From the NCBI GenBank assembly GCA_018057705.1, contig JAGPDF010000001.1:62001-126000 (forward strand): DNA of 64,000 bases. The letters run 5' to 3'. Position numbers and translations under genes: made by a program. Under the pieces are notes generated by a model. The model did not search any database, was not told where the DNA came from, and was given only the letters and a program-made list of their open reading frames with translations. The DNA comes from Thermoanaerobaculia bacterium. GTDB taxonomy: Bacteria; Acidobacteriota; Thermoanaerobaculia; Multivoradales; JAGPDF01. Of the stretch, positions 1 to 64,000 are shown piece after piece (the first letter of the stretch is position 1; each line of letters starts with the position of its first letter).

Positions 1-557
1 CGCGCGTTGGCAGCCTCCCGCGCTTGGAGGCAGCGCAACGCCCAGCGCGCCGTGAGATCGGCCGCGGCGCGCGCCGTGGCGAGGTCGACCGTGGAGGCCA
101 CGCAGTGGTCGAAGGCCATCATGATGTCGGCGCCGATCGCGATCTGGGTCGCGATGCTCGACTCCGGGGAGAGGAGGACCGTTTTGTGGTCGACGTAGCT
201 CCTGAAGGCGGCGCCTTCCTCGGAGACCGTACGAGCGCCGGGGAGGGAGAACACCTGGTAACCGCCGGAGTCGGTGAGCACGGCGCGCGGCCAGCTCATG
301 AACCGGTGAATTCCCCCCACGTGGCGCAGGACCTCCGGGCCGGGACGCAGCAGCAGGTGGTAAGTGTTGGCGAGCAGCACCTGCGCCCCGGAGTCGAGGA
401 GCGTCTGCGGCAGCTGCGCCTTCACCGTGGCCTGCGTGCCCACCGGCATGAAGACCGGTGTCAGGACGGGGCCGTGCAGGGTTTCGAGAATCCCGGCGCG
501 CGCCCCCGACCCGCACGCCGTCGCGACCCTGCGGAAACCACTCCGGGAGATGTTCAT
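1..557 (-). CDS. tgt: tRNA-guanine (queuine) transglycosylase, N-terminal part; cut by the window edge
   Basis: Cytoplasmic enzyme that exchanges guanine at position 34 of certain tRNAs for a queuosine precursor. About 185 N-terminal residues are visible. They include LTPVFMPVGTQATVKAQ and NTYHLLLRPG, the segment DSGGYQVFSL that carries the catalytic aspartate of the family, and IGADIMMAFDHC. The frame is open to the first base of the window, so the C-terminal half with the zinc site lies outside. The start MNISRSGF was chosen because the family reading begins there. A HigBA pair lies upstream on the same strand, about 46 bases away. The family call is firm. The exact start is moderately sure because no strong ribosome binding site is seen. 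Confidence 0.93.
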   Translation of the reverse strand, partial: MNISRSGFRRVATACGSGARAGILETLHGPVLTPVFMPVGTQATVKAQLPQTLLDSGAQVLLANTYHLLLRPGPEVLRHVGGIHRFMSWPRAVLTDSGGYQVFSLPGARTVSEEGAAFRSYVDHKTVLLSPESSIATQIAIGADIMMAFDHCVASTVDLATARAAADLTARWALRCLQAREAANA

Positions 558-603
558 CTCACCACGGCGAAAGCGGCGAGCGCCAACCGGCGAGATACAG
601 CTG

Positions 604-912
604 TCATCCCGCCTTGAGCAAGGAAGAGGGCAGCTTGGACGCCCGCTGCCTCGCAGCGTAGAGGTCCACGGCCGTCTGCGCGTTGAGCCAGAACGCAGCC
701 GAAGTCGAGAGCGCGGCGCCCAGCTTCAGAGCCACTCCTGCCGTGACAGCACTCCGCCCGTTGACGATCCGGTTCACCACCTTGACGTCGCAGCCGAGGT
801 GCTCCGCGAGTCGCTGCTGCGTGAGTCCGAGCGGCTCCAGAAACTCCTCGCGCAGGATCTCGCCCGGCGTCGTCGGCTTGCGCTGCAAGCTCTTTCCGTT
901 CATCGTCATCAT
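604..912 (-). CDS. higA: HigA-family antitoxin (XRE helix-turn-helix)
   Basis: Antitoxin of a type II toxin-antitoxin pair; by family knowledge it binds the toxin and represses its own operon. The protein has 102 residues. The N-terminal PTTPGEILREEFLEPLGLTQQRLAEHLG is the HigA signature, followed by the recognition helix region VKVVNRIVNGRSAVTAGVALKLGAAL and the typical FWLNAQTAVDLYAAR. It follows the toxin gene after 9 bases, and GAGG overlapping the toxin stop codon can act as its ribosome binding site. Toxin-first order is usual for HigBA. Confidence 0.93.
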   Translation of the reverse strand: MMTMNGKSLQRKPTTPGEILREEFLEPLGLTQQRLAEHLGCDVKVVNRIVNGRSAVTAGVALKLGAALSTSAAFWLNAQTAVDLYAARQRASKLPSSLLKAG

Positions 913-921
913 CGATCGCCC

Positions 922-1212
922 TCAGTGATAGTCCACTACATCCACCTGCTCAGGTCCGAAAGGCGTCCAGCGAAAGACAATGCGCCATTGATCATTGACC
1001 CGGATGCTGTGCATTCCCCCGAGGTCCCCCTTGAGCGCCTCCAGCCGATTTCCCGGAGGCGAAGCCTGATCGCTCAGGACGGCCGCGTAGTCGAGCATGT
1101 CCAGCTTTCGCAGAACAGCTCTGGCGACTCCGGACCACCCGGCGCCCCGAGGAGCGCGCCCCTCGAAGTAGAAGCGCTCGACGGCAGGGCGGGCGAAACC
1201 CCGAATCGACAT
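922..1212 (-). CDS. higB: HigB-family toxin (RelE/ParE superfamily mRNA interferase)
   Basis: Predicted ribosome-dependent mRNA endonuclease of 96 residues. Diagnostic segments are MSIRGFARPAVERFYFEG at the N terminus, LRKLDMLDYAA, NRLEALKGDLGGMHSIRVNDQWRIVFRW and a C-terminal VDVVDYH, the usual end of HigB proteins. I prefer the ATG giving MSIRG over the in-frame TTG three codons upstream because family members begin with this motif. A pair of AGGTATA direct repeats lies just upstream. Confidence 0.92.
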   Translation of the reverse strand: MSIRGFARPAVERFYFEGRAPRGAGWSGVARAVLRKLDMLDYAAVLSDQASPPGNRLEALKGDLGGMHSIRVNDQWRIVFRWTPFGPEQVDVVDYH

Positions 1213-1233
1213 CGGCGACAACTTACCTTTATC

Positions 1234-1255
1234 AGGTATACCCTGTCAAGGTATA
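1234..1255 (-). promoter_or_regulatory. Putative higBA promoter and HigA operator
   Basis: Two direct copies of AGGTATA occur exactly 15 bases apart. The one nearer higB is part of the palindrome GGTATACC. Between them lies TGTCAA, which reads as a perfect -35 box TTGACA on the coding strand of higB. This arrangement fits autorepression by the antitoxin. The role is inferred; only the repeats are seen. Confidence 0.5.
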
Positions 1256-1317
1256 ACATCTACGGGCGAAGCTCTCCCACCGAGAGAGGGTGGCGGCGGC
1301 GCAGCTCGCAGCGGCGC

Positions 1318-1782
1318 TCAGCCGCCGAACTGGCGAAGGTGGTGGTCGAGGTGCTTGTAGATCAGGCGCCCCCACTCCGGTCCGGTCAGCCGGCCGAAGA
1401 AGGTGTGGACCGTTCCGGTCGCAGCCTCGGGTCCGCGCTCGACGAACTGCGCCAGCGCGGCTAGAAGTCTCGCCTTCTCGGCCTCGAAGCTCCGCCGGTC
1501 GCCGACGAGGAAGGCCGGATCCGTGGGCGAGGACTTCGGAAACGGCACGTCGCCCAGGTACTTGGCACGTACGAGCGGCGCGAAGAGCCGGCCGATCCAG
1601 CGCTGCTTGCGGTTCGGGTCGGCGAGCGGCAGCTCGATCGCGACCGCGCAGTGCGCCAGCATCTGTGCCGGATCCATCTTTCCCCACAGCCGAGCTCCGT
1701 CCGGGCGGAGAGCAGAGAGTCGAGAGAGGATCCGTTCGCGGTCGGAGGCGTCGAAGATGGAACCCACGGCAGGTCCGGGCAT
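1318..1782 (-). CDS. DUF1569 family protein (DinB-like four-helix fold)
   Basis: Protein of 154 residues with the DUF1569 pattern: FDASDRERILSRLSALRPDGARLWGKMDPAQMLAHCAVAIELPLAD near the N terminus and a C-terminal FGRLTGPEWGRLIYKHLDHHLRQFG. The histidines in MLAHC and KHLDHHLRQF match the metal-binding positions of DinB-like proteins. The biochemical role of the family is not established. An AAGGAG ribosome binding site precedes the ATG at good spacing. It is 19 bases downstream of uvrA on the same strand and may be co-transcribed with it. Confidence 0.85.
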   Translation of the reverse strand: MPGPAVGSIFDASDRERILSRLSALRPDGARLWGKMDPAQMLAHCAVAIELPLADPNRKQRWIGRLFAPLVRAKYLGDVPFPKSSPTDPAFLVGDRRSFEAEKARLLAALAQFVERGPEAATGTVHTFFGRLTGPEWGRLIYKHLDHHLRQFGG

Positions 1783-1801
1783 GGCGCGATCTCCTTCTGG
1801 A

Positions 1802-4642
<2,841 letters not shown>

Positions 4643-4857
4643 ACGGACGCGAAAGCCTAGCACGGCGGTAATCCGGCGTAAACTTCAACGTATCGAGTCC
4701 GCCGCGCCGCGTCAGCCATGAGCGGAGAGGATGGCGCCGGAGATTCAGCGACTACCCGTCGAACATCGCGGCCCTAACCTCTTTTTTCTCGCGGCGTTCC
4801 GGCTCGGGTGTCCGTCTAGAATGCTGTCGCAACGATACTGACTGCGGAGGCGAACGA

Positions 4858-7395
4858 TTGACCTTGCTGGGGAAGACAGTCGGGCGCTTTCGCGTGCTAT
4901 CGCTCCTCGGCCGGGGGGGCATGGGCGAGGTCTACGTCGCCTATGACGAGACGCTCGACCGCCGAGTCGCGCTCAAGTCGATCGTCGCCGGCCGGCGCCT
5001 GCAGCCCTCGGCGCAGGCGCGCTTCCGGCGCGAGGCGCGTCTGCTCTCGCGGCTCGACCACCCCAACATCTGCCGGATCTACGACTACGTCGAGATGGAG
5101 ACCCACGATTTTCTGGTGCTCGAGCTCGTCTCCGGTCGCCGCCTCGACGACGCGATCCAGGCCGGGCTGGGCCGCGACCAGGAGCTGCGCATCGCCGGAC
5201 AGATTGCCGCAGCGCTCGTCGCCGCGCACGCCGAGGGGATCGTTCATCGCGACTTGAAACCCGGAAACGTCATGCTGTCCGACGCCGGCGAGGTCAAGGT
5301 CCTCGACTTCGGGCTGGCATGGACGACGGGAGAGAGAGCCGCCCCGCGGCCGATCGCACCGCCTTCGACCGCGACGTCGGAGACGGAGCTGCCGCCTACC
5401 GAAGCGGGTTTCGTCGGCGCCGAAGGGCTCGCATACGAGGAACCGCCGCCCGGAGTGACCGCGGCGCCGGGGGCCTCCCCGCTCGCCTGGGCAGCGGCAG
5501 GGCCGTCGTCCGCGGACGACGGTGTCCACACCCAGCACGGCGTGATCCTGGGCACGCCCGCCTACATGAGCCCCGAGCAGGCGCGCGGCGAACCCGCCAC
5601 CACCGCGAGCGACATGTATTCGTTCGGCTTGCTGGCTCAGTTCCTCTTCACCGGTCGCTCGCCCCAGCCCGAAGGACTCGACTCGACGGAACTGGTGCGG
5701 CGCGCGCTGCGCGCCGAAAGCCTGCCCCCAATCGGGATTCCCAAAGACCTGACGGCGCTCGTCGTGCAGCTCAAGGCGGCCGCCCCGGCCGCTCGCCCGA
5801 CGGCAGTCGAGGTCGCGACCCGCCTGGGTTGGATTCGGGACGCGCCCAAGCGCCGATGGCGCCGGCTGGCCGCCGCCGGCGGTCTCCTCCTCGCCGTCCT
5901 CGTGGGAGTCAAGTACACGCTCGACCTGCGCGCCGAGCGCAGCCTCGCGATCGCGGCGCAAGAGGAGGCCGAGCGCCGCCGCGGCCAGGCCGAAGACCTC
6001 ATCCAGTTCATGCTCGGAGACCTGCGCGAACGACTCGAGTCGGTGGGCCGCCTCGACGCGCTCGACGGAGTCGCCGCCAAGGCGCTCGACTACTTCGCTT
6101 CGGTCGAAGCCGGGCAGCTCAACGACGCGGACCTCTTCCGCCGTTCGCGCGCCCTGACACAGATCGGCGAGGTTCGCATCGCCCAGGGGGATCTGGCCGC
6201 CGCCAGGCAGCAATTGAGCGCCGCGCACGCCTCGGCCTCCGACCTGGTCGCGAGACAGCCCAGGAACGGCGACTGGCTGATGGGCCTGGGCGCCATCGAG
6301 TTCTGGCTCGGCAACGTCGACTGGCTGCAGGGGGACCTGGCGGCGGCCGAGGAGCGCTTCCGCGCCTACCTTGCGGTCGCCGATCGGCTGGTGGCGATCG
6401 ACGGCGCCAAGCCCGAGTGGCGCATGGAGCAGGCCTACGCTCACAGCAATCTGGGCACGGTCCAGAACGCGCGCGGCAACGTCGACGCCGCGCTCGAGCA
6501 GTTCCGGCTCACTGTCGACGTCGAGCGCGCGCTGGTGGCGGCCGACCCGGCGGAGCCGCGCTGGCAGAAGGAGCTGGCCAACGGTCTCTCGTGGCTCGGC
6601 GAGGTCCTCTACGGGCGTGGCGAGCTCGAGGAGTCGCGGACCTTCTACGAGGAGGCGCGCGCCGCGTTCCAGCGGCTCGTCGAGCTCTCGCCCGCCGATA
6701 CCGGCAACCGTTTCCTTCTCGGCCTCCAGCGCCGCAAGCTGGGTACGACGCTGGAGAGCCTCGGACGGTCGGAAGCAGCGATCGAGGAGTACATCCAGAG
6801 CCTGGCCATCCACCGCCAGCTCGCGGAGCTCGATCCCGCGAACGCCGACTGGCGGCGCGAGGTCGCGCTCTGTCACATGCGCCTGGGAGTGATCCTGAGG
6901 GATACCGACGCGGCCAAGGCTATGCCGCACCTCACCCAGGCGGTCGAAATTCTCGACGCCCTCTTCCAGAGTGACACGACCAACAGCGAGCGCCGGCTCG
7001 ATTTCGCCTGCGCCCGCATGGAGCTGGCGCACGGCCTGCTCGCTGCGGGTGAGACCGCGGGCGCTGTCGCAGAGGCGCAGGGTGCCCTGAATGCGCTGGG
7101 ACCGGTGCCCGGGGACGCCGACGACCGCCCGAGGCGGGTGCTCGAAGGCGAGGTCCGTCTGATGCTCGGCGACGCGCTGAGCGCGACCGGGCATCGAACC
7201 GAAGCCCGCGCCGCCTGGGCGGAGGCGGAGTCGGTATTGAAGCCCCTCGCCGACGGCAGCAAGGACCCGCGGGTGCTGGCGCCGCTCGCGCAAGCCCTCG
7301 TCGGCCTGGGCCACCGCGCGGAGGCCCAGGCCGTCATCGATCGACTGCGCGCCGGCGGCTACCGCCGTGCGCCTTTCGAGAATCCGCTGCGCTAG
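4858..7395 (+). CDS. Membrane-anchored Ser/Thr protein kinase with C-terminal TPR-like repeats
   Basis: Protein of 845 residues. The N-terminal kinase domain has a glycine loop LLGRGGMGEVY (about 17-27), VALKS lysine, HRDLKPGNVML catalytic loop, DFG and GTPAYMSPEQ. About 75 residues separate DFG from this last motif, mostly Pro/Ala/Thr-rich, so the activation segment carries an insert of roughly 60 residues. One membrane helix (RLAAAGGLLLAVLVGVKYTL, near residue 340) is followed by a long extracytoplasmic, alpha-helical TPR-like region such as WLQGDLAAAEERFRAYLAVADRL. The start is TTG, supported by GGAGG seven bases upstream. Kinases with this plan are typical of Acidobacteriota and Planctomycetes. 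The substrate is unknown. Confidence 0.93.
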   Translation: MTLLGKTVGRFRVLSLLGRGGMGEVYVAYDETLDRRVALKSIVAGRRLQPSAQARFRREARLLSRLDHPNICRIYDYVEMETHDFLVLELVSGRRLDDAIQAGLGRDQELRIAGQIAAALVAAHAEGIVHRDLKPGNVMLSDAGEVKVLDFGLAWTTGERAAPRPIAPPSTATSETELPPTEAGFVGAEGLAYEEPPPGVTAAPGASPLAWAAAGPSSADDGVHTQHGVILGTPAYMSPEQARGEPATTASDMYSFGLLAQFLFTGRSPQPEGLDSTELVRRALRAESLPPIGIPKDLTALVVQLKAAAPAARPTAVEVATRLGWIRDAPKRRWRRLAAAGGLLLAVLVGVKYTLDLRAERSLAIAAQEEAERRRGQAEDLIQFMLGDLRERLESVGRLDALDGVAAKALDYFASVEAGQLNDADLFRRSRALTQIGEVRIAQGDLAAARQQLSAAHASASDLVARQPRNGDWLMGLGAIEFWLGNVDWLQGDLAAAEERFRAYLAVADRLVAIDGAKPEWRMEQAYAHSNLGTVQNARGNVDAALEQFRLTVDVERALVAADPAEPRWQKELANGLSWLGEVLYGRGELEESRTFYEEARAAFQRLVELSPADTGNRFLLGLQRRKLGTTLESLGRSEAAIEEYIQSLAIHRQLAELDPANADWRREVALCHMRLGVILRDTDAAKAMPHLTQAVEILDALFQSDTTNSERRLDFACARMELAHGLLAAGETAGAVAEAQGALNALGPVPGDADDRPRRVLEGEVRLMLGDALSATGHRTEARAAWAEAESVLKPLADGSKDPRVLAPLAQALVGLGHRAEAQAVIDRLRAGGYRRAPFENPLR

Positions 7396-7442
7396 GCTTC
7401 GCGGCGCTCGAGAACCATCACAACCAGAAAGGACGGCAAGCC

Positions 7443-7790
7443 ATGACAGTCATCGGCATCGCAGTCACCATCGACGAAAAAGGGGTCGCGTCCTACAGCT
7501 CGGAGAGCAAGCAGGTCGCGTCGGATGGAACGATCACCATAGAGATCGGGGAGAGCGCCTCGATCACTTTTGCCCCCGCGAGCGGCCAGAGCTGGATGTT
7601 CCAGAGTCCATGGATCTCGATCGTGTCGAAGACTCCGGGAATTCAGGACGTGACGCTCACCTCGGGAGGGTCGGACGCGGTCACGATCGCGGACTCAAAT
7701 CCTGCAGGCACGAAGGCCAGCAGCTACACCTACACCCTGTCGACCACCGTCGGAAACCTCGACCCGGCGATCCTCAACAAAGGCCGCTAG
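7443..7790 (+). CDS. Small predicted beta-rich protein of unknown function
   Basis: Protein of 115 residues that I do not recognise with certainty. It has no signal peptide and no membrane helix. It is rich in Ser, Thr, Ile and Val with alternating patterns (GTITIEIGESASITFAPASG; YTYTLSTTVGNLDPAILNKGR), which suggests an immunoglobulin-like beta sandwich. The DPAILN ending recalls small DP-EP-like proteins, but this is tentative. AAAGGA is present before the ATG. It follows the kinase gene after 47 bases on the same strand, so co-transcription is possible. Confidence 0.7.
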   Translation: MTVIGIAVTIDEKGVASYSSESKQVASDGTITIEIGESASITFAPASGQSWMFQSPWISIVSKTPGIQDVTLTSGGSDAVTIADSNPAGTKASSYTYTLSTTVGNLDPAILNKGR

Positions 7791-7830
7791 TCGTTTCGCC
7801 GATGAGGCAGCGGCTCCGCGGAAGCCCCCT

Positions 7831-8319
7831 TTACCAGCGGTCGCCGCGGCCGCGGGTGGCGCGGTCCATGGCGGCGGCGGCTTCGCGGTCGAGCTCCTGG
7901 GTGCGCTTGGTCTCGCGTTTGTCGTAGAGCTTCTTGCCCTGGACGAGGCCGATCTCGACCTTGATGCGGCTGCCGCGCAGGTAGACCTGGAGCGGCACGA
8001 CGCTGTAGCCCTTGGTGACCACGCGGCCGGCGAGCTTGTCGATCTCGCGCCGCGACAGCAGGAGCTTGCGCGAACGGTCCGGGAGATGGTTCTCGCGGTT
8101 GCCGTGCGAGTAGGGGCTGATGTGGGCGCCGACCAGGAAGGCCTCGCCGTTCTGGAAGTCGACGAAGGCGTCGGAGAGCTGGATCTTGCCGGTGCGCGCC
8201 GATTTCACCTCGGTGCCGGTGAGCGCGATGCCCGCCTCCAGCCGTTCGTGGATGAAGTAGTCGAAAGCGGCGCGGCGGTTGCCGGCCAGGAGGCGTACCT
8301 GCGGGGTGGTTTCGTTCAT
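7831..8319 (-). CDS. smpB: SsrA-binding protein SmpB
   Basis: Partner of tmRNA in trans-translation, the rescue of stalled ribosomes. The protein has 162 residues, the usual length. Family segments in order: NRRAAFDYFIHERLEAGIALTGTEVKSARTGKIQLSDAFV, the conserved NREN-type HGNRENHLPDRSRKLLL, VPLQVYLRGSRIKVEIGLVQGKKLYDKRET and a basic C-terminal tail that inserts in the ribosome decoding centre. The frame stays open far upstream, but MNETTPQVRLLAGNRRA is the family start. The ssrA RNA gene itself is not seen here. Confidence 0.97.
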   Translation of the reverse strand: MNETTPQVRLLAGNRRAAFDYFIHERLEAGIALTGTEVKSARTGKIQLSDAFVDFQNGEAFLVGAHISPYSHGNRENHLPDRSRKLLLSRREIDKLAGRVVTKGYSVVPLQVYLRGSRIKVEIGLVQGKKLYDKRETKRTQELDREAAAAMDRATRGRGDRW

Positions 8320-8437
8320 GGGTGGTTTGCCGGCGACCGGCAGCGAGCGCCCGGTCGGTCCCCAGTCTATCGCCGAAAAGCCTCCGCTACCTGTCCGTGG
8401 GGCCTCGCGAGAGCGCGACCCGGCCGGTGCGCGATGG

Positions 8438-8443
8438 TAGATT
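8438..8443 (+). promoter_or_regulatory. Putative -10 box (TAGATT) of the DUF4390 gene, leaderless type
   Basis: TAGATT ends 8 bases before the ATG and no Shine-Dalgarno sequence lies between them, so transcription should start almost at the start codon. Inferred from the same pattern at many other genes here. Confidence 0.45.
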
Positions 8444-8451
8444 GACCTCTC

Positions 8452-9003
8452 ATGTTCGCGTGGTCGCGCTTCCTCGTCTTGGGCCTGCTCCTCGCCGTGA
8501 CCGGCGGGCCCGGCGAGCCCGCGATCGAGGACCTCCGGGTGACCGTCGACGGCGGCCAGGTGCTCGTCGGCTTCCACCTCGCCAACGGCCTCGACGCCGA
8601 AACCAGGGAACGGATCGCCTCCGGCCTGCCGACGAGCTTCATCTACGAGCTCGAGTTGAAGCGCGATCGCAAGCACTGGTGGGACAGGGGTCTCGATTCG
8701 ACGGTGCTCGAGGTGGTCGCCATGTACAACGCCGTCACCCGCGAGTACCTGGTCAACACCAAGCAGGGCGGCCGGCTCATCGAGAGCCGCACGGTGCGCG
8801 ACGAGGAGGAGCTCGAGCGCGCCATGACCCACTTCGAGAGCTTCCCCGCCTTCGCCCTCGAGGCCGACGCGGACGGCTCGCGTTTCCTCGTCCGCGTGCG
8901 CGTCGACCTCGGACCCGGCGCCGTGCTGGGGTTCATCCCCTACCAGCGCTCCACCGAATGGGTCGAGTCCAACAAGGTCCGGTTGCACGCGCCGGAGCCC
9001 TGA
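8452..9003 (+). CDS. DUF4390 protein, exported
   Basis: Protein of 183 residues with an N-terminal hydrophobic segment (FLVLGLLLAVTGG) that looks like a signal peptide, followed by a beta-rich domain. Family features: EDLRVTVDGGQVLVGFHLANGL, the arginine/tryptophan segment RDRKHWWDRGLD, and GFIPYQRSTEWVESNKVRL at the end. DUF4390 proteins are commonly encoded directly before NtrY-like kinases, as here (10-base gap). An accessory or periplasmic sensory role with the kinase is therefore plausible but unproven. Confidence 0.82.
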   Translation: MFAWSRFLVLGLLLAVTGGPGEPAIEDLRVTVDGGQVLVGFHLANGLDAETRERIASGLPTSFIYELELKRDRKHWWDRGLDSTVLEVVAMYNAVTREYLVNTKQGGRLIESRTVRDEEELERAMTHFESFPAFALEADADGSRFLVRVRVDLGPGAVLGFIPYQRSTEWVESNKVRLHAPEP

Positions 9004-9013
9004 GACGAGCGCC

Positions 9014-11215
9014 ATGGACCTTCGCGAGCTCTTCGGGCAGCGTCGCAAGGACGGCCGGTACGTCGCCGCCGCCCTCATTCTGGTGCTCGCCGTCCTCACC
9101 CTCATCTACTACCTGATCCAGCGCGGACGCGACCTGCCTTCGGTGCTGGTCACGAACAAGGTGCTGCTGTTCGTTCTGGTCTACGCCGACGCGCTGCTCA
9201 TCCTGGTCATCCTCTTCGTGCTGGCGAGGAACCTCGTGCGGCTCTGGCTCGAGCGCCGCCAGCGCGCCCTCGGCGCGAAGTTCAAGACCAAACTGGTCGC
9301 GACCTACGTCGGCCTCTCGCTGGTGCCCGTGCTGCTGCTCTTCTTCTACGCCAGCGAGCTGCTGCAGGGCTCGATCGACCGCTGGTTCTCGAGCTCGCTG
9401 CGCACCGTCCTCGAGCAGAGCAGCGCCGTGGCGCAATCGCTGCAGAAGGAGATCGGCGACCGCAACTATCGCGAAGCGCTGCGGGTGGCGCGGCGGCTCT
9501 CGGGCCTGAACCTCGAGGAAGCCGAATCACGCGCGGCCCTCCCGGCCAAGCTCGCGCAGTGGCGCGACGAGTCGGGCGTCGCCTTCCTCGGCGTCTACCT
9601 CGAGACCGACTTCGTCCACGCCGTGGTCGACCCGGAGTCCGGCCTGAACGACCTGCCGGAGGTGGGGCGCAACTTCCTGCTCGACGCCTCCGGCAGTGGC
9701 CGGGCCAACCGGGTGCTGCTGCCGGCCGGCACGCGCGGACGGCTGATCCTCGCCGCCGCCGTGGGTGCCGCTGCCGGCGGCACGCGGCGCCCGATCGTCG
9801 TGGCCGGAACCGTTCTCGATCCGGTCTCCTCCGGCCAGAGCGAGGAGCTCATCCAGTCGTATCAGACCTACCGCCAGCTCGAAGTGCAGAAACGCGATTT
9901 CGCCGCCAGCTACTGGCTGATGTTCGTGCTCGTGACGCTGCTCATCCTGCTCGCCTCCTCCTGGGCGGGTCTCTTCCTCGCCCGCCGCCTGATGCTGCCC
10001 ATCCAGGCGCTCGCCGAAGGTACGCGGCGGGTCGCGAGTGGCGATCTCGACCAGCAGATCGAGGTCGCCACGGACGACGAGATGGCCACGGTGGTCGAGT
10101 CGTTCAACAGCATGACGCTGGAGCTGCGGCGCAATCGCGAAGAGATCGACCGCAACCACCGCGACCTCCTGGCGGCGAACCGCGGCCTCGCCGAGGAGCG
10201 CGCGCTGGTCGGCGCCATCCTCGAGAATCTGGCCGCCGGCGTCATCGCGCTGGGGAGCGACGGCACGGTGCTGTCCGCCAACGCCGCCGCACTCGCCATG
10301 CTCGCCCAGAAGGAGGGCGATCTGCTGGGCCGGAGGCTCGCCGAAGCCTGGAGCGACTCCGAGCGCGCGCGCCTCGAAGGCCTGATCGAGACGGCAGAAG
10401 GCCACCCCGGCGAGGCCGCCGAGGTGAGCCTCGTCCTCGGCGGCGAGCGCCGTACCTTCGAGGTCAAGGTATCGGATCTGCGCGACGGCACCGGGCGCGA
10501 CGGCGGCAGAGTCGTCGTGCTCGAGGACCTCTCCGACCTGATCAAGGCGCAGAAGCTCGCCGCCTGGACCGAGGCCGCCCAGCGCATCGCGCACGAGATC
10601 AAGAACCCCCTCACACCGATCCGTCTCGCCGCCGAACGCCTGCGCGTCAAGCATCGGGACGGCGATCCCGCGATCGGCGAGCTGCTCGAAGAGAGCGTCG
10701 CCATCATCGTGCGCGAGGTGGGCAAGATGCAGTCGCTGGTCGACGAGTTCTCGCGCTACGCCCGCATGCCTGGACCGCAGCTCGCGGATACCGCCATCGA
10801 CGGCCTGGTCGCCGAGGTGGTGGCGCTCTACCGTGACGTCAAGCCCGGCGTCGCCATCCGCACCGCGGTCGCGCCGGAGATCGGCGAGGTCTGGGTCGAT
10901 CCGGAGCAGCTGCGGCGAGTGCTCATCAACCTCCTCGACAATGCGCTCGAGGCGACCGACTCGCCCGGCGAGGTCGAGGTCCGCGCCGAGCGCCGCGGCG
11001 AGCGTCTGATCCTGGAGGTCGCCGACAGCGGAACCGGCATCCCCGCGGAGGATCGCGACAAGCTCTTCCTGCCCTTCTTCTCGCGCAAGAAGCGCGGCAC
11101 CGGCATGGGGCTCGCCATCGTGCACCGCATCGTGAGCGACCACAACGGCTCGATCCGAGTCGCCGAGAACCTGCCGCGCGGCTCGGTCTTCACGATCGAG
11201 CTGCCGGTTCGCTGA
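9014..11215 (+). CDS. NtrY-like membrane sensor histidine kinase
   Basis: Protein of 733 residues. Four hydrophobic segments lie in the first 330 residues (AALILVLAVLTLIYYLI; LLFVLVYADALLILVILFVLA; YVGLSLVPVLLLFFYAS; YWLMFVLVTLLILLASSW), enclosing a sensor loop. Next come a HAMP domain (MLPIQALAEGTRRVASGDLDQQIEV), a PAS domain, the HisKA box RIAHEIKNPLTPIRLAAERL with the phospho-acceptor histidine, and the ATPase domain (INLLDNALEA; ADSGTGIP; GTGMGLAIVHRIV). This is the NtrY plan. An NtrX-type response regulator normally follows, but here the next gene is YqeY. The partner must lie elsewhere or be shared. Confidence 0.94.
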   Translation: MDLRELFGQRRKDGRYVAAALILVLAVLTLIYYLIQRGRDLPSVLVTNKVLLFVLVYADALLILVILFVLARNLVRLWLERRQRALGAKFKTKLVATYVGLSLVPVLLLFFYASELLQGSIDRWFSSSLRTVLEQSSAVAQSLQKEIGDRNYREALRVARRLSGLNLEEAESRAALPAKLAQWRDESGVAFLGVYLETDFVHAVVDPESGLNDLPEVGRNFLLDASGSGRANRVLLPAGTRGRLILAAAVGAAAGGTRRPIVVAGTVLDPVSSGQSEELIQSYQTYRQLEVQKRDFAASYWLMFVLVTLLILLASSWAGLFLARRLMLPIQALAEGTRRVASGDLDQQIEVATDDEMATVVESFNSMTLELRRNREEIDRNHRDLLAANRGLAEERALVGAILENLAAGVIALGSDGTVLSANAAALAMLAQKEGDLLGRRLAEAWSDSERARLEGLIETAEGHPGEAAEVSLVLGGERRTFEVKVSDLRDGTGRDGGRVVVLEDLSDLIKAQKLAAWTEAAQRIAHEIKNPLTPIRLAAERLRVKHRDGDPAIGELLEESVAIIVREVGKMQSLVDEFSRYARMPGPQLADTAIDGLVAEVVALYRDVKPGVAIRTAVAPEIGEVWVDPEQLRRVLINLLDNALEATDSPGEVEVRAERRGERLILEVADSGTGIPAEDRDKLFLPFFSRKKRGTGMGLAIVHRIVSDHNGSIRVAENLPRGSVFTIELPVR

Positions 11216-11252
11216 GTCCCCCGGCTCGCCGGAGCGCGCGGCGGACTGACTG

Positions 11253-11258
11253 TACAAT
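11253..11258 (+). promoter_or_regulatory. Putative -10 box (TACAAT) of the YqeY gene, leaderless type
   Basis: TACAAT, close to the consensus TATAAT and preceded by TG, ends 6 bases before the ATG. There is no room for a ribosome binding site. Confidence 0.55.
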
Positions 11259-11264
11259 CGGCCG

Positions 11265-11738
11265 ATGCAGGAGACACCGCAGGCGAGGCTCTCAAGGGAG
11301 ATACAGGAGACGATGCGGTCGGGCGACAAGGTCCGGCTGCAGACGCTCCGGATGCTGCTCACCGAAGTCCAGAGCGCCGGTCTGCGTGGACCCGCCGCCC
11401 AGGGCGAGGTCGACGAGGCGGCGTTTCAGGCGCTGGTGCGAAAGGCGATCAAGCAGCGTCGCGAGTCCGCCGAGCAGTTTCGCAGCGGACACCGCCCGGA
11501 GCTCGCCGCGAAGGAGGACGTCGAGGCCGGTATCCTCTCCGGCTACCTGCCGCAGCAGGCCACAGAAGTGGAGCTGCGGCTCGCGATCGCGGGAATCGTC
11601 AACGAGGTCGGCGCGCAGGGTCTCGCCGGGCCGGCAGCCCTGGGGGCGGTCATGAAGGCGGCTCTGGCGCGCTTCGCGGGCACCGCCGACGGCGCCCTCG
11701 TGAATCGCCTCGCCCGCGAGCTGCTTGCCGCACGGTGA
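11265..11738 (+). CDS. GatB/YqeY domain protein
   Basis: Protein of 157 residues and full family length. The N-terminal LSREIQETMRSGDKVRLQTLRMLLTEVQ is the YqeY hallmark, and the C-terminal helical domain (GYLPQQATEVELRLAIAGIVNEVGAQGLAGPAALGAVMKAAL) matches the tail domain of GatB that contacts tRNA. The role is unclear; a link to tRNA-dependent amidation is assumed from the fold. It lies 4 bases upstream of selB. Confidence 0.93.
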   Translation: MQETPQARLSREIQETMRSGDKVRLQTLRMLLTEVQSAGLRGPAAQGEVDEAAFQALVRKAIKQRRESAEQFRSGHRPELAAKEDVEAGILSGYLPQQATEVELRLAIAGIVNEVGAQGLAGPAALGAVMKAALARFAGTADGALVNRLARELLAAR

Positions 11739-11742
11739 GGCG

Positions 11743-13728
11743 GTGAGCTCCCTTCTCGTCGGCACCGCCGGCCACGTCGATCACGGCAAGACTGCGCTCG
11801 TCCGCGCGCTCACCGGCATCGACTGCGACCGTCTCGAAGAAGAGAAGCGACGCGGTATCACCCTCGATCTCGGCTTCGCGCACCTCGCGGGCACCGGATC
11901 GGCCGCGACCGCGGCCAGCGAGATCTCCTTCGTCGACGTCCCGGGACACGAACGTTTCCTGCACAACGCCTTGGCCGGACTGGGCGGAGTGCGGCTCCTT
12001 CTCCTCGTCGTTGCCGCCGACGAGGGGATCCGACCGCAGACCCGCGAGCACCTGGAGATCGCCGAACTGCTCGAGCTCCCCGGCCTCATCGTCGCGCTGA
12101 ACAAGGTCGACGCCGTCGATGCCGAGACCGCTGGGCTCGCCGAGCTCGAGATCACCGACCTCCTCGCGGGTACGCGATTCTCCGGAGCGCCGATCTTCCC
12201 GGTCTCGGCCCTGACCGGCGAGGGCGTCCCGGCGTTGCGCGCCGCTCTCGAGAAAGCAGCCCGCGAGCTCGCGCCCTCGGCCCGCGACGCCGATCCCGCC
12301 CGGCTGCCGATCGACCGCGCCTTCCTGGTCAAGGGGCAGGGCGTCGTGGTGACCGGCACTCTGATCTCCGGAACGGTCGCTCCTGGCGACCTCCTCGAGC
12401 TCCTGCCGTCGCGGCTCGCGGCCCGCGTGCGCTCGGTCGAGGTGCACGGCAAACCCAGGCGGGCCGCGGCCGGGGAGCGCACCGCCCTGCAGCTCGCAGG
12501 CGTCGAGCTCGCGGCGCTCGCCCGCGGCATGGAGCTCGCGACGCCGGGAGCGCTGCGCTCCACCCGCCGACTGCTCGTGCGTTGGCGGATGCTCGCGAGC
12601 TCGCCGGTCGCGCTCGCGAGCCCCCTCGAACCGGTGGCCGTGCGGGTGCATCTCTATGCCACCGAAACCGTGGGTACGGCGCGTCCGCTGACTGACACAG
12701 GCCTCGCCCCCGGCGATACGGACCTCGTCGAGATCGCCCTCGCGACGCCGGTCGTGGCGGTGCGCGGCGATCGCATCGTGGTCCGCCGCCCATCGCCGCC
12801 CGCGACGATCGGCGGCGGGACGATCCTCGATCCCTGGTGGCGGCGCAAGCGCCGCGGCGATCCCGCGGCTCGGATGCTTGCGCTCGCCGGGGACGAGGCA
12901 TCGGCGCTCCTCGCCTGGTCCACCGAGTCCGCCGAGCACGGCCTCACCGCCGCCGCGGCAGCGGCGCGCACCGGCAGAAGCGCCGAAGAGACCGGACGCC
13001 TGCTCGCCGCGCTCGAAGAGCGGGGCGAGTTGGTGCGCCTCCGGCCGGAGGCGGCGGACGAACGCACGCGCAACACCGAGGCGCGCTATCTGCGGCCCGA
13101 GACGCTCGCAGCCGTGCGCCGCGGCGCACGCGAAGCACTGGCTCGGTTCTTCGCCGAACATCCCCTCGAGCTCGGCCTGGCCAAGGCTGCTGCGGCGCGG
13201 TTGCTCCTGCCCGGCGCCGCGCGGGCGCTCGCGGACCTCTGGTTCGCGCGTCTCGCAGCGGCCGGCGACATCGACATCTCCGCTGGCGATGTGCGCTTCC
13301 CGGGCCGCGCCCTCGAGCCGCCGGCCGAGCTGTCGCCGCTCGCCCGCGCCATCGTCGAGCGCTACGCCGCGGCCGGGCTGACGCCGCCTTCGCCAGGCGA
13401 AGTCGCGCGCGCCCTCGACGCCAAACCGCAGATCGTCGAGGGACTCATCCAGCACCTGGTCAAGCGCAAGGAGCTCGTGCGCCTGCCCGGCGGCCTCATT
13501 TTCGCGAACGCGACGATCGCGCACCTCGTGGACGAGCTTCGCGCCACCGGCTGGTCCCGCTTCTCCATCGTCGCCTTCAAAGGCCGCTTCGGGCTCTCGC
13601 GCAAGTGGACGATTCCGCTGCTCGAGCATCTCGACAATGTCGGCGTGACGGGACGCGTCGGAGAAGAGCGCGAGCTGCGCGCCGCAGCGGACACATCCAA
13701 GGCCGTGAAGCCGAACTCATCGCGCTGA
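11743..13728 (+). CDS. selB: Selenocysteine-specific translation elongation factor SelB
   Basis: GTPase that carries Sec-tRNA to UGA codons with a SECIS hairpin. The protein has 661 residues. The G domain shows GHVDHGKTALVRALTG (G1), RRGITLDLGFA (G2), DVPGHERFLHNALAG (G3) and NKVDA (G4). Beta-barrel domains follow (FLVKGQGVVVTGTLISGTVAPGD), then C-terminal winged-helix repeats that bind the SECIS element (SRFSIVAFKGRFGLSRKWTIPLLEHLDNVGVTGRVGEER). The start is probably the GTG giving MSSLLVGTAGHVDHGK; a TTG six codons upstream is the alternative. Its presence implies that the organism makes selenoproteins. selA, selC and selD are not in the window. The last codons are part of an 18-base direct repeat. 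Confidence 0.95.
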   Translation: MSSLLVGTAGHVDHGKTALVRALTGIDCDRLEEEKRRGITLDLGFAHLAGTGSAATAASEISFVDVPGHERFLHNALAGLGGVRLLLLVVAADEGIRPQTREHLEIAELLELPGLIVALNKVDAVDAETAGLAELEITDLLAGTRFSGAPIFPVSALTGEGVPALRAALEKAARELAPSARDADPARLPIDRAFLVKGQGVVVTGTLISGTVAPGDLLELLPSRLAARVRSVEVHGKPRRAAAGERTALQLAGVELAALARGMELATPGALRSTRRLLVRWRMLASSPVALASPLEPVAVRVHLYATETVGTARPLTDTGLAPGDTDLVEIALATPVVAVRGDRIVVRRPSPPATIGGGTILDPWWRRKRRGDPAARMLALAGDEASALLAWSTESAEHGLTAAAAAARTGRSAEETGRLLAALEERGELVRLRPEAADERTRNTEARYLRPETLAAVRRGAREALARFFAEHPLELGLAKAAAARLLLPGAARALADLWFARLAAAGDIDISAGDVRFPGRALEPPAELSPLARAIVERYAAAGLTPPSPGEVARALDAKPQIVEGLIQHLVKRKELVRLPGGLIFANATIAHLVDELRATGWSRFSIVAFKGRFGLSRKWTIPLLEHLDNVGVTGRVGEERELRAAADTSKAVKPNSSR

Positions 13729-13800
13729 AGCGTCTCGGCGATTCGATTTCGTCTCCGCGATTTCGTTCAACGCCGTGGAATTGAACTCATCGCGCTGAAG
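13713..13800 (+). repeat. 18-base direct repeat at the selB stop codon and 70 bases downstream
   Basis: GAACTCATCGCGCTGAAG occurs twice, with starts exactly 70 bases apart. The first copy spans the selB stop codon. Between them lies a short region with two copies of CGATTTCGT. The remaining interval to the TonB receptor start is non-coding. TTATAC at 13854-13859 could be a -10 box, leaving a leader of about 120 bases. Confidence 0.8.
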
Positions 13801-13986
13801 AACACCTTCGATCCGATCACCCCCCTCTCTCGCTTCCGATCGCATTCGCTTCCTTATACGGCGAGTGTCGAAGCGAGGTTTCCGCGCTCGATCTCGAAGC
13901 TGGCATCGATCTCGCGATAGCGCAGTGCAGTCGAACAACCGCGGTGCACGCGGATGTTCGAACGCAACTACGAGGGAGGAAGATCG

Positions 13987-16935
13987 ATGAAGAGATTCAA
14001 GAAAGCAGTCGGACTCGCCCTGCTCTTCGCGTTCGTCGCTTCGGGCGTCGCCGTCGCTCAGGGCATTCCCACGGGCCGCCTCTCGGGCCGCGTCTCCGAT
14101 GCCGAGGGCAACGGCGTGCCGGGAGTGTCGGTCGAAGTCTCCTCGGCGGCGCTCCAGGGCGTACGCACGACGGTGACCGACCTGAACGGCGACTACGTGC
14201 TTCCCAGCTTGCCGCCGGGCGAATACACCGCGACCTACACCATGGACGGTTTCGAGACGCAGAGCCGAACGTCCAGGCTCGCCTCTTCGCAGGCGCTGCA
14301 GTTGGACATCGACATGTCGCTCGCCGCGGTCACCGAGACGATCGAGGTCACCGGCGAGGCCGTCACCCTCATCTCGAAGGACAACACCAACGCCACGACC
14401 ATTTCGCAGGACATCCTCGAAGAGCTGCCGGGCGCCCGCACCCAGCTCGCGGCCGTCGCTCTTTCGCCGGGAGCTTCGGCGACCGGTCCCGCCGGCGCGA
14501 TCACCATTTCCGGCGCACAATCCTGGGAGAACACCTACTCGATCAACGGCGTGAACGTGAACGACAACCTCCGTGGCCAGCCGAACGCGCTCTTCATCGA
14601 AGACGCCATCGAAGAGACGACGACCTCGACCTCGGGCATCTCGGCCGAGTACGGGCGCTTCGCGGGCGGCATCATCAATACGGTGACGAAATCGGGCGGC
14701 AACGAGTTCCACGGCAGCGTCCGCGACACCCTCACCAATCAGAGCTGGAACAGCAAGAACGAGTTCTCTCCGGAACCCGAGGACAAGGTCCGCGGTGTCT
14801 ATGAAGAGACCGTGGGCGGCAGGATCATCCGGGACAAGCTGTGGTTCTTCGTCGCTGGTCGGCAGCTCGAGACCGACGCCGTCGCGACCACCAACCTGAC
14901 GAACATCCCGTACAACGCCACGAACGAGCAGGAGCGCTACGAAGGGAAGCTGACCTTCTCGCCGACGGCGAACCATCGCTTCACCGGCTCCTACATCGAC
15001 ATCTCCCAGGAGCAGCTCACGGGGCACGGTGGCAACCTGAACTACCTGGTCGACCTCTCCGGGCTGCACACGCGGAGTCTTCCGAACACGCTCATGGCGG
15101 CCAACTACTCCGGCGTCCTGACTTCGAACTTCTTCGTCGAGGCGCAGTACTCCGAGCGGTCCTTCAACTTCGAGGCCACCGGCGGCGCGGACCCCTCGCT
15201 CGCCGGCGGCACGCCGATCTTCGACCCCGCCAACGGCATCATCTACAACGAGCCCATCTTCTGCGACGCGAGCCTCTGCCCGGACGGCGGCGACGAGCGC
15301 GCGAGCGAGAACTATCTCGCCAAGGCGAGCTACTTCCTGTCGACCGAGAACACCGGCTCGCACGACATCGTCGCCGGTTTCGACAGCTTCGACGACATCC
15401 GCACCAGCAACAACTATCAGTCGCCGAACGACTTCTTCGTCTTCGCCGACCAGTCGATCATCCGCGACAACGTCGTCTACCCGGTGATCGGCAGCCAGGC
15501 CGGTGACGACGGCGGCAATTCGTACATCGCCTATTATCCGATTCTCGCCAACAGCCTCGGAACGCATTTCAAGACCAATTCCCTGTTCGTCAACGACCGC
15601 TGGCGCCTTTCCGACAACCTGAGCTTCAACGTCGGCTTGCGCTACGACAAGAACGACGGCAAGGACGCCACCGGCAACGAGATCACCAAGGACAGCGCCT
15701 TCAGCCCGCGGCTCGGCGCGAACTGGAACCCGGACGGCGGTGGTGTCTGGCTGCTGAACGCCTCCTACGGCCGCTATGTCGCTGGCATCAACAACGGCAT
15801 CGCCGACTCCGGCTCCTCCGCCGGACAGGCGGCCACCTTCCACTACAGCTACTTCGGACCGGACATCAACGTCGACGTCCTCCCTGGCCAGACGCCGGTG
15901 AGCAGCGAGGAGGCCATGCGGCGGGTGTTCGCCTGGTTCGACTCGGTGGGCGGCCTCGACAACACCGCCCTGCTGCAGTTGGTCAACCTTCCTGGCGGCG
16001 GCACCGTCGTCGCGGACGGCATCGGCTCGACTTATGCCGACGAGATTTCGATCGGCGGCGTGCGCAGCTTCGGCGCCAAGGGGTCGGTCCGCGCCGACCT
16101 GGTCTACCGTGAGTTCGGCAACTTCTACGTCACCCAGAAGGACACTTCGACCGGGAAAGTGCTCGATGCCAACGGCAACCTGGTGGACCTCGGGGTGGTG
16201 AAGAACAACGACACCAATCTGGAGCGCGAGTATCTCGGTCTCCAGACCTCCTTCGATCTGCGCGCCACCGATCGCCTCACCATCGGCGGCGGTTACACGC
16301 TGTCCCAGGCGCAGGGAAACTTCGAGGGTGAGGCGGCCGGTGTCGGTCCGGTCACTTCGACCCTCGAGAGCTATCCGGAGTACAAAGAGGCGCGATGGTT
16401 CGCGCCGACCGGCGACCTGCTCATCGACCAGCGCCACAAGTTGTCGCTGTTCGCGGTCTGGGAGGCGTTCAAAACCGAGCGCCAGCGTCTGGCGATCAGC
16501 GGCCGGCAGCTCTACAACTCCGGATTTCCGTACTCGGCGGTCGGTCCGGTCGGTACCCGGGCTTTCGTGACCAATCCCGGCTACGAGACGCCGCCTTCCT
16601 CGGTCAACTATTTCTTCTCCGACCGCGGCGCTTTCAAGACGGACGACATCAGCTCGACCGCTCTGGGCTTCAACTACTCGCTCTTCTTCGGCGACTTCGA
16701 GATCTTCTCCCAGCTGGACATCCAGAACGTGTTCAACGAGGACGGAGTCATCGGCGTCAACACCGCCGTATTCACCAGCCGCACCGATCCGACGCTGCAG
16801 CCGTTCAATCCCTTCACCGACACTCCGGTCGAAGGTGTGCACTGGCGTAAGGGCCCGAACTTCGGCAAGGCGACTTCCGTCAACAACCTGCAGTTGCCGC
16901 GTACCTACATCCTGTCGCTGGGCGTGCGCCTCTAG
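13987..16935 (+). CDS. TonB-dependent outer-membrane receptor, Oar-like, with N-terminal carboxypeptidase-regulatory domain
   Basis: Outer-membrane protein of 982 residues. Signal peptide MKRFKKAVGLALLFAFVASGVAVAQ; then a CarboxypepD_reg-like domain (LSGRVSDAEGNGVPGVSVEVSS ... TDLNGDYVLPSLPPGEYTATY); then a plug domain (EELPGARTQLAAVALSPG; YSINGVNVNDN; ISAEYGRFAGGIINTVTKSGGN); then a long beta-barrel ending in a typical C-terminal strand (YILSLGVRL). Known Oar-like receptors import or bind large substrates such as peptides or glycans, but the ligand here is unknown. GGGAGGA lies 6 bases before the ATG. It is followed by a terminator and then by two phosphatase/sulfatase-fold lipoproteins, which could act on an imported substrate (inference). 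Confidence 0.95.
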   Translation: MKRFKKAVGLALLFAFVASGVAVAQGIPTGRLSGRVSDAEGNGVPGVSVEVSSAALQGVRTTVTDLNGDYVLPSLPPGEYTATYTMDGFETQSRTSRLASSQALQLDIDMSLAAVTETIEVTGEAVTLISKDNTNATTISQDILEELPGARTQLAAVALSPGASATGPAGAITISGAQSWENTYSINGVNVNDNLRGQPNALFIEDAIEETTTSTSGISAEYGRFAGGIINTVTKSGGNEFHGSVRDTLTNQSWNSKNEFSPEPEDKVRGVYEETVGGRIIRDKLWFFVAGRQLETDAVATTNLTNIPYNATNEQERYEGKLTFSPTANHRFTGSYIDISQEQLTGHGGNLNYLVDLSGLHTRSLPNTLMAANYSGVLTSNFFVEAQYSERSFNFEATGGADPSLAGGTPIFDPANGIIYNEPIFCDASLCPDGGDERASENYLAKASYFLSTENTGSHDIVAGFDSFDDIRTSNNYQSPNDFFVFADQSIIRDNVVYPVIGSQAGDDGGNSYIAYYPILANSLGTHFKTNSLFVNDRWRLSDNLSFNVGLRYDKNDGKDATGNEITKDSAFSPRLGANWNPDGGGVWLLNASYGRYVAGINNGIADSGSSAGQAATFHYSYFGPDINVDVLPGQTPVSSEEAMRRVFAWFDSVGGLDNTALLQLVNLPGGGTVVADGIGSTYADEISIGGVRSFGAKGSVRADLVYREFGNFYVTQKDTSTGKVLDANGNLVDLGVVKNNDTNLEREYLGLQTSFDLRATDRLTIGGGYTLSQAQGNFEGEAAGVGPVTSTLESYPEYKEARWFAPTGDLLIDQRHKLSLFAVWEAFKTERQRLAISGRQLYNSGFPYSAVGPVGTRAFVTNPGYETPPSSVNYFFSDRGAFKTDDISSTALGFNYSLFFGDFEIFSQLDIQNVFNEDGVIGVNTAVFTSRTDPTLQPFNPFTDTPVEGVHWRKGPNFGKATSVNNLQLPRTYILSLGVRL

Positions 16936-16961
16936 ACGCTCGACCGGCAGCATTCTTCCCA

Positions 16962-17000
16962 GCCCCGGGCGGTCCCCGACCGCCGGGGGCGTTCTTCTTT
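16962..17000 (+). terminator. Rho-independent terminator after the TonB receptor gene
   Basis: A 12-base arm GCCCCGGGCGGT pairs with ACCGCCGGGGGC across a five-base loop with one mismatch, followed by the T-rich GTTCTTCTTT. It ends the receptor transcript and lies directly before the next promoter. Confidence 0.85.
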
Positions 17001-17002
17001 GA

Positions 17003-17008
17003 GAGAAT
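17003..17008 (+). promoter_or_regulatory. Putative -10 box (GAGAAT), leaderless type
   Basis: GAGAAT ends 6 bases before the GTG start of the first phosphatase-fold lipoprotein, just after the terminator. Weak match, same spacing as other genes here. Confidence 0.35.
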
Positions 17009-17014
17009 CGCCCC

Positions 17015-19054
17015 GTGCCCGAACGCCGAGTTGCAGCAACGATTCTTCTTCCTGCGGTCTTCACTGTCGCTTTCGGCGCAGCCGGCTGCCGCACGCCGCC
17101 GGAAATCGAGATGGCCCCTTCGCCCCCTCGTCCGTCCATCGTGCTGATCTCGATCGACACTCTGAGGTCCGACCGCCTGCCGGCCTGGTCCGGACGCACC
17201 GACCTCGCGACGCCGGCAATCGACCGGCTGGTGCGCGACGGGCTGCTGTTCGAGCGCGCCTTCGCCGAGGCCCCACTGACACTGCCATCCCACGCCTCGC
17301 TCCTCACCGGGCTCCTGCCGCCGGCACACGGCGTGCGCGACAACATCGGTTTCACCGTCGACGCGGCGCGCACCCCGCTCCTGCAGCAGCGTCTGCGCGA
17401 CCTGGGATATGCCACTGGCGCCGCGGTCTCGGCGGAGGTCCTGGCGAAGCGCACCGGGATCGCCGCCGGCTTCGATTTCTACGACGCGCCGGCGCCCTTC
17501 GCTGCCGCGGCCCCGGGGCGGCCCGGGGCCACCCACATCGCCGAACGGCCCGGCGGCGAGACGGTCGAGGCGGCGCTGCGTTTTCTCGACGGTGTCGGCG
17601 CGCGACCGTTCTTCCTCTTTCTGCACCTCTACGAGCCGCATGCTCCGTATCGCCCGCCGGCGGCGATGCTGGCGCGCTACCCCGACCCGTACGACGGCGA
17701 GATCGCCGCTGCCGACGATCTCGTCGGTCGGCTTCTCGGGGAGCTCGACCGGCGCGGACTCTACGACCGGGCTCTCGTCGTCCTGCTCTCCGACCACGGC
17801 GAAGGACTGGGCGATCACGGCGAGGACGAGCACGGTCTGCTGCTCTACCGCGAGGCGATCCAGGTACCGCTGGTGACCAAGCTCCCGGGCGGGCAACGTG
17901 CCGGCGAGCGCGTGCGGCGCAATGTCGGCCTGATCGACGTCGCGCCGACGGTCCTCGCGCTGCTCCAGGTTCCAGATGCCGGCGCGCTGCCGGGCATCTC
18001 CCTTCTCGCCACCGGTGTTCCGGTCGCCGACCGGGCGATCTACTCCGAGACGATGTACCCGTTCATCCACTTCGGCTGGAGCGACCAGGCGTCGATCGTG
18101 AGCGGCGACCGGCATCTCATCGAGGGTCTGCGCCCGGAGCTCTTCGACCTCGCCGGCGATCCGTCCGAGCGCACCGATCTGGCGAGCGCCGAGCGCCGCC
18201 AGCTCTCCGCGATGCGCCGCGCGCTGGCCGCAATCGACCGGACGCTCCTGCCCCCGGCGCCCGCCGATGCCGAAACGATCGCGGCCCTCAGCGCTCTCGG
18301 CTATCTCGGGACGACGGCTCCGGCCGGTGCGCACGAAGCCCTCGCCGACCCACGCGACAAGATCGTCGAGATCGCTCCGGTGCTGCGGGGATTGCGGCTC
18401 TACAACGAGGGCGACTACCCGGCAGCGATCGCCGTGCTCCGACCAGCGGCCGAGCGCAACGAGGGCGCGGCCCTCGCCTGGCAATACCTCGGCGCCTCGT
18501 ACGATGCCCTCGGGAGAAAGGACGAGGCCCTGGCCGCCTACCGGCAAGGCATGACCCTCGCGGGCTCGCCGTCGTACCTCGCCGAAACCGCAGCCCTGCG
18601 GCTTCTCGAGCTCGGGCGGCCCCAAGCCGCGGCCGATCTCGTCGCGCAGGAGCTCGAGCGCCGTCCGACGGGTTCCGGGAGCGCCCGGCTGCGAGTGCTC
18701 GCCTCGCGCTCGCTGCTGCAGCTCGGCCGCATCGACGACGCCGCGCGCCGCGCCGACGAAGCCGTCGAGATCGATGGCGGGCTCGCGGACGCCTACTACC
18801 AGCGGGCCGTGGTCGCGCTCGCCCGCCAGAACGGCCTGCAGGCGCTGGACGACCTGGTCGTCGCCATCGGCCTCGACGCCCGCCATCTCCAGGCGCGCAA
18901 GGCCCTCGCGATGCTGCGGCACGCGCAGGGAGACGACGCCGAGGCGCGGCGGCTCCTCGCGGAAGTGCTGGCGATCGATCCCGACGACCGCGATGCCCGC
19001 GCCGACCTCGACACGCTGGAGAGCGCCGCCGGCCCGGGAGCGCGACCACGTTGA
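17015..19054 (+). CDS. Lipoprotein with alkaline-phosphatase/sulfatase-superfamily domain and TPR tail
   Basis: Protein of 679 residues. The N terminus has a lipoprotein signal ending in a lipobox (AFGAAGC). The catalytic fold is clear: VLISIDTLRSDRL (metal Asp), LTLPSHASLLTG (nucleophile loop), HLYEPHAPYRPP and LSDHGEGLGDHGEDEHG (metal Asp/His). Type I sulfatases need Cys or Ser in C-x-P-x-R for formylglycine. Here the aligned residue is Thr in TLPSHAS and the Arg is His, so this is probably not a formylglycine sulfatase. A Thr nucleophile is known in phosphotransferases and phosphodiesterases of the superfamily. TPR repeats follow from about residue 450 (YPAAIAVLRPAAERNEGAALAWQYLG). The GTG start has no Shine-Dalgarno sequence. 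It overlaps a homologue downstream. Confidence 0.88.
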   Translation: MPERRVAATILLPAVFTVAFGAAGCRTPPEIEMAPSPPRPSIVLISIDTLRSDRLPAWSGRTDLATPAIDRLVRDGLLFERAFAEAPLTLPSHASLLTGLLPPAHGVRDNIGFTVDAARTPLLQQRLRDLGYATGAAVSAEVLAKRTGIAAGFDFYDAPAPFAAAAPGRPGATHIAERPGGETVEAALRFLDGVGARPFFLFLHLYEPHAPYRPPAAMLARYPDPYDGEIAAADDLVGRLLGELDRRGLYDRALVVLLSDHGEGLGDHGEDEHGLLLYREAIQVPLVTKLPGGQRAGERVRRNVGLIDVAPTVLALLQVPDAGALPGISLLATGVPVADRAIYSETMYPFIHFGWSDQASIVSGDRHLIEGLRPELFDLAGDPSERTDLASAERRQLSAMRRALAAIDRTLLPPAPADAETIAALSALGYLGTTAPAGAHEALADPRDKIVEIAPVLRGLRLYNEGDYPAAIAVLRPAAERNEGAALAWQYLGASYDALGRKDEALAAYRQGMTLAGSPSYLAETAALRLLELGRPQAAADLVAQELERRPTGSGSARLRVLASRSLLQLGRIDDAARRADEAVEIDGGLADAYYQRAVVALARQNGLQALDDLVVAIGLDARHLQARKALAMLRHAQGDDAEARRLLAEVLAIDPDDRDARADLDTLESAAGPGARPR

Positions 19055-21141
19055 CCCGCCGCGCGTGGCGCCTGTCGTCACCCTGGCTCGTGGTGGTCGC
19101 CCTCGCCGCGACTGCCTGCGGGGAGGACGAGGTGACGCACGGATCCGGGCAGCGCCAACCGCCGGCCGTGCTGCTGATCACCCTCGACACCACGCGGGCC
19201 GACCGTCTCGGCGCCTACGGAAGCTCGAGCGGAGCGACACCCGTCCTCGACGCCCTCGCGGCGCGCAGCGTGGTTTTCGAGCGCGCCTATGCCGTCGCGC
19301 CGATGACCCTGCCGGCGCACGCGTCGCTCTTCACCGGGCGGCTGCCGACACGGACGGGGGTGCGCTGGAACGGCGAGCAGCGGCTCCCCGATGCGGCCGC
19401 CGATCTGCCGACCCTGGCGGAGCGCCTCCGCGGCGCGGGCTATGCCACCGGGGCCTTCGTCTCGGCCTCGGTTCTCGACCGCGCCTTCGGTCTCGACCGC
19501 GGCTTCGAGCGCTACGACGACGAGGTCGGCGAGGCCGTCGCAGGACCGGGCGGCGCCTGGAAAGCCGAGCGCCCGGCACGGGAGACCCTCTCGCGAGCGC
19601 TCGCCTGGCTCGCAGAACAGACGTCCGGGCGACCGGTCTTCCTCTGGGTGCACCTCTTCGAGCCGCACGACCCGTATCTGCCGCCGGCGCCGTTCGATTC
19701 CCGCTTCGCCGACGACCCCTACAGCGGCGAGATCGCCGCCACGGACGAGGCGCTCGCGCGCCTCCTCGAACACCCCCGATTCCGCCGGGGAGCCGAGGCG
19801 ATCGTCAGCGTGATCGGCGACCACGGCGAGAGCCTGGGGGAGCACGGCGAGGCGACCCACGGCATCCTGCTCCAAGAAGCGACGCTCCATGTGCCGTGGA
19901 TCCTCGCGGCGCCCGGGATCCCACCGCGCCGGCTCGGCGGACTGGTGAGTCAGGTGGACGTCGCGCCGACGCTGCTCGCGCTCGCGGGGGCGGCGCCCCT
20001 CGCCGCGGCGGGCGCGCTCGACGGCATCGACCTCAGCTCCGGGATGCACGGCGCCGACGACGGTGGCCGCTCGCGGACGCTCTACGCCGAATCGCTCTAC
20101 GCCAGCGCTCTCTATGGCTGGGCGCCGCTGCGCTCGACCCGGCGCGGCAGCTACAAGTGGGTCGCCGGGGCGCGCGGGGAGCTCTACGACATCGTCGCGG
20201 ATCCCGGAGAAACCCGCGACCTGCGGGCCACTCAGCCGGCGGAGGCCGGTGCCCTGGAGCGCGCGCTCGCCGAGATCCGCGCCCGGGAGACGCTCGCGGG
20301 CGCGGCCGCCGCCCCCCTCCCCATGGACGCCGCCCTCGCGGCGAGCCTGCGCAGCCTCGGCTATCTCTCCGCCGCCGCACCGGGCAGCGAGAGTGCGGCC
20401 GCGGAGGATCCGCGCGACCGCATCGCCCTGCACGAGCGCCTGCGGGCGCTCGACGCGCAGTGGCAGAGCGGCGACCTGCGCGGAGCGGAACGGGCGCTCG
20501 ACGAGCTCTTCGCTGCCGATCCGCGGAATCGCCTGTTGCGTGAAGTCGTCGAAAGGCAGTTGCGCGGCGCCATCGCGCAGCTCGACGGCGGCCACGTTGC
20601 GGCCCCGGCGAGCCCCGCGAACCTGGAGACCCTGGAGAACGCAGCGACCGCTGGGGCCCTGCGTGTCCGGCTGGCGCACCTCGTGGCACTCGACGGGCGG
20701 CGCGGCGAGGCGCGCAAGCTTCTCGAGGCGGCCGCGCAGCCTTCCGCAGACCGCGAAACGCAAGCCCTCGCGCACCTCAGCCTCGCGACGCTCGCCCTCG
20801 GTGAGCGTCGATTCGCGGAGGCCGAGAGCCGGGCGCGGGCGGCCTTGGCGCTCTCGCCGCAGAGCGCCGCGGCGCAGCACACCCTCGCCCTCGCACTGGA
20901 CGGCCTCGGACGGCTCGGAGAAGCCGAGGCCGCCTATCGCAGCGCGCTGGCGCTCGATCCGGCGCTCTACCCTTGCGAGCTCAACCTCGCGATGCTGCTC
21001 GCGGCCCAGCCGGAGCGGCGCGCCGAGGCGGCCGAGCACCTGCGCCGGTTCCTCGCCGGGGCTCCGCCCGACGATCCGCGCGCGCCCGAGGCGCGCGCCG
21101 CTCTCGCCCGCCTTTCCCCTGACGGCCGGGGCGGAGGATAA
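19051..21141 (+). CDS. Second lipoprotein with alkaline-phosphatase/sulfatase-superfamily domain and TPR tail
   Basis: Homologue of the preceding gene, 696 residues. The TTG start overlaps the previous stop codon (TTGA), so the two are translationally coupled. Signal peptide SPWLVVVALAATAC ends in a lipobox cysteine. Catalytic motifs: LLITLDTTRADRLGAYG, MTLPAHASLFTGRLP (again Thr at the nucleophile position and His instead of Arg), WVHLFEPHDPYLPP and IGDHGESLGEHGEATHG. The C-terminal 230 residues form TPRs (RRFAEAESRARAALALSPQSAAAQHTLALALDGLG). Probably arose by tandem duplication. The substrate is unknown. Phospholipid, lipid A or extracellular glycan phosphate groups are possible targets. 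Confidence 0.88.
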   Translation: MTRRAWRLSSPWLVVVALAATACGEDEVTHGSGQRQPPAVLLITLDTTRADRLGAYGSSSGATPVLDALAARSVVFERAYAVAPMTLPAHASLFTGRLPTRTGVRWNGEQRLPDAAADLPTLAERLRGAGYATGAFVSASVLDRAFGLDRGFERYDDEVGEAVAGPGGAWKAERPARETLSRALAWLAEQTSGRPVFLWVHLFEPHDPYLPPAPFDSRFADDPYSGEIAATDEALARLLEHPRFRRGAEAIVSVIGDHGESLGEHGEATHGILLQEATLHVPWILAAPGIPPRRLGGLVSQVDVAPTLLALAGAAPLAAAGALDGIDLSSGMHGADDGGRSRTLYAESLYASALYGWAPLRSTRRGSYKWVAGARGELYDIVADPGETRDLRATQPAEAGALERALAEIRARETLAGAAAAPLPMDAALAASLRSLGYLSAAAPGSESAAAEDPRDRIALHERLRALDAQWQSGDLRGAERALDELFAADPRNRLLREVVERQLRGAIAQLDGGHVAAPASPANLETLENAATAGALRVRLAHLVALDGRRGEARKLLEAAAQPSADRETQALAHLSLATLALGERRFAEAESRARAALALSPQSAAAQHTLALALDGLGRLGEAEAAYRSALALDPALYPCELNLAMLLAAQPERRAEAAEHLRRFLAGAPPDDPRAPEARAALARLSPDGRGGG

Positions 21142-21142
21142 T
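21137..21142 (+). promoter_or_regulatory. Putative -10 box (GATAAT), leaderless type
   Basis: GATAAT overlaps the stop codon of the upstream lipoprotein gene and ends 6 bases before the ATG of the CoA-binding protein. Confidence 0.5.
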
Positions 21143-21148
21143 CGGCCC

Positions 21149-21520
21149 ATGAAGAGCGTCGCCATCCTGGGAGCCTCGAAGGACCGCGCCAAGTTCGGCA
21201 ACAAATCGGTGCGAGCTCACCTCGCCGCCGGCTACGAAGTACTGCCCATCCACCCGAAGGAGGCCGAGATCGAGGGGCTCGCCGCCTACCCCAACCTCGG
21301 CGCGCTGCCCCATCCGGTCGAGCGCATCAGCGTCTATCTGCCGCCGCCGGTGGCGCTCGCGCTCCTGCCCGAGATCGCCCGTGCCGGAGCACGCGAGGTC
21401 TGGTTCAACCCCGGCGCCGCGGACCCGGCGGTGCTCGCTGAGGCCCGCCGTCTGGGGGTCGCCGCCATCGACGGCTGCAGCATCGTCGACCTCGGCCTGT
21501 CGCCATCCGAGTTCCCCTGA
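21149..21520 (+). CDS. CoA-binding domain protein (YccU-like)
   Basis: Protein of 123 residues made of one Rossmann-type CoA-binding domain: MKSVAILGASKDRAKFGNKSVRAHLAAGYEVLPIHP at the N terminus, then YPNLGALPHPVERISVYLPP, REVWFNPGA and a C-terminal IDGCSIV. Size and motifs match YccU-like stand-alone CoA-binding proteins, whose role is unknown. The frame is open for a long way upstream, but the family begins at this ATG. An XdhC gene follows after 25 bases. Confidence 0.9.
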   Translation: MKSVAILGASKDRAKFGNKSVRAHLAAGYEVLPIHPKEAEIEGLAAYPNLGALPHPVERISVYLPPPVALALLPEIARAGAREVWFNPGAADPAVLAEARRLGVAAIDGCSIVDLGLSPSEFP

Positions 21521-21545
21521 CCCGCGCCGCCGACTCTGGAACGTC

Positions 21546-22532
21546 ATGCGCGAGCTGCGACTGATTCTCGACCGGGCGCGTGAGCTGCGGCAGCGCGGCG
21601 AGAGCGCCGTACTGGCGACCGTGGTCGCCGTCGAGGGTTCGGCGTACCGCAGGGAGGGGGCGCGCATGCTCATCGAGCCGGACGGCGCGCTCACCGGCGT
21701 CCTTTCGGGTGGCTGTCTCGAGCGCGATCTGGCCCTGCGCGCCGCGGAGGTGCTGGCCACCAGCGTCGCCGGTGTCGCCACCTACGACCTGCGTTCGCCG
21801 GACGAGGCCCTCTGGGGCCTGGGCCTCGGCTGCGGCGGCAGGATCACTGTGCTCCTCGAACCGCTCCCGGCCCGGCCTGATGGGCCGTCGCCACTCGACC
21901 CCCTGGAAGCCGTCGCGCGCGACCGCGCTCCGCGCGAGATCGTGACGAGGCTCGGGGAGGAGGTGCTGCTGCGCGAGACGCTCGCGCCGCCGATCCGTCT
22001 GCTGCTCGCCGGCGCCGGGCGCGACGGCGTGCCACTCGCCCGGTTCGCCGACGAGCTCGGCTGGGAGACGACCGTTCTCGACGCCCGGCCGACCGCCGCG
22101 GCCGCGACGCGCTTCACCGGTCTCGCATGCTTCGCCGGAGTCCGCCCCGACGAGCTCGCCGGCGCGGTGACGGTCGATCCCTGGACTGCGGCCGTCGTCA
22201 TGACGCACAACTACCTCGACGATCTCGCCTGGCTCGCGGCGCTATTGCCCACCCCGGCGCCGTACGTGGGGCTCCTCGGGCCCGCGGCACGGCGTGACCG
22301 GCTGATCGCCGACCTCGCCGAGCAGGGGCTCGCTCTCGACGCGCCGATGCGCGGGCGCCTGCACGGCCCCGCCGGCCTCGACCTCGGAGGAAGAGCGCCC
22401 GAACAGGTGGCACTCGCAATCGCCGCCGAAATCCAGGCCGTCATGACCGGAGCGCGCGCGGGAGCGCTCTCGCGGACGCGCGCGGGCGCTGCCGACGCAG
22501 CGCCGGAACCGACCGTCGACCGCGAGCCGTGA
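21546..22532 (+). CDS. XdhC/CoxI family protein (molybdoenzyme maturation)
   Basis: Protein of 328 residues. The N-terminal XdhC/CoxI domain has ESAVLATVVAVEGSAYRREGARMLI and GVLSGGCLERDL; the C-terminal Rossmann domain has LLLAGAGRDGVPLARFADELGWE, VVMTHNYLDDLAWLAALL and YVGLLGPAARRDRLI. XdhC proteins bind and sulfurate molybdenum cofactor before insertion into xanthine dehydrogenase-type enzymes. The stop codon overlaps the start of mocA (GTGA), consistent with one pathway. No xanthine or CO dehydrogenase genes are in the window. Confidence 0.92.
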   Translation: MRELRLILDRARELRQRGESAVLATVVAVEGSAYRREGARMLIEPDGALTGVLSGGCLERDLALRAAEVLATSVAGVATYDLRSPDEALWGLGLGCGGRITVLLEPLPARPDGPSPLDPLEAVARDRAPREIVTRLGEEVLLRETLAPPIRLLLAGAGRDGVPLARFADELGWETTVLDARPTAAAATRFTGLACFAGVRPDELAGAVTVDPWTAAVVMTHNYLDDLAWLAALLPTPAPYVGLLGPAARRDRLIADLAEQGLALDAPMRGRLHGPAGLDLGGRAPEQVALAIAAEIQAVMTGARAGALSRTRAGAADAAPEPTVDREP

Positions 22533-23125
22533 CTGTCGCAGGCGTCCTGCTCGCGGCGGGCACCTCGCAGCGGATGGGGCGCCCGAAAGCGCTCCTTCCC
22601 TATCGCGACAAGACCCTCTTGCAGCATGCCGTCGAAACGCTGGGCGCGACGTCGTGCCGTCCCCGGATCGTCGTCGTCAGCCCAGAGATGGAAAAAGGCT
22701 GCTGGCAAATGAAGGATGTCGGCATTGCGCTCGTGATGAACCCGGACCCTCTGCGAGGGTTGTCGAGCTCGATTCGCCAGGCGGTAGAAGCAATCGAAGG
22801 CGGCGCCGCGCACGAAAACGTCGAGGGCATCCTGATCACCCTCGTCGATCAACCCCTCGTCACCCCCGAGCATCTGAAGGCCATTCTCGACGCCGGCGCC
22901 GAAACCGGCCTCGCGGCCACGTCCTGGTCAACGACGTTCGGCCCTCCAGTCTTCCTTTACCGGTCCTTTTTTCCTTCGCTGAAGGATCTCAGCGGTGACT
23001 TCGGCGCGAAGAAGATCCTGCGCGGGAACATCGACAGAGTTCGAATGGTGGAGTTTCCGGGCGCGGCGCTGGATATCGACGACGCGGCCGACTACGGGCG
23101 CCTGCTGTCGGGCGAGAAGGCCTGA
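22529..23125 (+). CDS. mocA: MocA-like molybdenum cofactor cytidylyltransferase
   Basis: Nucleotidyltransferase of 198 residues that, by family, converts Mo-molybdopterin to the cytosine dinucleotide form used by xanthine dehydrogenase-type enzymes. Motifs: VAGVLLAAGTSQRMGRPKALLPY (nucleotide-binding signature), NPDPLRGLSSSIRQAV, LVDQPLVTPEHL and GDFGAKKIL. GTG start coupled to xdhC. Its 3' end overlaps the convergent acyltransferase gene by 34 bases. Confidence 0.9.
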   Translation: MTVAGVLLAAGTSQRMGRPKALLPYRDKTLLQHAVETLGATSCRPRIVVVSPEMEKGCWQMKDVGIALVMNPDPLRGLSSSIRQAVEAIEGGAAHENVEGILITLVDQPLVTPEHLKAILDAGAETGLAATSWSTTFGPPVFLYRSFFPSLKDLSGDFGAKKILRGNIDRVRMVEFPGAALDIDDAADYGRLLSGEKA

Positions 23126-24525
23126 GCCTCGACCCAGAGCTCGACCAGGGTCTCGATCCGCCGCGCGGCCTCGGCGCGACGGGCGCGCAGCTCCTCGGCG
23201 ATCCTGTGCCGCCGCCGCAGCAGCAGGAAGGCGCGGCTCTCCCGCCAGAGCGCCTCCTGGCGCTCGACGAAGCGCACCGCGATGTATCCGGAGAGCGCCG
23301 CGACGACGACCGTGGCGAAGCCGGACGCGAGCCCCCAGAACCGCCAGGCGAGGGCCGCTTCGAGTCCCCAGGTGAGCGGGTAAGCGACGATCCCGGGAAA
23401 GACCTTGTAGGTGGCGATCTGATTCTCCTCGTCGTCGAATCGGCGGGAGACGAGCTCGACCGCGACGAAGGGGACGAAGTTCAGCAGCCCCCCGAGGAGG
23501 GCGACCGGCAGCATGACGACGGTATTCACCGCGCTCCGCGCGAGCGCCGCGAGCAGCCGGTCGAGCGGATAGCTGGCGATCACCTGCGCATCGCCGAGGC
23601 CCGAGACCCGCAGCAGGCGGTCGTAGTCACGCGCCGCCTCGACGGCCGCCGCCACCTCGCGAGGATGGCTCTCACGCAGGGCGTCGAGTCCGTCGAGGAG
23701 GGACCGCCGGGCGTCGAACTCGGCCGCCAGCCGGCGCTCCCGCGGCAGCTCCTGCGCTTCGGCCTCCAGGATCCGCGCCCCGCGTTCGACCAGGCGCGAC
23801 TCCTCCCAGGAGCGATAGTTGAGCGTGACGCGCTCGAGTGCCTCGGCGACCCGTTCGGTCAGCAGCCGCACGGCGGTCGCCTCGTCGCGCTCCGCGAGCT
23901 CCACCTCCCCGGCCGGGTCGATCGGCGGGCCGACGACCACGAGCGCGCGCGAGCGAAAGGTCCCCCGATCCTCGAACAGGAGGCCCACCGGCAGGATACG
24001 GCTGCCCAGGGGACCAAAACGGCGTTCGGCCTCGATCAGGATCCGAGCCGCGCCGGTCTTCAGCGGCTGCAGTTGCGGCTCGTCGTGGCTCACGCCCTCC
24101 GGGAAGATCGCGAGGATGCCGCCGCGGGCGAGCTCCTCGTGGCAGCGCGCGAAGGTCTCGAGGTTCTTCGCGGTGTCGACGCCCTCGTCCTGGCGGCGGT
24201 AGACCGGAATGACTCCGGCGAGATCGCAGATCTGCGCAAGGACCGGGATCTTCCACAGCGTGCTCTTGCCGAGCATGCGGGCCGGCAAGCGGAGCGGCCC
24301 CAGGAGGAACATCGGATCGACCAGCCCGTTGACGTGGTTCGCGACGACGACCAGGGGCACTTTGCGCGAGCGCGTGTCGCCGCGCCCGATGCGCTCTCCC
24401 CCCACGACCTCGATGCGTCGAAAGAAGACCGCCAGGATCAGGCGACAGAGCAGGCCGATCGCCCGATCGACCGCCGCGCGGCCTCTGGAGGGTCTCGAAG
24501 AAGTGGGGGGCCCGGCAGGGGGCAC
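23092..24525 (-). CDS. Membrane glycerol-phosphate acyltransferase (PlsC-like)
   Basis: Protein of 477 residues. The acyltransferase domain has VVVANHVNGLVDPMFL (NHxNxxxDP variant of the HX4D motif), IPVYRRQDEG and FPEGVSHDEPQLQPLKTGAARI. C-terminal hydrophobic segments (VVMLPVALLGGLLNFVPFVAVEL; WRFWGLASGFATVVVAALSGYIA) anchor it in the membrane, and the tail is basic and helical. It should transfer acyl chains to a lysophospholipid-type acceptor. I chose the GTG two bases after the stop codon of the upstream transporter gene; the frame is open much further upstream, inside that gene. Confidence 0.87.
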   Translation of the reverse strand: MPPAGPPTSSRPSRGRAAVDRAIGLLCRLILAVFFRRIEVVGGERIGRGDTRSRKVPLVVVANHVNGLVDPMFLLGPLRLPARMLGKSTLWKIPVLAQICDLAGVIPVYRRQDEGVDTAKNLETFARCHEELARGGILAIFPEGVSHDEPQLQPLKTGAARILIEAERRFGPLGSRILPVGLLFEDRGTFRSRALVVVGPPIDPAGEVELAERDEATAVRLLTERVAEALERVTLNYRSWEESRLVERGARILEAEAQELPRERRLAAEFDARRSLLDGLDALRESHPREVAAAVEAARDYDRLLRVSGLGDAQVIASYPLDRLLAALARSAVNTVVMLPVALLGGLLNFVPFVAVELVSRRFDDEENQIATYKVFPGIVAYPLTWGLEAALAWRFWGLASGFATVVVAALSGYIAVRFVERQEALWRESRAFLLLRRRHRIAEELRARRAEAARRIETLVELWVEAQAFSPDSRRP

Positions 24526-24527
24526 GG

Positions 24528-25820
24528 TCAGGCGGGCTCGCTCCAGGCCGCCGCGGCAGCCACACCACGGCGCTCGTCGACCAGGAACATGCCGAGCAGG
24601 CCGAGGACGAAGAACACCCCGGTGCAGAGGATCGCCACCCGCTGCGACTGGCTTGCCGACGAGACGAGTCCGAACACCGGCGGACCGAAGGCGTAAGCGG
24701 CCTTGCCGAAGAGTCCCCACAGACCGAAGAACTCGCCCGCCTTGCCGACCGGCGCGAACATGCCGACGAGGGCGCGCGAGGCCGACTGCAGCGACCCGAT
24801 GCCGAGGCCGGCGGTGACCGCGATCACCCAGAAGGCGAATTTGCTCGAAGTCAGGTAGGTCGCGATACAGGTGCCGATCCACAGCAGGAGCGACACCTGG
24901 ATCGTGCGGCGCGCTCCCAGGCGGTCCTGGATGGCGCCGAACGCGAAGGCGCCACCGGCCGAAGATATCTGCACCACGAGAAAGAGGAAGATGAGCTCGC
25001 TCGAAGTGAAGCCGACCGTGCGCTCCGCGTAGACGCCGACGAAGGCGATGATGCTCATCAGCCCGGACGAGTAGACGAAGAAGACCCCGAGGAACTTCGC
25101 GAGCTCGCGGAAGTGCCCGATCGAGCGCACCGTCGTCAGCAGCCGCCCGAAGCCCTGGCGGGCGTAGTAGAGCAGCGGCTCACTGCGGCGCGGCGCGCGT
25201 TCGCGCAGAAACAGGAAGGTGGGGAGCGCCGCAACCAGAAAGAAGAGCGCCGTCAGCGGCCACACCATCCGCAGCCGGGGGAGGTTCTCGAGCGTGAAGC
25301 CGCCGTCGATCATCGGTTTGATGAGCAGCAGCGAGACGAGACCGCCGAAGTAGCCCAGGCCCCAACCGAAGCCCGAGATCCGTCCCACTGTCGCGGGCGT
25401 CGAGATTTCGGGCAGGAACGCCGCGGTCAGGTTCTCCCCGAACGAGAAGGCGATGTTGGAGATCACGAACAGGACCAGCGCGAGCTGGATCGACCCCGGC
25501 GTCACGAACCAGAGAGCCGCCGTGCCGCAGACGCAGAACAGATAGGTGACGAAGAGGAAGACCTTCTTGCGCCCCGACTCGTCGGCCATCGCCCCGACGA
25601 TCGGCGACAGCAGCAGCACGATCAGGTTGGCGACGAAGATCCCGCCGCCCCACCAGGCGTCGGCGTCGGGCCCGCTCGCGACCAGGCGGGTGAAGTAGAC
25701 GCTGAAGGCGACCGTCACCACGACCGTGGTGTAGCTCGAGTTGGCGAAGTCGAACATCGCCCACGACACGATCTCGCGGCGGGTGACCGGAGGCGGAGAC
25801 GCTGTCGTTTCCGCGCTCAA
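24528..25820 (-). CDS. UMF1-family MFS transporter (Atg22-like)
   Basis: Integral membrane protein of 430 residues with about 12 hydrophobic helices. The N terminus VSWAMFDFANSSYTTVVVTVAFSVYF is the signature of the UMF1/Atg22 branch; also VGAMADESGRKKVFLF and FGWGLGYFGGLVSLL. The substrate is unknown; Atg22 exports amino acids from yeast vacuoles. TTG start six bases after the stop codon of the upstream secreted-protein gene. The acyltransferase gene follows after two bases, so these genes form an operon. Confidence 0.9.
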   Translation of the reverse strand: MSAETTASPPPVTRREIVSWAMFDFANSSYTTVVVTVAFSVYFTRLVASGPDADAWWGGGIFVANLIVLLLSPIVGAMADESGRKKVFLFVTYLFCVCGTAALWFVTPGSIQLALVLFVISNIAFSFGENLTAAFLPEISTPATVGRISGFGWGLGYFGGLVSLLLIKPMIDGGFTLENLPRLRMVWPLTALFFLVAALPTFLFLRERAPRRSEPLLYYARQGFGRLLTTVRSIGHFRELAKFLGVFFVYSSGLMSIIAFVGVYAERTVGFTSSELIFLFLVVQISSAGGAFAFGAIQDRLGARRTIQVSLLLWIGTCIATYLTSSKFAFWVIAVTAGLGIGSLQSASRALVGMFAPVGKAGEFFGLWGLFGKAAYAFGPPVFGLVSSASQSQRVAILCTGVFFVLGLLGMFLVDERRGVAAAAAWSEPA

Positions 25821-25826
25821 GCCGGC

Positions 25827-26687
25827 TCAGGGGCAGGTAGCGAAGGCGCTGCTGTCGGTGATCGCCGCGGCGGAGACTCCGAGGGCGTTGTCGTAGACCT
25901 TGGAAGTGTCCGTCCAGGTGTCGTGGACGGTGATGTGGAACTCGACGTTGGTCAGGGCGGCGAAGAAGACCCAGTAGCGGTTGTTCAGCGTACAGCCGTC
26001 GACGATCTTGATCATGACCTCGAAGTTCGAGGGGCTGAAGAACCAGAGGATGCCCGAATCCTCGGAGCCGAGCGGCACGAAGGTGCCGACGCCGCTCACC
26101 TGCTGGAAGTTCGTCCAGGTGGCGCTGATCCGGAAGCGGCCCTTGCGCAGCTCGCCGTAGCGGCCGTCGTACGAGGGCATCGAGCCGTCGCCGGCGAGGA
26201 TGCGCGTCGCCCCGGTGCACGAGAGGAAGTTGGTGAACGTCCCCTGGGCGGCCGGCTCCGCGCCGGCCGTCACCAGGTAATAGCTCTGATTGCCCTGCAG
26301 TGCGACGTCGGTGAACGCCGAGAAATGGACGCCCTGCGGTCCGTTGTCGCTCGCCTTCACGAGGTGGACGAGTGGGTTCGCCGGGTCGAAAGCTCCGCTG
26401 TAGAGATAGATCACGCCGTCGAACCCGGCTTCCTGCACGCTCGAGAAGCTGCAGGTGGCGTTGGAGTTGGTGAAGAACGCCTGGCTCGAGTAGCGCACGA
26501 CCTTGCCGGAGAGCGCGGGCGTCGGCGCGAGCGGCGTCGCCGGGCGATTGAACATCGATCCTCCGGCGGTCGTGCCGTGGAACGAGTAGGCGGCCTGCGC
26601 AGACGCTGGTGCCGGCGCGAAGAGGGCGAGGCCGGTGAGAGCGCCCAGAGCGCCAACGGTCGAGAGGATCTGGAGTGGGCGGCGCAT
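25827..26687 (-). CDS. Secreted protein with a C-terminal W-F-F domain
   Basis: Protein of 286 residues with a signal peptide (MRRPLQILSTVGALGALTGLALFAPAPASAQA). The middle region (residues about 35-180) is beta-rich with YSSQAFFTN and YSGAFDPANPLVHLVKASDNG, and resembles pre-peptidase-like beta sandwiches. The last 110 residues match a domain found twice in the large secreted protein further along the window: GRFRISATW, SGILWFFSPSNFEVMIKIVDGC, NNRYWVFFAALTNVEFHITVHDTWT and a final FATCP. I know no named family for it. The signal peptide predicts export. First gene of the transporter/acyltransferase operon. Confidence 0.85.
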   Translation of the reverse strand: MRRPLQILSTVGALGALTGLALFAPAPASAQAAYSFHGTTAGGSMFNRPATPLAPTPALSGKVVRYSSQAFFTNSNATCSFSSVQEAGFDGVIYLYSGAFDPANPLVHLVKASDNGPQGVHFSAFTDVALQGNQSYYLVTAGAEPAAQGTFTNFLSCTGATRILAGDGSMPSYDGRYGELRKGRFRISATWTNFQQVSGVGTFVPLGSEDSGILWFFSPSNFEVMIKIVDGCTLNNRYWVFFAALTNVEFHITVHDTWTDTSKVYDNALGVSAAAITDSSAFATCP

Positions 26688-26742
26688 GGCGTAACTTCGG
26701 CGCGAATCCTAACTCATGGGCCCCCGCGAGAGAAGGGAGGCT

Positions 26743-27978
26743 CTAGCGCGCACCCGTCGCCGGGTCGCCTCCCTCGGCTGGCTTGCGCCAGAAGACTGCG
26801 TCCCCGTCCACGGCCGTCATGGGCGCCTCCACGCCGCGTCGGGCCCGGAAGTCGAGCACAGCGCGGCGCGCATCGAGGACGACGCCGTAGTCGTCGACGA
26901 TCACGAAGCCTCCCGGCGACACGCTGTCGTAGAGGAGCGTCAGCGCGTCCATGGTCGAGCTGTAGAGATCCCCGTCCAGGCGCAGCACCGCGAAGCGCTG
27001 GGTCGCGAGCGCCGGCAGGGTGTCGCGGAACAGACCCTCGACGAAGACCACGCGATCATCGAGCAGTCCGTAGCGCGCGAAGTTCTCCTCCACTTCGGCG
27101 CGCGCGACCGCGAGCTCGGGACGCAGATGGAAATCGAAGGTGGTCAGGGCGTCCTCGAGAAAGCGCGGGTCCGGCGGCGGCAGGCCGCGAAAGGAGTCCG
27201 CGGCGAAGACCCGGCGGCGCGGGTCGCCGTGCGCGGCGAGCACTCCACGCATCAGAATGCAGGCGCCGCCGCGCCAGACACCCGTTTCGATGAGGTCGCC
27301 GGGAACATTTTCGGCGAGAACCGTCTCGACCATGCGACGCAGATGCCGCAGGCGCTTCCTGCCGATCATCGTGTGCGCAACCATGGGCAGGTCGCGGCCG
27401 CTCTGCCGGAGCACTTCCGAATACTCGCCGACCCGCCCCTCCGAGAAACTCGGGTCGCGATAGATGTCGTTGCTCACGGTGCGTTCGAGGAGATCGAGGT
27501 AGAGGTCGACAGGACTGCTGGCCTCCAGCGGCAACCCGGTGTCCAGCCAGAGCGGCAGGGTCGCCACATCCACCCTGGCCCAGGCGGCCTGCTCGGCCTC
27601 GACCGCCGCCGCCCGGCTCTCCTCGCCGAGCGTGCGCAGCATCTGCGCGCAGTCCATCGCGATCTCCGCGTTGTCGGGTAGCAGCTCCTGGAGGCGCGAC
27701 AGCAGCGCGGCCGCGGCGTCGGGGCGGCCCTCGGCGCTCGCGATCCGCGCCAGCAGTTGCAGCGCCCACGGCGAGTTCGGCCGCCCCGCGCGGACCTCGT
27801 CGAGGATCGCTCGCGCCCCTGCCGGATCCGAGGCGGCGAGGAGCCCATGCGCCGCGAGGCGCCGCGACTCGAGCCAGGCGGGATGGTCGATCCCAATCCC
27901 CCGCAGCAGCGACTGCGCCCCATTCACGTCGCCGGCTGCGAGCCGGTCGCGGAGCGCGGCGAGGACATCGGTGTTCAT
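26743..27978 (-). CDS. TylF/MycF-type O-methyltransferase with N-terminal TPR region
   Basis: Protein of 411 residues. The first 150 residues are TPR-like helices (GDVNGAQSLLRGIGIDHPAWLESRRLAAHGLLAASDPAGARAIL). The catalytic half matches the TylF family: RLRHLRRMVETVLAENVPGDLIETGVWRGGACILMRGVL (SAM site), VFAADSFRGLPPPDP, FVEGLFRDTLP, RLDGDLYSSTMDALTLLYDSVSPGGFVIVDDYG with the metal-binding DD. Members methylate sugar hydroxyls in macrolides and other glycans. It starts four bases after polA and overlaps no other gene. Confidence 0.88.
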   Translation of the reverse strand: MNTDVLAALRDRLAAGDVNGAQSLLRGIGIDHPAWLESRRLAAHGLLAASDPAGARAILDEVRAGRPNSPWALQLLARIASAEGRPDAAAALLSRLQELLPDNAEIAMDCAQMLRTLGEESRAAAVEAEQAAWARVDVATLPLWLDTGLPLEASSPVDLYLDLLERTVSNDIYRDPSFSEGRVGEYSEVLRQSGRDLPMVAHTMIGRKRLRHLRRMVETVLAENVPGDLIETGVWRGGACILMRGVLAAHGDPRRRVFAADSFRGLPPPDPRFLEDALTTFDFHLRPELAVARAEVEENFARYGLLDDRVVFVEGLFRDTLPALATQRFAVLRLDGDLYSSTMDALTLLYDSVSPGGFVIVDDYGVVLDARRAVLDFRARRGVEAPMTAVDGDAVFWRKPAEGGDPATGAR

Positions 27979-27982
27979 ACCC

Positions 27983-30706
27983 TCAGCCCTTGGCGTCGAA
28001 CCAGGTCGGGCCGATGCCGCTGTCGACGACCAGCGGCACCGCGAGCTCCGCCACCCCGGCCATCTCGCTCCGGACGAGCTCCGCGACGGCGGGAGCCTCG
28101 TCGGCCGGCGCCTCGACCACCAGCTCGTCGTGCACCGAGAGCAGGAGGCGCGCTTGGCGGTGCTCGGCGCGCAGGCGGCGATCGACGGCGATCATGGCGA
28201 GCTTCATCAGGTCGGCGGCCGTCCCCTGGATGCGGGCGTTGATCGCCATCCGGCGGGCATTCTCCTTCAGATTCCAGTTCCGGCTCTGGATGTCGGGCAG
28301 GTAGCGCACCCGGCCGTAGAGCGTCTCGACGCGCCCGTCGCGCTCGGCGGCCGCCAGGGTCTCCTGCATGTAGCCTTCAACGCCGGCGTAGCGGGCGAAA
28401 TAGACCGCGATGAACTGCTCTGCCTCCCTGGTCGGGATGCCAAGCGCCTGGGCGAGACCGTAGGCGCTCATGCCGTAGATGAGGCCGAAGTTGATCGTTT
28501 TCGCCGCGCGGCGCTGCTCCGCGTTGACAAAGTCGACCGAGATCCCGAGAACGGTCGCCGCAGTCGAGCGGTGGATGTCCTCGCCGCTGCGAAACGCCTC
28601 GATCATCGCCCTCTCGCCGGCGATGTGGGCCAGCACGCGAAGCTCGATCTGGCTGTAGTCCGCGGCGACCAGGAGCGACCCGGGCGCGGCGCAGAAGGCC
28701 TTGCGGATCTTCATCCCGAGCTCCGTGCGGATGGGGATGTTCTGCAGATTCGGATTGACCGACGACAGGCGCCCGGTCGCCGCGACCGCCTGCTGGAAGC
28801 GGGTGTGAATCCGTCCGTCCGCCGCGAGGAGCTGCGGCAGGGCATCGACGTAGGTCGACTTGAGCTTGGAGAGCTCGCGGTAGCGCAGCAGGTATTGCGG
28901 CAGCTCGTGACCCGCCGCGGCGAGCTCTTCCAGGGTCTCGGCGCCGGTCGAGTAGCTCTTGGTCTTCTTCGTCTTCTTGCCCGCCGGGAGCTTCAGTTTC
29001 TCGAACAGGATCGTGCCGAGCTGCTGCGGCGACTGGATGTTGAAGCGCTCGCCGGCGAGGCGGTAGATCTCCGCCTCGAGACCCGTGATCTCCTCGCCGA
29101 GCTCCGCCGACATCCGGCGCAGAAACTCGACGTCGAGGCGGATGCCGGCCTCCTCCATCCCGACGAGCACCGGCAGGAGCGGGGACTCGATCCGGCGATA
29201 CAGGTCGAGAAGGGCCCCCGTTCCGAGCTCCTGCCGCAGCAGCGGCGCGAAACGCTCGACGGCCGCCAGGCGCTCGGCGACCCAGGCTCCGACCCGCTCG
29301 TCCCCCAAGGCCGGCTCGACACCCTTGTCGAACCCGGCCTCCTTCGCCGATCGCAGTTTCGACCCGGTGCGTTCGAGCGCGATCTCGTCGAGCGAGTGGC
29401 CGTGCACCGATGCCTTGCACAAGTACGAGGCGAGCATGAGATCGAATAGCCGAGCGACGCAGACCTCTCCTGCCGCGGGCGCCAGCCGGAGGAGCTCCTT
29501 GAGATCGCAGCCGATGATCTCCCGCGCCGGATCGGTGAACCACTCCGAGAGAGTCACGACGACCGCGGCGCCGAGATCCGGCGAACGCAGGTCGACCCAG
29601 CCGCGCCGGTCGCCCGAGGAAGAGGCCACCGCGAGGGCGACCGGAGCCACGGGAACGCCTGCATCCGCCAGAGCGATCGTTACGTTCTCCCCCACCGCCG
29701 CCGCAAACTCCGCCCATTGCTCTACCGAAAGAACGGCTGGGATCGCGGGAACGTCGCCACCGCCGGAGGCGGGCAGCAGCGAGCCCGACGCAGAAGCAGC
29801 GTCGAGCTCGGCGAGCAGCGTGAAGAACTCGAGCTCGGTGTAGAGCTCGCGCAGCAGCGCCGCATCGGGCGGATCGAGCTGCAGCGACTCGGGATGGATC
29901 TCGATCGGCAGGTCGGTGTGGATGGTGACCAGCTCCTTCGACAGGATCGCCTGCTCGCGATAGGCGAGCAGCCCTTCGCGATAGGCCTTGCGCGGCACCT
30001 CGGAGGCGCGCGCCAGAAGCGCCTCGACCGAACCGTACTCGGCGACGAGCTGGCGCGCCCCTTTCTCGCCGATTCCGGGCACACCCGGCACGTTGTCCAC
30101 CGCGTCCCCCATCAGGGCGAGGACGTCCGCGACCTGCTCCGGCGGCACGCCGAAATCCTCGGTCACGGCGGCCGCGTCGTAGCGCTTGTTGCGGCCGGTA
30201 TGGAGCAGGGTCACGTGCGGCCCGACGAGCTGCATCAGGTCCTTGTCGGCCGACACCAGCACGACCTCATAGCCCTCGGCCACAGCCTTCTTCGCCAGCG
30301 TCCCCATGACGTCGTCGGCCTCGTAGTTGTCGAGCTCGAGGCGCGGAATGCGAAACGCCTCGATCGCCTTGCGGACGTAGGGGATCTGCGGCACCAGATC
30401 GTCCGGCATCGGGGCGCGATTCGCCTTGTAGTCGGCGAACTTCTCGGTGCGCACGGTCTTGTCGGAGATGTCGAGCGCAACGCCGATGAAGTCCGGCGCT
30501 TCGTCCTTGAGGACCTTGCGCAGGATCTGCACGAAACCGAAGACGGCGTTGGTCGGCAGCCCCTTCGAGTTCGAGAGGTTCCGGATGGCGAAGAAGGCAC
30601 GGAAGATGTTGTGGAAGCCGTCGATCAGGACGAGCTTGGGGCGGCGAGCCGCGTCCGGAGCCGCAGGTACGGGTCCGGCGACCGGCGCAGGCGTTTCGGA
30701 GTCCAT
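27983..30706 (-). CDS. polA: DNA polymerase I
   Basis: Protein of 907 residues with the full PolA plan. The N-terminal 5'-3' exonuclease has LVLIDGFHNIFRAFFAIR, NAVFGFVQIL and DAVDNVPGVPGIGEKGARQL. In the middle region the 3'-5' proofreading domain is degenerate: the DxE motif is replaced (VTIALADAG), as in Taq-like enzymes. The polymerase domain has motif A DYSQIELRVLAHIAGE, motif B RRAAKTINFGLIYGMSAYGL and motif C LLSVHDELVVEAP. I chose the ATG of MDSETPAP; TAAGCT seven bases upstream supports it as a leaderless start. An Ala/Pro-rich extension of about 25 residues precedes the exonuclease. Confidence 0.97.
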   Translation of the reverse strand: MDSETPAPVAGPVPAAPDAARRPKLVLIDGFHNIFRAFFAIRNLSNSKGLPTNAVFGFVQILRKVLKDEAPDFIGVALDISDKTVRTEKFADYKANRAPMPDDLVPQIPYVRKAIEAFRIPRLELDNYEADDVMGTLAKKAVAEGYEVVLVSADKDLMQLVGPHVTLLHTGRNKRYDAAAVTEDFGVPPEQVADVLALMGDAVDNVPGVPGIGEKGARQLVAEYGSVEALLARASEVPRKAYREGLLAYREQAILSKELVTIHTDLPIEIHPESLQLDPPDAALLRELYTELEFFTLLAELDAASASGSLLPASGGGDVPAIPAVLSVEQWAEFAAAVGENVTIALADAGVPVAPVALAVASSSGDRRGWVDLRSPDLGAAVVVTLSEWFTDPAREIIGCDLKELLRLAPAAGEVCVARLFDLMLASYLCKASVHGHSLDEIALERTGSKLRSAKEAGFDKGVEPALGDERVGAWVAERLAAVERFAPLLRQELGTGALLDLYRRIESPLLPVLVGMEEAGIRLDVEFLRRMSAELGEEITGLEAEIYRLAGERFNIQSPQQLGTILFEKLKLPAGKKTKKTKSYSTGAETLEELAAAGHELPQYLLRYRELSKLKSTYVDALPQLLAADGRIHTRFQQAVAATGRLSSVNPNLQNIPIRTELGMKIRKAFCAAPGSLLVAADYSQIELRVLAHIAGERAMIEAFRSGEDIHRSTAATVLGISVDFVNAEQRRAAKTINFGLIYGMSAYGLAQALGIPTREAEQFIAVYFARYAGVEGYMQETLAAAERDGRVETLYGRVRYLPDIQSRNWNLKENARRMAINARIQGTAADLMKLAMIAVDRRLRAEHRQARLLLSVHDELVVEAPADEAPAVAELVRSEMAGVAELAVPLVVDSGIGPTWFDAKG

Positions 30707-30713
30707 TTCCCGA

Positions 30714-30719
30714 AGCTTA
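30714..30719 (-). promoter_or_regulatory. Putative -10 box (TAAGCT) of polA, leaderless type
   Basis: TAAGCT on the minus strand ends 7 bases before the polA ATG, without a Shine-Dalgarno sequence between. Confidence 0.4.
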
Positions 30720-30789
30720 GCCCAGGGCGCGGCAGGCCGGCGGCGCACGTTCGGCTAGACTGCAGATCACCGCTCGAAAGGAGACCGAC

Positions 30790-31071
30790 ATGCCGGAATA
30801 TGTCCAGATGGGACTCTTCTCTTGGATCGTGATGGGACTCGTGGCCGGAGCGCTGGCGCGACTGCTGCTCCCCGGCCGGGACGCCCTGGGCTGCATCACC
30901 ACGAGCCTCGTCGGCATCGTCGGCGCCGTCGTCGGAGGCTTCGTCGCCACGAAGTTGGGCTTCGGCGGCTTCCAGGGGTTCGACATCTACAGCCTGATCA
31001 TCGCGACCCTCGGCGCCATCCTCTTCCTGCTCGTGGTGCGGATCATCCGCGGCGGGAAGAAGTCGACCTAG
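30790..31071 (+). CDS. GlsB/YeaQ/YmgE-family stress membrane protein
   Basis: Protein of 93 residues with three hydrophobic helices and the family pattern GLVAGALARLLLPGRDALGCITTSLVGIVGAVVGGFVATKLG. Members are small membrane proteins often induced by stress; the mechanism is unknown. In contrast to its neighbours it has a proper leader: TAGACT 32 bases upstream and AAAGGAG before the ATG. Its stop codon overlaps that of the convergent moaB gene (CTAG). Confidence 0.92.
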   Translation: MPEYVQMGLFSWIVMGLVAGALARLLLPGRDALGCITTSLVGIVGAVVGGFVATKLGFGGFQGFDIYSLIIATLGAILFLLVVRIIRGGKKST

Positions 31072-31616
31072 TCGAGCTCGCCGGGAACGCCCATCGGCAG
31101 GCGCTTTGCGGGCCGCCGGGCCTGCGCCAGCAGGTGGCCGATCTCTGGCAACACCAGCCGCTGAAGCGCGAGCTCGATCGCTGCCGGCGAACCGGGCAGG
31201 AGGAAGATCGCCCGTCCCGAGACCAGGCCGGCGGCGGCGCGCGACAGCATCGCGGCGGCGCCGATCTCGGCGAAGGAGAGCATCCGGAAGAGCTCGCCGA
31301 AGCCCGGGATCTCCCTTTCGAAGAGCGGCGTCACCGCCTCGATCGTCACGTCGCGCGGCGCGAGTCCTGTGCCGCCGGTGACCAGTGCGGCATCGACCGC
31401 CGGCAGCGCCAGCGCCGCCTTGACCTCGGCTCGGATCTCGCCGATGTCGTCACGCACCAGGCCGCGCGAAACGATGCGATGCCCCGCTCCGGCGACGAGC
31501 GTCGCGAGCAATCCTCCTCCTTTATCGGTTCTTTCGTTCCGGCTGTCACTCACTGTGAGCAGAGCGAATCCCAGGACCGGACTTCCCGCTTGCGACCGAT
31601 GTTCCCCGACCACCAT
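31068..31616 (-). CDS. moaB: MoaB/MogA-family molybdenum cofactor protein
   Basis: Protein of 182 residues that by family adenylylates molybdopterin. Motifs: LLTVSDSRNERTDKGGGLLATLVAGAGH, LVTGGTGLAPRDVTIEAVTPLFEREIPGFGELFR and GRAIFLLPGSPAAIELAL. Together with xdhC and mocA it shows that the organism makes molybdenum cofactor. The ATG is preceded at 6 bases by TAGGCT, a likely leaderless promoter. It is divergent from arginase across a MITE-like repeat. Confidence 0.92.
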   Translation of the reverse strand: MVVGEHRSQAGSPVLGFALLTVSDSRNERTDKGGGLLATLVAGAGHRIVSRGLVRDDIGEIRAEVKAALALPAVDAALVTGGTGLAPRDVTIEAVTPLFEREIPGFGELFRMLSFAEIGAAAMLSRAAAGLVSGRAIFLLPGSPAAIELALQRLVLPEIGHLLAQARRPAKRLPMGVPGELD

Positions 31617-31622
31617 GCACGT

Positions 31623-31628
31623 AGCCTA
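31623..31628 (-). promoter_or_regulatory. Putative -10 box (TAGGCT) of moaB, leaderless type
   Basis: TAGGCT on the minus strand ends 6 bases before the moaB ATG. Confidence 0.45.
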
Positions 31629-31646
31629 GCCGATTCGCCCGCCTTG

Positions 31647-31830
31647 CTAGCCCGGACTTCTCACCAGCATTCGTCGCGAGGCGTCGCAGATGCCCGTGAC
31701 TGCAAGGCGTCGCGACCGAGGCGAGCGCAGGCGGGCCGGTCGGCCCGTCGAGCACGCCGACCGAGCGCAACGCAGCAGGCGTGGGCAGATGGGGCGCCGC
31801 AGTAGAAAGCTGGTGAGAAATCCGGGCTAG
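31647..31830. repeat. MITE-like element of 184 bp with 22-bp terminal inverted repeats
   Basis: The left end begins CTAGCCCGGACTTCTCACC and the right end is its reverse complement with one mismatch in 22. The inside holds no gene, but a short perfect hairpin GGGCCG/CGGCCC (31733-31746) and two copies of AGGCGTCGC. It fills the space between the divergent moaB and arginase genes. The right-hand CTAG contributes the first three bases of the probable arginase -10 box. No clear target-site duplication is seen. Mobility is inferred from structure only. Confidence 0.7.
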
Positions 31831-31833
31831 GAT
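31828..31833 (+). promoter_or_regulatory. Putative -10 box (TAGGAT) of arginase, leaderless type
   Basis: TAGGAT ends 7 bases before the ATG. Its first three bases belong to the terminal inverted repeat of the adjacent element. Confidence 0.45.
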
Positions 31834-31840
31834 CCAGCGC

Positions 31841-32743
31841 ATGAGCAGAAAAGTGGCGATTCTCGGAGTACCGATGGATCTCGGGCAGGGGCGGCGCGGC
31901 GTCGACATGGGACCGTCGGCGATCCGCTACGGCCGGCTGCACGAGCGGCTCGCAGCGATCGGCTGCGAGGTCACCGATCTGGGCGACGTCGATGTGCCGG
32001 GCGCCGAGGAGTTGGGCGTCGAACACGCGCAGCCGGGCGGCGGCATGGGCTATCTCGACGCCATCGTCCACGCCTGCGAAGCGACGATCGAGAAACTCCT
32101 CGCCCTGCCGGCGGCGACCTTTCCGGTCATCCTCGGCGGCGACCACTCGATCGCCATGGGCTCGGTGACCGGCGCCTCCCGCCGCGAGCGCACCGGCGTC
32201 ATCTGGGTCGACGCCCACGGCGACTTCAACACCACGGAGACCTCGCCCTCGGGCAACATCCACGGCATGCCGTTGGGCGCCCTCTGCGGCGTCGGTGACC
32301 GGCGCCTGATCGACCTCGGCTGGCCGGGGGCGAAGATCAGGCCGGAGGACGTCGTGCTCATCGGCGTGCGCGACCTCGACAGCGAAGAGGCCCGGTTGAT
32401 GCGCAACGCCGGCGTCACCGTCTACACCATGAAGGAGGTCGATCACGTCGGCCTGCCGCGGATCGCCGAGGAGACCCTGGCGCGGCTGGGCAGTCTCCCG
32501 CGCCTCCACGTCTCCTTCGATGCCGACGTGCTCGACCCGGAGGTCGCGCCCGGCGTCGGCACGCCGGTACCCGGCGGTTTCACCTACCGCGAAGCCCACC
32601 TGCTGATGGAGCTCTTCGCCGACTCGGGGCGCGTCACCAGCCTCGACCTCGTCGAAGTGAACCCGATTCTCGACCGCGAGAATCGCACCGCCAACACCAT
32701 GGTCGAGCTCGCCGCGAGTCTGCTGGGCAAGCGGATCTTCTGA
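31841..32743 (+). CDS. rocF: Arginase
   Basis: Manganese enzyme that hydrolyses arginine to ornithine and urea. The protein has 300 residues, typical length. Metal-binding motifs are complete: GGDHSIAMG, DAHGDFNTTETSPSGNIHGMPL and SFDADVLDPEVAPGVGTPVPGG; the end is SLDLVEVNPILDRENRTANTMVELA. These favour arginase over agmatinase. No urease or arginine transport genes are nearby. The stop codon touches the left arm of a hairpin repeat. Confidence 0.95.
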   Translation: MSRKVAILGVPMDLGQGRRGVDMGPSAIRYGRLHERLAAIGCEVTDLGDVDVPGAEELGVEHAQPGGGMGYLDAIVHACEATIEKLLALPAATFPVILGGDHSIAMGSVTGASRRERTGVIWVDAHGDFNTTETSPSGNIHGMPLGALCGVGDRRLIDLGWPGAKIRPEDVVLIGVRDLDSEEARLMRNAGVTVYTMKEVDHVGLPRIAEETLARLGSLPRLHVSFDADVLDPEVAPGVGTPVPGGFTYREAHLLMELFADSGRVTSLDLVEVNPILDRENRTANTMVELAASLLGKRIF

Positions 32744-32855
32744 GAAATTCGTGACAGTTACCCATTTTCCGCTTGGGAGGCCTCTGGCAGCCAGCAAGCG
32801 TTCGAGCGGAAAATAGGTAACTGTCACGAATTTCTAGGTAACTGTCACGAATTTC
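32743..32855. repeat. Hairpin repeat A: 33-bp inverted repeat plus an extra tandem arm
   Basis: Two 33-base arms (32743-32775 and 32803-32835) are inverted copies with two mismatches and contain GTGACAGTTACC. The outer part of the right arm is then repeated once more in tandem with a 21-base period (ending at 32855), containing GGTAACTGTCACGAATTTC in both copies. The element abuts the arginase stop codon, and the extra copy encodes the last residues and stop codon of the convergent ACT-domain gene. Same family as elements at 42459 and 49134. Confidence 0.88.
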
Positions 32856-33238
32856 GCGAGCGTCGCCATGGCCTGCGCGGCCATCGCTTTCGGCACGAAG
32901 AGATGGTCGTGGTGGTAGGCAGAGATCGCGTTGCACGGGATCCCCTGGCGCGCCAGCCCCGTCGCGACGGCGGCGAGAAAGCCGACCGCAGCGAGATCCG
33001 AGTGCACGGTGAGCGTGATCCAGGCGCAAGGGAAGGTCCCTTCGAGGCCGTGCCGCTCGGCCTCCTCTTGACGCAGCACCAGTGTCAGGCCTTCGGCCTC
33101 GCGAAAGGTCGCGAGCGGCGCGAAGCCCGCCGGAATCGAGTCCCCGGCAAGAGTGCAATAGAGCCAGGTGCCGTCCTGCAGAACCGGCTCGATGCCGGCG
33201 AGAAGGCGTCCGAGATCGGCTTCGCCCGGCGGGCTCAC
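32834..33238 (-). CDS. ACT-domain protein (DUF2241-like)
   Basis: Protein of 134 residues with two ACT-like halves: GLTLVLRQEEAERHG and FPCAWITLTVHSDLAAVGFLAAVATGLARQGIPCNAISAYHHDHLFVPKAMAAQAMATL. This is the pattern of small ACT_3/DUF2241 proteins, thought to bind amino acids. The GTG start overlaps the stop codon of the upstream kinase gene (GTGA), so translation is coupled. The last residues, KFVTVT, and the stop codon come from the adjacent repeat, so the native C terminus has been replaced or extended. Confidence 0.87.
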   Translation of the reverse strand: MSPPGEADLGRLLAGIEPVLQDGTWLYCTLAGDSIPAGFAPLATFREAEGLTLVLRQEEAERHGLEGTFPCAWITLTVHSDLAAVGFLAAVATGLARQGIPCNAISAYHHDHLFVPKAMAAQAMATLAKFVTVT

Positions 33239-35007
33239 TCGATCTCTTCGAGCTCGGTGTCGACGTCGACAACGTCCCGTTTGGCTGTGGGCGTGACGAC
33301 GACCTTCACCCAGACGGTGCGGAAGCCCTTGAGGGAGAGCTGGACCAGGTACTCACCAGGACCCGCGAAGAAGTAGGTCTCACCGCCGCCGGCGCCGTCC
33401 CAATCGTCGGCTTCGCCGAGCAACCGGCCGTCGATGGTGACCAGGACCTCCTCCGGATCGACGTGAAACTCCGCCCCCTTGCGGCACTCGAAAACGTTCG
33501 TGATCGGCGGCGCCGGAGTCGCCACGGGTGCGGGCGGCGGCACGGTTGCCGCGGCCCCGGCGGCTGCGTTCGTATCCGCGACGCTGCCGCTCGGCGCCTC
33601 TCGGGCCGCACTTCCCGTGGCCACCACGGCTGGCACCGGAGCGGGTCTTGCCGGCACCGGCTGCGGCTCGCTCGCCGACGGCCGCGCCTGCTCGATGCGC
33701 TGTCCGGCAGCGAGCGGCAGCGCTTCGCCGGCAGACGGTGCAGCGGCGGCCGCCGGCTCGGTTGCCGGGGCGCCCGGACCGGACGACGTCGCCAACGGCC
33801 CGGCAGCGACCGGAGACACTCCGGCTCCGCCCGAGCCGGCAGAGCCGGGCGCCTGCGCCATGTCCGGAGGCAGCGACGGCTGTTTCAGGAGGAGACCGCC
33901 GACCAGAGCGGCGAGCAGGAGGCCGGCCCCGAGCCAGGGGGCCCAGCGCTTCCAGGCCTGCCGTCGGTTCGGCCGGCGCTGGACGATCTCGGTCGGCGCG
34001 GAGGTGGCGTAGCTCGCCGGCGGGAGTGGCGCCGGATGCCCCCCTGGCGCGTCCTGGGCTCCCGGGCCGGCGGCGGATGCCACCCAAGCCGGCTGCGACG
34101 AGGGCCGTCCGCGCAGGGGCGCTGTCGGCGAAGTCGTTCCGCCCCCGGGCGCCGAAGGCGCGCCGGAGCGGCCGAACTGCGCGATGAGGGCGCGAGCGCG
34201 AGCCGCGAACGTCTGCGCATCGGGAATCCGGACGTCGCGTTCCTTGTCCAGTGACCAACGCAGCAGGTCGACCAGGTCGGGATGCAGCCGGCCGGCCACG
34301 GTCGCCGACTCGAAGGGGTCCTGATGCAGGATCTGGAAGACCAGTGTCGTCAGCGTATCGGCAGGAAAGGGCTTGCGCTGCATCAGCATCTCGTAGAGCA
34401 CGACGCCGAGCGAGAAGAGGTCGCTCCGGCCGTCGAGCTCGAGACCCTGAACCTGCTCGGGCGCCATGTAGGCGGGGCTCCCCACCATCGTGCCGGTGCG
34501 CGTCAGCTCGGTCGACTCGCCGACCGCCTTGGCGACGCCGAAGTCGCTCACCTTGACGCCACCGGGCGTGGCCAACAGAAGATTGCCGGGCTTGATGTCG
34601 CGGTGGATGACTCCGGCACGGTGCGCTGAAGCCAGGGCGTCGGCGGTCTGCGCGACGATCTCGAGAGCCGCTGTCGTGCCCGGGAAATCGCCACGCGCCA
34701 GCCGCTGCGCGAGCGTCTCGCCGGGGACGAGCTCCATCACGAGGTAGAGCTGGTCGTTTTCTTCGCCGAAGTCGAACACCGTCACGACGTTCGGATGGTG
34801 CAGCCGCGCCGCAACCCGCGCTTCGCGCGCGAAGCGGGCAGCGGCCTCCTTGAAATCACCGTGGCCGGCGGCCGCGGCGAGCGAGATCAGTTTGATTGCG
34901 ACGGCGCGGTCGAGCTGCGGATCGTGCGCGCGGTAGACCGCGCCCATCGCGCCGCGGCCGATCTCGCCGCCGAGGCGGTAACGACCGATTCTCTCGGGAG
35001 GGATCAC
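33235..35007 (-). CDS. Membrane Ser/Thr protein kinase with C-terminal PEGA-like domain
   Basis: Protein of 590 residues. Kinase motifs: GRYRLGGEIGRGAMGAVYRAHD, AVAIKL, HRDIKPGNLLLA, DFGVAK, VGSPAYMAPEQ. A Pro/Ala-rich linker leads to one membrane helix (WAPWLGAGLLLAALVGGLLL, near residue 355), a second low-complexity Ala/Pro region and a C-terminal beta domain (DPEEVLVTIDGRLLGEADDW...GPGEYLVQLSLKGFRTVWVKVVV) resembling PEGA. I chose the GTG giving MIPPERIGRYRL because TAGAAT stands seven bases before it; an upstream start would run into the divergent M24 gene. The signal sensed is unknown. Confidence 0.92.
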   Translation of the reverse strand: MIPPERIGRYRLGGEIGRGAMGAVYRAHDPQLDRAVAIKLISLAAAAGHGDFKEAAARFAREARVAARLHHPNVVTVFDFGEENDQLYLVMELVPGETLAQRLARGDFPGTTAALEIVAQTADALASAHRAGVIHRDIKPGNLLLATPGGVKVSDFGVAKAVGESTELTRTGTMVGSPAYMAPEQVQGLELDGRSDLFSLGVVLYEMLMQRKPFPADTLTTLVFQILHQDPFESATVAGRLHPDLVDLLRWSLDKERDVRIPDAQTFAARARALIAQFGRSGAPSAPGGGTTSPTAPLRGRPSSQPAWVASAAGPGAQDAPGGHPAPLPPASYATSAPTEIVQRRPNRRQAWKRWAPWLGAGLLLAALVGGLLLKQPSLPPDMAQAPGSAGSGGAGVSPVAAGPLATSSGPGAPATEPAAAAAPSAGEALPLAAGQRIEQARPSASEPQPVPARPAPVPAVVATGSAAREAPSGSVADTNAAAGAAATVPPPAPVATPAPPITNVFECRKGAEFHVDPEEVLVTIDGRLLGEADDWDGAGGGETYFFAGPGEYLVQLSLKGFRTVWVKVVVTPTAKRDVVDVDTELEEIE

Positions 35008-35014
35008 GCCGCCG

Positions 35015-35020
35015 ATTCTA
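35015..35020 (-). promoter_or_regulatory. Putative -10 box (TAGAAT) of the Ser/Thr kinase gene, leaderless type
   Basis: TAGAAT on the minus strand ends 7 bases before a GTG codon and decides the start of the kinase. Confidence 0.5.
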
Positions 35021-35080
35021 CGGGAGTCCGGCGCGCTTCCACGGCCCCCAGATTCGCGTAAGATTAGGTCCGAGGTGTCG

Positions 35081-36268
35081 ATGCTCGCCAACCGAATTTC
35101 CGCCATTCAAGCCGCTCTCGTCGAGGCCGAGCTCGACGGCTGGTTCTTCGCGGTCTTCCAGGCGAACGATCCGATCAGCCTGGATCTGCTCGGCCTTGCC
35201 GACAGGAGCCTGGTGACCCGGCGCTGCTACTACGTCGTGCCGAGCCAGGGCGAGCCGAGGAAACTCGTCTCGACGCTCGAACCCGCAATGCTCGATCACC
35301 TGCCCGGGACCAAGGCGCTCTACACGACCTGGCAGCAGCATCGCCAGCAGCTGGAGCTCCTCGTTCGCGACTGCGGCCGGCTCGCCGCGCAGTACAGTCC
35401 GCGCAACGAGATTCCCAGCGTTTCCCGGCTCGATGCCGGCACGGCAGAGCTCCTGACCTCGTTCGGCTGCTCGCTGCGCTCGGCCGCCGACCTCGCGCAG
35501 CGTTTCGCCGCGGTCTGGACCCCCGACCAGCTCGAAGGGCATCGGCGTGCCAACGCCCATCTGCACCGCATCGCGCTCGAAGCCTTCGCGCTGGTTTCGG
35601 CACACCTCGGAGCCGACCGGTCGATCGACGAGTACCGGGTGCAACGCTTCATCCTCGAGGCTTTCGACCAGTGTGGGCTGCATACCGAGGCGGATCCGAT
35701 CATCGGCGTCAACGAGCACAGCGCCGATCCGCATTTCGAGCCGACCCCCGAGACCGCGAGTCCGATCCGGCGCGGCGACTTCCTGCTCATCGATCTCTGG
35801 GCGAAGGAGAAGGCCGCGGGCAGCGTCTACGCCGACATCACCTGGTGCGGAGTCTGCGCCGAGGCCCCGACGGACCGCCAGGAGGAGATCTGGCGCATCG
35901 TGCGCGACGCGCGCGACGCCGGGATCGAGCTCGTCCAGGAGCGCTGGCCGTCGACTCCCGTCCACGGCTTCGAGGTGGACGACGCCACCCGCAACGTGAT
36001 CCGCAAGGCCGGCTACGGCGACGCCTTCTTCCATCGCACCGGGCACTCGATCGGCATCAAGGACCACGGGCAGGGCGCCAACATGGACAACCTCGAGACC
36101 CACGACACGCGACGGCTGATCGCGATGACCGGATTCTCGATCGAGCCCGGGATCTATCTGGCCGGCGAGTTCGGCGTGCGCAGCGAGGTCAACATCGCGC
36201 TCACGCCGACGGCAGCCGAGGTCACCGGCGGCGCGCCGCAGCGCGAGCTGCTCCGCCTGCTCCCCTGA
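35081..36268 (+). CDS. M24-family metallopeptidase (Xaa-Pro aminopeptidase-like)
   Basis: Protein of 395 residues. After a creatinase-like N-terminal domain, the pita-bread fold has all five metal ligands: Asp in LLIDLWAK, Asp in VYADITWCGVC, His in HRTGHSIGIKDHG, Glu in SIEPGIYLAG and Glu in VRSEVNIAL. It should be a dinuclear metal peptidase, probably for Xaa-Pro peptides, although related creatinases share the fold. AGGTG precedes the ATG; a GTG two codons upstream is an alternative. It overlaps the next gene by one base (TGATG). Confidence 0.92.
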   Translation: MLANRISAIQAALVEAELDGWFFAVFQANDPISLDLLGLADRSLVTRRCYYVVPSQGEPRKLVSTLEPAMLDHLPGTKALYTTWQQHRQQLELLVRDCGRLAAQYSPRNEIPSVSRLDAGTAELLTSFGCSLRSAADLAQRFAAVWTPDQLEGHRRANAHLHRIALEAFALVSAHLGADRSIDEYRVQRFILEAFDQCGLHTEADPIIGVNEHSADPHFEPTPETASPIRRGDFLLIDLWAKEKAAGSVYADITWCGVCAEAPTDRQEEIWRIVRDARDAGIELVQERWPSTPVHGFEVDDATRNVIRKAGYGDAFFHRTGHSIGIKDHGQGANMDNLETHDTRRLIAMTGFSIEPGIYLAGEFGVRSEVNIALTPTAAEVTGGAPQRELLRLLP

Positions 36269-37230
36269 TGACCACGGCCCCACTGGTGGAGACGACTCCG
36301 GCCGTCGCCGGCCCGCGCCAGACTTCCGGCCGGCCGGCGGTCTTCGATCGTCCCACCTGGAGCGCCGAAAGCCCTGCAGGCCGGCTCTTCTCGCGGCCCC
36401 CGGGCTCCGGCGACGAGCTCGCGCTCCTGCGCAGCTGCCTGCGCATGGCGGGCGAGCGCGCCGGTGATTTCGCCCGCGCGCTCGAGCTGCTTCCCGCCCG
36501 CGAGCAGGAGCGCGCGGCGCTGCTGCTCGCTCTCACCGGGGCGCTCTTCGCGACCGCGACCGGCGCGGGTAACCCCGAATCCCGCGTCGACGATCTCGAC
36601 CGCATCGCTTTCGCGATCGCCCGCGCGCTGCGCGGAGAAAGCAGCACGCAGGAGGACGAGAGCTTCGTGCGCCGCCTCGCCGCAGAGTCGCGCCGCCGCA
36701 GCTTCACCCGCCAGGCGCTCGACGATCTCTTCGACGCCGCGCGCGTCGTCGCGCGCCGTCGCCGGCCCGAGACCGCCGAGGCGCTGGCGCTGCGCGCCCA
36801 TGTTCTCTCCGACGCCTTCACCACCGCGCTCTTCGGCGCCGCGCCGACGCCGGCAGTCGTCGATCTCGGCGCCGGCCTGCTGCGCCTCCGGGCGCTGCAG
36901 TCCTTGGCCGAGGACCTGCGCGGCCACCACTGCGCGCTGCCCGAGAGCGCACTCGCCGAACCGGTGCAGTACAGGACGCCCGAAGAGGTCGGTGCCGCCG
37001 TCGAGCGCGAGTGTGGGGAGCTCCGCCAGCTTCTGCTCAAGGGAGCGCGCGCCGCGGGCGAAGTCCCGCTCTCCTTCCGCCGCCCGGTCGCTTTCCTCCT
37101 CCCGGTCGCACTCTCGCTCCTGGGCCTCCTCGAGGACCGCCCACCGGAGCTCGTGCGTCGCGCCCCCACGGTCGGCAAATGGGCCCTCCGCCGCGCCTAC
37201 TGGCGCGCCCGCTTCACCCCCCTGGGTTAG
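36268..37230 (+). CDS. Degenerate squalene/phytoene-synthase-like protein
   Basis: Protein of 320 residues, all predicted helical. It resembles trans-isoprenyl diphosphate synthases of the phytoene synthase family in layout: FARALELLPAREQERAALLLALTGALF near residue 70, SFTRQALDDLFDAARVV in the middle, and VVDLGAGLLRLRALQSLAEDLRGHHCALPESALAE, which aligns with the usual [22 protein letters not shown] segment. Both aspartate-rich DxxxD motifs are absent, so prenyl transfer is unlikely. Assignment is by eye and tentative. Translation is coupled to the M24 gene. Confidence 0.6.
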   Translation: MTTAPLVETTPAVAGPRQTSGRPAVFDRPTWSAESPAGRLFSRPPGSGDELALLRSCLRMAGERAGDFARALELLPAREQERAALLLALTGALFATATGAGNPESRVDDLDRIAFAIARALRGESSTQEDESFVRRLAAESRRRSFTRQALDDLFDAARVVARRRRPETAEALALRAHVLSDAFTTALFGAAPTPAVVDLGAGLLRLRALQSLAEDLRGHHCALPESALAEPVQYRTPEEVGAAVERECGELRQLLLKGARAAGEVPLSFRRPVAFLLPVALSLLGLLEDRPPELVRRAPTVGKWALRRAYWRARFTPLG

Positions 37231-37296
37231 ATCGCGCCTCGCCGCCGGAGCGGCGCACGCGTGCAGGCCGCGGTGCACCATCGAGCGGCTCGGCTT

Positions 37297-37752
37297 TCAG
37301 GACTGGATGCGGCCGATCAGGGCTTCGAGGGTGGCGATGTGGCGCTCCTTGCCCGGAACGAGATAGTCGAGGAGCAGGCGGCGCGTCGGCTCGTCGAGGG
37401 AGTCATCGGCGAGGACGGCGCGATACTCCTCGAGCCCACGCAATTCGCCCAGCCTGAGCGCATCGAGCGCCAGGACATCGCCGAAGATGTTCTCCGAATC
37501 CGCGATGGTCTGGGCGTAAGGGCTCCAGTCGCTCACCCCGGCCTTGGCTCTTCCACCCCGGCGGCGGATCTCGTCCTTGAGGAGGTTCGACTGCGTCTGA
37601 TGTTCGATGGCGAGGCGACTGAGCTCGAACGCCTCCTCGGCATGGTCATCTCCGACCCGGGAAATCGCCAGATTGTAGATTTCGGATGCGGACAGTTCAC
37701 AGTTGAGCAGCGTATTGAGTCTGGAAACATCGACCTGAAGGTGTGGGGGCAT
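37297..37752 (-). CDS. Ferritin-like DUF2383-type protein
   Basis: Helical protein of 151 residues: VSRLNTLLNCELSASEIYNLAISRVGDDHAEEAFELSRLAIEHQTQSNLLKDEIRRRGG, then DALRLGELRGLEEYRAVLADD and VPGKERHIATLEALI. Glutamates and histidines at E..H spacing suggest a four-helix ferritin-like fold of the DUF2383/PA2169 type. GGAGGAGG lies about 11 bases before the ATG. It converges with the phytoene-synthase-like gene and diverges from a small stress-type protein. Confidence 0.75.
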   Translation of the reverse strand: MPPHLQVDVSRLNTLLNCELSASEIYNLAISRVGDDHAEEAFELSRLAIEHQTQSNLLKDEIRRRGGRAKAGVSDWSPYAQTIADSENIFGDVLALDALRLGELRGLEEYRAVLADDSLDEPTRRLLLDYLVPGKERHIATLEALIGRIQS

Positions 37753-37929
37753 AGCCGGGCTGGTCCTCCTCCCACTGCCTTCTGCACGACAGGTACCAGG
37801 CCGCCGCACCGGACGTGGCGCCCACGAACGCTACCCGGCCTCTAGACCGGCTTTGAACCCGGTATCGAAACCGGCGCTTCGCAAACATCGATTCGTGGCA
37901 ACGAAGTTGCAGTTCTGCATCCTGGTCGC

Positions 37930-37951
37930 GAGCGCGCATCGATGCGCGCTC
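37930..37951. promoter_or_regulatory. Perfect 22-bp palindrome upstream of a stress-type gene
   Basis: The half-site GAGCGCGCATC is followed directly by its exact reverse complement. It lies about 40 bases before the start of the small amphipathic protein, inside a 239-base intergenic region that also has a GCAAC/GTTGC inverted repeat at 37898-37910. It could be an operator or an RNA hairpin in the leader. Confidence 0.6.
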
Positions 37952-37991
37952 AACGAAGGCCCGAGAGCTCGACTGAAAAGGAGTGCAGACC

Positions 37992-38360
37992 ATGGGAATG
38001 AAGAGTGAAGCACAGCCCCTGCTGGACACGGTCAAGGCTGAGGGTACGGCCATCGCCGAGCGGTTGAAGGATTCCGGAGAGACGATGCGCGGCGAGCTCG
38101 ACGAGCTCCTGGGTTCGCTCTCGGAAAAGGTCTCGGACATGCGGGCCAGTCTCGCGACGGCGGCCGAAGATGGCGCCGAGACGATGGGAACCGGTGCCCG
38201 CAAGCTGGTGAAGCAGACCCGCAAGGGTGTCCAGGACTTGAACAAGCGCTGGAGCAAGCTCGATGGCAAACAGAAGCTCGCCATCGCGGGCGGCCTGCTC
38301 GCCGTCCTCGCTGCGGCCGCCGCGACCCCGACCGTGGTGCGCAGGATCCGCGCGAAATAG
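37992..38360 (+). CDS. Small amphipathic protein with C-terminal membrane helix (YtxH/DUF883-like)
   Basis: Protein of 122 residues. The first 90 are charged helix with heptad-like spacing (AEGTAIAERLKDSGETMRGELDELLGSLSEKVSDMRASLATAAEDG), followed by a membrane segment KLAIAGGLLAVLAAAAATPTVV and a basic end RRIRAK. Such proteins are typical stress-related, inner-membrane or ribosome-associated proteins, but the exact role is unknown. AAAAGGAG gives a strong ribosome binding site 9 bases before MGMKSEAQ. Confidence 0.8.
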   Translation: MGMKSEAQPLLDTVKAEGTAIAERLKDSGETMRGELDELLGSLSEKVSDMRASLATAAEDGAETMGTGARKLVKQTRKGVQDLNKRWSKLDGKQKLAIAGGLLAVLAAAAATPTVVRRIRAK

Positions 38361-38379
38361 ACCGCAGCAGGAAGTGACT

Positions 38380-38416
38380 GCCCGGTTCACGGCGCGGGCG
38401 CCGCCGTGCACCGGGC
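38380..38416 (+). terminator. GC-rich stem-loop after the amphipathic protein gene
   Basis: Arms GCCCGGT/ACCGGGC and CACGGCG/CGCCGTG form a 15-base stem with one internal mismatch and a seven-base loop. It begins 19 bases after the stop codon. No run of T follows, so it may be a factor-dependent terminator or a 3'-end stabiliser. Confidence 0.5.
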
Positions 38417-38518
38417 GCCTCTCTCCCCGCGCTCCAACCCGCTCGAGGACGATGTTGCCGACGGCTCGCGCCCGGGTTAGGGTTGCGGCGGCTGCCTCTC
38501 CGCCTTCGAATTGCTCCC

Positions 38519-39970
38519 ATGAAGCTCCAGGCCCCAGTCTCCGACCCCGCGACGCCTCCGAGCGGCGTCGCCGACCCGCACCTGTCGCTGCCCGAGGTTC
38601 ACGGCAGCATTCCCCTCGTTCCCAATCGCGGCTGGTGGCGCCGCTTCCTCGCCTTCGCCGGCCCGGGATACCTGGTCAGCGTCGGCTATATGGATCCCGG
38701 CAACTGGGCGACCGACCTCGCCGGCGGCGCCCAGTTCGGCTACGCCCTCATCTGGGTGATTCTGCTTTCGAACCTGATGGCGATGTACCTGCAGTCGCTG
38801 TGCGTGAAGCTCGGCGTGGTGACCGGAAAGGACCTCGCGCAGGCCTGCCGCGAGCAGTACTCGAAGCCGGTCTCGATCGTCCTCTGGGTACTCTGCGAGA
38901 TCGCGATCATCGCCTGCGACCTCGCCGAGGTCATCGGCTCGGCGGTCGCCTTGAATCTCCTCTTCGGAGTGCCACTGGTCTGGGGCGTGATCCTCACCGG
39001 CCTCGATGTGATGTTGCTCCTCGCGGCTATGCACTTCGGTTTCCGCAAGATCGAGGCGATCGTCCTCACCCTGGTCTCGACCGTGGCGCTCTGCTTCGCG
39101 CTGCAGATCTTCCTCGCCCAGCCCGACTGGGGGGGCGTCGCGCTGGGCATGCTGGTGCCGACACTGCCCGGAACCGAGGCGTTCTACATCGCGCTCGGCA
39201 TCCTCGGCGCCACGGTGATGCCGCACAATCTCTACCTCCATACCGCCCTGGTGCAGACGCGGGACATCGGACCGACCGCCGCCGACAAGCGGCAGGCGGT
39301 GCGCTACAACATCACCGACACGGTCATCGCGCTCGGCGCGGCCTTCTTCGTCAACGCTGCGATCCTCATCGTCGCCGCCGCCGTCTTCCACCGCACCGGC
39401 CAGTTCGAGGTCAGCGAGCTGCAGGAGGCGCACCGCCTGCTGGCGCCGCTCCTCGGCGCTCCGATCGCCTCGACCGCCTTCGCGGTGGCGCTCCTCGCCT
39501 CCGGGCAGTCGTCGACCATCACCGGCACGCTCGCCGGCCAGATCGTCATGGAGGGCTTCCTGCGGATCCGCGTCCGCCCCTGGCTGCGCCGCCTCGTCAC
39601 CCGGTCGCTCGCCATCGTGCCGGCGGTCATCCTGATCTCGATCTCGGGCGGCAAGGACACCGTGGCCCTCCTGGTCTTCTCGCAGGTCGTGCTCTCGATG
39701 CAGCTCTCGTTCGCGATCTTCCCGCTGCTCGCCTTCACCTCCGACCGGCGCCTGATGGGCGAGTTCGCCAACTCGACTGGAGTCAAGATCCTCGGCTACG
39801 CGATCTGCAGCCTCATCGCGGGCCTCAACCTCTCGCTGCTCTGGCAGACGATCGGCACCGGCTGGATGGCGCTCCTCGTCGGAGCGGGCGCGGGCTTCAC
39901 GCTCTGGGTCCGCTACGTGTACCCTCGGAGGCACCGTGTACAAGAAGATCCTGGTCACGCTCGAAAATAG
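38519..39970 (+). CDS. Nramp-family divalent metal transporter
   Basis: Membrane protein of 483 residues with about 11 helices. The two metal-binding motifs of Nramp are intact: GYMDPGNWATDLAGG and ATVMPHNLYLHTALVQTR. It should import Mn2+ or Fe2+ with protons. The ATG of MKLQAPVSDP is used; no clear ribosome binding site is seen. Its 3' end overlaps the universal stress protein gene by 35 bases, an arrangement seen in other bacteria for Nramp-UspA pairs. Confidence 0.95.
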   Translation: MKLQAPVSDPATPPSGVADPHLSLPEVHGSIPLVPNRGWWRRFLAFAGPGYLVSVGYMDPGNWATDLAGGAQFGYALIWVILLSNLMAMYLQSLCVKLGVVTGKDLAQACREQYSKPVSIVLWVLCEIAIIACDLAEVIGSAVALNLLFGVPLVWGVILTGLDVMLLLAAMHFGFRKIEAIVLTLVSTVALCFALQIFLAQPDWGGVALGMLVPTLPGTEAFYIALGILGATVMPHNLYLHTALVQTRDIGPTAADKRQAVRYNITDTVIALGAAFFVNAAILIVAAAVFHRTGQFEVSELQEAHRLLAPLLGAPIASTAFAVALLASGQSSTITGTLAGQIVMEGFLRIRVRPWLRRLVTRSLAIVPAVILISISGGKDTVALLVFSQVVLSMQLSFAIFPLLAFTSDRRLMGEFANSTGVKILGYAICSLIAGLNLSLLWQTIGTGWMALLVGAGAGFTLWVRYVYPRRHRVQEDPGHARK

Positions 39971-40367
39971 CCGCACCGACGAGGCGATCCTGCGTCACAT
40001 CGAGCTGCTCGCGCAGCCGCTCGGCAGCCGACTCCTGCTGGTGCATGTCGCCGACGGCTGGATGGCGCGCCACCGCGACCGCCTGAACCTCGCCGAGTCG
40101 GAGGAGATGCGGATCGACCGCGCCTACCTCGAGTCGGTGCGCGCCCGGTTCGAGAGCGCCGGAATTCCCGCCGAGACCCAACTCCTCTGGGGGGAGCCGG
40201 CCGACGAGATCGTCAAGGTCGCCGAGTCGACCGGAGTGGACCTCATCGCCATGAGCACCCACGGCCACCGCTTCCTCGCCGACCTCGTCTACGGCTCGAC
40301 CGCCAACAAGGTCCGCCACACGGTGAACATCCCGGTTCTCCTGCTCAAGGCCCCCGCCGACCTCTGA
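39936..40367 (+). CDS. Universal stress protein (UspA family)
   Basis: Single UspA domain of 143 residues: MYKKILVTLENSRTDEAILRHIELLAQPLGSRLLLVHV at the N terminus and a C-terminal GVDLIAMSTHGHRFLADLVYGSTANKVRHTVNIPVLLLK. The G-2x-G-9x-G(S/T) ATP motif is only partly kept. GTG start inside the transporter gene, with GGAGG at close spacing. Confidence 0.93.
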   Translation: MYKKILVTLENSRTDEAILRHIELLAQPLGSRLLLVHVADGWMARHRDRLNLAESEEMRIDRAYLESVRARFESAGIPAETQLLWGEPADEIVKVAESTGVDLIAMSTHGHRFLADLVYGSTANKVRHTVNIPVLLLKAPADL

Positions 40368-40387
40368 CCTGTTTCGCCCGGCGGCTC

Positions 40388-40411
40388 TCCTGACAGCACG
40401 CTGTCAGGAGG
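40388..40411. terminator. Perfect hairpin after the UspA gene
   Basis: CTCCTGACAGC and its exact complement flank a two-base centre, giving an 11-base stem 20 bases after the uspA stop codon. No T run follows. It may be a terminator, an operator or a small repeat. Confidence 0.45.
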
Positions 40412-40478
40412 ACTGCGACAGACTCCTCTCGCGCTGCGGGCCTGCCGCCCACGCGTATCTTTCCGGAGGAGCCTCTCG

Positions 40479-40952
40479 ATGAGCCTCAAGGACGACGCGC
40501 TGTACGAGATCCAGACCACCCGCCACTTCTTCAACCGCAGCACGCGTTGCCTCGCCGAGGCCGACTCCGGCTTTCGCGCCACCCCCGATACGATGACGGC
40601 CGCCCAGCAGGTGGCCCACACCGCGCAGACTATCGACTGGCTGCGCGCCGGCATGTTCGACGACAACTGGGACATGGACTTCGAGAGAGGGACGGCGGCT
40701 ACGCAGGCCTTCACGTCGCTCACCGCAGCCCGCAAGGAGCTCGACGCGGCCTGGGACCGGCTGCAGGCGCGCGTCGAACAGGCGAGCGAGGAGGAGCTCG
40801 GGAACCCGCTGGCCGACAACCCGATCCTCGGAGTGCGCCCGCGCCACAGCGGCATCAAGGCCGTTGTGGATCACTCCGGCCATCATCGCGGCGCGCTCGC
40901 CGTATACGCCCGCCTGGCCGGCAAAGTCCCGGAGATGCCCTACGGCGATTGA
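40479..40952 (+). CDS. DinB-family protein
   Basis: Protein of 157 residues with the DinB four-helix pattern and metal-binding histidines: QTTRHFFNRSTRCL, MTAAQQVAHTAQTIDWL, and KAVVDHSGHHRGALAVYARLAGKVPEMPYGD at the end. DinB proteins are metal-dependent enzymes with thiol cofactors or of unknown role. GGAGGAG precedes the ATG. The 3' end overlaps the convergent WYL regulator by 13 bases; DinB proteins are often encoded next to such regulators. Confidence 0.92.
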   Translation: MSLKDDALYEIQTTRHFFNRSTRCLAEADSGFRATPDTMTAAQQVAHTAQTIDWLRAGMFDDNWDMDFERGTAATQAFTSLTAARKELDAAWDRLQARVEQASEEELGNPLADNPILGVRPRHSGIKAVVDHSGHHRGALAVYARLAGKVPEMPYGD

Positions 40953-41656
40953 GACCGCCCGTCGGCCTCCGCGTCGCTCGACTCCAGGTCGAGGCGACGC
41001 AAGTAGTCGGCCAGGCTCTTTCCGGGTTCGTCGGTGAAGCACTCCATGGTTGCTTCGCAGCTCGCGATCCGGTCGAGGCGAAAGTTCCGGAAGTCGTTTC
41101 GCAGCTCGCACCAGCCGATCAGCAACCAGACCGGGGGATGGAAAGCGAGGGCGAGCGGACGTACCGTCCGTTCGCTCTCGCGTCCGCCTTCGTCGCAATA
41201 GTGCAGGGCGACCCGGCGCTTGTCGCGGATCGCGCGCCGCAAGCGGGTGAACGGCAGGCGGTCGGCGCGGCGCTCCCCGTACTTCGGCACGTAGAGGCGG
41301 GTCTCTTCCACCAGGTGCGCCCGGTTGCGTGGCAAGGCCGCCTCGATCTTGGCGACCGCGGTCGTCGCGGCGGCGGCGAGCTCACCATCTCCCCAGGCCT
41401 CTACGACCCGCGCGCCGAGTACCATCGCCTCGACCTCCTCGCGGTCGAACATGAGCGGCGGCAGATCGAAGCCGCGAAGCTGGTAGCCGACGCCGGCCTC
41501 CCCGGCGACGGGCACGCCCGAAGCCTGAAGGTCGGCGATATCCCGGTAGACGGTGCGCTCCGAGACCTCCAGCCGCTCCGCCAACCGCCGTGCCGTCACC
41601 ACCCGACCGCGCCGTAGCTCGAGCAGGAGTGAGAACAGCCGGTCGGCGCGTCGCAT
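40940..41656 (-). CDS. YafY-type transcriptional regulator (HTH plus WYL domain)
   Basis: Protein of 238 residues. The N-terminal DeoR-like helix-turn-helix is MRRADRLFSLLLELRRGRVVTARRLAERLEVSERTVYRDIADLQASGVPVAGEAGVGYQL. The C-terminal WYL domain has VRPLALAFHPPVWLLIGWCELRNDFRNFRLDRI, where the usual W-Y-L is W-L-L. Such proteins bind nucleic-acid or nucleotide ligands to control transcription. The ATG is preceded by TAGATT at 6 bases. Likely target: the convergent DinB gene or its own promoter (inference). Confidence 0.92.
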   Translation of the reverse strand: MRRADRLFSLLLELRRGRVVTARRLAERLEVSERTVYRDIADLQASGVPVAGEAGVGYQLRGFDLPPLMFDREEVEAMVLGARVVEAWGDGELAAAATTAVAKIEAALPRNRAHLVEETRLYVPKYGERRADRLPFTRLRRAIRDKRRVALHYCDEGGRESERTVRPLALAFHPPVWLLIGWCELRNDFRNFRLDRIASCEATMECFTDEPGKSLADYLRRLDLESSDAEADGRSQSP

Positions 41657-41662
41657 CGGCGC

Positions 41663-41668
41663 AATCTA
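41663..41668 (-). promoter_or_regulatory. Putative -10 box (TAGATT) of the WYL regulator, leaderless type
   Basis: TAGATT on the minus strand ends 6 bases before the ATG, with no Shine-Dalgarno sequence. Confidence 0.5.
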
Positions 41669-41703
41669 GCGCAGGGCGCGCCGGCGCGTGGGGCGGCGGC
41701 CGC

Positions 41704-42429
41704 CTAACCGGCCGGGTTCCACGCCCAGGCCAAGCCCGGTGCGAGGGTCACGACTTCGGTGGCGAGACCTGACGCACGCAGCTCGCTCTCGAGGCCGGCG
41801 GGGCGGCCGCGCAGGACGGGAAAGGTGCCCCAGTGGATCGGCACCACCTGGCGCACGCCGAGGAAGCTGCAGGCAAGCGCCGCCTGTCTCGGATCCATCG
41901 TGAAGTGGTCGCCGATCGGCAGGAAGGCGAGCTGCGGACGGTAGAGCTCGGCAATGAGCGCCATGTCGGAGAAGAGCGCCGTGTCCCCCGCGAAGTAGAA
42001 AGACCAGCCGGACCCCTGCACGACGAAGCCGGCGGCGAGCCCGCCGTAGACCGGAAGGCCTTGGTGCAGGAAGCCGCTCGAGTGGTCGGCCCGGACCATG
42101 CTGATGGCGACACCGCACGCCTCCTGCGTGCCGCCGAGATTCATTCCGGAAGTCCGCGGCGCTCCCTGGGCCTCGAGGTAGCAGCACAAATCGTAGTTCG
42201 AGATCACCATCGCGTCGTGTTCGCGGGCGAGCGCCAGGGCGTCGGCCATGTGGTCGGAGTGCGCATGGGTGACGAGAATGAGGTCGAGGCGGTCGAACCT
42301 CCGGCAGGAGGGCGGACAGGAAGGATTCCCCTCGAGCCACGGGTCGATGACCATCGTCTCGCCGCTCGCGAGATCGACCCGCAACGTCGCGTGTCCGAGC
42401 CAGGTGAATCGGGGGGCGGCTTGCGTCAT
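41704..42429 (-). CDS. Metallo-beta-lactamase-fold metal-dependent hydrolase
   Basis: Protein of 241 residues of the UPF0173/UlaG-like branch: FTWLGHATLRVDL, VIDPWLEGNPSC, the metal motif VTHAHSDHMADALALA, YFAGDTALFSDMALIAELYRPQLAFLPIGDHFTMDP and VPIHWGTFPVL. All metal ligands of the fold appear present. The substrate is unknown. AGAGGTG lies before the ATG. The divergent spacer to the next gene is largely taken up by a hairpin repeat. Confidence 0.9.
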   Translation of the reverse strand: MTQAAPRFTWLGHATLRVDLASGETMVIDPWLEGNPSCPPSCRRFDRLDLILVTHAHSDHMADALALAREHDAMVISNYDLCCYLEAQGAPRTSGMNLGGTQEACGVAISMVRADHSSGFLHQGLPVYGGLAAGFVVQGSGWSFYFAGDTALFSDMALIAELYRPQLAFLPIGDHFTMDPRQAALACSFLGVRQVVPIHWGTFPVLRGRPAGLESELRASGLATEVVTLAPGLAWAWNPAG

Positions 42430-42458
42430 GGCACACCTCTTGCCTTCGAAAAAGGTTG

Positions 42459-42558
42459 CAGAAAAATTCGTGACAGTTACCGATTTTCAGCCAGGCCATC
42501 GTGAACCGCGCATCGTCGTCTGCAGGCTGAAAATCGGTAACTGTCACGAATTTTTCTG
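42459..42558. repeat. Hairpin repeat B: perfect 34-bp inverted repeat
   Basis: Arms 42459-42492 and 42525-42558 are exact reverse complements over 34 bases, containing AATTCGTGACAGTTACC, with a 32-base centre. The element fills most of the space between two divergent genes, 29 bases before one start and 27 before the other, so it must overlap their promoters. Same family as repeats at 32743 and 49134. Confidence 0.92.
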
Positions 42559-42585
42559 ATGCTAGAGTTCGTGGCGGAGGCGACT

Positions 42586-43065
42586 ATGAGCCCGAATGCG
42601 GTCAATTGGATGCTCTTTCTGCACGTTCTGGCCGCCCTCTGGCTTGCCGGCGGGGTCTTTGCGGGCGCTGTGGTGCGCTCCCAGGGGCGAAAGGCAACGC
42701 GGCCCGAGGAGCGCCTGCTGGCGCTGCGCATCGCCTGGCGGCTGGCGAACGTCTACAACATCCCCGGCGCAATCGCGGCCGGCATTCTCGGCTTCGGCAT
42801 CCTTCACCCGCTCGGCTGGGGCTTCAAGCCCGGCTGGGTGCAGGCCTCCATCGCCATTTGGCTTCTGATGCTGCTGAACGGCCTGTTCTACCTGCGCCCG
42901 GCTTTGAAGAAGCTGCTCGCGGCGGCCGAGGCCTCTGTCGCGGCCGGCGCGACGACCGCCGAGTTCACCCGGCTCGCCTCCGCGAAAGGTCCGCGGATCG
43001 CCGCCGACGTCAACGCGCTCGGCATCGTCGTCCTCACCCTGCTGATGATCGTCAAGCCGTTCTAG
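42586..43065 (+). CDS. DUF2269-like integral membrane protein
   Basis: Protein of 159 residues with four hydrophobic helices: WMLFLHVLAALWLAGGVFAGAVV, YNIPGAIAAGILGFGILHPLGW, WVQASIAIWLLMLLNGLFYL and ALGIVVLTLLMIVKPF. The conserved histidine in FLHVLAA and the general plan resemble DUF2269 proteins, which have no known function. GGCGGAGG lies 5 bases before the ATG. Confidence 0.8.
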   Translation: MSPNAVNWMLFLHVLAALWLAGGVFAGAVVRSQGRKATRPEERLLALRIAWRLANVYNIPGAIAAGILGFGILHPLGWGFKPGWVQASIAIWLLMLLNGLFYLRPALKKLLAAAEASVAAGATTAEFTRLASAKGPRIAADVNALGIVVLTLLMIVKPF

Positions 43066-43078
43066 GCCCCGTCGGATC

Positions 43079-43094
43079 GCTCCCGTCAGGGAGC
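43079..43094. terminator. Small hairpin between convergent genes
   Basis: GCTCCC and GGGAGC flank GTCA, a perfect six-base stem that covers the end of the minus-strand gene, in a gap of 20 bases between two convergent stop codons. Confidence 0.35.
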
Positions 43095-44018
43095 CGGCGT
43101 CGGCGTGGCGGCTGGAGCCGGCGCCGGCGCAGCGAAACTCCCAGCGAGCCAGGCGGCGAGCGCCGGGTATTTCTTGAGCAGCAGGGCCTCGTTGATCGGC
43201 TCGATCTCGGCGATGTCCCGGTTCAGGATCTTGCGCGCCGCCCGCGCCCCCTTGGCTGTCACGATGAGGTCGGCAGCGCGCATGAAGCGGGCCTCGAACC
43301 AGGCGCGCTGGGGCAGCGGCAGATTCTCGTTCCATTCCGCGAGCAGGTGGCCACCCGGAGTCTTGTCCTGGGCCGCCATGGCGTCGACCTGGGCGGCGAT
43401 CTCGCGAATCCGCCCGGGCTCGAAGCGGTCCCAGGCGAGGCGCGCCACGAGATGCCCGATGACCGGCGCGATCCAGTCACGATCCCCGACGAAGTGGGCG
43501 CGCTCGGCGAGGAGCCGCGCGCCCGCGATCTGGGCCAGGATGTCGGCAACCCCGAGGGCGCCCGCCTCCTCCCGCGTCGCGAGGAGAGGCAGCCCCACCG
43601 AGACCGGAATCTCGCCGCCGAGCCAACCGCGCACCCGGCCCACCATCTCCGCGTCGGCCCACGCCGGCACCACCAGCGCATCGGTTCCCAGCGCTTCTGG
43701 TTCGCCGTAGGGATGGGTCAGCCGCGCGGCCGCCCAGTCCTCCGGCGACAGCACGTAGACGACCACCGCCACCGCCTGGAACCGTGTGCGCGCGAACTCC
43801 TGCGCCAGGAGCTCGAACCGCATCTGCACGGAGGCCGCCCGATCGAGCGCCCCCGGCGTGTACCGCACCGGCGCGAGGTCCCCCGGCAGATCGAGCAGCA
43901 ACGGCAAATCGACCGTCCGCTGCCCGGCAACATCGGCGGGCAAGAGACTGCCGGAGGCGAGGGTGACCGCCGCAAGGACGAGAACCGCGGAGGCGAGGCG
44001 AAGAAAGGAAGTCGGCAT
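43086..44018 (-). CDS. Exported protein of unknown function
   Basis: Protein of 310 residues with a signal peptide (MPTSFLRLASAVLVLAAVTLASGSLL) and an Ala/Pro/Thr-rich C-terminal tail (SFAAPAPAPAATPTPAP). The middle part is helical: MRFELLAQEFARTRFQAVAVVVYVL, a histidine-containing IGHLVARLAWDRFEPGRI, and EWNENLPLPQRAWFEARFMRAADLI. It contains no catalytic motif that I recognise. TAGACT lies 6 bases before the ATG, mirrored by an identical box for the divergent dehydrogenase. Confidence 0.78.
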   Translation of the reverse strand: MPTSFLRLASAVLVLAAVTLASGSLLPADVAGQRTVDLPLLLDLPGDLAPVRYTPGALDRAASVQMRFELLAQEFARTRFQAVAVVVYVLSPEDWAAARLTHPYGEPEALGTDALVVPAWADAEMVGRVRGWLGGEIPVSVGLPLLATREEAGALGVADILAQIAGARLLAERAHFVGDRDWIAPVIGHLVARLAWDRFEPGRIREIAAQVDAMAAQDKTPGGHLLAEWNENLPLPQRAWFEARFMRAADLIVTAKGARAARKILNRDIAEIEPINEALLLKKYPALAAWLAGSFAAPAPAPAATPTPAP

Positions 44019-44024
44019 GCCGGG

Positions 44025-44030
44025 AGTCTA
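44025..44030 (-). promoter_or_regulatory. Putative -10 box (TAGACT), leaderless type
   Basis: TAGACT on the minus strand ends 6 bases before the ATG of the exported protein. Confidence 0.5.
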
Positions 44031-44065
44031 CGGCGTCCGGCGAGATTCGGCCCCCCGGCCGGAGG

Positions 44066-44071
44066 TAGACT
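44066..44071 (+). promoter_or_regulatory. Putative -10 box (TAGACT), leaderless type
   Basis: TAGACT ends 6 bases before the ATG of the dehydrogenase gene. The opposite gene has the same hexamer at the same distance. Confidence 0.5.
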
Positions 44072-44077
44072 TGGCCC

Positions 44078-45181
44078 ATGAAAGGCTTTCGTGTAGCGCG
44101 GCATGGCGGGCCGGATGCGTTGGAGTGGGGGGAGTGGGCGGATCCGGTTCCGGGACCGGGGAAGGTCACCGTGCGGGTGCGCGCCTGCGCGCTCAATCAT
44201 CTCGACCTCTGGCTCAGGAACGGCGTGCCCGGGCATCGCTTTCCGCTGCCGCTCGTGCCGGGGAGCGAGGTTGCGGGGGATGTCGCGACAACCGGCGCCG
44301 GGGTGGATGACCTCCCCGCAGGGACCCCCTGTCTGCTCTCTTCCGGCGTGTCCTGCGGAGTCTGCGCGCGGTGCCTCGCCGGGCTCGACCATCTCTGCCC
44401 GAAATACGGCTTGCTGGGCGAGCATCGCGACGGCGGCTACGCCGAGTACGTGACCGTCCCGCGGCGCAACGTCCTGCCGATTCCCAAGGGACTCTCCTAC
44501 GTCGAGGCGGCGGCGATCCCGCTGGGATTCCTCACCGCCTGGCACATGCTCGTCGCGCGCGCCGCACTCGCCGCCAACGAGGACATCCTGCTGCACGCCG
44601 CCGGCTCGGGCGTGACCTCGGCCGGCATTCAGATCGCGCGACTCCTCGGAGCCCGCCGGATCCTGGTCACCGCCGGAACTGAGGCGAAGCTCGCCCGCGC
44701 GAGTGAGCTCGGCGCGACCCACGGCATCCTCTACAACCAGGGCGATTTCGTGCGCGCGGCGCGCGAGGCGACCCAGGGCGAGGGCGTGGACGTCGTTTTC
44801 GACCATGTCGGCGGGGAGACCTTCGAACGGAGCCTGCGGCTCTTGAAACGCGGCGGCCGGATGGTGCTCTGTGGAGCGACCTCGGGAGCGGAGGCGAGAA
44901 TCAACCTGCGGGCGCTCTTCTTCAAGCAGCTCTCGATCCTCGGCTCGACCATGGGGAGCCTCGCCGAGCTCCACTCGCTGCTCCCCTACTTCGAGACCGG
45001 CGCCCTGCGCCCGGTCGTCGACCGCACTTTCACGCTCGCCGAGGCGCCGGCCGCGCAGGAGTACCTCGCGCAACGCGGCGCCTTCGGCAAGATCGTGCTC
45101 ACCGTCGGCACCGGAGCGCGAGAGGTTCCGCGCCCGCTCCCTCCGCCCCACCCGCCCCACCCGAAGGAGATCCGCACTTGA
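44078..45181 (+). CDS. Zinc-binding medium-chain dehydrogenase/quinone oxidoreductase
   Basis: Protein of 367 residues of the MDR superfamily. The structural zinc loop is complete (SCGVCARCLAGLDHLC), and the nucleotide-binding part has LHAAGSGVTSAGIQIARLLGARRILVTAGTEAKL and GVDVVFDHVGGETFERSLRLLKRGGRMVLCG. The catalytic zinc cysteine of true alcohol dehydrogenases is replaced (ALNHLDLWL), so it is likely an NADPH-dependent enoyl or quinone reductase. Its stop codon overlaps the TTG start of the ferritin-like gene; a 3-hydroxyacyl-CoA dehydrogenase follows. Confidence 0.92.
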   Translation: MKGFRVARHGGPDALEWGEWADPVPGPGKVTVRVRACALNHLDLWLRNGVPGHRFPLPLVPGSEVAGDVATTGAGVDDLPAGTPCLLSSGVSCGVCARCLAGLDHLCPKYGLLGEHRDGGYAEYVTVPRRNVLPIPKGLSYVEAAAIPLGFLTAWHMLVARAALAANEDILLHAAGSGVTSAGIQIARLLGARRILVTAGTEAKLARASELGATHGILYNQGDFVRAAREATQGEGVDVVFDHVGGETFERSLRLLKRGGRMVLCGATSGAEARINLRALFFKQLSILGSTMGSLAELHSLLPYFETGALRPVVDRTFTLAEAPAAQEYLAQRGAFGKIVLTVGTGAREVPRPLPPPHPPHPKEIRT

Positions 45182-45837
45182 CCAGTCATGAATTCGTCGC
45201 CGACCTGGTGGCCGAGATGGAAGCCGTCTTCTCCCGTCTCGGCGCGCGCCAGGCTCTGGAGGCCGAGAGCCAGGGCCAGGTCGAGATCGTGACCCTGCTC
45301 AGGGCGGCGTTGCGCAGCGAGATCGAAGCCGCCGAGTTGGGCGGCCTCGCCCTGCCGACAACGCCGGAGCTCGACGCCAAGAGCGCCTTCGCCCAGCAGT
45401 GCGGCGACGAAATGAAGCACTACCGGCTGATCGTCGCCCGCCTCGCCGAGTTGGGCGTCGACGTCGCGAACGAGGATCCGCTCGCCGACGGCTACAGTCC
45501 GCTCTACCACTACGTCAAAGGGCTGAAGACCACCGTCGAGCGCATCGCCGCCGGTCCGTTCGCGCGCGAGGCCATTGCCAAGGTCCGCAACGAGCAGTTC
45601 ATCGATCTTTGCCACCAGATGGGCGACACCGGTACCGCGGTGCTCTACCGCGACCTCATCCAGCCCGAAGAGATTCACCATCACGAGCTCGGCCGCAAGG
45701 TCCTCGAGCGCCTCTGCACCACGCCGGAACTGCAACGGCTCGCCGCGCAGGCGGCGCGCAACACCCTGGCGATCGCCGACGAGCTTCAGACCCTGGCCGA
45801 GCGCGCGACCGGAATGCGCTCGATCCCGGCGTCCTGA
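45178..45837 (+). CDS. Ferritin-like di-iron protein
   Basis: Helical protein of 219 residues with E...ExxH motifs expected for a di-iron centre: LRAALRSEIEAAELGG, FAQQCGDEMKHYRLIVARL, RNEQFIDLCHQM and RDLIQPEEIHHHELGRKVL. It may be an oxygenase-type or rubrerythrin-like protein rather than an iron store. It is coupled to the dehydrogenase (TTGA overlap) and lies 44 bases before a 3-hydroxyacyl-CoA dehydrogenase, which suggests a role in acyl or aromatic acid metabolism (inference). Confidence 0.8.
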   Translation: MTSHEFVADLVAEMEAVFSRLGARQALEAESQGQVEIVTLLRAALRSEIEAAELGGLALPTTPELDAKSAFAQQCGDEMKHYRLIVARLAELGVDVANEDPLADGYSPLYHYVKGLKTTVERIAAGPFAREAIAKVRNEQFIDLCHQMGDTGTAVLYRDLIQPEEIHHHELGRKVLERLCTTPELQRLAAQAARNTLAIADELQTLAERATGMRSIPAS

Positions 45838-45881
45838 TCCGGCATTTCGAACTGGCCTGCCGCAATCGACTGGAGAAGAGC

Positions 45882-46796
45882 ATGTCCGAAGAGACGCGAT
45901 CGCCCGTCATGACCGATCCGCCGCACGGGATCTTCCAGGTCGCCGTGCTCGGCGCCGGCACGATGGGGCGGGGAATCGCCCACATTTCCGCGCTCGCCGG
46001 CTACACCACCAACCTCTACGACGTCGATGCCGAGCAGTTGGGTGCGGCCGAGCGCTCGATCCATCGCAATCTCGACAAGGGAGTCGAGATCGGCAAGCTC
46101 GAGACCGAAGCGGCGCTCGGCGCCAAGGAGCGCCTGGCGCTCGAGAACGAGCTCGCGGCGGCGGTCGCCGAGGCCGATCTGGTGATCGAGGCGGCTCCGG
46201 AATCGATGGAGCTCAAGGTTCGGCTCTTCCAGCAAGTCGCGATGCACTGCTCCGAAGAGACCCTCTTCGCCTCCAATACCTCGGCGCTCTCGGTCACCGA
46301 GATGGCCGGCGCGACCGGCCGGCCGGAGCGCTTCGCCGGCACCCACTTCTTCAATCCGGTGCATCTCATGAAGCTCCTCGAGCTGGTGCGCGGTCTCGAG
46401 ACTTCGGAGGCGACCCTCGCCACCCTCCGTGAGGTCGGCCGGCGGATGGGCAAGGAGGTCGTCGTGGTGCGCGACGTCCCCGGCTTCGCCACCTCGCGGA
46501 TCAACGCCCTGATCGGCAACGAGGCGTTCCGCATGCTCGAGCAGGGCGTCGCCTCGGCGGACGACATCGACAAGGCGGTGAAGCTCGGTCTCAACCACCC
46601 GATGGGGCCGTTCGAGATGGGCGACCTCGTCGGCCTGGACGTGCGGCTCAAGATTCTCGAGCATCTCCACGCCACGCTGGGCGAGACCTTCCGGCCGTCG
46701 AACCTGATGCGCCAGTACGTGCAGGCGGGGCGCCTCGGCAGGAAGACCGGGCGCGGCGTGCACACCTACGACGAGCAGGGCAGGAAGATCGGATGA
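45882..46796 (+). CDS. 3-hydroxyacyl-CoA (3-hydroxybutyryl-CoA) dehydrogenase
   Basis: Protein of 304 residues. NAD-binding VAVLGAGTMGRGIAHISALAGY; ASNTSALSVTEMAGATGRPERFAGTHFFNPVHLMKLLELV with the catalytic His and Asn; and the C-terminal helical domain VPGFATSRINALIGNEAFRMLEQGVASADDIDKAVKLGLNHPMGPFEMGDLVGLD. It oxidises 3-hydroxyacyl-CoA in beta-oxidation or acts in reverse in butyrate-type synthesis. Its stop codon overlaps the start of the secreted repeat protein (ATGA). Confidence 0.95.
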   Translation: MSEETRSPVMTDPPHGIFQVAVLGAGTMGRGIAHISALAGYTTNLYDVDAEQLGAAERSIHRNLDKGVEIGKLETEAALGAKERLALENELAAAVAEADLVIEAAPESMELKVRLFQQVAMHCSEETLFASNTSALSVTEMAGATGRPERFAGTHFFNPVHLMKLLELVRGLETSEATLATLREVGRRMGKEVVVVRDVPGFATSRINALIGNEAFRMLEQGVASADDIDKAVKLGLNHPMGPFEMGDLVGLDVRLKILEHLHATLGETFRPSNLMRQYVQAGRLGRKTGRGVHTYDEQGRKIG

Positions 46797-49000
46797 CGAC
46801 GAAACCGCCCGCCGTGTCCCGCTTCCGTCGGGCCTTCGCCACCCTTCGTACCGCCGGATTCACCGCGGCCCTCGCCCTGGCGGCGGGCGCTCGCCTTGCG
46901 GCGCAGCTGGTGCCGATCGGCCCGGAGTCGGCGGTGAACGCGACGACCGCCGGCTCGCAGTTCGCCGCCGGCGTGGCAGGAGAACCCGGCGGCCCCTACC
47001 TCGTCGTTTGGCAGAGTGCCGACCAGGATGGCAGCGGCGCCGGCGTCTACGGCCGCCTCTACGACGCCGCCGGGACCGCCCTCACCGGCGAGCTCCGCCT
47101 CTCGCAGACGACGGCCGGAGATCAGATCAGCCCGGCGGTCGCCTGGTCGCCGGCGGGGACGTTCCTGGTCGCCTGGGCGTCGAATGGCCAGGACGGCAGC
47201 GGCTTCGGCATCTACGCGCGGCGGCTTCAGGCCTCGACAGGAGCGCTCCTCGGCAACGAGTTCCCGGTGCACGTCACGACCGCAGGCAGCCAGCTCGCGC
47301 CGCGCGTCGCGGCGCAGGGCTCGGCCTTCTACGTCGTCTGGAGCGGCCTCGGGGCCGGCGGCGACAACGACATCTTTGCTCGCGGTTTCGCAGCAGCGGT
47401 CGAGGGCACCGGCGGAGCCGGCGCCACGACGGGCGAGGTCCGGATCAACGCCGGAGTCTCCGGCAATCAGGTGCAACCGGCAATCGCCGCCGCCGGCAGC
47501 GGGCTCGTCGCCGCCTGGGCGAGCGAAGGTTCCGACGGCAGCGGCTTCGGCGTCGTCGCCCGGCGCCTGGACGGCGCGCTCACGCCTCTCTCCGCCGACA
47601 TCCCGGTGCCCCAGAACACGATCTACGACCAGTCGGCTCCGGCCGTCGCCGGGTTTGCGAGCGGCGGCTTCGCGGTCGCCTGGCAGCGGGCGCTGCAGGC
47701 GATCGGGTCGCCCATCGGGCCGCAGCCGGTCATCGCGCTGCGGCGCTTCGCCGGCAGCGCGGGCTTCCCCGCCACCGGCCCTGAGCTCCAGGTGCAGGGC
47801 GACGTCTCGCGCCGCCACGAGCTGCCGGCCCTGATCACCGACGGCGAGGAGACCCTCACCGTCGCCTGGCAGGAGCACAACCTCGCGAGCGGCGACAAGC
47901 AGGTCGTGGCGAGCCGCTTCGACGCCGCGAACGTGCCGCAGGTCATCGACTTCCCCCTGAGCTCGACTTCGGCCGGCGACCAGATCGCGCCGGCGCTCTT
48001 CGGCTCCTCCCGGCTCGTCGCCGCCTGGGCGAGCTTCGGCCAGGACGGCAACTCTTTCGGCGTCTTCGCGCGCCGCTTTGGCTCGCCGCTCCCGCCCTGC
48101 GTCGCCGACGCCGCCACCCTCTGTCTCAACGACGACCGATTCCGCGTGCGCGCCACTTACGCCACCGCCGCCGGCGCGAGCGGCGCCGGCCAGGCGGTGG
48201 CCCTGACGCCCGAGTCGGGCTACTACTGGTTCTTCGACGACGCCAACGTCGAGATCGTCGTCAAGGCGATCGACGCCTGCGGACTCAGTGGCTTCGACAA
48301 CTATTGGATCTTCGCGACCGGCCTGACCAACGTCGAGGTCACCCTCGACGTCGTGGATACCTGGACCGGCGACCAGAGGGTCTACAGGAATCCCCTCCGC
48401 CAGGATTTTCAGCCGATCCTGGATACCGGCCACTTCAACGTCTGCGATGCACCGCAGCCATTCGCCGCCTCTGGGACAGCTATGTCAGCGAGGGGTGCCT
48501 CGTTGACGATGAGGGGACATGTTGCGGGGCCACCGACGAGTGCCCAACAGCAGCCGTCGCCTCCCCGCTACGTGTCCCCTGTCCTCGCCGACACGACCCC
48601 GAGCGCCGAGAACTCGACGACGCCGGACGGCGCGAGCACCGCAGGCAGCTGCGTCGCCGACGCCACCACCCTCTGCCTCAACCAGGGCCGCTTCGAGGTG
48701 AAGATCGACTACCGCACGGCGCAGGGCGCGACCGGCGACGGCCAGGCCTTCCCGCTGACCACCGACTCCGGCTACTTCTGGTTCTTCGACGACGCCAACG
48801 TCGAGCTGGTCATCAAGGTCATCGACGGCTGTGGCTTCAACGACCGCTACTGGGTCTTCGCCGGCGGCCTGACCAACGTCGAAACCCACCTCACCGTGCG
48901 CGACACGCTGTTCTCGACCACGACCTTCACGCGCACCAACCCCTTGAATCAGGCGTTCGCGCCGATCCTCTCGATCGACGCTTTCGCCACCTGTCCGTAG
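46793..49000 (+). CDS. Large secreted repeat protein with two W-F-F domains
   Basis: Protein of 735 residues with an N-terminal export signal (FTAALALAAGARLAAQ). Residues about 35-430 hold repeats of about 50-55 residues with W-x-S-x-x-Q-D-G-S-G-x-G-[IV]-x-x-R, for example YLVVWQSADQDGSGAGVYGRLYD, probably a beta propeller. Two copies of an unnamed domain follow, each starting C-V-A-D-A-x-T-L-C-L-N and containing SGYYWFFDDANVEIVVKAID or its variant and LTNVE. The linker between them contains Ser/Thr/Pro-rich sequence encoded by a hairpin insert. Same domain as in the secreted protein at 25.8 kb. Start coupled to the dehydrogenase gene. Confidence 0.85.
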   Translation: MTTKPPAVSRFRRAFATLRTAGFTAALALAAGARLAAQLVPIGPESAVNATTAGSQFAAGVAGEPGGPYLVVWQSADQDGSGAGVYGRLYDAAGTALTGELRLSQTTAGDQISPAVAWSPAGTFLVAWASNGQDGSGFGIYARRLQASTGALLGNEFPVHVTTAGSQLAPRVAAQGSAFYVVWSGLGAGGDNDIFARGFAAAVEGTGGAGATTGEVRINAGVSGNQVQPAIAAAGSGLVAAWASEGSDGSGFGVVARRLDGALTPLSADIPVPQNTIYDQSAPAVAGFASGGFAVAWQRALQAIGSPIGPQPVIALRRFAGSAGFPATGPELQVQGDVSRRHELPALITDGEETLTVAWQEHNLASGDKQVVASRFDAANVPQVIDFPLSSTSAGDQIAPALFGSSRLVAAWASFGQDGNSFGVFARRFGSPLPPCVADAATLCLNDDRFRVRATYATAAGASGAGQAVALTPESGYYWFFDDANVEIVVKAIDACGLSGFDNYWIFATGLTNVEVTLDVVDTWTGDQRVYRNPLRQDFQPILDTGHFNVCDAPQPFAASGTAMSARGASLTMRGHVAGPPTSAQQQPSPPRYVSPVLADTTPSAENSTTPDGASTAGSCVADATTLCLNQGRFEVKIDYRTAQGATGDGQAFPLTTDSGYFWFFDDANVELVIKVIDGCGFNDRYWVFAGGLTNVETHLTVRDTLFSTTTFTRTNPLNQAFAPILSIDAFATCP
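48512..48580. repeat. Hairpin insert inside a coding sequence
   Basis: Arms of 18 bases (AGGGGACATGTTGCGGGG and its complement with two mismatches) enclose 33 bases. The whole lies in frame in the linker between the two W-F-F domains of the secreted protein and has no counterpart in the 25.8-kb protein. Confidence 0.65.
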
Positions 49001-49010
49001 CTTTGGTGAG

Positions 49011-49097
49011 GGGGCACTCGGGCGCTCGAGGATCCAGGGCGTGCTCCTATTTGAAGCGTGGTCGCCCACCCTGGATCCTCGAGTGCCCGAGCGCCCC
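49011..49097. repeat. Hairpin repeat D: 29-bp inverted repeat after the secreted protein gene
   Basis: Arms 49011-49039 and 49069-49097 are inverted copies with two mismatches and contain CTCGAGGATCCAGGG. It starts 11 bases after the stop codon, so it may also end transcription, but no T run follows. The sequence is unrelated to the GTGACAGTTACC family beside it. Confidence 0.75.
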
Positions 49098-49133
49098 TGG
49101 GATACGGGGGGCTTCTCTCTCGACTGTACTGGC

Positions 49134-49228
49134 GAGAAATTGGTGACAGTTTCCTGATTTCCGACCTGCGGTGCGGATGGCACCTGACCAGACACAGGCG
49201 GAAATCAGGTAACTGTCACCAATTTCTC
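49134..49228. repeat. Hairpin repeat C: 30-bp inverted repeat
   Basis: Arms 49134-49163 and 49199-49228 are inverted copies with one mismatch, with AATTGGTGACAGTTTCC on the left and GGTAACTGTCACCAATT on the right. The right end overlaps the stop codon of the convergent flavoprotein gene. Same family as the repeats at 32743 and 42459, but with AATTGG in place of AATTCG. Confidence 0.9.
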
Positions 49229-50783
49229 AGCGATCTTCGGTCGCGGCAGCGGGCATCGGCGGCACCGACGCAGCGGGCTTGCCGCGAAAGAGCTTCTTGA
49301 GGCCGAGCCGCAGCCCATCGAGCTCGGCGTAGAGCCAGAGCTTCACGCCGCGCAGGGCCATGCGGAAGGGCGCGGTGTCGAGGGCGAAGTAGGCTTTGAT
49401 GCGGCGGCCGGCGTTTCTCTTCCCCGCTTCGCCCATCTCGTGCCGGAGCTCGGCGAGCGCCTTGAACCGACGGTTGTAGAACATCATCAGGCGGTAGTTG
49501 AAGTAGGCCTCTTTCGGCCCCAGCACCGGCATCCAGAAAAAGCGGCCGTAGACGCGGTAGGCCGGGATGACGACGAAGATGTAGTACTGCGCGGTATCGA
49601 GCAGGAAGGCCGCCGACAGCAGGTCGGCCTCGCCCATGTAGTAGTACTTGTCCCTGTAGATCGCCTCGAAGAAGCGCCAGTAGGAGCGCACGAAGGTCTC
49701 GTTGTGCTCTTTCGTGCGCGCGACGATCGGCTTTCCAGCGAGGTCGATCGCGACGATCTCCGCGGTGGCCTCGACCGAGAAGGCGCAGTGGTCGAGGCCC
49801 GGCGAGTAGTAGGGGTCGAGGAAGACTGCGGCGTCGCCGACCAGCGCCCAGCCCTCGCCCATGTACTGCGTCGTGGCGTAGGGCAGGTTCGAGTAGTAAC
49901 GAAAGTCTTCGGTGCGCAGCTCCGCGCCCGGCAGGAGCTCGTTGAACGGCACGAGCTCGGCGAGGAAGTCCCGGAACGCCTGCTCGCGATCCGTCCGCGT
50001 GTGCAGGTCGAGGAGCCGGCGGTCCCAGACGACGCCGACCGAGGTCTCGCCGTGACCGTGCGGAATCACCCAGACCCAGTAGCCGCGGCCGGTGTAGTGA
50101 TTCGTGCCCAGGCGCCGCGAGGAGACGTTCCGCCGCGCCCATTCGACCGGCCCGCGCGCCGCGAGATCGTCGATGTGCCCAAGGTTCCGGAAGCGCCCCC
50201 AGAAGGCTGCGGTCGGATGTTGCTCGTTCTTCGTGATCAGGCCGAGCTGCCGGCCGAGCAACGTGCCCCGGCCGGTGGCATCGATCACCCAGCGGCAGCC
50301 GACCGTGAAGGTGTCGCTCCCCTGGTCGATCGTCACCCGATGGTCGAACTTCCCGAGCTCGACCTCGCGCACCCGGGCCGGGCGGACGAGCTCGGCGCCG
50401 GCGGCGACCGCCTCGTCGAGCAGGTGCTGGTCGAGGACGTCCCGGCGCAGCTGAAACGACGGCACGGCGCTGCGCACGAATCCGCCCGCCTCGGTCGCCT
50501 GCCAGTGGTGCTGCACGTCGGCGTTCGCGAACCAGTAGCGCAAGCCCTCCTTCGGCAGCTGGTCGAGCTCGAGGTGCCGCCACTGCGCGAGCCGCCGGGT
50601 GAGGAACATCGCCGACATCTCGGTCGTCGCCTCGCCGACCTTGGCGTCGAACTGCTTCGACTTCTCGACCACGAGAACCGAGAACTCCGGATGGTCGCGT
50701 TTGAGCAACATCGCTGTCGAGGCGCCGCTGAAAGCCCCCCCGAGGACGACGACGTCGTAGCGCTCCTGTAGCGGCCGATTCAT
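49227..50783 (-). CDS. Halogenase-like FAD-dependent oxidoreductase (biosynthetic locus)
   Basis: Protein of 518 residues of the tryptophan-halogenase/geranylgeranyl-reductase group. FAD-binding YDVVVLGGAFSGASTAMLLKRD, KVGEATTEMSAMFL, the halogenase-type W-x-W-x-I-P motif (GYWVWVIPHGHGETSVGVVW) and the second FAD motif WALVGDAAVFLDPYYSPGLDHCAFS. The C-terminal 150 residues are extra, hydrophobic and Tyr/Phe-rich. Related flavoproteins occur in aryl-polyene and flexirubin loci. The ATG overlaps the stop codon of the AMP ligase gene, so the two are coupled. Halogenation as such is not proven; the family also desaturates or oxidises. Confidence 0.87.
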   Translation of the reverse strand: MNRPLQERYDVVVLGGAFSGASTAMLLKRDHPEFSVLVVEKSKQFDAKVGEATTEMSAMFLTRRLAQWRHLELDQLPKEGLRYWFANADVQHHWQATEAGGFVRSAVPSFQLRRDVLDQHLLDEAVAAGAELVRPARVREVELGKFDHRVTIDQGSDTFTVGCRWVIDATGRGTLLGRQLGLITKNEQHPTAAFWGRFRNLGHIDDLAARGPVEWARRNVSSRRLGTNHYTGRGYWVWVIPHGHGETSVGVVWDRRLLDLHTRTDREQAFRDFLAELVPFNELLPGAELRTEDFRYYSNLPYATTQYMGEGWALVGDAAVFLDPYYSPGLDHCAFSVEATAEIVAIDLAGKPIVARTKEHNETFVRSYWRFFEAIYRDKYYYMGEADLLSAAFLLDTAQYYIFVVIPAYRVYGRFFWMPVLGPKEAYFNYRLMMFYNRRFKALAELRHEMGEAGKRNAGRRIKAYFALDTAPFRMALRGVKLWLYAELDGLRLGLKKLFRGKPAASVPPMPAAATEDR

Positions 50784-52231
50784 CGGCCGGCCTCGCCGGT
50801 GGCGAGCGCAGCCAGTGCCGCGAGGGAAGAGAGCGCGGGGTCGGCGAGCTGCCGCCGGTCGAGCTTGCCGCGCCCGTCGCGCGGCAGCTCCAGCAGCACC
50901 ACGACGCTGCGCGGAATCTTGTGCTCGGCGAGTCTGCCGCGACAGTGCTCGACGACGCTCTCGAACGTCACCGCCGCGTTGGCGGCGCCGAAGACGGCGC
51001 GCAGGACCGTGCGCGGCCCTTCCGGTCCGTCCACGCCGAGGACGCAGACGTCGTCCACCCCCGGAAGGTCGCGCAGGAGGTTCTCGACCTCGCGCGGCTG
51101 CACGTTCTTGCCCTTGACGATGACCAGGTCGTCGGCCCGGCCAAGCAGGCGGAGCTCTCCGGGGCGCTTTTCGTCCCACGCCGCGAGGTCGCCGGTCAGG
51201 AACCTCCCGCCGGCGAGCTCGGAGGCGGGCTCCGGGAGGTAGCCTTCGGCCACCGCCGCACTGCGCACCCGCAGTCGCCCGGTCTCGGCGTCGAGCTCGA
51301 TCGCGACGCCCTCGATCGGCGTGCCGACCGTGCCCTGCTCCGCAGCCGTTCCCTCGCGGTCGAAGGCGATGCCGCCGGACTCGCTCGCACCGTAGAAGAC
51401 CTGCACCGGCCGACCGAAGCGCTCGCGGACGGCGCGCGCCGTCTCGGGCGCGAGCGGCGCGCCGGCGCTCGTCAGGAGCCGGACGCTCGGCGGCAGCGGC
51501 GGCGGCGAGGCGAGGCGCGCCCAGCACGAGAGCCAGGCCGGCACCGCCGGGAAGAAGGTCGCCTCGAGATCGCGCGCGGCGGCGAGCGGCGCCATTACCG
51601 AGCGCTCGTCCGGAACGACGATCAGGGCTCCGCGTACGAGCGCCGGCAGCACGACACTCGAGAAGCCGTAGGAGTGCGAGAAGGGGATGGCACCTACGTG
51701 CCGGTCCTCCGCGGTGAGACCCATGGAGGCCGCGAGCTGCGCCTCGTCGGCGACCAGCGCCGCCGAAGAGACGACGACCCCGCGCGGCAGCCCGGTGGAG
51801 CCGGAGGTCAGCTTGATCGCGCCGATCGACTCCGGGAGGTGGCGCACCACCGAGCCGAGCCGGGTGACGAAGGTCCAGTGCTCTCCCCCGCGCGGCCAGG
51901 CCTCGGAGAGCGAGAGACAGCCGGCGACATCGAAGCGCTCGAGGATCCCCTCCAGGGCGTGCGCCGGCACCGCTACGTCGCACAGCACCGGCACCAGGCC
52001 GCAGCGGCGCAGGGCCAGGTACCCGACCAGGAATCCAGGACCATTCGCGGCGACCAGGCCGACCAGCCGGCCCGGAACGAGAGCGTGCTCGTGCAGGCGG
52101 CTGGCGAGCTCGCCCGCCTGGAGGTGCACGTCGGCGACGGTCGCCAGACGCGAGGGCGAAGCCACGATCGGCCGCTCGGGCTGGTCGGTATGGAGGGCGT
52201 CGAAAGCGCCGAGAATTGGGTCGCGAAACAC
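50780..52231 (-). CDS. AMP-dependent acyl/aryl ligase (biosynthetic locus)
   Basis: Protein of 483 residues of the ANL superfamily. P-loop IKLTSGSTGLPRGVVVS, ERSV...ATFFPAVPAWL, FYGASESGGIAFDREG (A5 motif), FLTGDLAAWDEKRPGELRLLGRADDLVIVKGKNVQPREVENLL (hinge) and DGRGKLDRRQL with the catalytic Lys. It should activate a carboxylic acid for loading on the acyl carrier protein or CoA. I chose GTG giving MFRDPILGAF because TATACT ends 6 bases upstream. It is translationally coupled to the halogenase-like gene. Confidence 0.92.
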   Translation of the reverse strand: MFRDPILGAFDALHTDQPERPIVASPSRLATVADVHLQAGELASRLHEHALVPGRLVGLVAANGPGFLVGYLALRRCGLVPVLCDVAVPAHALEGILERFDVAGCLSLSEAWPRGGEHWTFVTRLGSVVRHLPESIGAIKLTSGSTGLPRGVVVSSAALVADEAQLAASMGLTAEDRHVGAIPFSHSYGFSSVVLPALVRGALIVVPDERSVMAPLAAARDLEATFFPAVPAWLSCWARLASPPPLPPSVRLLTSAGAPLAPETARAVRERFGRPVQVFYGASESGGIAFDREGTAAEQGTVGTPIEGVAIELDAETGRLRVRSAAVAEGYLPEPASELAGGRFLTGDLAAWDEKRPGELRLLGRADDLVIVKGKNVQPREVENLLRDLPGVDDVCVLGVDGPEGPRTVLRAVFGAANAAVTFESVVEHCRGRLAEHKIPRSVVVLLELPRDGRGKLDRRQLADPALSSLAALAALATGEAGR

Positions 52232-52237
52232 GCCGCG

Positions 52238-52245
52238 AGTATACT
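52238..52245. promoter_or_regulatory. Palindromic -10 region (AGTATACT) shared by the two arms of the biosynthetic locus
   Basis: AGTATACT is its own complement, so both strands read TATACT. On the minus strand it ends 6 bases before the ligase GTG (leaderless type). On the plus strand it lies 55 bases before the flavoprotein ATG. One site may therefore serve as the -10 box for both directions, which would couple expression of the arms. Confidence 0.5.
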
Positions 52246-52300
52246 TGTCCACCCGCCAGACGGGGATTTTCGACCGCCTTCCGAGAGAACCCACGCGACC

Positions 52301-53608
52301 ATGAACCGTCCAGCCTCCAGCTACGATTTCGACTTCGCCGTCGCCGGGGGGGGGCCCGCTGGCACTTCGGCCGCGATCTGCCTGGCCCAGAAGGGCCATC
52401 GCGTCGTCCTGTTCGAGCGCGAGCAGTTCCCGCGCTTCCACATCGGCGAATCGCTCCTGTCGACCGCGAACGACGCCTTCGCCACCCTCGGAGTCGCCGA
52501 GCGCGTCGAGGCCGCCTGTTTTCCGCCCAAGTGGGGCGCCCGCCTCTACACGCCCGACGGCCTCACCGGACGCGGCGTCGACTTCACCATCGCCAGCGGA
52601 GTGACGCGCGCGCTGACTTACCAGGTCTGCCGCGAGAAGTTCGACGCCATCCTGCTCGAGCGCGCCCGCGAGGTGGGCGTCGACGTGCGCGAGGGGCATC
52701 GCGTCTCCGGCTGCGAGTTCGACGCCGAGGCCGCGAGCCTCGAGTTCTCCTCGCCCGACGGCGGCGGCAAAGTGCGCGTCCGCGCGCTGGTCGACGCCTC
52801 CGGCCGGCACGGCTTGCTGGCGAAGAAGTTCGACCTGCGCTCCGACGAACCGCGGCTCGCGAACATTGCAGTCTTCTCTCATTTCACCGGCGTGCCGCGC
52901 CTCGAAGGCGAGCGCCCGGACGACATCCGGCTGGTGGCGCGCGCGGATGCCGGCTGGTTCTGGCTCATTCCGATTTCGCCTGAGCTCACGAGCGTCGGCG
53001 TCGTCATTCCGATGAAGCGCTACATGCAGCTCGAGCACGGGTCTCCGGAGGCCATGCTGCAGGCGGCATTCGACGACACGCCGATGATGGCGGGCCTGAT
53101 GCGCGACGCCCGAAGGGAGTGGCCCGTCCGCGTGGAGAAGGACTTCTCCTACAGCGCCTCGACTTACGCGGGCGACCGCTGGATCCTCGCCGGCGACGCG
53201 GGCTCCTTCCTCGACCCGGTCTTCTCGAGCGGCGTCTCGATCGCCATGGAGTCGGGGATCGAGGCCGCGACGGTGCTTGACCGGGCGCTCGCCCGGAACG
53301 ACTTCTCGGCACGCCACTTCGCAGCCTTCTCGCGCCGCCAGGCGAAACGTTTCCGGGCCTTCCGCCGCTTCGTCGTCGGTTTCTACTCGCCGGAGTTCCG
53401 CGATCTCTTTTTCTCGCCTGAGCCGCCGACGATCCTCTTTCGGGCTGTCGTAACGGTGCTCGCCGGCAACTGGAATCCGGGCCTCTGGACGAGCGCGATG
53501 AACGAGATCTTCTTCTTTTTGGTCGCACTCCAGAAGCGCTTCTCGCCCTCGACGCGCCTCTTCCGCCGCGACGCCACCGCCGGGTATCCGACCGAAGACG
53601 CCGCGTGA
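52301..53608 (+). CDS. Halogenase-like FAD-dependent oxidoreductase (second, biosynthetic locus)
   Basis: Protein of 435 residues. FAD motif YDFDFAVAGGGPAGTSAAICLAQKGHRVVLFEREQFPRFHIGESLLS; ALVDASGRHGLLAKKF; W-x-W-x-I-P in AGWFWLIPISPELTSVGVV; and WILAGDAGSFLDPVFSSGVSIAMESG. It groups with flavin-dependent halogenases and oxidoreductases of aryl-polyene/xanthomonadin type loci, and is more canonical than the minus-strand paralogue. First gene of four with overlapping ends, followed by the carrier protein (GTGA overlap). Confidence 0.9.
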   Translation: MNRPASSYDFDFAVAGGGPAGTSAAICLAQKGHRVVLFEREQFPRFHIGESLLSTANDAFATLGVAERVEAACFPPKWGARLYTPDGLTGRGVDFTIASGVTRALTYQVCREKFDAILLERAREVGVDVREGHRVSGCEFDAEAASLEFSSPDGGGKVRVRALVDASGRHGLLAKKFDLRSDEPRLANIAVFSHFTGVPRLEGERPDDIRLVARADAGWFWLIPISPELTSVGVVIPMKRYMQLEHGSPEAMLQAAFDDTPMMAGLMRDARREWPVRVEKDFSYSASTYAGDRWILAGDAGSFLDPVFSSGVSIAMESGIEAATVLDRALARNDFSARHFAAFSRRQAKRFRAFRRFVVGFYSPEFRDLFFSPEPPTILFRAVVTVLAGNWNPGLWTSAMNEIFFFLVALQKRFSPSTRLFRRDATAGYPTEDAA

Positions 53609-53967
53609 GCCCACAAGCCAGGGTCATGGTGGCCGCCGAGGAGCTGGCGCCCCGCCTCAAGCGGCTCATCGTCGGGACACTCCGACTCGAGGGGCTCGAC
53701 CCGGAATCGATCGGCGACGACCAGCTGCTCTTCGGCGAGGGCCTGGGCCTCGACTCGATCGACGCGCTCGAGCTCGTGGTCGCGATCGAGCGCGAGTTCG
53801 CGATCGCGATCCCGGAGGGCAAGGTGGACCACGACGTCTTCCACTCCGTCCGCACCCTGGCGGTCTGGCTGGCCGAGCGCCTTCCTCAGGGCGACCCGAG
53901 CGATTCGAGCCAGCCGAGCCAGCAGAGCGTCCGGCGCAGCGCCCGTTCGAGAGCCCCCGCATCATGA
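53605..53967 (+). CDS. Acyl carrier protein (biosynthetic locus)
   Basis: Protein of 120 residues with a carrier domain: RLKRLIVGTLRLEGLDPESIGDDQLLFGEGLGLDSIDALELVVAIEREFAIAIPEGKV. The serine in LGLDSIDALE is the phosphopantetheine site. A Ser/Gln/Arg-rich tail of about 30 residues is unusual for an ACP. GTG start coupled to the flavoprotein; ATGA overlap with the ketosynthase. It is a dedicated carrier separate from the housekeeping fatty-acid ACP. Confidence 0.92.
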   Translation: MSPQARVMVAAEELAPRLKRLIVGTLRLEGLDPESIGDDQLLFGEGLGLDSIDALELVVAIEREFAIAIPEGKVDHDVFHSVRTLAVWLAERLPQGDPSDSSQPSQQSVRRSARSRAPAS

Positions 53968-55208
53968 GGCCCGAGGGCGACCCCGGAGCTCCTCCGCCCG
54001 GAGCGGTCGCAATCACTGGCCTCGGCGCGATGAGCGGTTACGGCTCGGGCACCGCCGCTCTCTGGAAGGGCCTGGCCTCGGGGATCTCGGCGATCGGCCC
54101 GTTCTCGCGCTTCGAGCACGAACGCTTCCGCACCCAACTGGCCTCCGAAGTCGCCGGCGTTCCGCCGCAGGCCGGGGAGCGTCGGAGCTCGATCGCCGAC
54201 CGATTTGCGCTCGACGCGGCGCGCGAAGCGCTCGCCCAGGCGGGGCTCCCGCCGCAGCTCGACGAGCTCTCCTGCGGTATCTACTTCGGCAGCTCGACCG
54301 GCGGCATGTTCGAGTCGGAGAGCTACTTCGCCGATCTCATGGGCCAGCCGCAGCGCGCCTCCGGCATCGGCCGGCTCACCGCGCAGCAGACCTGCTCTCC
54401 GGGCGAGACCGTCGGCCGCGCCTACGGCGTCCACGGCCCGGTTCAGACCGTCGCCTCGGCCTGCGCTTCGGCCACGCTCGCGATGGGCAACGCCCTCGCC
54501 GCGCTGCGCGCCGGCGAGATCGACATCGCCATCGCCGGCGGCAGCGACTCGCTTTGCCGGCTCACCTATGCCGGCTTCAACTCCCTGCGGGCCGTCGATC
54601 CGAAGGCATGCCGGCCCTTCCGCTCCGAGCGCGAGGGGATGTCGATCGGCGAAGGGGCCGCCGTCCTGGTGCTCGAGACGGCCGCCGGCGCTCGGGCCCG
54701 CGGCGCGCGGATCCTGGGCTGGCTCCTGGGCGCCGGCGCCTCCTGCGACGCGCATCACATGACCGCGCCCGATCCGCAGGGCGCCGGCATCGCGCGCGCC
54801 GTCGAGGCAGCCCTGGCGGATGCCGGCCTCGCGCCCGCCGATATCGACTTCGTCAACGTCCACGGCACCGGCACGCCGCACAACGACGCCGCCGAGGCCA
54901 ACATGCTGCGTGCAGTCTTCGGCGCTCGGCTGACCCGGATGCCGCTCACCTCCTCGAAGGGTGCCGTCGGGCACTACCTCGGGGCCGCCGGAGCGATCGA
55001 GGCGGTCGCGACCATGCTGTGCTTCCTGCACGGCGCGGTCCATCCGACCCCGGGCGAAGGCGAGGTCGATCCGGCGATGGGCCTCGACCTGGTGACCGGC
55101 CGACCGCGGCCCGTGCCCGGCGCCCGTTTCGCCCTGTCCACGAACCTCGCTTTTGGCGGCACCAACGCCGCCATCATCCTCGGCGCCGGGCAGGTACGAG
55201 TGCTGTGA
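53964..55208 (+). CDS. Beta-ketoacyl-ACP synthase, FabF/type II KS-alpha (biosynthetic locus)
   Basis: Condensing enzyme of 414 residues with an intact Cys-His-His triad: Cys in VASACASATLAMGNALAAL, His in NVHGTGTPHNDAAEAN and His in SSKGAVGHYLGAAGAIEA. Also AITGLGAMSGYGSGTAALWKGLASGISAI at the N terminus and STNLAFGGTNAAIIL at the end. It extends an acyl or aryl chain on the neighbouring ACP. The immediately following gene encodes a non-catalytic partner, as in type II polyketide and aryl-polyene systems. Confidence 0.94.
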   Translation: MRPEGDPGAPPPGAVAITGLGAMSGYGSGTAALWKGLASGISAIGPFSRFEHERFRTQLASEVAGVPPQAGERRSSIADRFALDAAREALAQAGLPPQLDELSCGIYFGSSTGGMFESESYFADLMGQPQRASGIGRLTAQQTCSPGETVGRAYGVHGPVQTVASACASATLAMGNALAALRAGEIDIAIAGGSDSLCRLTYAGFNSLRAVDPKACRPFRSEREGMSIGEGAAVLVLETAAGARARGARILGWLLGAGASCDAHHMTAPDPQGAGIARAVEAALADAGLAPADIDFVNVHGTGTPHNDAAEANMLRAVFGARLTRMPLTSSKGAVGHYLGAAGAIEAVATMLCFLHGAVHPTPGEGEVDPAMGLDLVTGRPRPVPGARFALSTNLAFGGTNAAIILGAGQVRVL

Positions 55209-56428
55209 GCGCCGAGGTCGTGGTCACCGGATTGGGGGTCCTCGGCCCATTCGGCGCCGGCCGCCAGGCACTGCTCGAAGGGCTCCGGGCAGGCGTGCCG
55301 CGCCTCCGCGAGGTCGACCGGAGTGCGGGCTTCCACCGGTCCGGCGGAGCGCGTCTTGCCGCGCTGGCCGACCTCTCGGAGCTCGGCCAGCTCGTTCCGG
55401 CGGCACTCTCCCGTCGCATGAGCCCGCCGGCGCGGATGGCGGTGGCGGCGATGCAGCTCGCTCTGCGCGACGCTGGAATTCCGGAAGGTGCCGACCACGG
55501 GGCGACCGGAATCGTCACCGGGACCTCCTTCGGCCCCGCCTGGGTAACCGAGCAACTCCTGCGGCAGATCCTCGGCCAGGGGCCGGAGCAGGCTTCACCG
55601 GCGCTCTTCACCGAGTCGGTGGCGAGCGCCAGCGCAGCGCAGATGGCGATGGTGATCCGCGCACGCGGACCGAACCAGACGCTGACCCAGCGCGAGGCGA
55701 GCGACCTCCTCGCCCTCGGCGAGGCGGCGCGGTGGATTCGCGACGGCAAGACCGGGCGCGTCCTGGTCGGCATCGTCGAAGAGAGCATCCCGATCCTGCA
55801 CGCCCTGCTCGATCGCTTTCACGCCTTGGCGCGCGCCGACCGCTTCGGTCCGGAGCGCGCCAGGCCGTTCGATCGGCACAGGAATGGTCTCACCGCCGCC
55901 GAGGGCGCCGTGGTCGTGGTCCTCGAGAGCGCGGCCCTGGCCGAAGAGCGCGGCGCCCGGCCGCTCTGCCGCCTGCTCGCCCACGGCGCCGCCTTCGATC
56001 CGACCGCCCGGTCGCACGACTGGGGTCACGGCGAGGTCGCGCTCGGCCGGTCGCTGCGCCGCTTCCTCGACCGCAGCGGCGTCGCCCCGGCCACGATCGA
56101 GCTCATTGTCTCCGGGGCCTCCGGCTCGCGTGCCGGCGACCGGCTCGAGGCGCTCACCCTGCGGGCCGCCTGGGGGGCGCAGGCGCTGCCGCCAGTCGTC
56201 GCCCCGAAAGGCTTGACAGGAGAGTATGGCGGCGGCTTCCTCGCCGCGGGGCTCCTCGCCGCCGGCGGTGAGCCGCCCGGACCGACCGCCGGCTTCGCCG
56301 AGGTCGATCCGGAGCTCGGCCTGGCGCCTTGGACCGGAGGCACCGCGCTCGCCTCCCCCGGCGTGAGCCTGATCACCTCCCTCGCCTCCGGCGGCGCTGC
56401 CGCCTGGGCGCTGGTCGCTCCAGCCTAG
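55205..56428 (+). CDS. Non-catalytic ketosynthase, chain-length-factor type (KS-beta)
   Basis: Protein of 407 residues with the thiolase fold (VVVTGLGVLGPFGAGRQALLEGLRAG; RMSPPARMAVAAMQLALRDAGI; NGLTAAEGAVVVVLESAALAEERGARPL) but without the catalytic triad. The active-site Cys position is Glu (TLTQREASDLLALGEA), and the HGTGT and GHxxGA histidines are missing (VSGASGSRAGDRLEAL; APKGLTGEYGGG). Type II chain-length factors usually have Gln at this position. It most likely forms a heterodimer with the upstream KS and sets chain length. Coupled by a GTGA overlap. Confidence 0.88.
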   Translation: MSAEVVVTGLGVLGPFGAGRQALLEGLRAGVPRLREVDRSAGFHRSGGARLAALADLSELGQLVPAALSRRMSPPARMAVAAMQLALRDAGIPEGADHGATGIVTGTSFGPAWVTEQLLRQILGQGPEQASPALFTESVASASAAQMAMVIRARGPNQTLTQREASDLLALGEAARWIRDGKTGRVLVGIVEESIPILHALLDRFHALARADRFGPERARPFDRHRNGLTAAEGAVVVVLESAALAEERGARPLCRLLAHGAAFDPTARSHDWGHGEVALGRSLRRFLDRSGVAPATIELIVSGASGSRAGDRLEALTLRAAWGAQALPPVVAPKGLTGEYGGGFLAAGLLAAGGEPPGPTAGFAEVDPELGLAPWTGGTALASPGVSLITSLASGGAAAWALVAPA

Positions 56429-56449
56429 AACCTCTCCCGCCGTCCGGCG

Positions 56450-56455
56450 TATAAC
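56450..56455 (+). promoter_or_regulatory. Putative -10 box (TATAAC), leaderless type
   Basis: TATAAC ends 7 bases before the GTG start of the SpoIIE-type phosphatase. Confidence 0.5.
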
Positions 56456-56462
56456 TCTCGAC

Positions 56463-58658
56463 GTGAGATTCCGATTCCGCCTCGCCCTGGTCTTCCTCCT
56501 GCTGTCGGCCGTCCCGCTGACGGTCCTGGCGCTGTACTCCTTCACCACCTCGAGCCGCGCCCTGCGCCAGGCCGCCGAGGCGGAGGCGAAACTCATGGCG
56601 CGCGACCTCGAACAGCGGGTCGAGGGAGTCTCGACGGAGATCGACCGCAGCGTGAAAGCGCTGGCGCGTCTGCCCGCCGCCTACTGGTTGCGCTCGGAGA
56701 ACGGCACCTCCGACGGCAAGCTCGACGCCCAGGTCTTCGCCGGCCTCGCCCAGGCGTTGCCGTTCATCGAGGACTTCCGCTTCGTACCCAGGGGCGCCGC
56801 CGCTGGCGCCGCGCGCGGCGCCGCTGAGCCCCGCAAGACGCAGGTCGCTGTCCAGCCACTTTCGCCGCAGGAGGTGCGGCAACTCGACGAGGAGCGGCTC
56901 CGCCAGGCTGAAGAGGCGCGGCGGCGCGGCGACGAGCAGCTCCGCCTGGCCGAGAAGAGCGTCACGGCGTCCCTGCTCCATCTTCCGGCGGGCCTGCCGG
57001 AGGCCGACCGCAAACGAATCCAGGAGGAGCTCGAGCAGGTGCGCGCCGAGATCGGGCGCAGTTTCGCGTCCCGCCGCGAGAACCCTGGCGTGCCGCCGGC
57101 CCCCCCGCTGCCGCCGACCGCGCCGGTCCCGGCACCGGCTCCGGTCGCAGAAGTCGCAGGTGCGGCTCAGGTGGCTCCGGTCGCCCCGGTGGCGGCACCG
57201 GCGCCTGTTGCCTCGCCGAACGCCGCACCCATGCCGCTCGCGGACGGCGTCTCCTGCCCGGTGACCGACGACGGCCAGGTCGTCGGCGAGATCCAGGGGC
57301 GGCTCAAGGCCAAGGAGATTCTGCGCTCGGTGCTCGGGCAGACGCATCGCGAGCAGGGCGAGGTCCCGTTCGCGATCGACAGCGAGAACAAGCTCTACGT
57401 CGCGACCGGTGCCGACGGCGAAATCCTGCGCAAGCTCCCCTCGGTGGGCGCGTTGCGCGGCGAGGCGAGCGTCGCAGCGGCCGAGAAAGGGACGGCCGAC
57501 GACTGGGTCGTGGTCGCCCGCCGCGACCCGGTCTCGGGTCTGCGCTTCGGCATTGCGCGGCCGATCTCGCAGGCGATGAAGGAGCTGCGCCGGGCGACGG
57601 CGTGGAACTTCGTGGCCGGGTTCTTCCTGGTCGGCATCGCGACCATCGGCATGATTCCACTCACCAGCGGGATGGTGAAGAGCGTGCAGCAACTGGAGGC
57701 GGGAGCGGCGAGGATCGCCGGCGGCGATCTTCAGACGCGCGTGCCGGTGCGTTCGCGCGACGAGTTCGGACGGCTCGCCGGGAGCTTCAATCACATGGCT
57801 GAGCAGCTCGCGGAGCATCAGGCGCGCCTGATCGAGCAGGAGCGCCTGGGGAAGGAGCGCGAGATCGAACGGCGCCTGCTCGAAGCCGAGAACGGGCGCA
57901 AGAGTCAGGAGCTCGAAGAGGCCCGGCTCTTCCAGTTGTCGTTGCTGCCGCGCCAGCTTCCGCAGTACCAGGGCATCGAGCTCGCGGTCGCGATGTCGAC
58001 CGCGACCGAAGTGGGCGGCGACTACTACGACTTCCGTACCGGCGCGAACGGCGACCTGCTGCTGGCGATCGGCGACGCGACCGGCCACGGCGCGGCCGCG
58101 GGGACGATGGTCACCGTGGTCAAGAGCCTCTTCCTGGCGGCCGGCGACGACGCCTCCCCGGCCGGGTTCCTGCGTCGCGCCACGGGCATGGTCCACGGCA
58201 TGGGACTGTCACGCATGGCAATGGCGCTCGCGGTCGCGAGGCTTGCGGGCCGCGCGCTCACGATCTCCTCCGCTGGCATGCCGCCGGCGCTGCACTTTCG
58301 CGCCGCGACCGGCGAGGTCGATGAGATCGCGCTTGCCGGCATGCCGCTCGGGGCCCGCAACGACTTTCCGTACTCTGAGCGCCGGCTCGAGATCGCTCCC
58401 GGGGACGTCGTCCTGCTGATGAGCGACGGCTTTCCCGAGCTGCCCAATCCGACCGGCGAGCCGCTCGGTTACGAGCGCGCGCGAGCGCATTTCGCCGTCG
58501 CGGCATCGCGGGGTACCTCCGGCGAAGGAGCGGGCGCCGGCGGCATCGTCGCGGCTCTCGAGCAGGCCGCCGCCAACTGGTCGGGGGCCGACGCCGGCCC
58601 CGACGCCGCACCGGCCCCGTCGGATGACGTCACCTTCCTCGTTCTGCGCGCCACCTGA
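56463..58658 (+). CDS. Membrane PP2C-type phosphatase (SpoIIE) with HAMP domain
   Basis: Protein of 731 residues. Membrane helix near the N terminus (LALVFLLLSAVPLTVLALYSF), a long extracytoplasmic part with coiled-coil segments and a Pro/Ala-rich stretch, a second helix (FVAGFFLVGIATIGMIPL), HAMP (AGAARIAGGDLQTRVPVRSRDEFGRLAGSFNHMAEQL), then the SpoIIE/RsbU phosphatase with metal-binding GGDYYDF, IGDATGHGAAAGTMV and LLMSDGFPELPNP. Such proteins dephosphorylate anti-anti-sigma factors in partner-switching systems. No anti-sigma genes are adjacent. GTG start, no Shine-Dalgarno. Confidence 0.93.
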   Translation: MRFRFRLALVFLLLSAVPLTVLALYSFTTSSRALRQAAEAEAKLMARDLEQRVEGVSTEIDRSVKALARLPAAYWLRSENGTSDGKLDAQVFAGLAQALPFIEDFRFVPRGAAAGAARGAAEPRKTQVAVQPLSPQEVRQLDEERLRQAEEARRRGDEQLRLAEKSVTASLLHLPAGLPEADRKRIQEELEQVRAEIGRSFASRRENPGVPPAPPLPPTAPVPAPAPVAEVAGAAQVAPVAPVAAPAPVASPNAAPMPLADGVSCPVTDDGQVVGEIQGRLKAKEILRSVLGQTHREQGEVPFAIDSENKLYVATGADGEILRKLPSVGALRGEASVAAAEKGTADDWVVVARRDPVSGLRFGIARPISQAMKELRRATAWNFVAGFFLVGIATIGMIPLTSGMVKSVQQLEAGAARIAGGDLQTRVPVRSRDEFGRLAGSFNHMAEQLAEHQARLIEQERLGKEREIERRLLEAENGRKSQELEEARLFQLSLLPRQLPQYQGIELAVAMSTATEVGGDYYDFRTGANGDLLLAIGDATGHGAAAGTMVTVVKSLFLAAGDDASPAGFLRRATGMVHGMGLSRMAMALAVARLAGRALTISSAGMPPALHFRAATGEVDEIALAGMPLGARNDFPYSERRLEIAPGDVVLLMSDGFPELPNPTGEPLGYERARAHFAVAASRGTSGEGAGAGGIVAALEQAAANWSGADAGPDAAPAPSDDVTFLVLRAT

Positions 58659-58668
58659 CCCCAGCTGA

Positions 58669-58674
58669 CAGAAT
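58669..58674 (+). promoter_or_regulatory. Putative -10 box (CAGAAT), leaderless type
   Basis: CAGAAT ends 6 bases before the GTG start of the SrkA gene. Weak match, typical spacing for this genome. Confidence 0.35.
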
Positions 58675-58680
58675 GGGCCG

Positions 58681-59745
58681 GTGACCCAGCCCGGCGACGA
58701 GTCCGATCTCTTTCTCTCTCTCACCCCCGAACGCGTACTCGACGCCGTCGAGGCGGCGGGGGTGGCGGTGCGGCCGCTCTGCTATCCGCTGAACTCGTTC
58801 GAGAACCGGGTCTACGAGGTGGAGCTCGCCGACCGCTCGCGCGTGGTGGCGAAGTTCTACCGCCCGCAGCGCTGGACGGCGGGAGCGATCCTCGAAGAAC
58901 ACCGGTTCCTCGCCGAGCTCGATGCCGAGGAGATTCCGGTCTGTCCGGCGCGCCCGTTCCCCGACGGCTCGACGCTGGCGACGACCGCAGGGGGGATCTT
59001 CTACACCCTGTTCGACCGCAAGGGCGGACGCGCTCCGGCCGAGCTCGACAGCCGGGGCGCCTCGCGTCTCGGCATGCTGGTCGGGCGGTTGCACGTTGTC
59101 GGCGCCCGGCGCCCCGAGGCCGACCGGCTCCCTCTCACGAGCGAGGCCTATGTGCGCCGCGACCTCGATTGGCTCGAACGCGCCGCGATCGTGCCGCGCC
59201 GGCTCGCCGCGCGCTACTTCGCTGCCGGGCGCGCGATCGCCGACGCCTACGACCGCATGTCCGCCGGCGTGGCGGTGCTCCGCCTGCACGGCGACCTGCA
59301 CCTGGGCAACGTCCTCGACCGCGACGGCGAGCTCCGTCTGCTCGACTTCGACGACTGCATGATCGGGCCGGCGGTGCAGGATCTCTGGCTCGCCCTGGGC
59401 GGCCGCGACACCGCGACCACGACGTTGCGCGAGGAGTTCCTGGAGAGCTACGAGCAGTTCCGGCGGTTCGACCGCGCCGAGCTCCGGCTCATCGAGCCGC
59501 TGCGCGGCCTGCGCATGGCGCACTACGCCGCTTGGCTGGCGCGCCGCTGGCACGACCCGATCTTCCCCAGGAACTGGCCGCATTTCGGCACCGAGGAGAG
59601 CTGGGAGCGCGAGACCGTCGACCTCGAGGAGCAGCGCATCGTCGTCGACCGCGTCGAGCGCGGGGGCTCGATCGCCCCGCCGCCAACCGCCGAGGACGAA
59701 GAGGCGCTCACCAACAAGGACCTCTTCTGGGACTGGAACGGCTGA
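58681..59745 (+). CDS. srkA: Stress response kinase SrkA/RdoA (YihE family)
   Basis: Protein of 354 residues of the APH/choline kinase-like fold. Family segments: PLNSFENRVYEVELADRSRVVAKFYRPQRWTAGAILEEHRFLAELDAEEIPV, the catalytic HGDLHLGNVLDRDGELRLLDFDDCMIGPAVQDLWL and a C-terminal WPHFGTEESWERE. SrkA protects E. coli from stress-induced death. It lies 22 bases after the phosphatase gene on the same strand. Start GTG. Confidence 0.94.
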   Translation: MTQPGDESDLFLSLTPERVLDAVEAAGVAVRPLCYPLNSFENRVYEVELADRSRVVAKFYRPQRWTAGAILEEHRFLAELDAEEIPVCPARPFPDGSTLATTAGGIFYTLFDRKGGRAPAELDSRGASRLGMLVGRLHVVGARRPEADRLPLTSEAYVRRDLDWLERAAIVPRRLAARYFAAGRAIADAYDRMSAGVAVLRLHGDLHLGNVLDRDGELRLLDFDDCMIGPAVQDLWLALGGRDTATTTLREEFLESYEQFRRFDRAELRLIEPLRGLRMAHYAAWLARRWHDPIFPRNWPHFGTEESWERETVDLEEQRIVVDRVERGGSIAPPPTAEDEEALTNKDLFWDWNG

Positions 59746-59825
59746 CGGCAGGGCACCGATGCCTCGCCTTCGACACCGGGACCGATGGCGCCCCGACCCG
59801 GATTGCGGCCGGCTCCGCGGGGACA

Positions 59826-59831
59826 TAGGAT
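59826..59831 (+). promoter_or_regulatory. Putative -10 box (TAGGAT) of the zinc-ribbon gene
   Basis: TAGGAT ends 10 bases before the ATG; a 5' leader of only a few bases would result. Confidence 0.35.
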
Positions 59832-59841
59832 CGCCTCGCGC

Positions 59842-60120
59842 ATGAGCGACGAACCCAAGGGGGGCGCTGAGTGGCCGGACGCCGGCGACGCGACGCCTGC
59901 TGCCCCGCCCGCCGGCTGGCAGAGTCCGCCCGCAGCGGTCTATGGTCTCGAGCATTCGCTGCGGTGCCCGGCCTGCAAGGACGAGATCGATCAGCTCTTC
60001 GTGATTCGCCTGCTCCGCACGCGCGTGAACTTCATGTCGTCGTTGCCGCGCAGCGGCCGGCTCCTCGCTTGTCCGAAGTGCCGGACGATTCTGCCGGGCG
60101 AGCTGGGAGCGGTGCTCTAG
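59842..60120 (+). CDS. Small zinc-ribbon protein of unknown function
   Basis: Protein of 92 residues. The first 35 are Pro/Ala-rich and likely disordered. The rest holds two CxxC pairs 34 residues apart (LRCPACKDE and LACPKCRTILPGE) that should bind one zinc ion. Between them is a hydrophobic and basic segment QLFVIRLLRTRVNFMSSLPRSGR. I do not recognise the family. It could be an RNA- or protein-binding adaptor. It converges with the GGDEF-TonB gene. Confidence 0.72.
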   Translation: MSDEPKGGAEWPDAGDATPAAPPAGWQSPPAAVYGLEHSLRCPACKDEIDQLFVIRLLRTRVNFMSSLPRSGRLLACPKCRTILPGELGAVL

Positions 60121-60156
60121 GCCAGACTCCCCGCCAGTTCGCTGCTGCGACGCCGC

Positions 60157-61551
60157 TCAGCGCGGCGGGCCCTCGAGCAGGAAGCGGATCGCCAGGCGCG
60201 TCTCCATTTCGACCGCCACGCCGTCGCGCCGCCCGGGACGGAACTGGGCCGACAGCGCGGCCTCGCGCGCCGATTCGTCGAAGCCGAAGCCGGCCGGAGG
60301 TCCGACCGGTTCGACCGAAAGCACCCGGCCTGTCGCATCCACCTGCACCTTGAGCTCCACCGTCGCCATCCGGCGACGGGCGCGCGCGACCCGCGGATAG
60401 TCGGGCCGGATCGCCCGCAGGAGCTGCGGCGGTTCGATCTGCGGCAGGCCGCGAACGCCGCCGGTGCCTGCGGGGCCGCCGCTGGCTCCACTCGATCCGG
60501 TCGCTCCCGTCGCTCCAGTGCCCCCGGCCGGCCGGCTTCCGCCGCCGGGCGCCGACGCCGCTTCCGGCGGCGGCAGGAGCTCGAGCCCCTCGCGTACTCT
60601 GCGCTCGCCGATCTCCATCCCGGTGCCGTTCTCCCCCGGCCCGACCGTCCCGGCGGCTGCTCCCGGGTCGAGCCCCGCGGAGCCGGCGACCGGGCGAGGG
60701 TCGCCGGCCTCGGTCAGTCGGGCTTCGAGCTCCCGGATGCGCGCCTCGTAGAGCCCGCGGTCGTCGGCCGGACGGGCCCCTGCGAGCTCGGCCTGCAGGC
60801 GCCGCACCTCGTCGCGCAGACGAACCAGCTCCTCCTCGTCGCGGACGACGATCTCCGCCAGCGGGACCGTATCCGAGGATACCGGAGCGAGCACGTCCGG
60901 CGGCGGCGGCGGCGACGCGCGGAGGCGGCGCCACTCCACCCAGCCGGCGATGGCGAGCACGGCGACCGCCAGGCCGGAGGCGAGGAGCAGCCTGCGGCGC
61001 CCGCGGTCGGCAGCCGCCGCCGGTGCCCGCCGGGAGCGCTTTTCTTCGTAGAGCCGGCGGTCCGCCACCGCCAGGACCTCTTCGCCGGTGGCGCCGTCGA
61101 CCGGAAAGCTCGCGACACCCATGCTGAACGACAAAGGCAGAACGAGCTGCTCACCGCTCTCCGGCGAGGTGATCTCGACCGTGGAGAGGGCGGAGCGTGC
61201 ACGCTCTGCCAGGACGCGGGCCTCTTCGGCGCCGGCGCCGAAGAGCACGACGACGAACTCGTCACCGCCGTAGCGGATCAGGCGGTCTTCGGCCCGAAAG
61301 CTCTCGCGCAGCCGGTCGGAGGCGCGATGCAGGACGTCGTCGCCGGCCAGGTGGCCGTGGGCGTCATTGATCTCCTTGAAGAAATCGAGGTCCAGCACGA
61401 GGAGGGTGACCGTCCCCTGGGTCGCAACGAGCTCCACCCAGTCCTCGTCCAGCAGACGGCGCAGATAGCGCCGGTTCCAGGCACCGGTGAGATCGTCGCG
61501 CAGGGCGAGATCCACGGGTTCGCTCGGCCCCGGAGGGATAGATCTTTCCAC
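60157..61551 (-). CDS. GGDEF diguanylate cyclase fused to a TonB C-terminal domain
   Basis: Protein of 464 residues. The N-terminal cytoplasmic GGDEF domain is intact (DDLTGAWNRRYLRRLL; LDLDFFKEINDAHGHLAGDDVL; LIRYGGDEFVVVLFGAG; FSMGVASFP). A membrane helix follows (RRLLLASGLAVAVLAIAGWVEW, near residue 225), then a coiled coil (EEELVRLRDEVRRLQAELAGA), a Gly/Ala/Pro-rich spacer and a C-terminal TonB-type domain (PPQLLRAIRPDYPRVARARRRMATVELKVQVDATGRVLSV...LSAQFRPGRRDG). It may link c-di-GMP synthesis to an outer-membrane partner across the periplasm (inference). GTG start with TACGAT 7 bases upstream. Confidence 0.9.
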   Translation of the reverse strand: MERSIPPGPSEPVDLALRDDLTGAWNRRYLRRLLDEDWVELVATQGTVTLLVLDLDFFKEINDAHGHLAGDDVLHRASDRLRESFRAEDRLIRYGGDEFVVVLFGAGAEEARVLAERARSALSTVEITSPESGEQLVLPLSFSMGVASFPVDGATGEEVLAVADRRLYEEKRSRRAPAAAADRGRRRLLLASGLAVAVLAIAGWVEWRRLRASPPPPPDVLAPVSSDTVPLAEIVVRDEEELVRLRDEVRRLQAELAGARPADDRGLYEARIRELEARLTEAGDPRPVAGSAGLDPGAAAGTVGPGENGTGMEIGERRVREGLELLPPPEAASAPGGGSRPAGGTGATGATGSSGASGGPAGTGGVRGLPQIEPPQLLRAIRPDYPRVARARRRMATVELKVQVDATGRVLSVEPVGPPAGFGFDESAREAALSAQFRPGRRDGVAVEMETRLAIRFLLEGPPR

Positions 61552-61555
61552 GCGC

Positions 61556-61593
61556 CGAATCGTAATGGAAAACACGGACTGGCATACGATTCG
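61556..61593. promoter_or_regulatory. Divergent promoter with mirrored TACGATTCG boxes
   Basis: CGAATCGTA (61556-61564) and its exact complement TACGATTCG (61585-61593) face outwards between the GGDEF-TonB and S9 peptidase genes. On the minus strand TACGAT is 7 bases before the GTG start. On the plus strand TACGAT is 31 bases before the ATG, which has GAGGAG. The repeat could be two -10 boxes or an operator. Confidence 0.5.
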
Positions 61594-61621
61594 CTGCCGC
61601 CGACCCGAGGAGTCCACCTGA

Positions 61622-64000
61622 ATGTTCCTACGTCGCCACTTGCCAGCGCTTTCCACCTGCTTCGCCCTCGCGCTGCCGGCGCTCCACCCAGCCGCACCGG
61701 CAGCCGCCACCAACGCCCTCGCCGCCGCCACCGCGGTCTCGTCGGGAGCCGCGCCGGGAGCGGCGGGGGAAGCCGCGGGGGGAGCCTCTGGGCCCGCGCT
61801 CGACATCGCGGCCATCATGGCGCGCGACTGGATCGGGACGCCGCCGGAGGAGCCCTACTGGGCGGACGACGGCAAGTCCATCTTCTATCGCCAGCGACGC
61901 CCCGGCAGCGAGATTGTGGATCTCCATCGCGTCGACATCGCGAGCGGCCGGAGCGAGCACATCGCCCCTGCGGAGCTCGGCAAAGTCGATGCTCCCGACG
62001 GTGTCTGGTCGCGCGACCGCAAGCTCGCGGCCTTCATCCGAGAAGGCGATCTCTTCGTCAAGGAGGCCGGCCGCAAGACCCCCCGCCAGCTCACCCGCAC
62101 CGCCGAGATCGAAAGCGCTCCGCTCGTCCTCGCGACGGGCAGGGCCGTCGCCTTCCGGCGCGGCGACGCCTTTCACGCCATCGACCTCGAAAGCGGCCTC
62201 GACTCGACCCTCGCCGACCTGCGCACCACGAAAGACCCGGACGCACCGCCCACGCCGGCCGTGCCATCCGACGCCGCGGGCTTCCTTGCCGGACAGCAGT
62301 TGCGCCTGTTCGAGGTTCTCGCCGAGCGCAAGGCCCGTAAGGAGGAGCTGGTGGCCGAGACTCGCGCCCGGCGTACCGCGGATCCGACACGCGCACCGCC
62401 GCCGTTCTATCTCGGCGAGAAGCGCGCGATCCTGCGCGCCGACCTCTCCCCCTCGGGAGGCCACCTGCTCGTTGCCCTCGGCCCGGAGCGACCGGAGCCG
62501 ACGGGCGATTCGTCGAGCCGAGGGGGGGGCAAGGAAGACTCGATGCCGGTCTTCGTCACCGAATCCGGCTACGTCGATGTGAAGAAGATCCGCCCCAAGG
62601 TCGGGACCGGCTCACCCGAATCGCCGACCCTGCTGCTGCTCGACCTCACCCGTCAGACGCAGGTCGAGCTCGACCTCTCCGTCCTGCCAGGCCTCGCCGA
62701 CGATCCGCTGGCCGAGCTGCGTCAGGCGGCCAGCGCCGCCCAGGCAGCGGCATCGGCCCGACCGGAGCCAGCGCCTGCCCCGGCGCCGACGCCTTCGGTT
62801 GCGCCTGCGCCCCGGCCGGTTCAGCTCGCCGAAGTCGTCTGGAGCGAGGACGGGAGCCGCGTCGCACTCCAGTTCTTCTCCGAGGACAACAAGGACCGTT
62901 GGCTGGCGGTCGTCTCTCCCGGCGCAGCGTCCTCGCCGCCCCTCACGCCTCTCCACCACGAGAGCGACCCTGCCTGGCTCGGCTGGCGCTTCACCGAGTT
63001 CGGCTGGATGAAGGACGGCCGCGAGCTCTGGTACCTGTCCGAGGATTCGGGCTTCTCGCATCTCTACGTGCAGGCCGCAGGCGCTGCGAGGCGTGCTCTC
63101 ACCCAGGGTCCGTTCGAAGTCGACCGGCCGCGGCTCGCGCGCGACGGACGCAGCTTCTTCGTCTCCGCGAACCGCGAAGGCGCCGGCATCTACGAGGCCT
63201 ACCGCGTGCGCGTCGATACCCCGGGGCTCGAACGCCTGACCTCTGCCAACGGCATGACCTATGCGCTGCCTTCGCCGGACGAAAAACAGCTCCTGCTCAC
63301 CAGCTCCTGGGCGACGCGACCGCCGGAGCTCTTCGTCCAGGCGGCGCGCGCCGGCGCCGCTGCGAAGAAGCTGACCTCGACGACCACGCCGGCCTTCTCC
63401 GCCGTCGCCTGGAGCGCTCCCGAGATCGTCCGCATCCCCTCGACGCATTTCGCCGGCAATCTCCAGGCGCGCGTCTACACGCCGCCCGGACGAGCTCCCG
63501 ACACCCGGTCGCCCGCGGTCGTCTTCATCCATGGCGCGGGCTACCTGCAGAACGCCCACGAGGGCTGGTCGGACTACTCCCGGGAGTTCATGTTTCACAC
63601 CCTGCTCGCGCGCGCCGGCTACGTCGTGCTCGACCTCGACTACCGCGCCTCGTCGGGCTACGGACGCGACTTCCGCACCGCAATCTACCGCCAGATGGGC
63701 GAACCGGAGCTCGAGGATCTCGCCGACGGCGTCGCCTGGCTGGTCGAACAGAGGGGCGTGGACGCCGGGCGGGTCGGCACCTACGGCGGCAGTTACGGTG
63801 GCTTCCTGACCATGATGGCGCTCTTCAAACGGCCGGAGCTCTTCGCGGCCGGGGCGGCGCTGCGGCCGGTGACCGACTGGGCGCACTACAACCAGGGTTA
63901 CACCTCGGCGATTCTCAACACTCCCGAAGTCGACCCCGAGGCCTACCGCCGGAGCTCACCGATCGAGTTCGCCGCCGGCCTCGCGAAACCACTGCTCATC
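61622..64000 (+). CDS. S9-family prolyl oligopeptidase/dipeptidyl peptidase, cut by the window edge
   Basis: 793 residues are visible and the frame is open at the last base. Signal-like N terminus (LPALSTCFALALPALHPAAPAAA) and an Ala/Gly-rich linker, then beta-propeller blades (PYWADDGKSIFYRQRRPGSEIVDLHRVD; WMKDGRELWYLSEDSGFSHLYV), then the alpha/beta hydrolase domain: VVFIHGAGYLQNA, DLDYRASSGYGRDFR and the nucleophile GTYGGSYGGFLTMMALF. The catalytic Asp and His lie beyond the window. It is an exported serine peptidase of the DPP IV/acylaminoacyl group. GAGGAG lies 9 bases before the ATG. Confidence 0.94.
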   Translation, partial: MFLRRHLPALSTCFALALPALHPAAPAAATNALAAATAVSSGAAPGAAGEAAGGASGPALDIAAIMARDWIGTPPEEPYWADDGKSIFYRQRRPGSEIVDLHRVDIASGRSEHIAPAELGKVDAPDGVWSRDRKLAAFIREGDLFVKEAGRKTPRQLTRTAEIESAPLVLATGRAVAFRRGDAFHAIDLESGLDSTLADLRTTKDPDAPPTPAVPSDAAGFLAGQQLRLFEVLAERKARKEELVAETRARRTADPTRAPPPFYLGEKRAILRADLSPSGGHLLVALGPERPEPTGDSSSRGGGKEDSMPVFVTESGYVDVKKIRPKVGTGSPESPTLLLLDLTRQTQVELDLSVLPGLADDPLAELRQAASAAQAAASARPEPAPAPAPTPSVAPAPRPVQLAEVVWSEDGSRVALQFFSEDNKDRWLAVVSPGAASSPPLTPLHHESDPAWLGWRFTEFGWMKDGRELWYLSEDSGFSHLYVQAAGAARRALTQGPFEVDRPRLARDGRSFFVSANREGAGIYEAYRVRVDTPGLERLTSANGMTYALPSPDEKQLLLTSSWATRPPELFVQAARAGAAAKKLTSTTTPAFSAVAWSAPEIVRIPSTHFAGNLQARVYTPPGRAPDTRSPAVVFIHGAGYLQNAHEGWSDYSREFMFHTLLARAGYVVLDLDYRASSGYGRDFRTAIYRQMGEPELEDLADGVAWLVEQRGVDAGRVGTYGGSYGGFLTMMALFKRPELFAAGAALRPVTDWAHYNQGYTSAILNTPEVDPEAYRRSSPIEFAAGLAKPLLI

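Follow-up and report, generated by a model that had tools for sequence, protein, structure and literature searches.

A diguanylate cyclase joined to a TonB-like C-terminal domain in Acidobacteriota: a candidate transenvelope protein without the motor-contact motifs of TonB

TonB domains are familiar as power couplers, and the presence of such a domain in a protein that also carries a diguanylate cyclase raises the question whether the protein is driven by ExbBD or serves signalling across the cell envelope. The question is posed by an open reading frame in a 64,000-nucleotide stretch of a Thermoanaerobaculia contig (JAGPDF010000001.1, positions 62,001 to 126,000), hereafter the window. The original prediction for this frame had described an intact cytoplasmic GGDEF domain, joined through one membrane helix and a spacer to a TonB-type domain expected in the periplasm, and had proposed that contact with an outer-membrane partner could control c-di-GMP, or the reverse. 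The features of the frame are as follows.

60157-61551, minus strand: whole coding sequence, 464 amino acids, in the order GGDEF, transmembrane helix, helical segment, linker, TonB_C (open frame, GTG start)
61027-61506, minus strand: GGDEF diguanylate cyclase domain, residues 16-175 (Pfam PF00990, E 1.7e-38)
61285-61296, minus strand: RxxD inhibitory-site motif (R86, D89), conserved without exception in the 10 aligned orthologs
61255-61269, minus strand: GGDEF active-site motif, residues 95-99 (unchanged in all 10 aligned orthologs)
60934-60990, minus strand: single transmembrane helix, residues ~188-206, without the TonB SxxxH motif (hydropathy and motif test)
60706-60861, minus strand: predicted helical region on the periplasmic side, perhaps a coiled coil, residues 231-282 (AlphaFold2 helices; mean pairwise identity 0.31)
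60442-60705, minus strand: linker rich in Gly, Pro and Ala, residues 283-370, predicted to be disordered (pLDDT below 50 through most of 285-366)
60181-60408, minus strand: TonB C-terminal domain, residues 382-457 (Pfam PF03544, E 7.5e-12)
60247-60249, minus strand: Ala435, at the Trp column of true TonB (Ala or Ser in 13 of 13 GGDEF-type domains)

Exactly two Pfam families, GGDEF and TonB_C, were recognized in the 464-residue protein, with nothing else up to an E-value of 0.1, and the scores of 132.4 bits for PF00990 and 46 bits for PF03544 compare with curated cut-offs of 23.8 and 24.6, respectively. The first GTG is taken as a provisional start codon, and an alternative in-frame GTG 12 codons downstream still precedes the GGDEF domain. 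The metal, nucleotide, GGDEF and RxxD residues were invariant in all orthologs that cover them, and on this sequence basis an active cyclase with product inhibition is expected. The predicted topology places the GGDEF domain in the cytoplasm and the TonB_C domain beyond the inner membrane. The heptad pattern of the intervening helical segment was unconvincing in the window protein (at best 9 of 14).

The full protein was modelled with AlphaFold2 from an input alignment of ten sequences, which resulted in pLDDT values of mostly 81-98 in the GGDEF and TonB_C blocks. The model contains one unbroken helix (residues 156-211) that runs from the last GGDEF helix through the membrane, followed by helices at 231-258 and 262-281 beyond the membrane helix, and by a region of which most is disordered (285-366). 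Structure comparison of the GGDEF part with solved GGDEF domains gave Z-scores of 16-19, and the GGDEF structure of YfiN was among its best structural matches. Since a fold search with the full-length model returned GGDEF domains alone among the matches listed, the C-terminal domain was folded separately (pLDDT 93.8). The top 17 Foldseek matches of this isolated domain in the PDB were TonB or TonB homologues, seven of them with E below 0.001, and they included TonB C-terminal domains solved in receptor-bound form; the best match was 6i97_D (TM-score by target 0.82, rmsd 2.1, 88 columns). Moreover, the sequence profile of the domain matched TonB entries among PDB sequences, with a best E-value of 7.6e-11. 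The structural elements of the original prediction, including the TonB-like nature of the C-terminal fold, are thus borne out at the level of sequence and model.

The domain order recurred in twelve further Acidobacteriota genomes, two of which offer contig-end fragments only, and orthologs with the identical order share 39-52% identity. These genomes belong to four families of the class, with one genome (G384) from another class of the phylum. In the family of the window protein the order was found in G001, G003, G004 and G005, the copy in the last being truncated by a contig edge within the GGDEF domain; in G006 the GGDEF-membrane helix end and a matching TonB_C end lie on separate contigs, and in G002 the TonB_C end alone is visible, as a contig-end fragment. 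The other carriers are G038, from another family of the order, and G083, G113, G114 and G116, from two other families of the class. A phylum-wide sample yielded matches at E 1e-70 in six of 396 genomes, and the distribution is therefore sporadic. Elsewhere, searches at E 1e-55 of the phyla to which L058 (Paraburkholderia; 398 genomes) and L029 (Gemmatimonadetes; 200 genomes) belong gave no full-length match, which in both cases is a weak indication of absence since these searches had no positive control there. A contig scan with the window protein matched relatives through the GGDEF half only, and no plasmid record covered 80% of the protein. In ten aligned proteins the mean pairwise identity was 0.57 for GGDEF and 0.51 for TonB_C, as compared to 0.23-0.31 for the helix, loop, coil and linker between them; both end domains are conserved while the middle drifts, which indicates that both ends are under selection.

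The possibility that the two domains were joined by an assembly error or a chance read-through deserved mention, since the genome is a draft of 177 contigs. It was refuted by the orthologs at 39-52% identity, in which one uninterrupted frame with the identical order is kept in other genomes of several families, and its probability is now negligible.

The genes adjoining the window gene are the following.

61622-64000, plus strand: divergent neighbour, S9 peptidase (prolyl oligopeptidase/DPP-IV type), running past the window end (Pfam)
59818-60120, plus strand: small Zn-ribbon-like protein (weak Pfam matches below cut-off; kept in two relatives)
58681-59745, plus strand: APH-type phosphotransferase (Pfam PF01636, E 2.6e-29)
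56463-58658, plus strand: HAMP-SpoIIE type phosphatase (Pfam)

Conservation of the SpoIIE, APH, Zn-ribbon and S9 peptidase neighbours is confined to the family, and the neighbours in other lineages are an S8 peptidase with a DUF2231 protein, an M3 peptidase with a reprolysin, an FtsX permease, a methyltransferase and an LPG synthase. Among the neighbours examined, no adjoining partner gene is conserved outside one family, and no ExbBD or receptor gene was seen beside the GGDEF-TonB_C gene at the window locus or in the relatives; the gene context therefore names no partner. For TonB genes, linkage to ExbB/ExbD or to a receptor gene is frequent but not invariable. Peptidases of the S8, M3, reprolysin and S9 types adjoin the gene in several lineages (L099:1489-3747; L152:5158-7269 and 8765-12061; window 61622-64000), possibly by chance. 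In G038, the GGDEF-TonB gene is preceded within a few bases by a phosphatidylglycerol lysyltransferase-like gene of the same orientation (L155:6258-7361, plus strand), and may share an operon with this lipid-modification enzyme.

Contacts of TonB with its motor have been located in two short motifs, a His-bearing motif in the membrane helix (SHLS) for ExbB and a D-box just after the helix for ExbD (PMC10907165), and the strict seven-residue D-box pattern from that study was applied here. In all 11 GGDEF-TonB proteins whose membrane helix could be read, this helix contained no His and no SxxxH-type motif, and the strict D-box was absent from the members scanned, i.e., 11 of 11 GGDEF, 19 kinase-type and 2 DUF4388 proteins. 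Brief alternating Pro-flanked stretches follow the helix in L121, L122 and L124, and such stretches in two or three members (PTVTVEG, PTMTVTP, PIVVAP) might, judged by sequence, be degenerate or relic D-boxes. The true TonB of the same genome (G000:C2:88476), which is followed by ExbB and by two frames called ExbD-like from their sequence, served as the positive control; it carries AxxxH in its membrane helix and, after the helix, a D-box in PIQVSFFQAAAP that matches the strict pattern (PIQVSFF). The Trp column of the C-terminal domain, which corresponds to Trp213 of E. coli TonB, is occupied by Ala or Ser in 13 of 13 GGDEF-type domains and by Trp in the TonB of the same genome. Consequently, the normal function of TonB with ExbBD, to which the original prediction referred, is not supported for this protein by motifs or gene context. 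Of the receptor co-occurrence that had been suggested as a check, the adjoining part was not found, and elsewhere the genome holds approximately 12 Plug-domain receptor matches, which are possible partners of the arm, as well as two ExbB-type proteins that are both encoded away from the window locus. Within the window, a weak Plug-domain (TonB-dependent receptor) match lies at 14389-14670 on the plus strand, some 46 kb from the GGDEF-TonB_C gene. An arm without the motor contacts of TonB looks more like a sensor than like a part of a transporter.

The half of the protein from the membrane helix to TonB_C also occurs in other proteins of the phylum, namely in kinases, in pseudokinases and in DUF4388 proteins. 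Among 20 further tail proteins without GGDEF that were scanned, 15 contained a Pkinase domain and two DUF4388. In the genome of the window protein, an apparently active Ser/Thr kinase with one helix and TonB_C is encoded at G000:C12:56836-59937 (L101:2837-5938, plus strand), with a Pkinase domain and an N-terminal response-regulator match below cut-off. Another gene, at G000:C2:95745-97697 (L100:5746-7698, minus strand) and approximately 7 kb away from the genes of the true TonB and of ExbB, encodes a pseudokinase with a membrane helix and TonB_C, in which HRD is replaced by HGF and DFG by GFE; the catalytic HRD and DFG are likewise lost in the consensus of its relatives, and a pseudokinase that bears a TonB-like tail is thus conserved across the order. 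A DUF4388-type domain precedes a helix-linker-TonB_C tail at L139:1498-3111 (minus strand) and L142:251-1963 (plus strand). In a tree of 55 TonB_C domains, a branch with 95/91 support sets apart the tails of the GGDEF and DUF4388 proteins and, with one exception, those of the kinases; the TonB of the genome itself falls outside this branch. The branch is partly a product of sampling, because the rows were collected by similarity to the tails and comprise 101 columns only. The tree supports, and does not prove, a single origin of the tails, and since the best tree requires two label changes for the GGDEF tails, these may have been acquired once or twice. At least one tail-model match at E 1e-12 was present in 100 of 149 genomes of the class, a count that includes any TonB_C domain that is close enough.

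The reading preferred here, which is given an even chance, is that of a transenvelope diguanylate cyclase whose arm spans the periplasm, serves for sensing or anchoring and works without ExbBD power. It rests on the domains, their conservation, the absent ExbB and ExbD contact motifs and the common TonB_C branch; topology, cyclase activity, the dimer switch, the ligand and the direction of signalling are inferred parts of the model. The GGDEF domain would reside in the cytoplasm, its last helix leading directly into the sole membrane helix, and the helical, possibly coiled-coil, segment and the long flexible linker would bring the TonB-fold domain to the outer membrane or the cell wall. There, this domain may capture a beta-strand from a partner in the outer membrane or periplasm, comparable to TonB and the TonB box, or bind the wall. 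Binding would shift the pairing of the helices and hence that of two GGDEF domains, and the altered pairing would turn c-di-GMP synthesis up or down, with feedback through the I-site on top, all without drive by ExbBD. The original proposal that c-di-GMP is controlled through contact with a partner in the outer membrane is the leading idea, as a candidate only.

Simple anchoring is the strongest rival to this reading. The arm might fix a constitutive, I-site-limited cyclase at envelope sites and thereby produce c-di-GMP locally without any sensing, which is in agreement with a linker so flexible and poorly conserved that it suits tethering better than force transmission, and with the gliding TonB-like proteins GltG and GltJ, which are presumed to connect the two membranes of the envelope (PMC5349195). 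However, the continuity of the last GGDEF helix with the membrane helix in the model favours coupling, and the same tail on kinases and pseudokinases suggests a signalling role, so that anchoring alone is possible and somewhat doubtful. Kinases with wall-binding ectodomains are common, and by comparison with these the TonB-like domain could sense peptidoglycan or a soluble periplasmic ligand. The occurrence of the tail on Ser/Thr kinases fits such a role, as does SjdR, a short TonB-annotated protein that affects peptidoglycan structure and has no TonB-like periplasmic domain itself (PMC8262864). The predicted fold is nevertheless that of TonB C-terminal domains, receptor-bound ones included, and sensing of the wall is accordingly given a low probability.

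An energised TonB, in which an ExbBD-driven arm opens outer-membrane transporters and the cyclase reads transport or is co-regulated with it, would account for the TonB fold and for a linker long enough to span the periplasm, and the genome does provide two ExbB-type proteins and the Plug-domain receptors. Against it stand the missing His/SxxxH and strict D-box motifs, the Ala or Ser in place of the C-terminal Trp, the dedicated TonB that the genome encodes separately, together with ExbB and ExbD, and the general absence of a cytoplasmic domain from TonBs (PMC8262864). On the motif evidence an ExbBD-driven TonB is unlikely.

In the preferred reading of a cyclase with an ExbBD-free arm, the protein would be part of an Acidobacteriota set in which a TonB_C lineage has been combined with several kinds of cytoplasmic signalling module. 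It is proposed, tentatively and with a little less than even confidence, that this set constitutes an undescribed class of transenvelope receptors, in which one TonB_C lineage that is free of ExbBD acts as the common sensory arm of diguanylate cyclase, kinase, pseudokinase and DUF4388 modules and relays the state of outer-membrane receptors or of the wall directly to cytoplasmic signalling.

Comparison with known systems shows which parts of the protein are familiar. With E. coli type TonB (PF03544) it has in common the single membrane helix, the long flexible periplasmic linker and the C-terminal domain of TonB fold; it differs in the added cytoplasmic cyclase domain, and in having no SxxxH-type motif, strict D-box, conserved Trp or ExbBD or receptor gene seen alongside. 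The kinase- and DUF4388-type proteins of the phylum have a homologous half from helix to TonB_C, miss the same TonB motifs and lie on the same side of the tree, and differ in carrying a kinase, pseudokinase or DUF4388 domain in place of GGDEF on the cytoplasmic side. The cytoplasmic domains of GltJ/AgmX, presumably a Zn finger and a GYF domain, and like those of GltG presumably unrelated to GGDEF, were not found in the window protein (Pfam up to E 0.1). Likewise, YfiN, which presumably has a periplasmic PAS-like sensor and a HAMP domain ahead of GGDEF, differs from the window protein, which contains neither domain and has one helix only (Pfam, model and hydropathy). In their general design, GltG and GltJ (AgmX) of Myxococcus gliding are similar to it in that they combine a single membrane helix with TonB_C motifs and a helical part in the periplasm, and they are modular proteins thought to reach the outer membrane (PMC5349195). 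In the YfiBNR system, periplasmic and outer-membrane events gate a membrane cyclase, and YfiN (TpbB) resembles the window protein as an inner-membrane diguanylate cyclase with periplasmic control and an outer-membrane partner (PMC4887326, PMC4655355). YfiN needs the separate YfiR and YfiB proteins, whereas the window cyclase, with its GGDEF domain at the N-terminus, itself bears the reaching arm.

Searches of the open-access literature returned nothing relevant on GGDEF combined with a TonB C-terminal domain, and no paper on kinase- or DUF4388-type proteins with a membrane helix and TonB_C. Both domains are textbook material; their combination, and the wider set of TonB_C tails free of motor contacts, are absent from the open-access papers searched. 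PF03544 matches in Acidobacteriota should be counted as energy transducers only after their helix motif and D-box have been checked. Finally, if the proposed reading is true, the protein would provide a one-protein route from the state of the outer membrane or wall to c-di-GMP signalling, for which YfiBNR needs three proteins.
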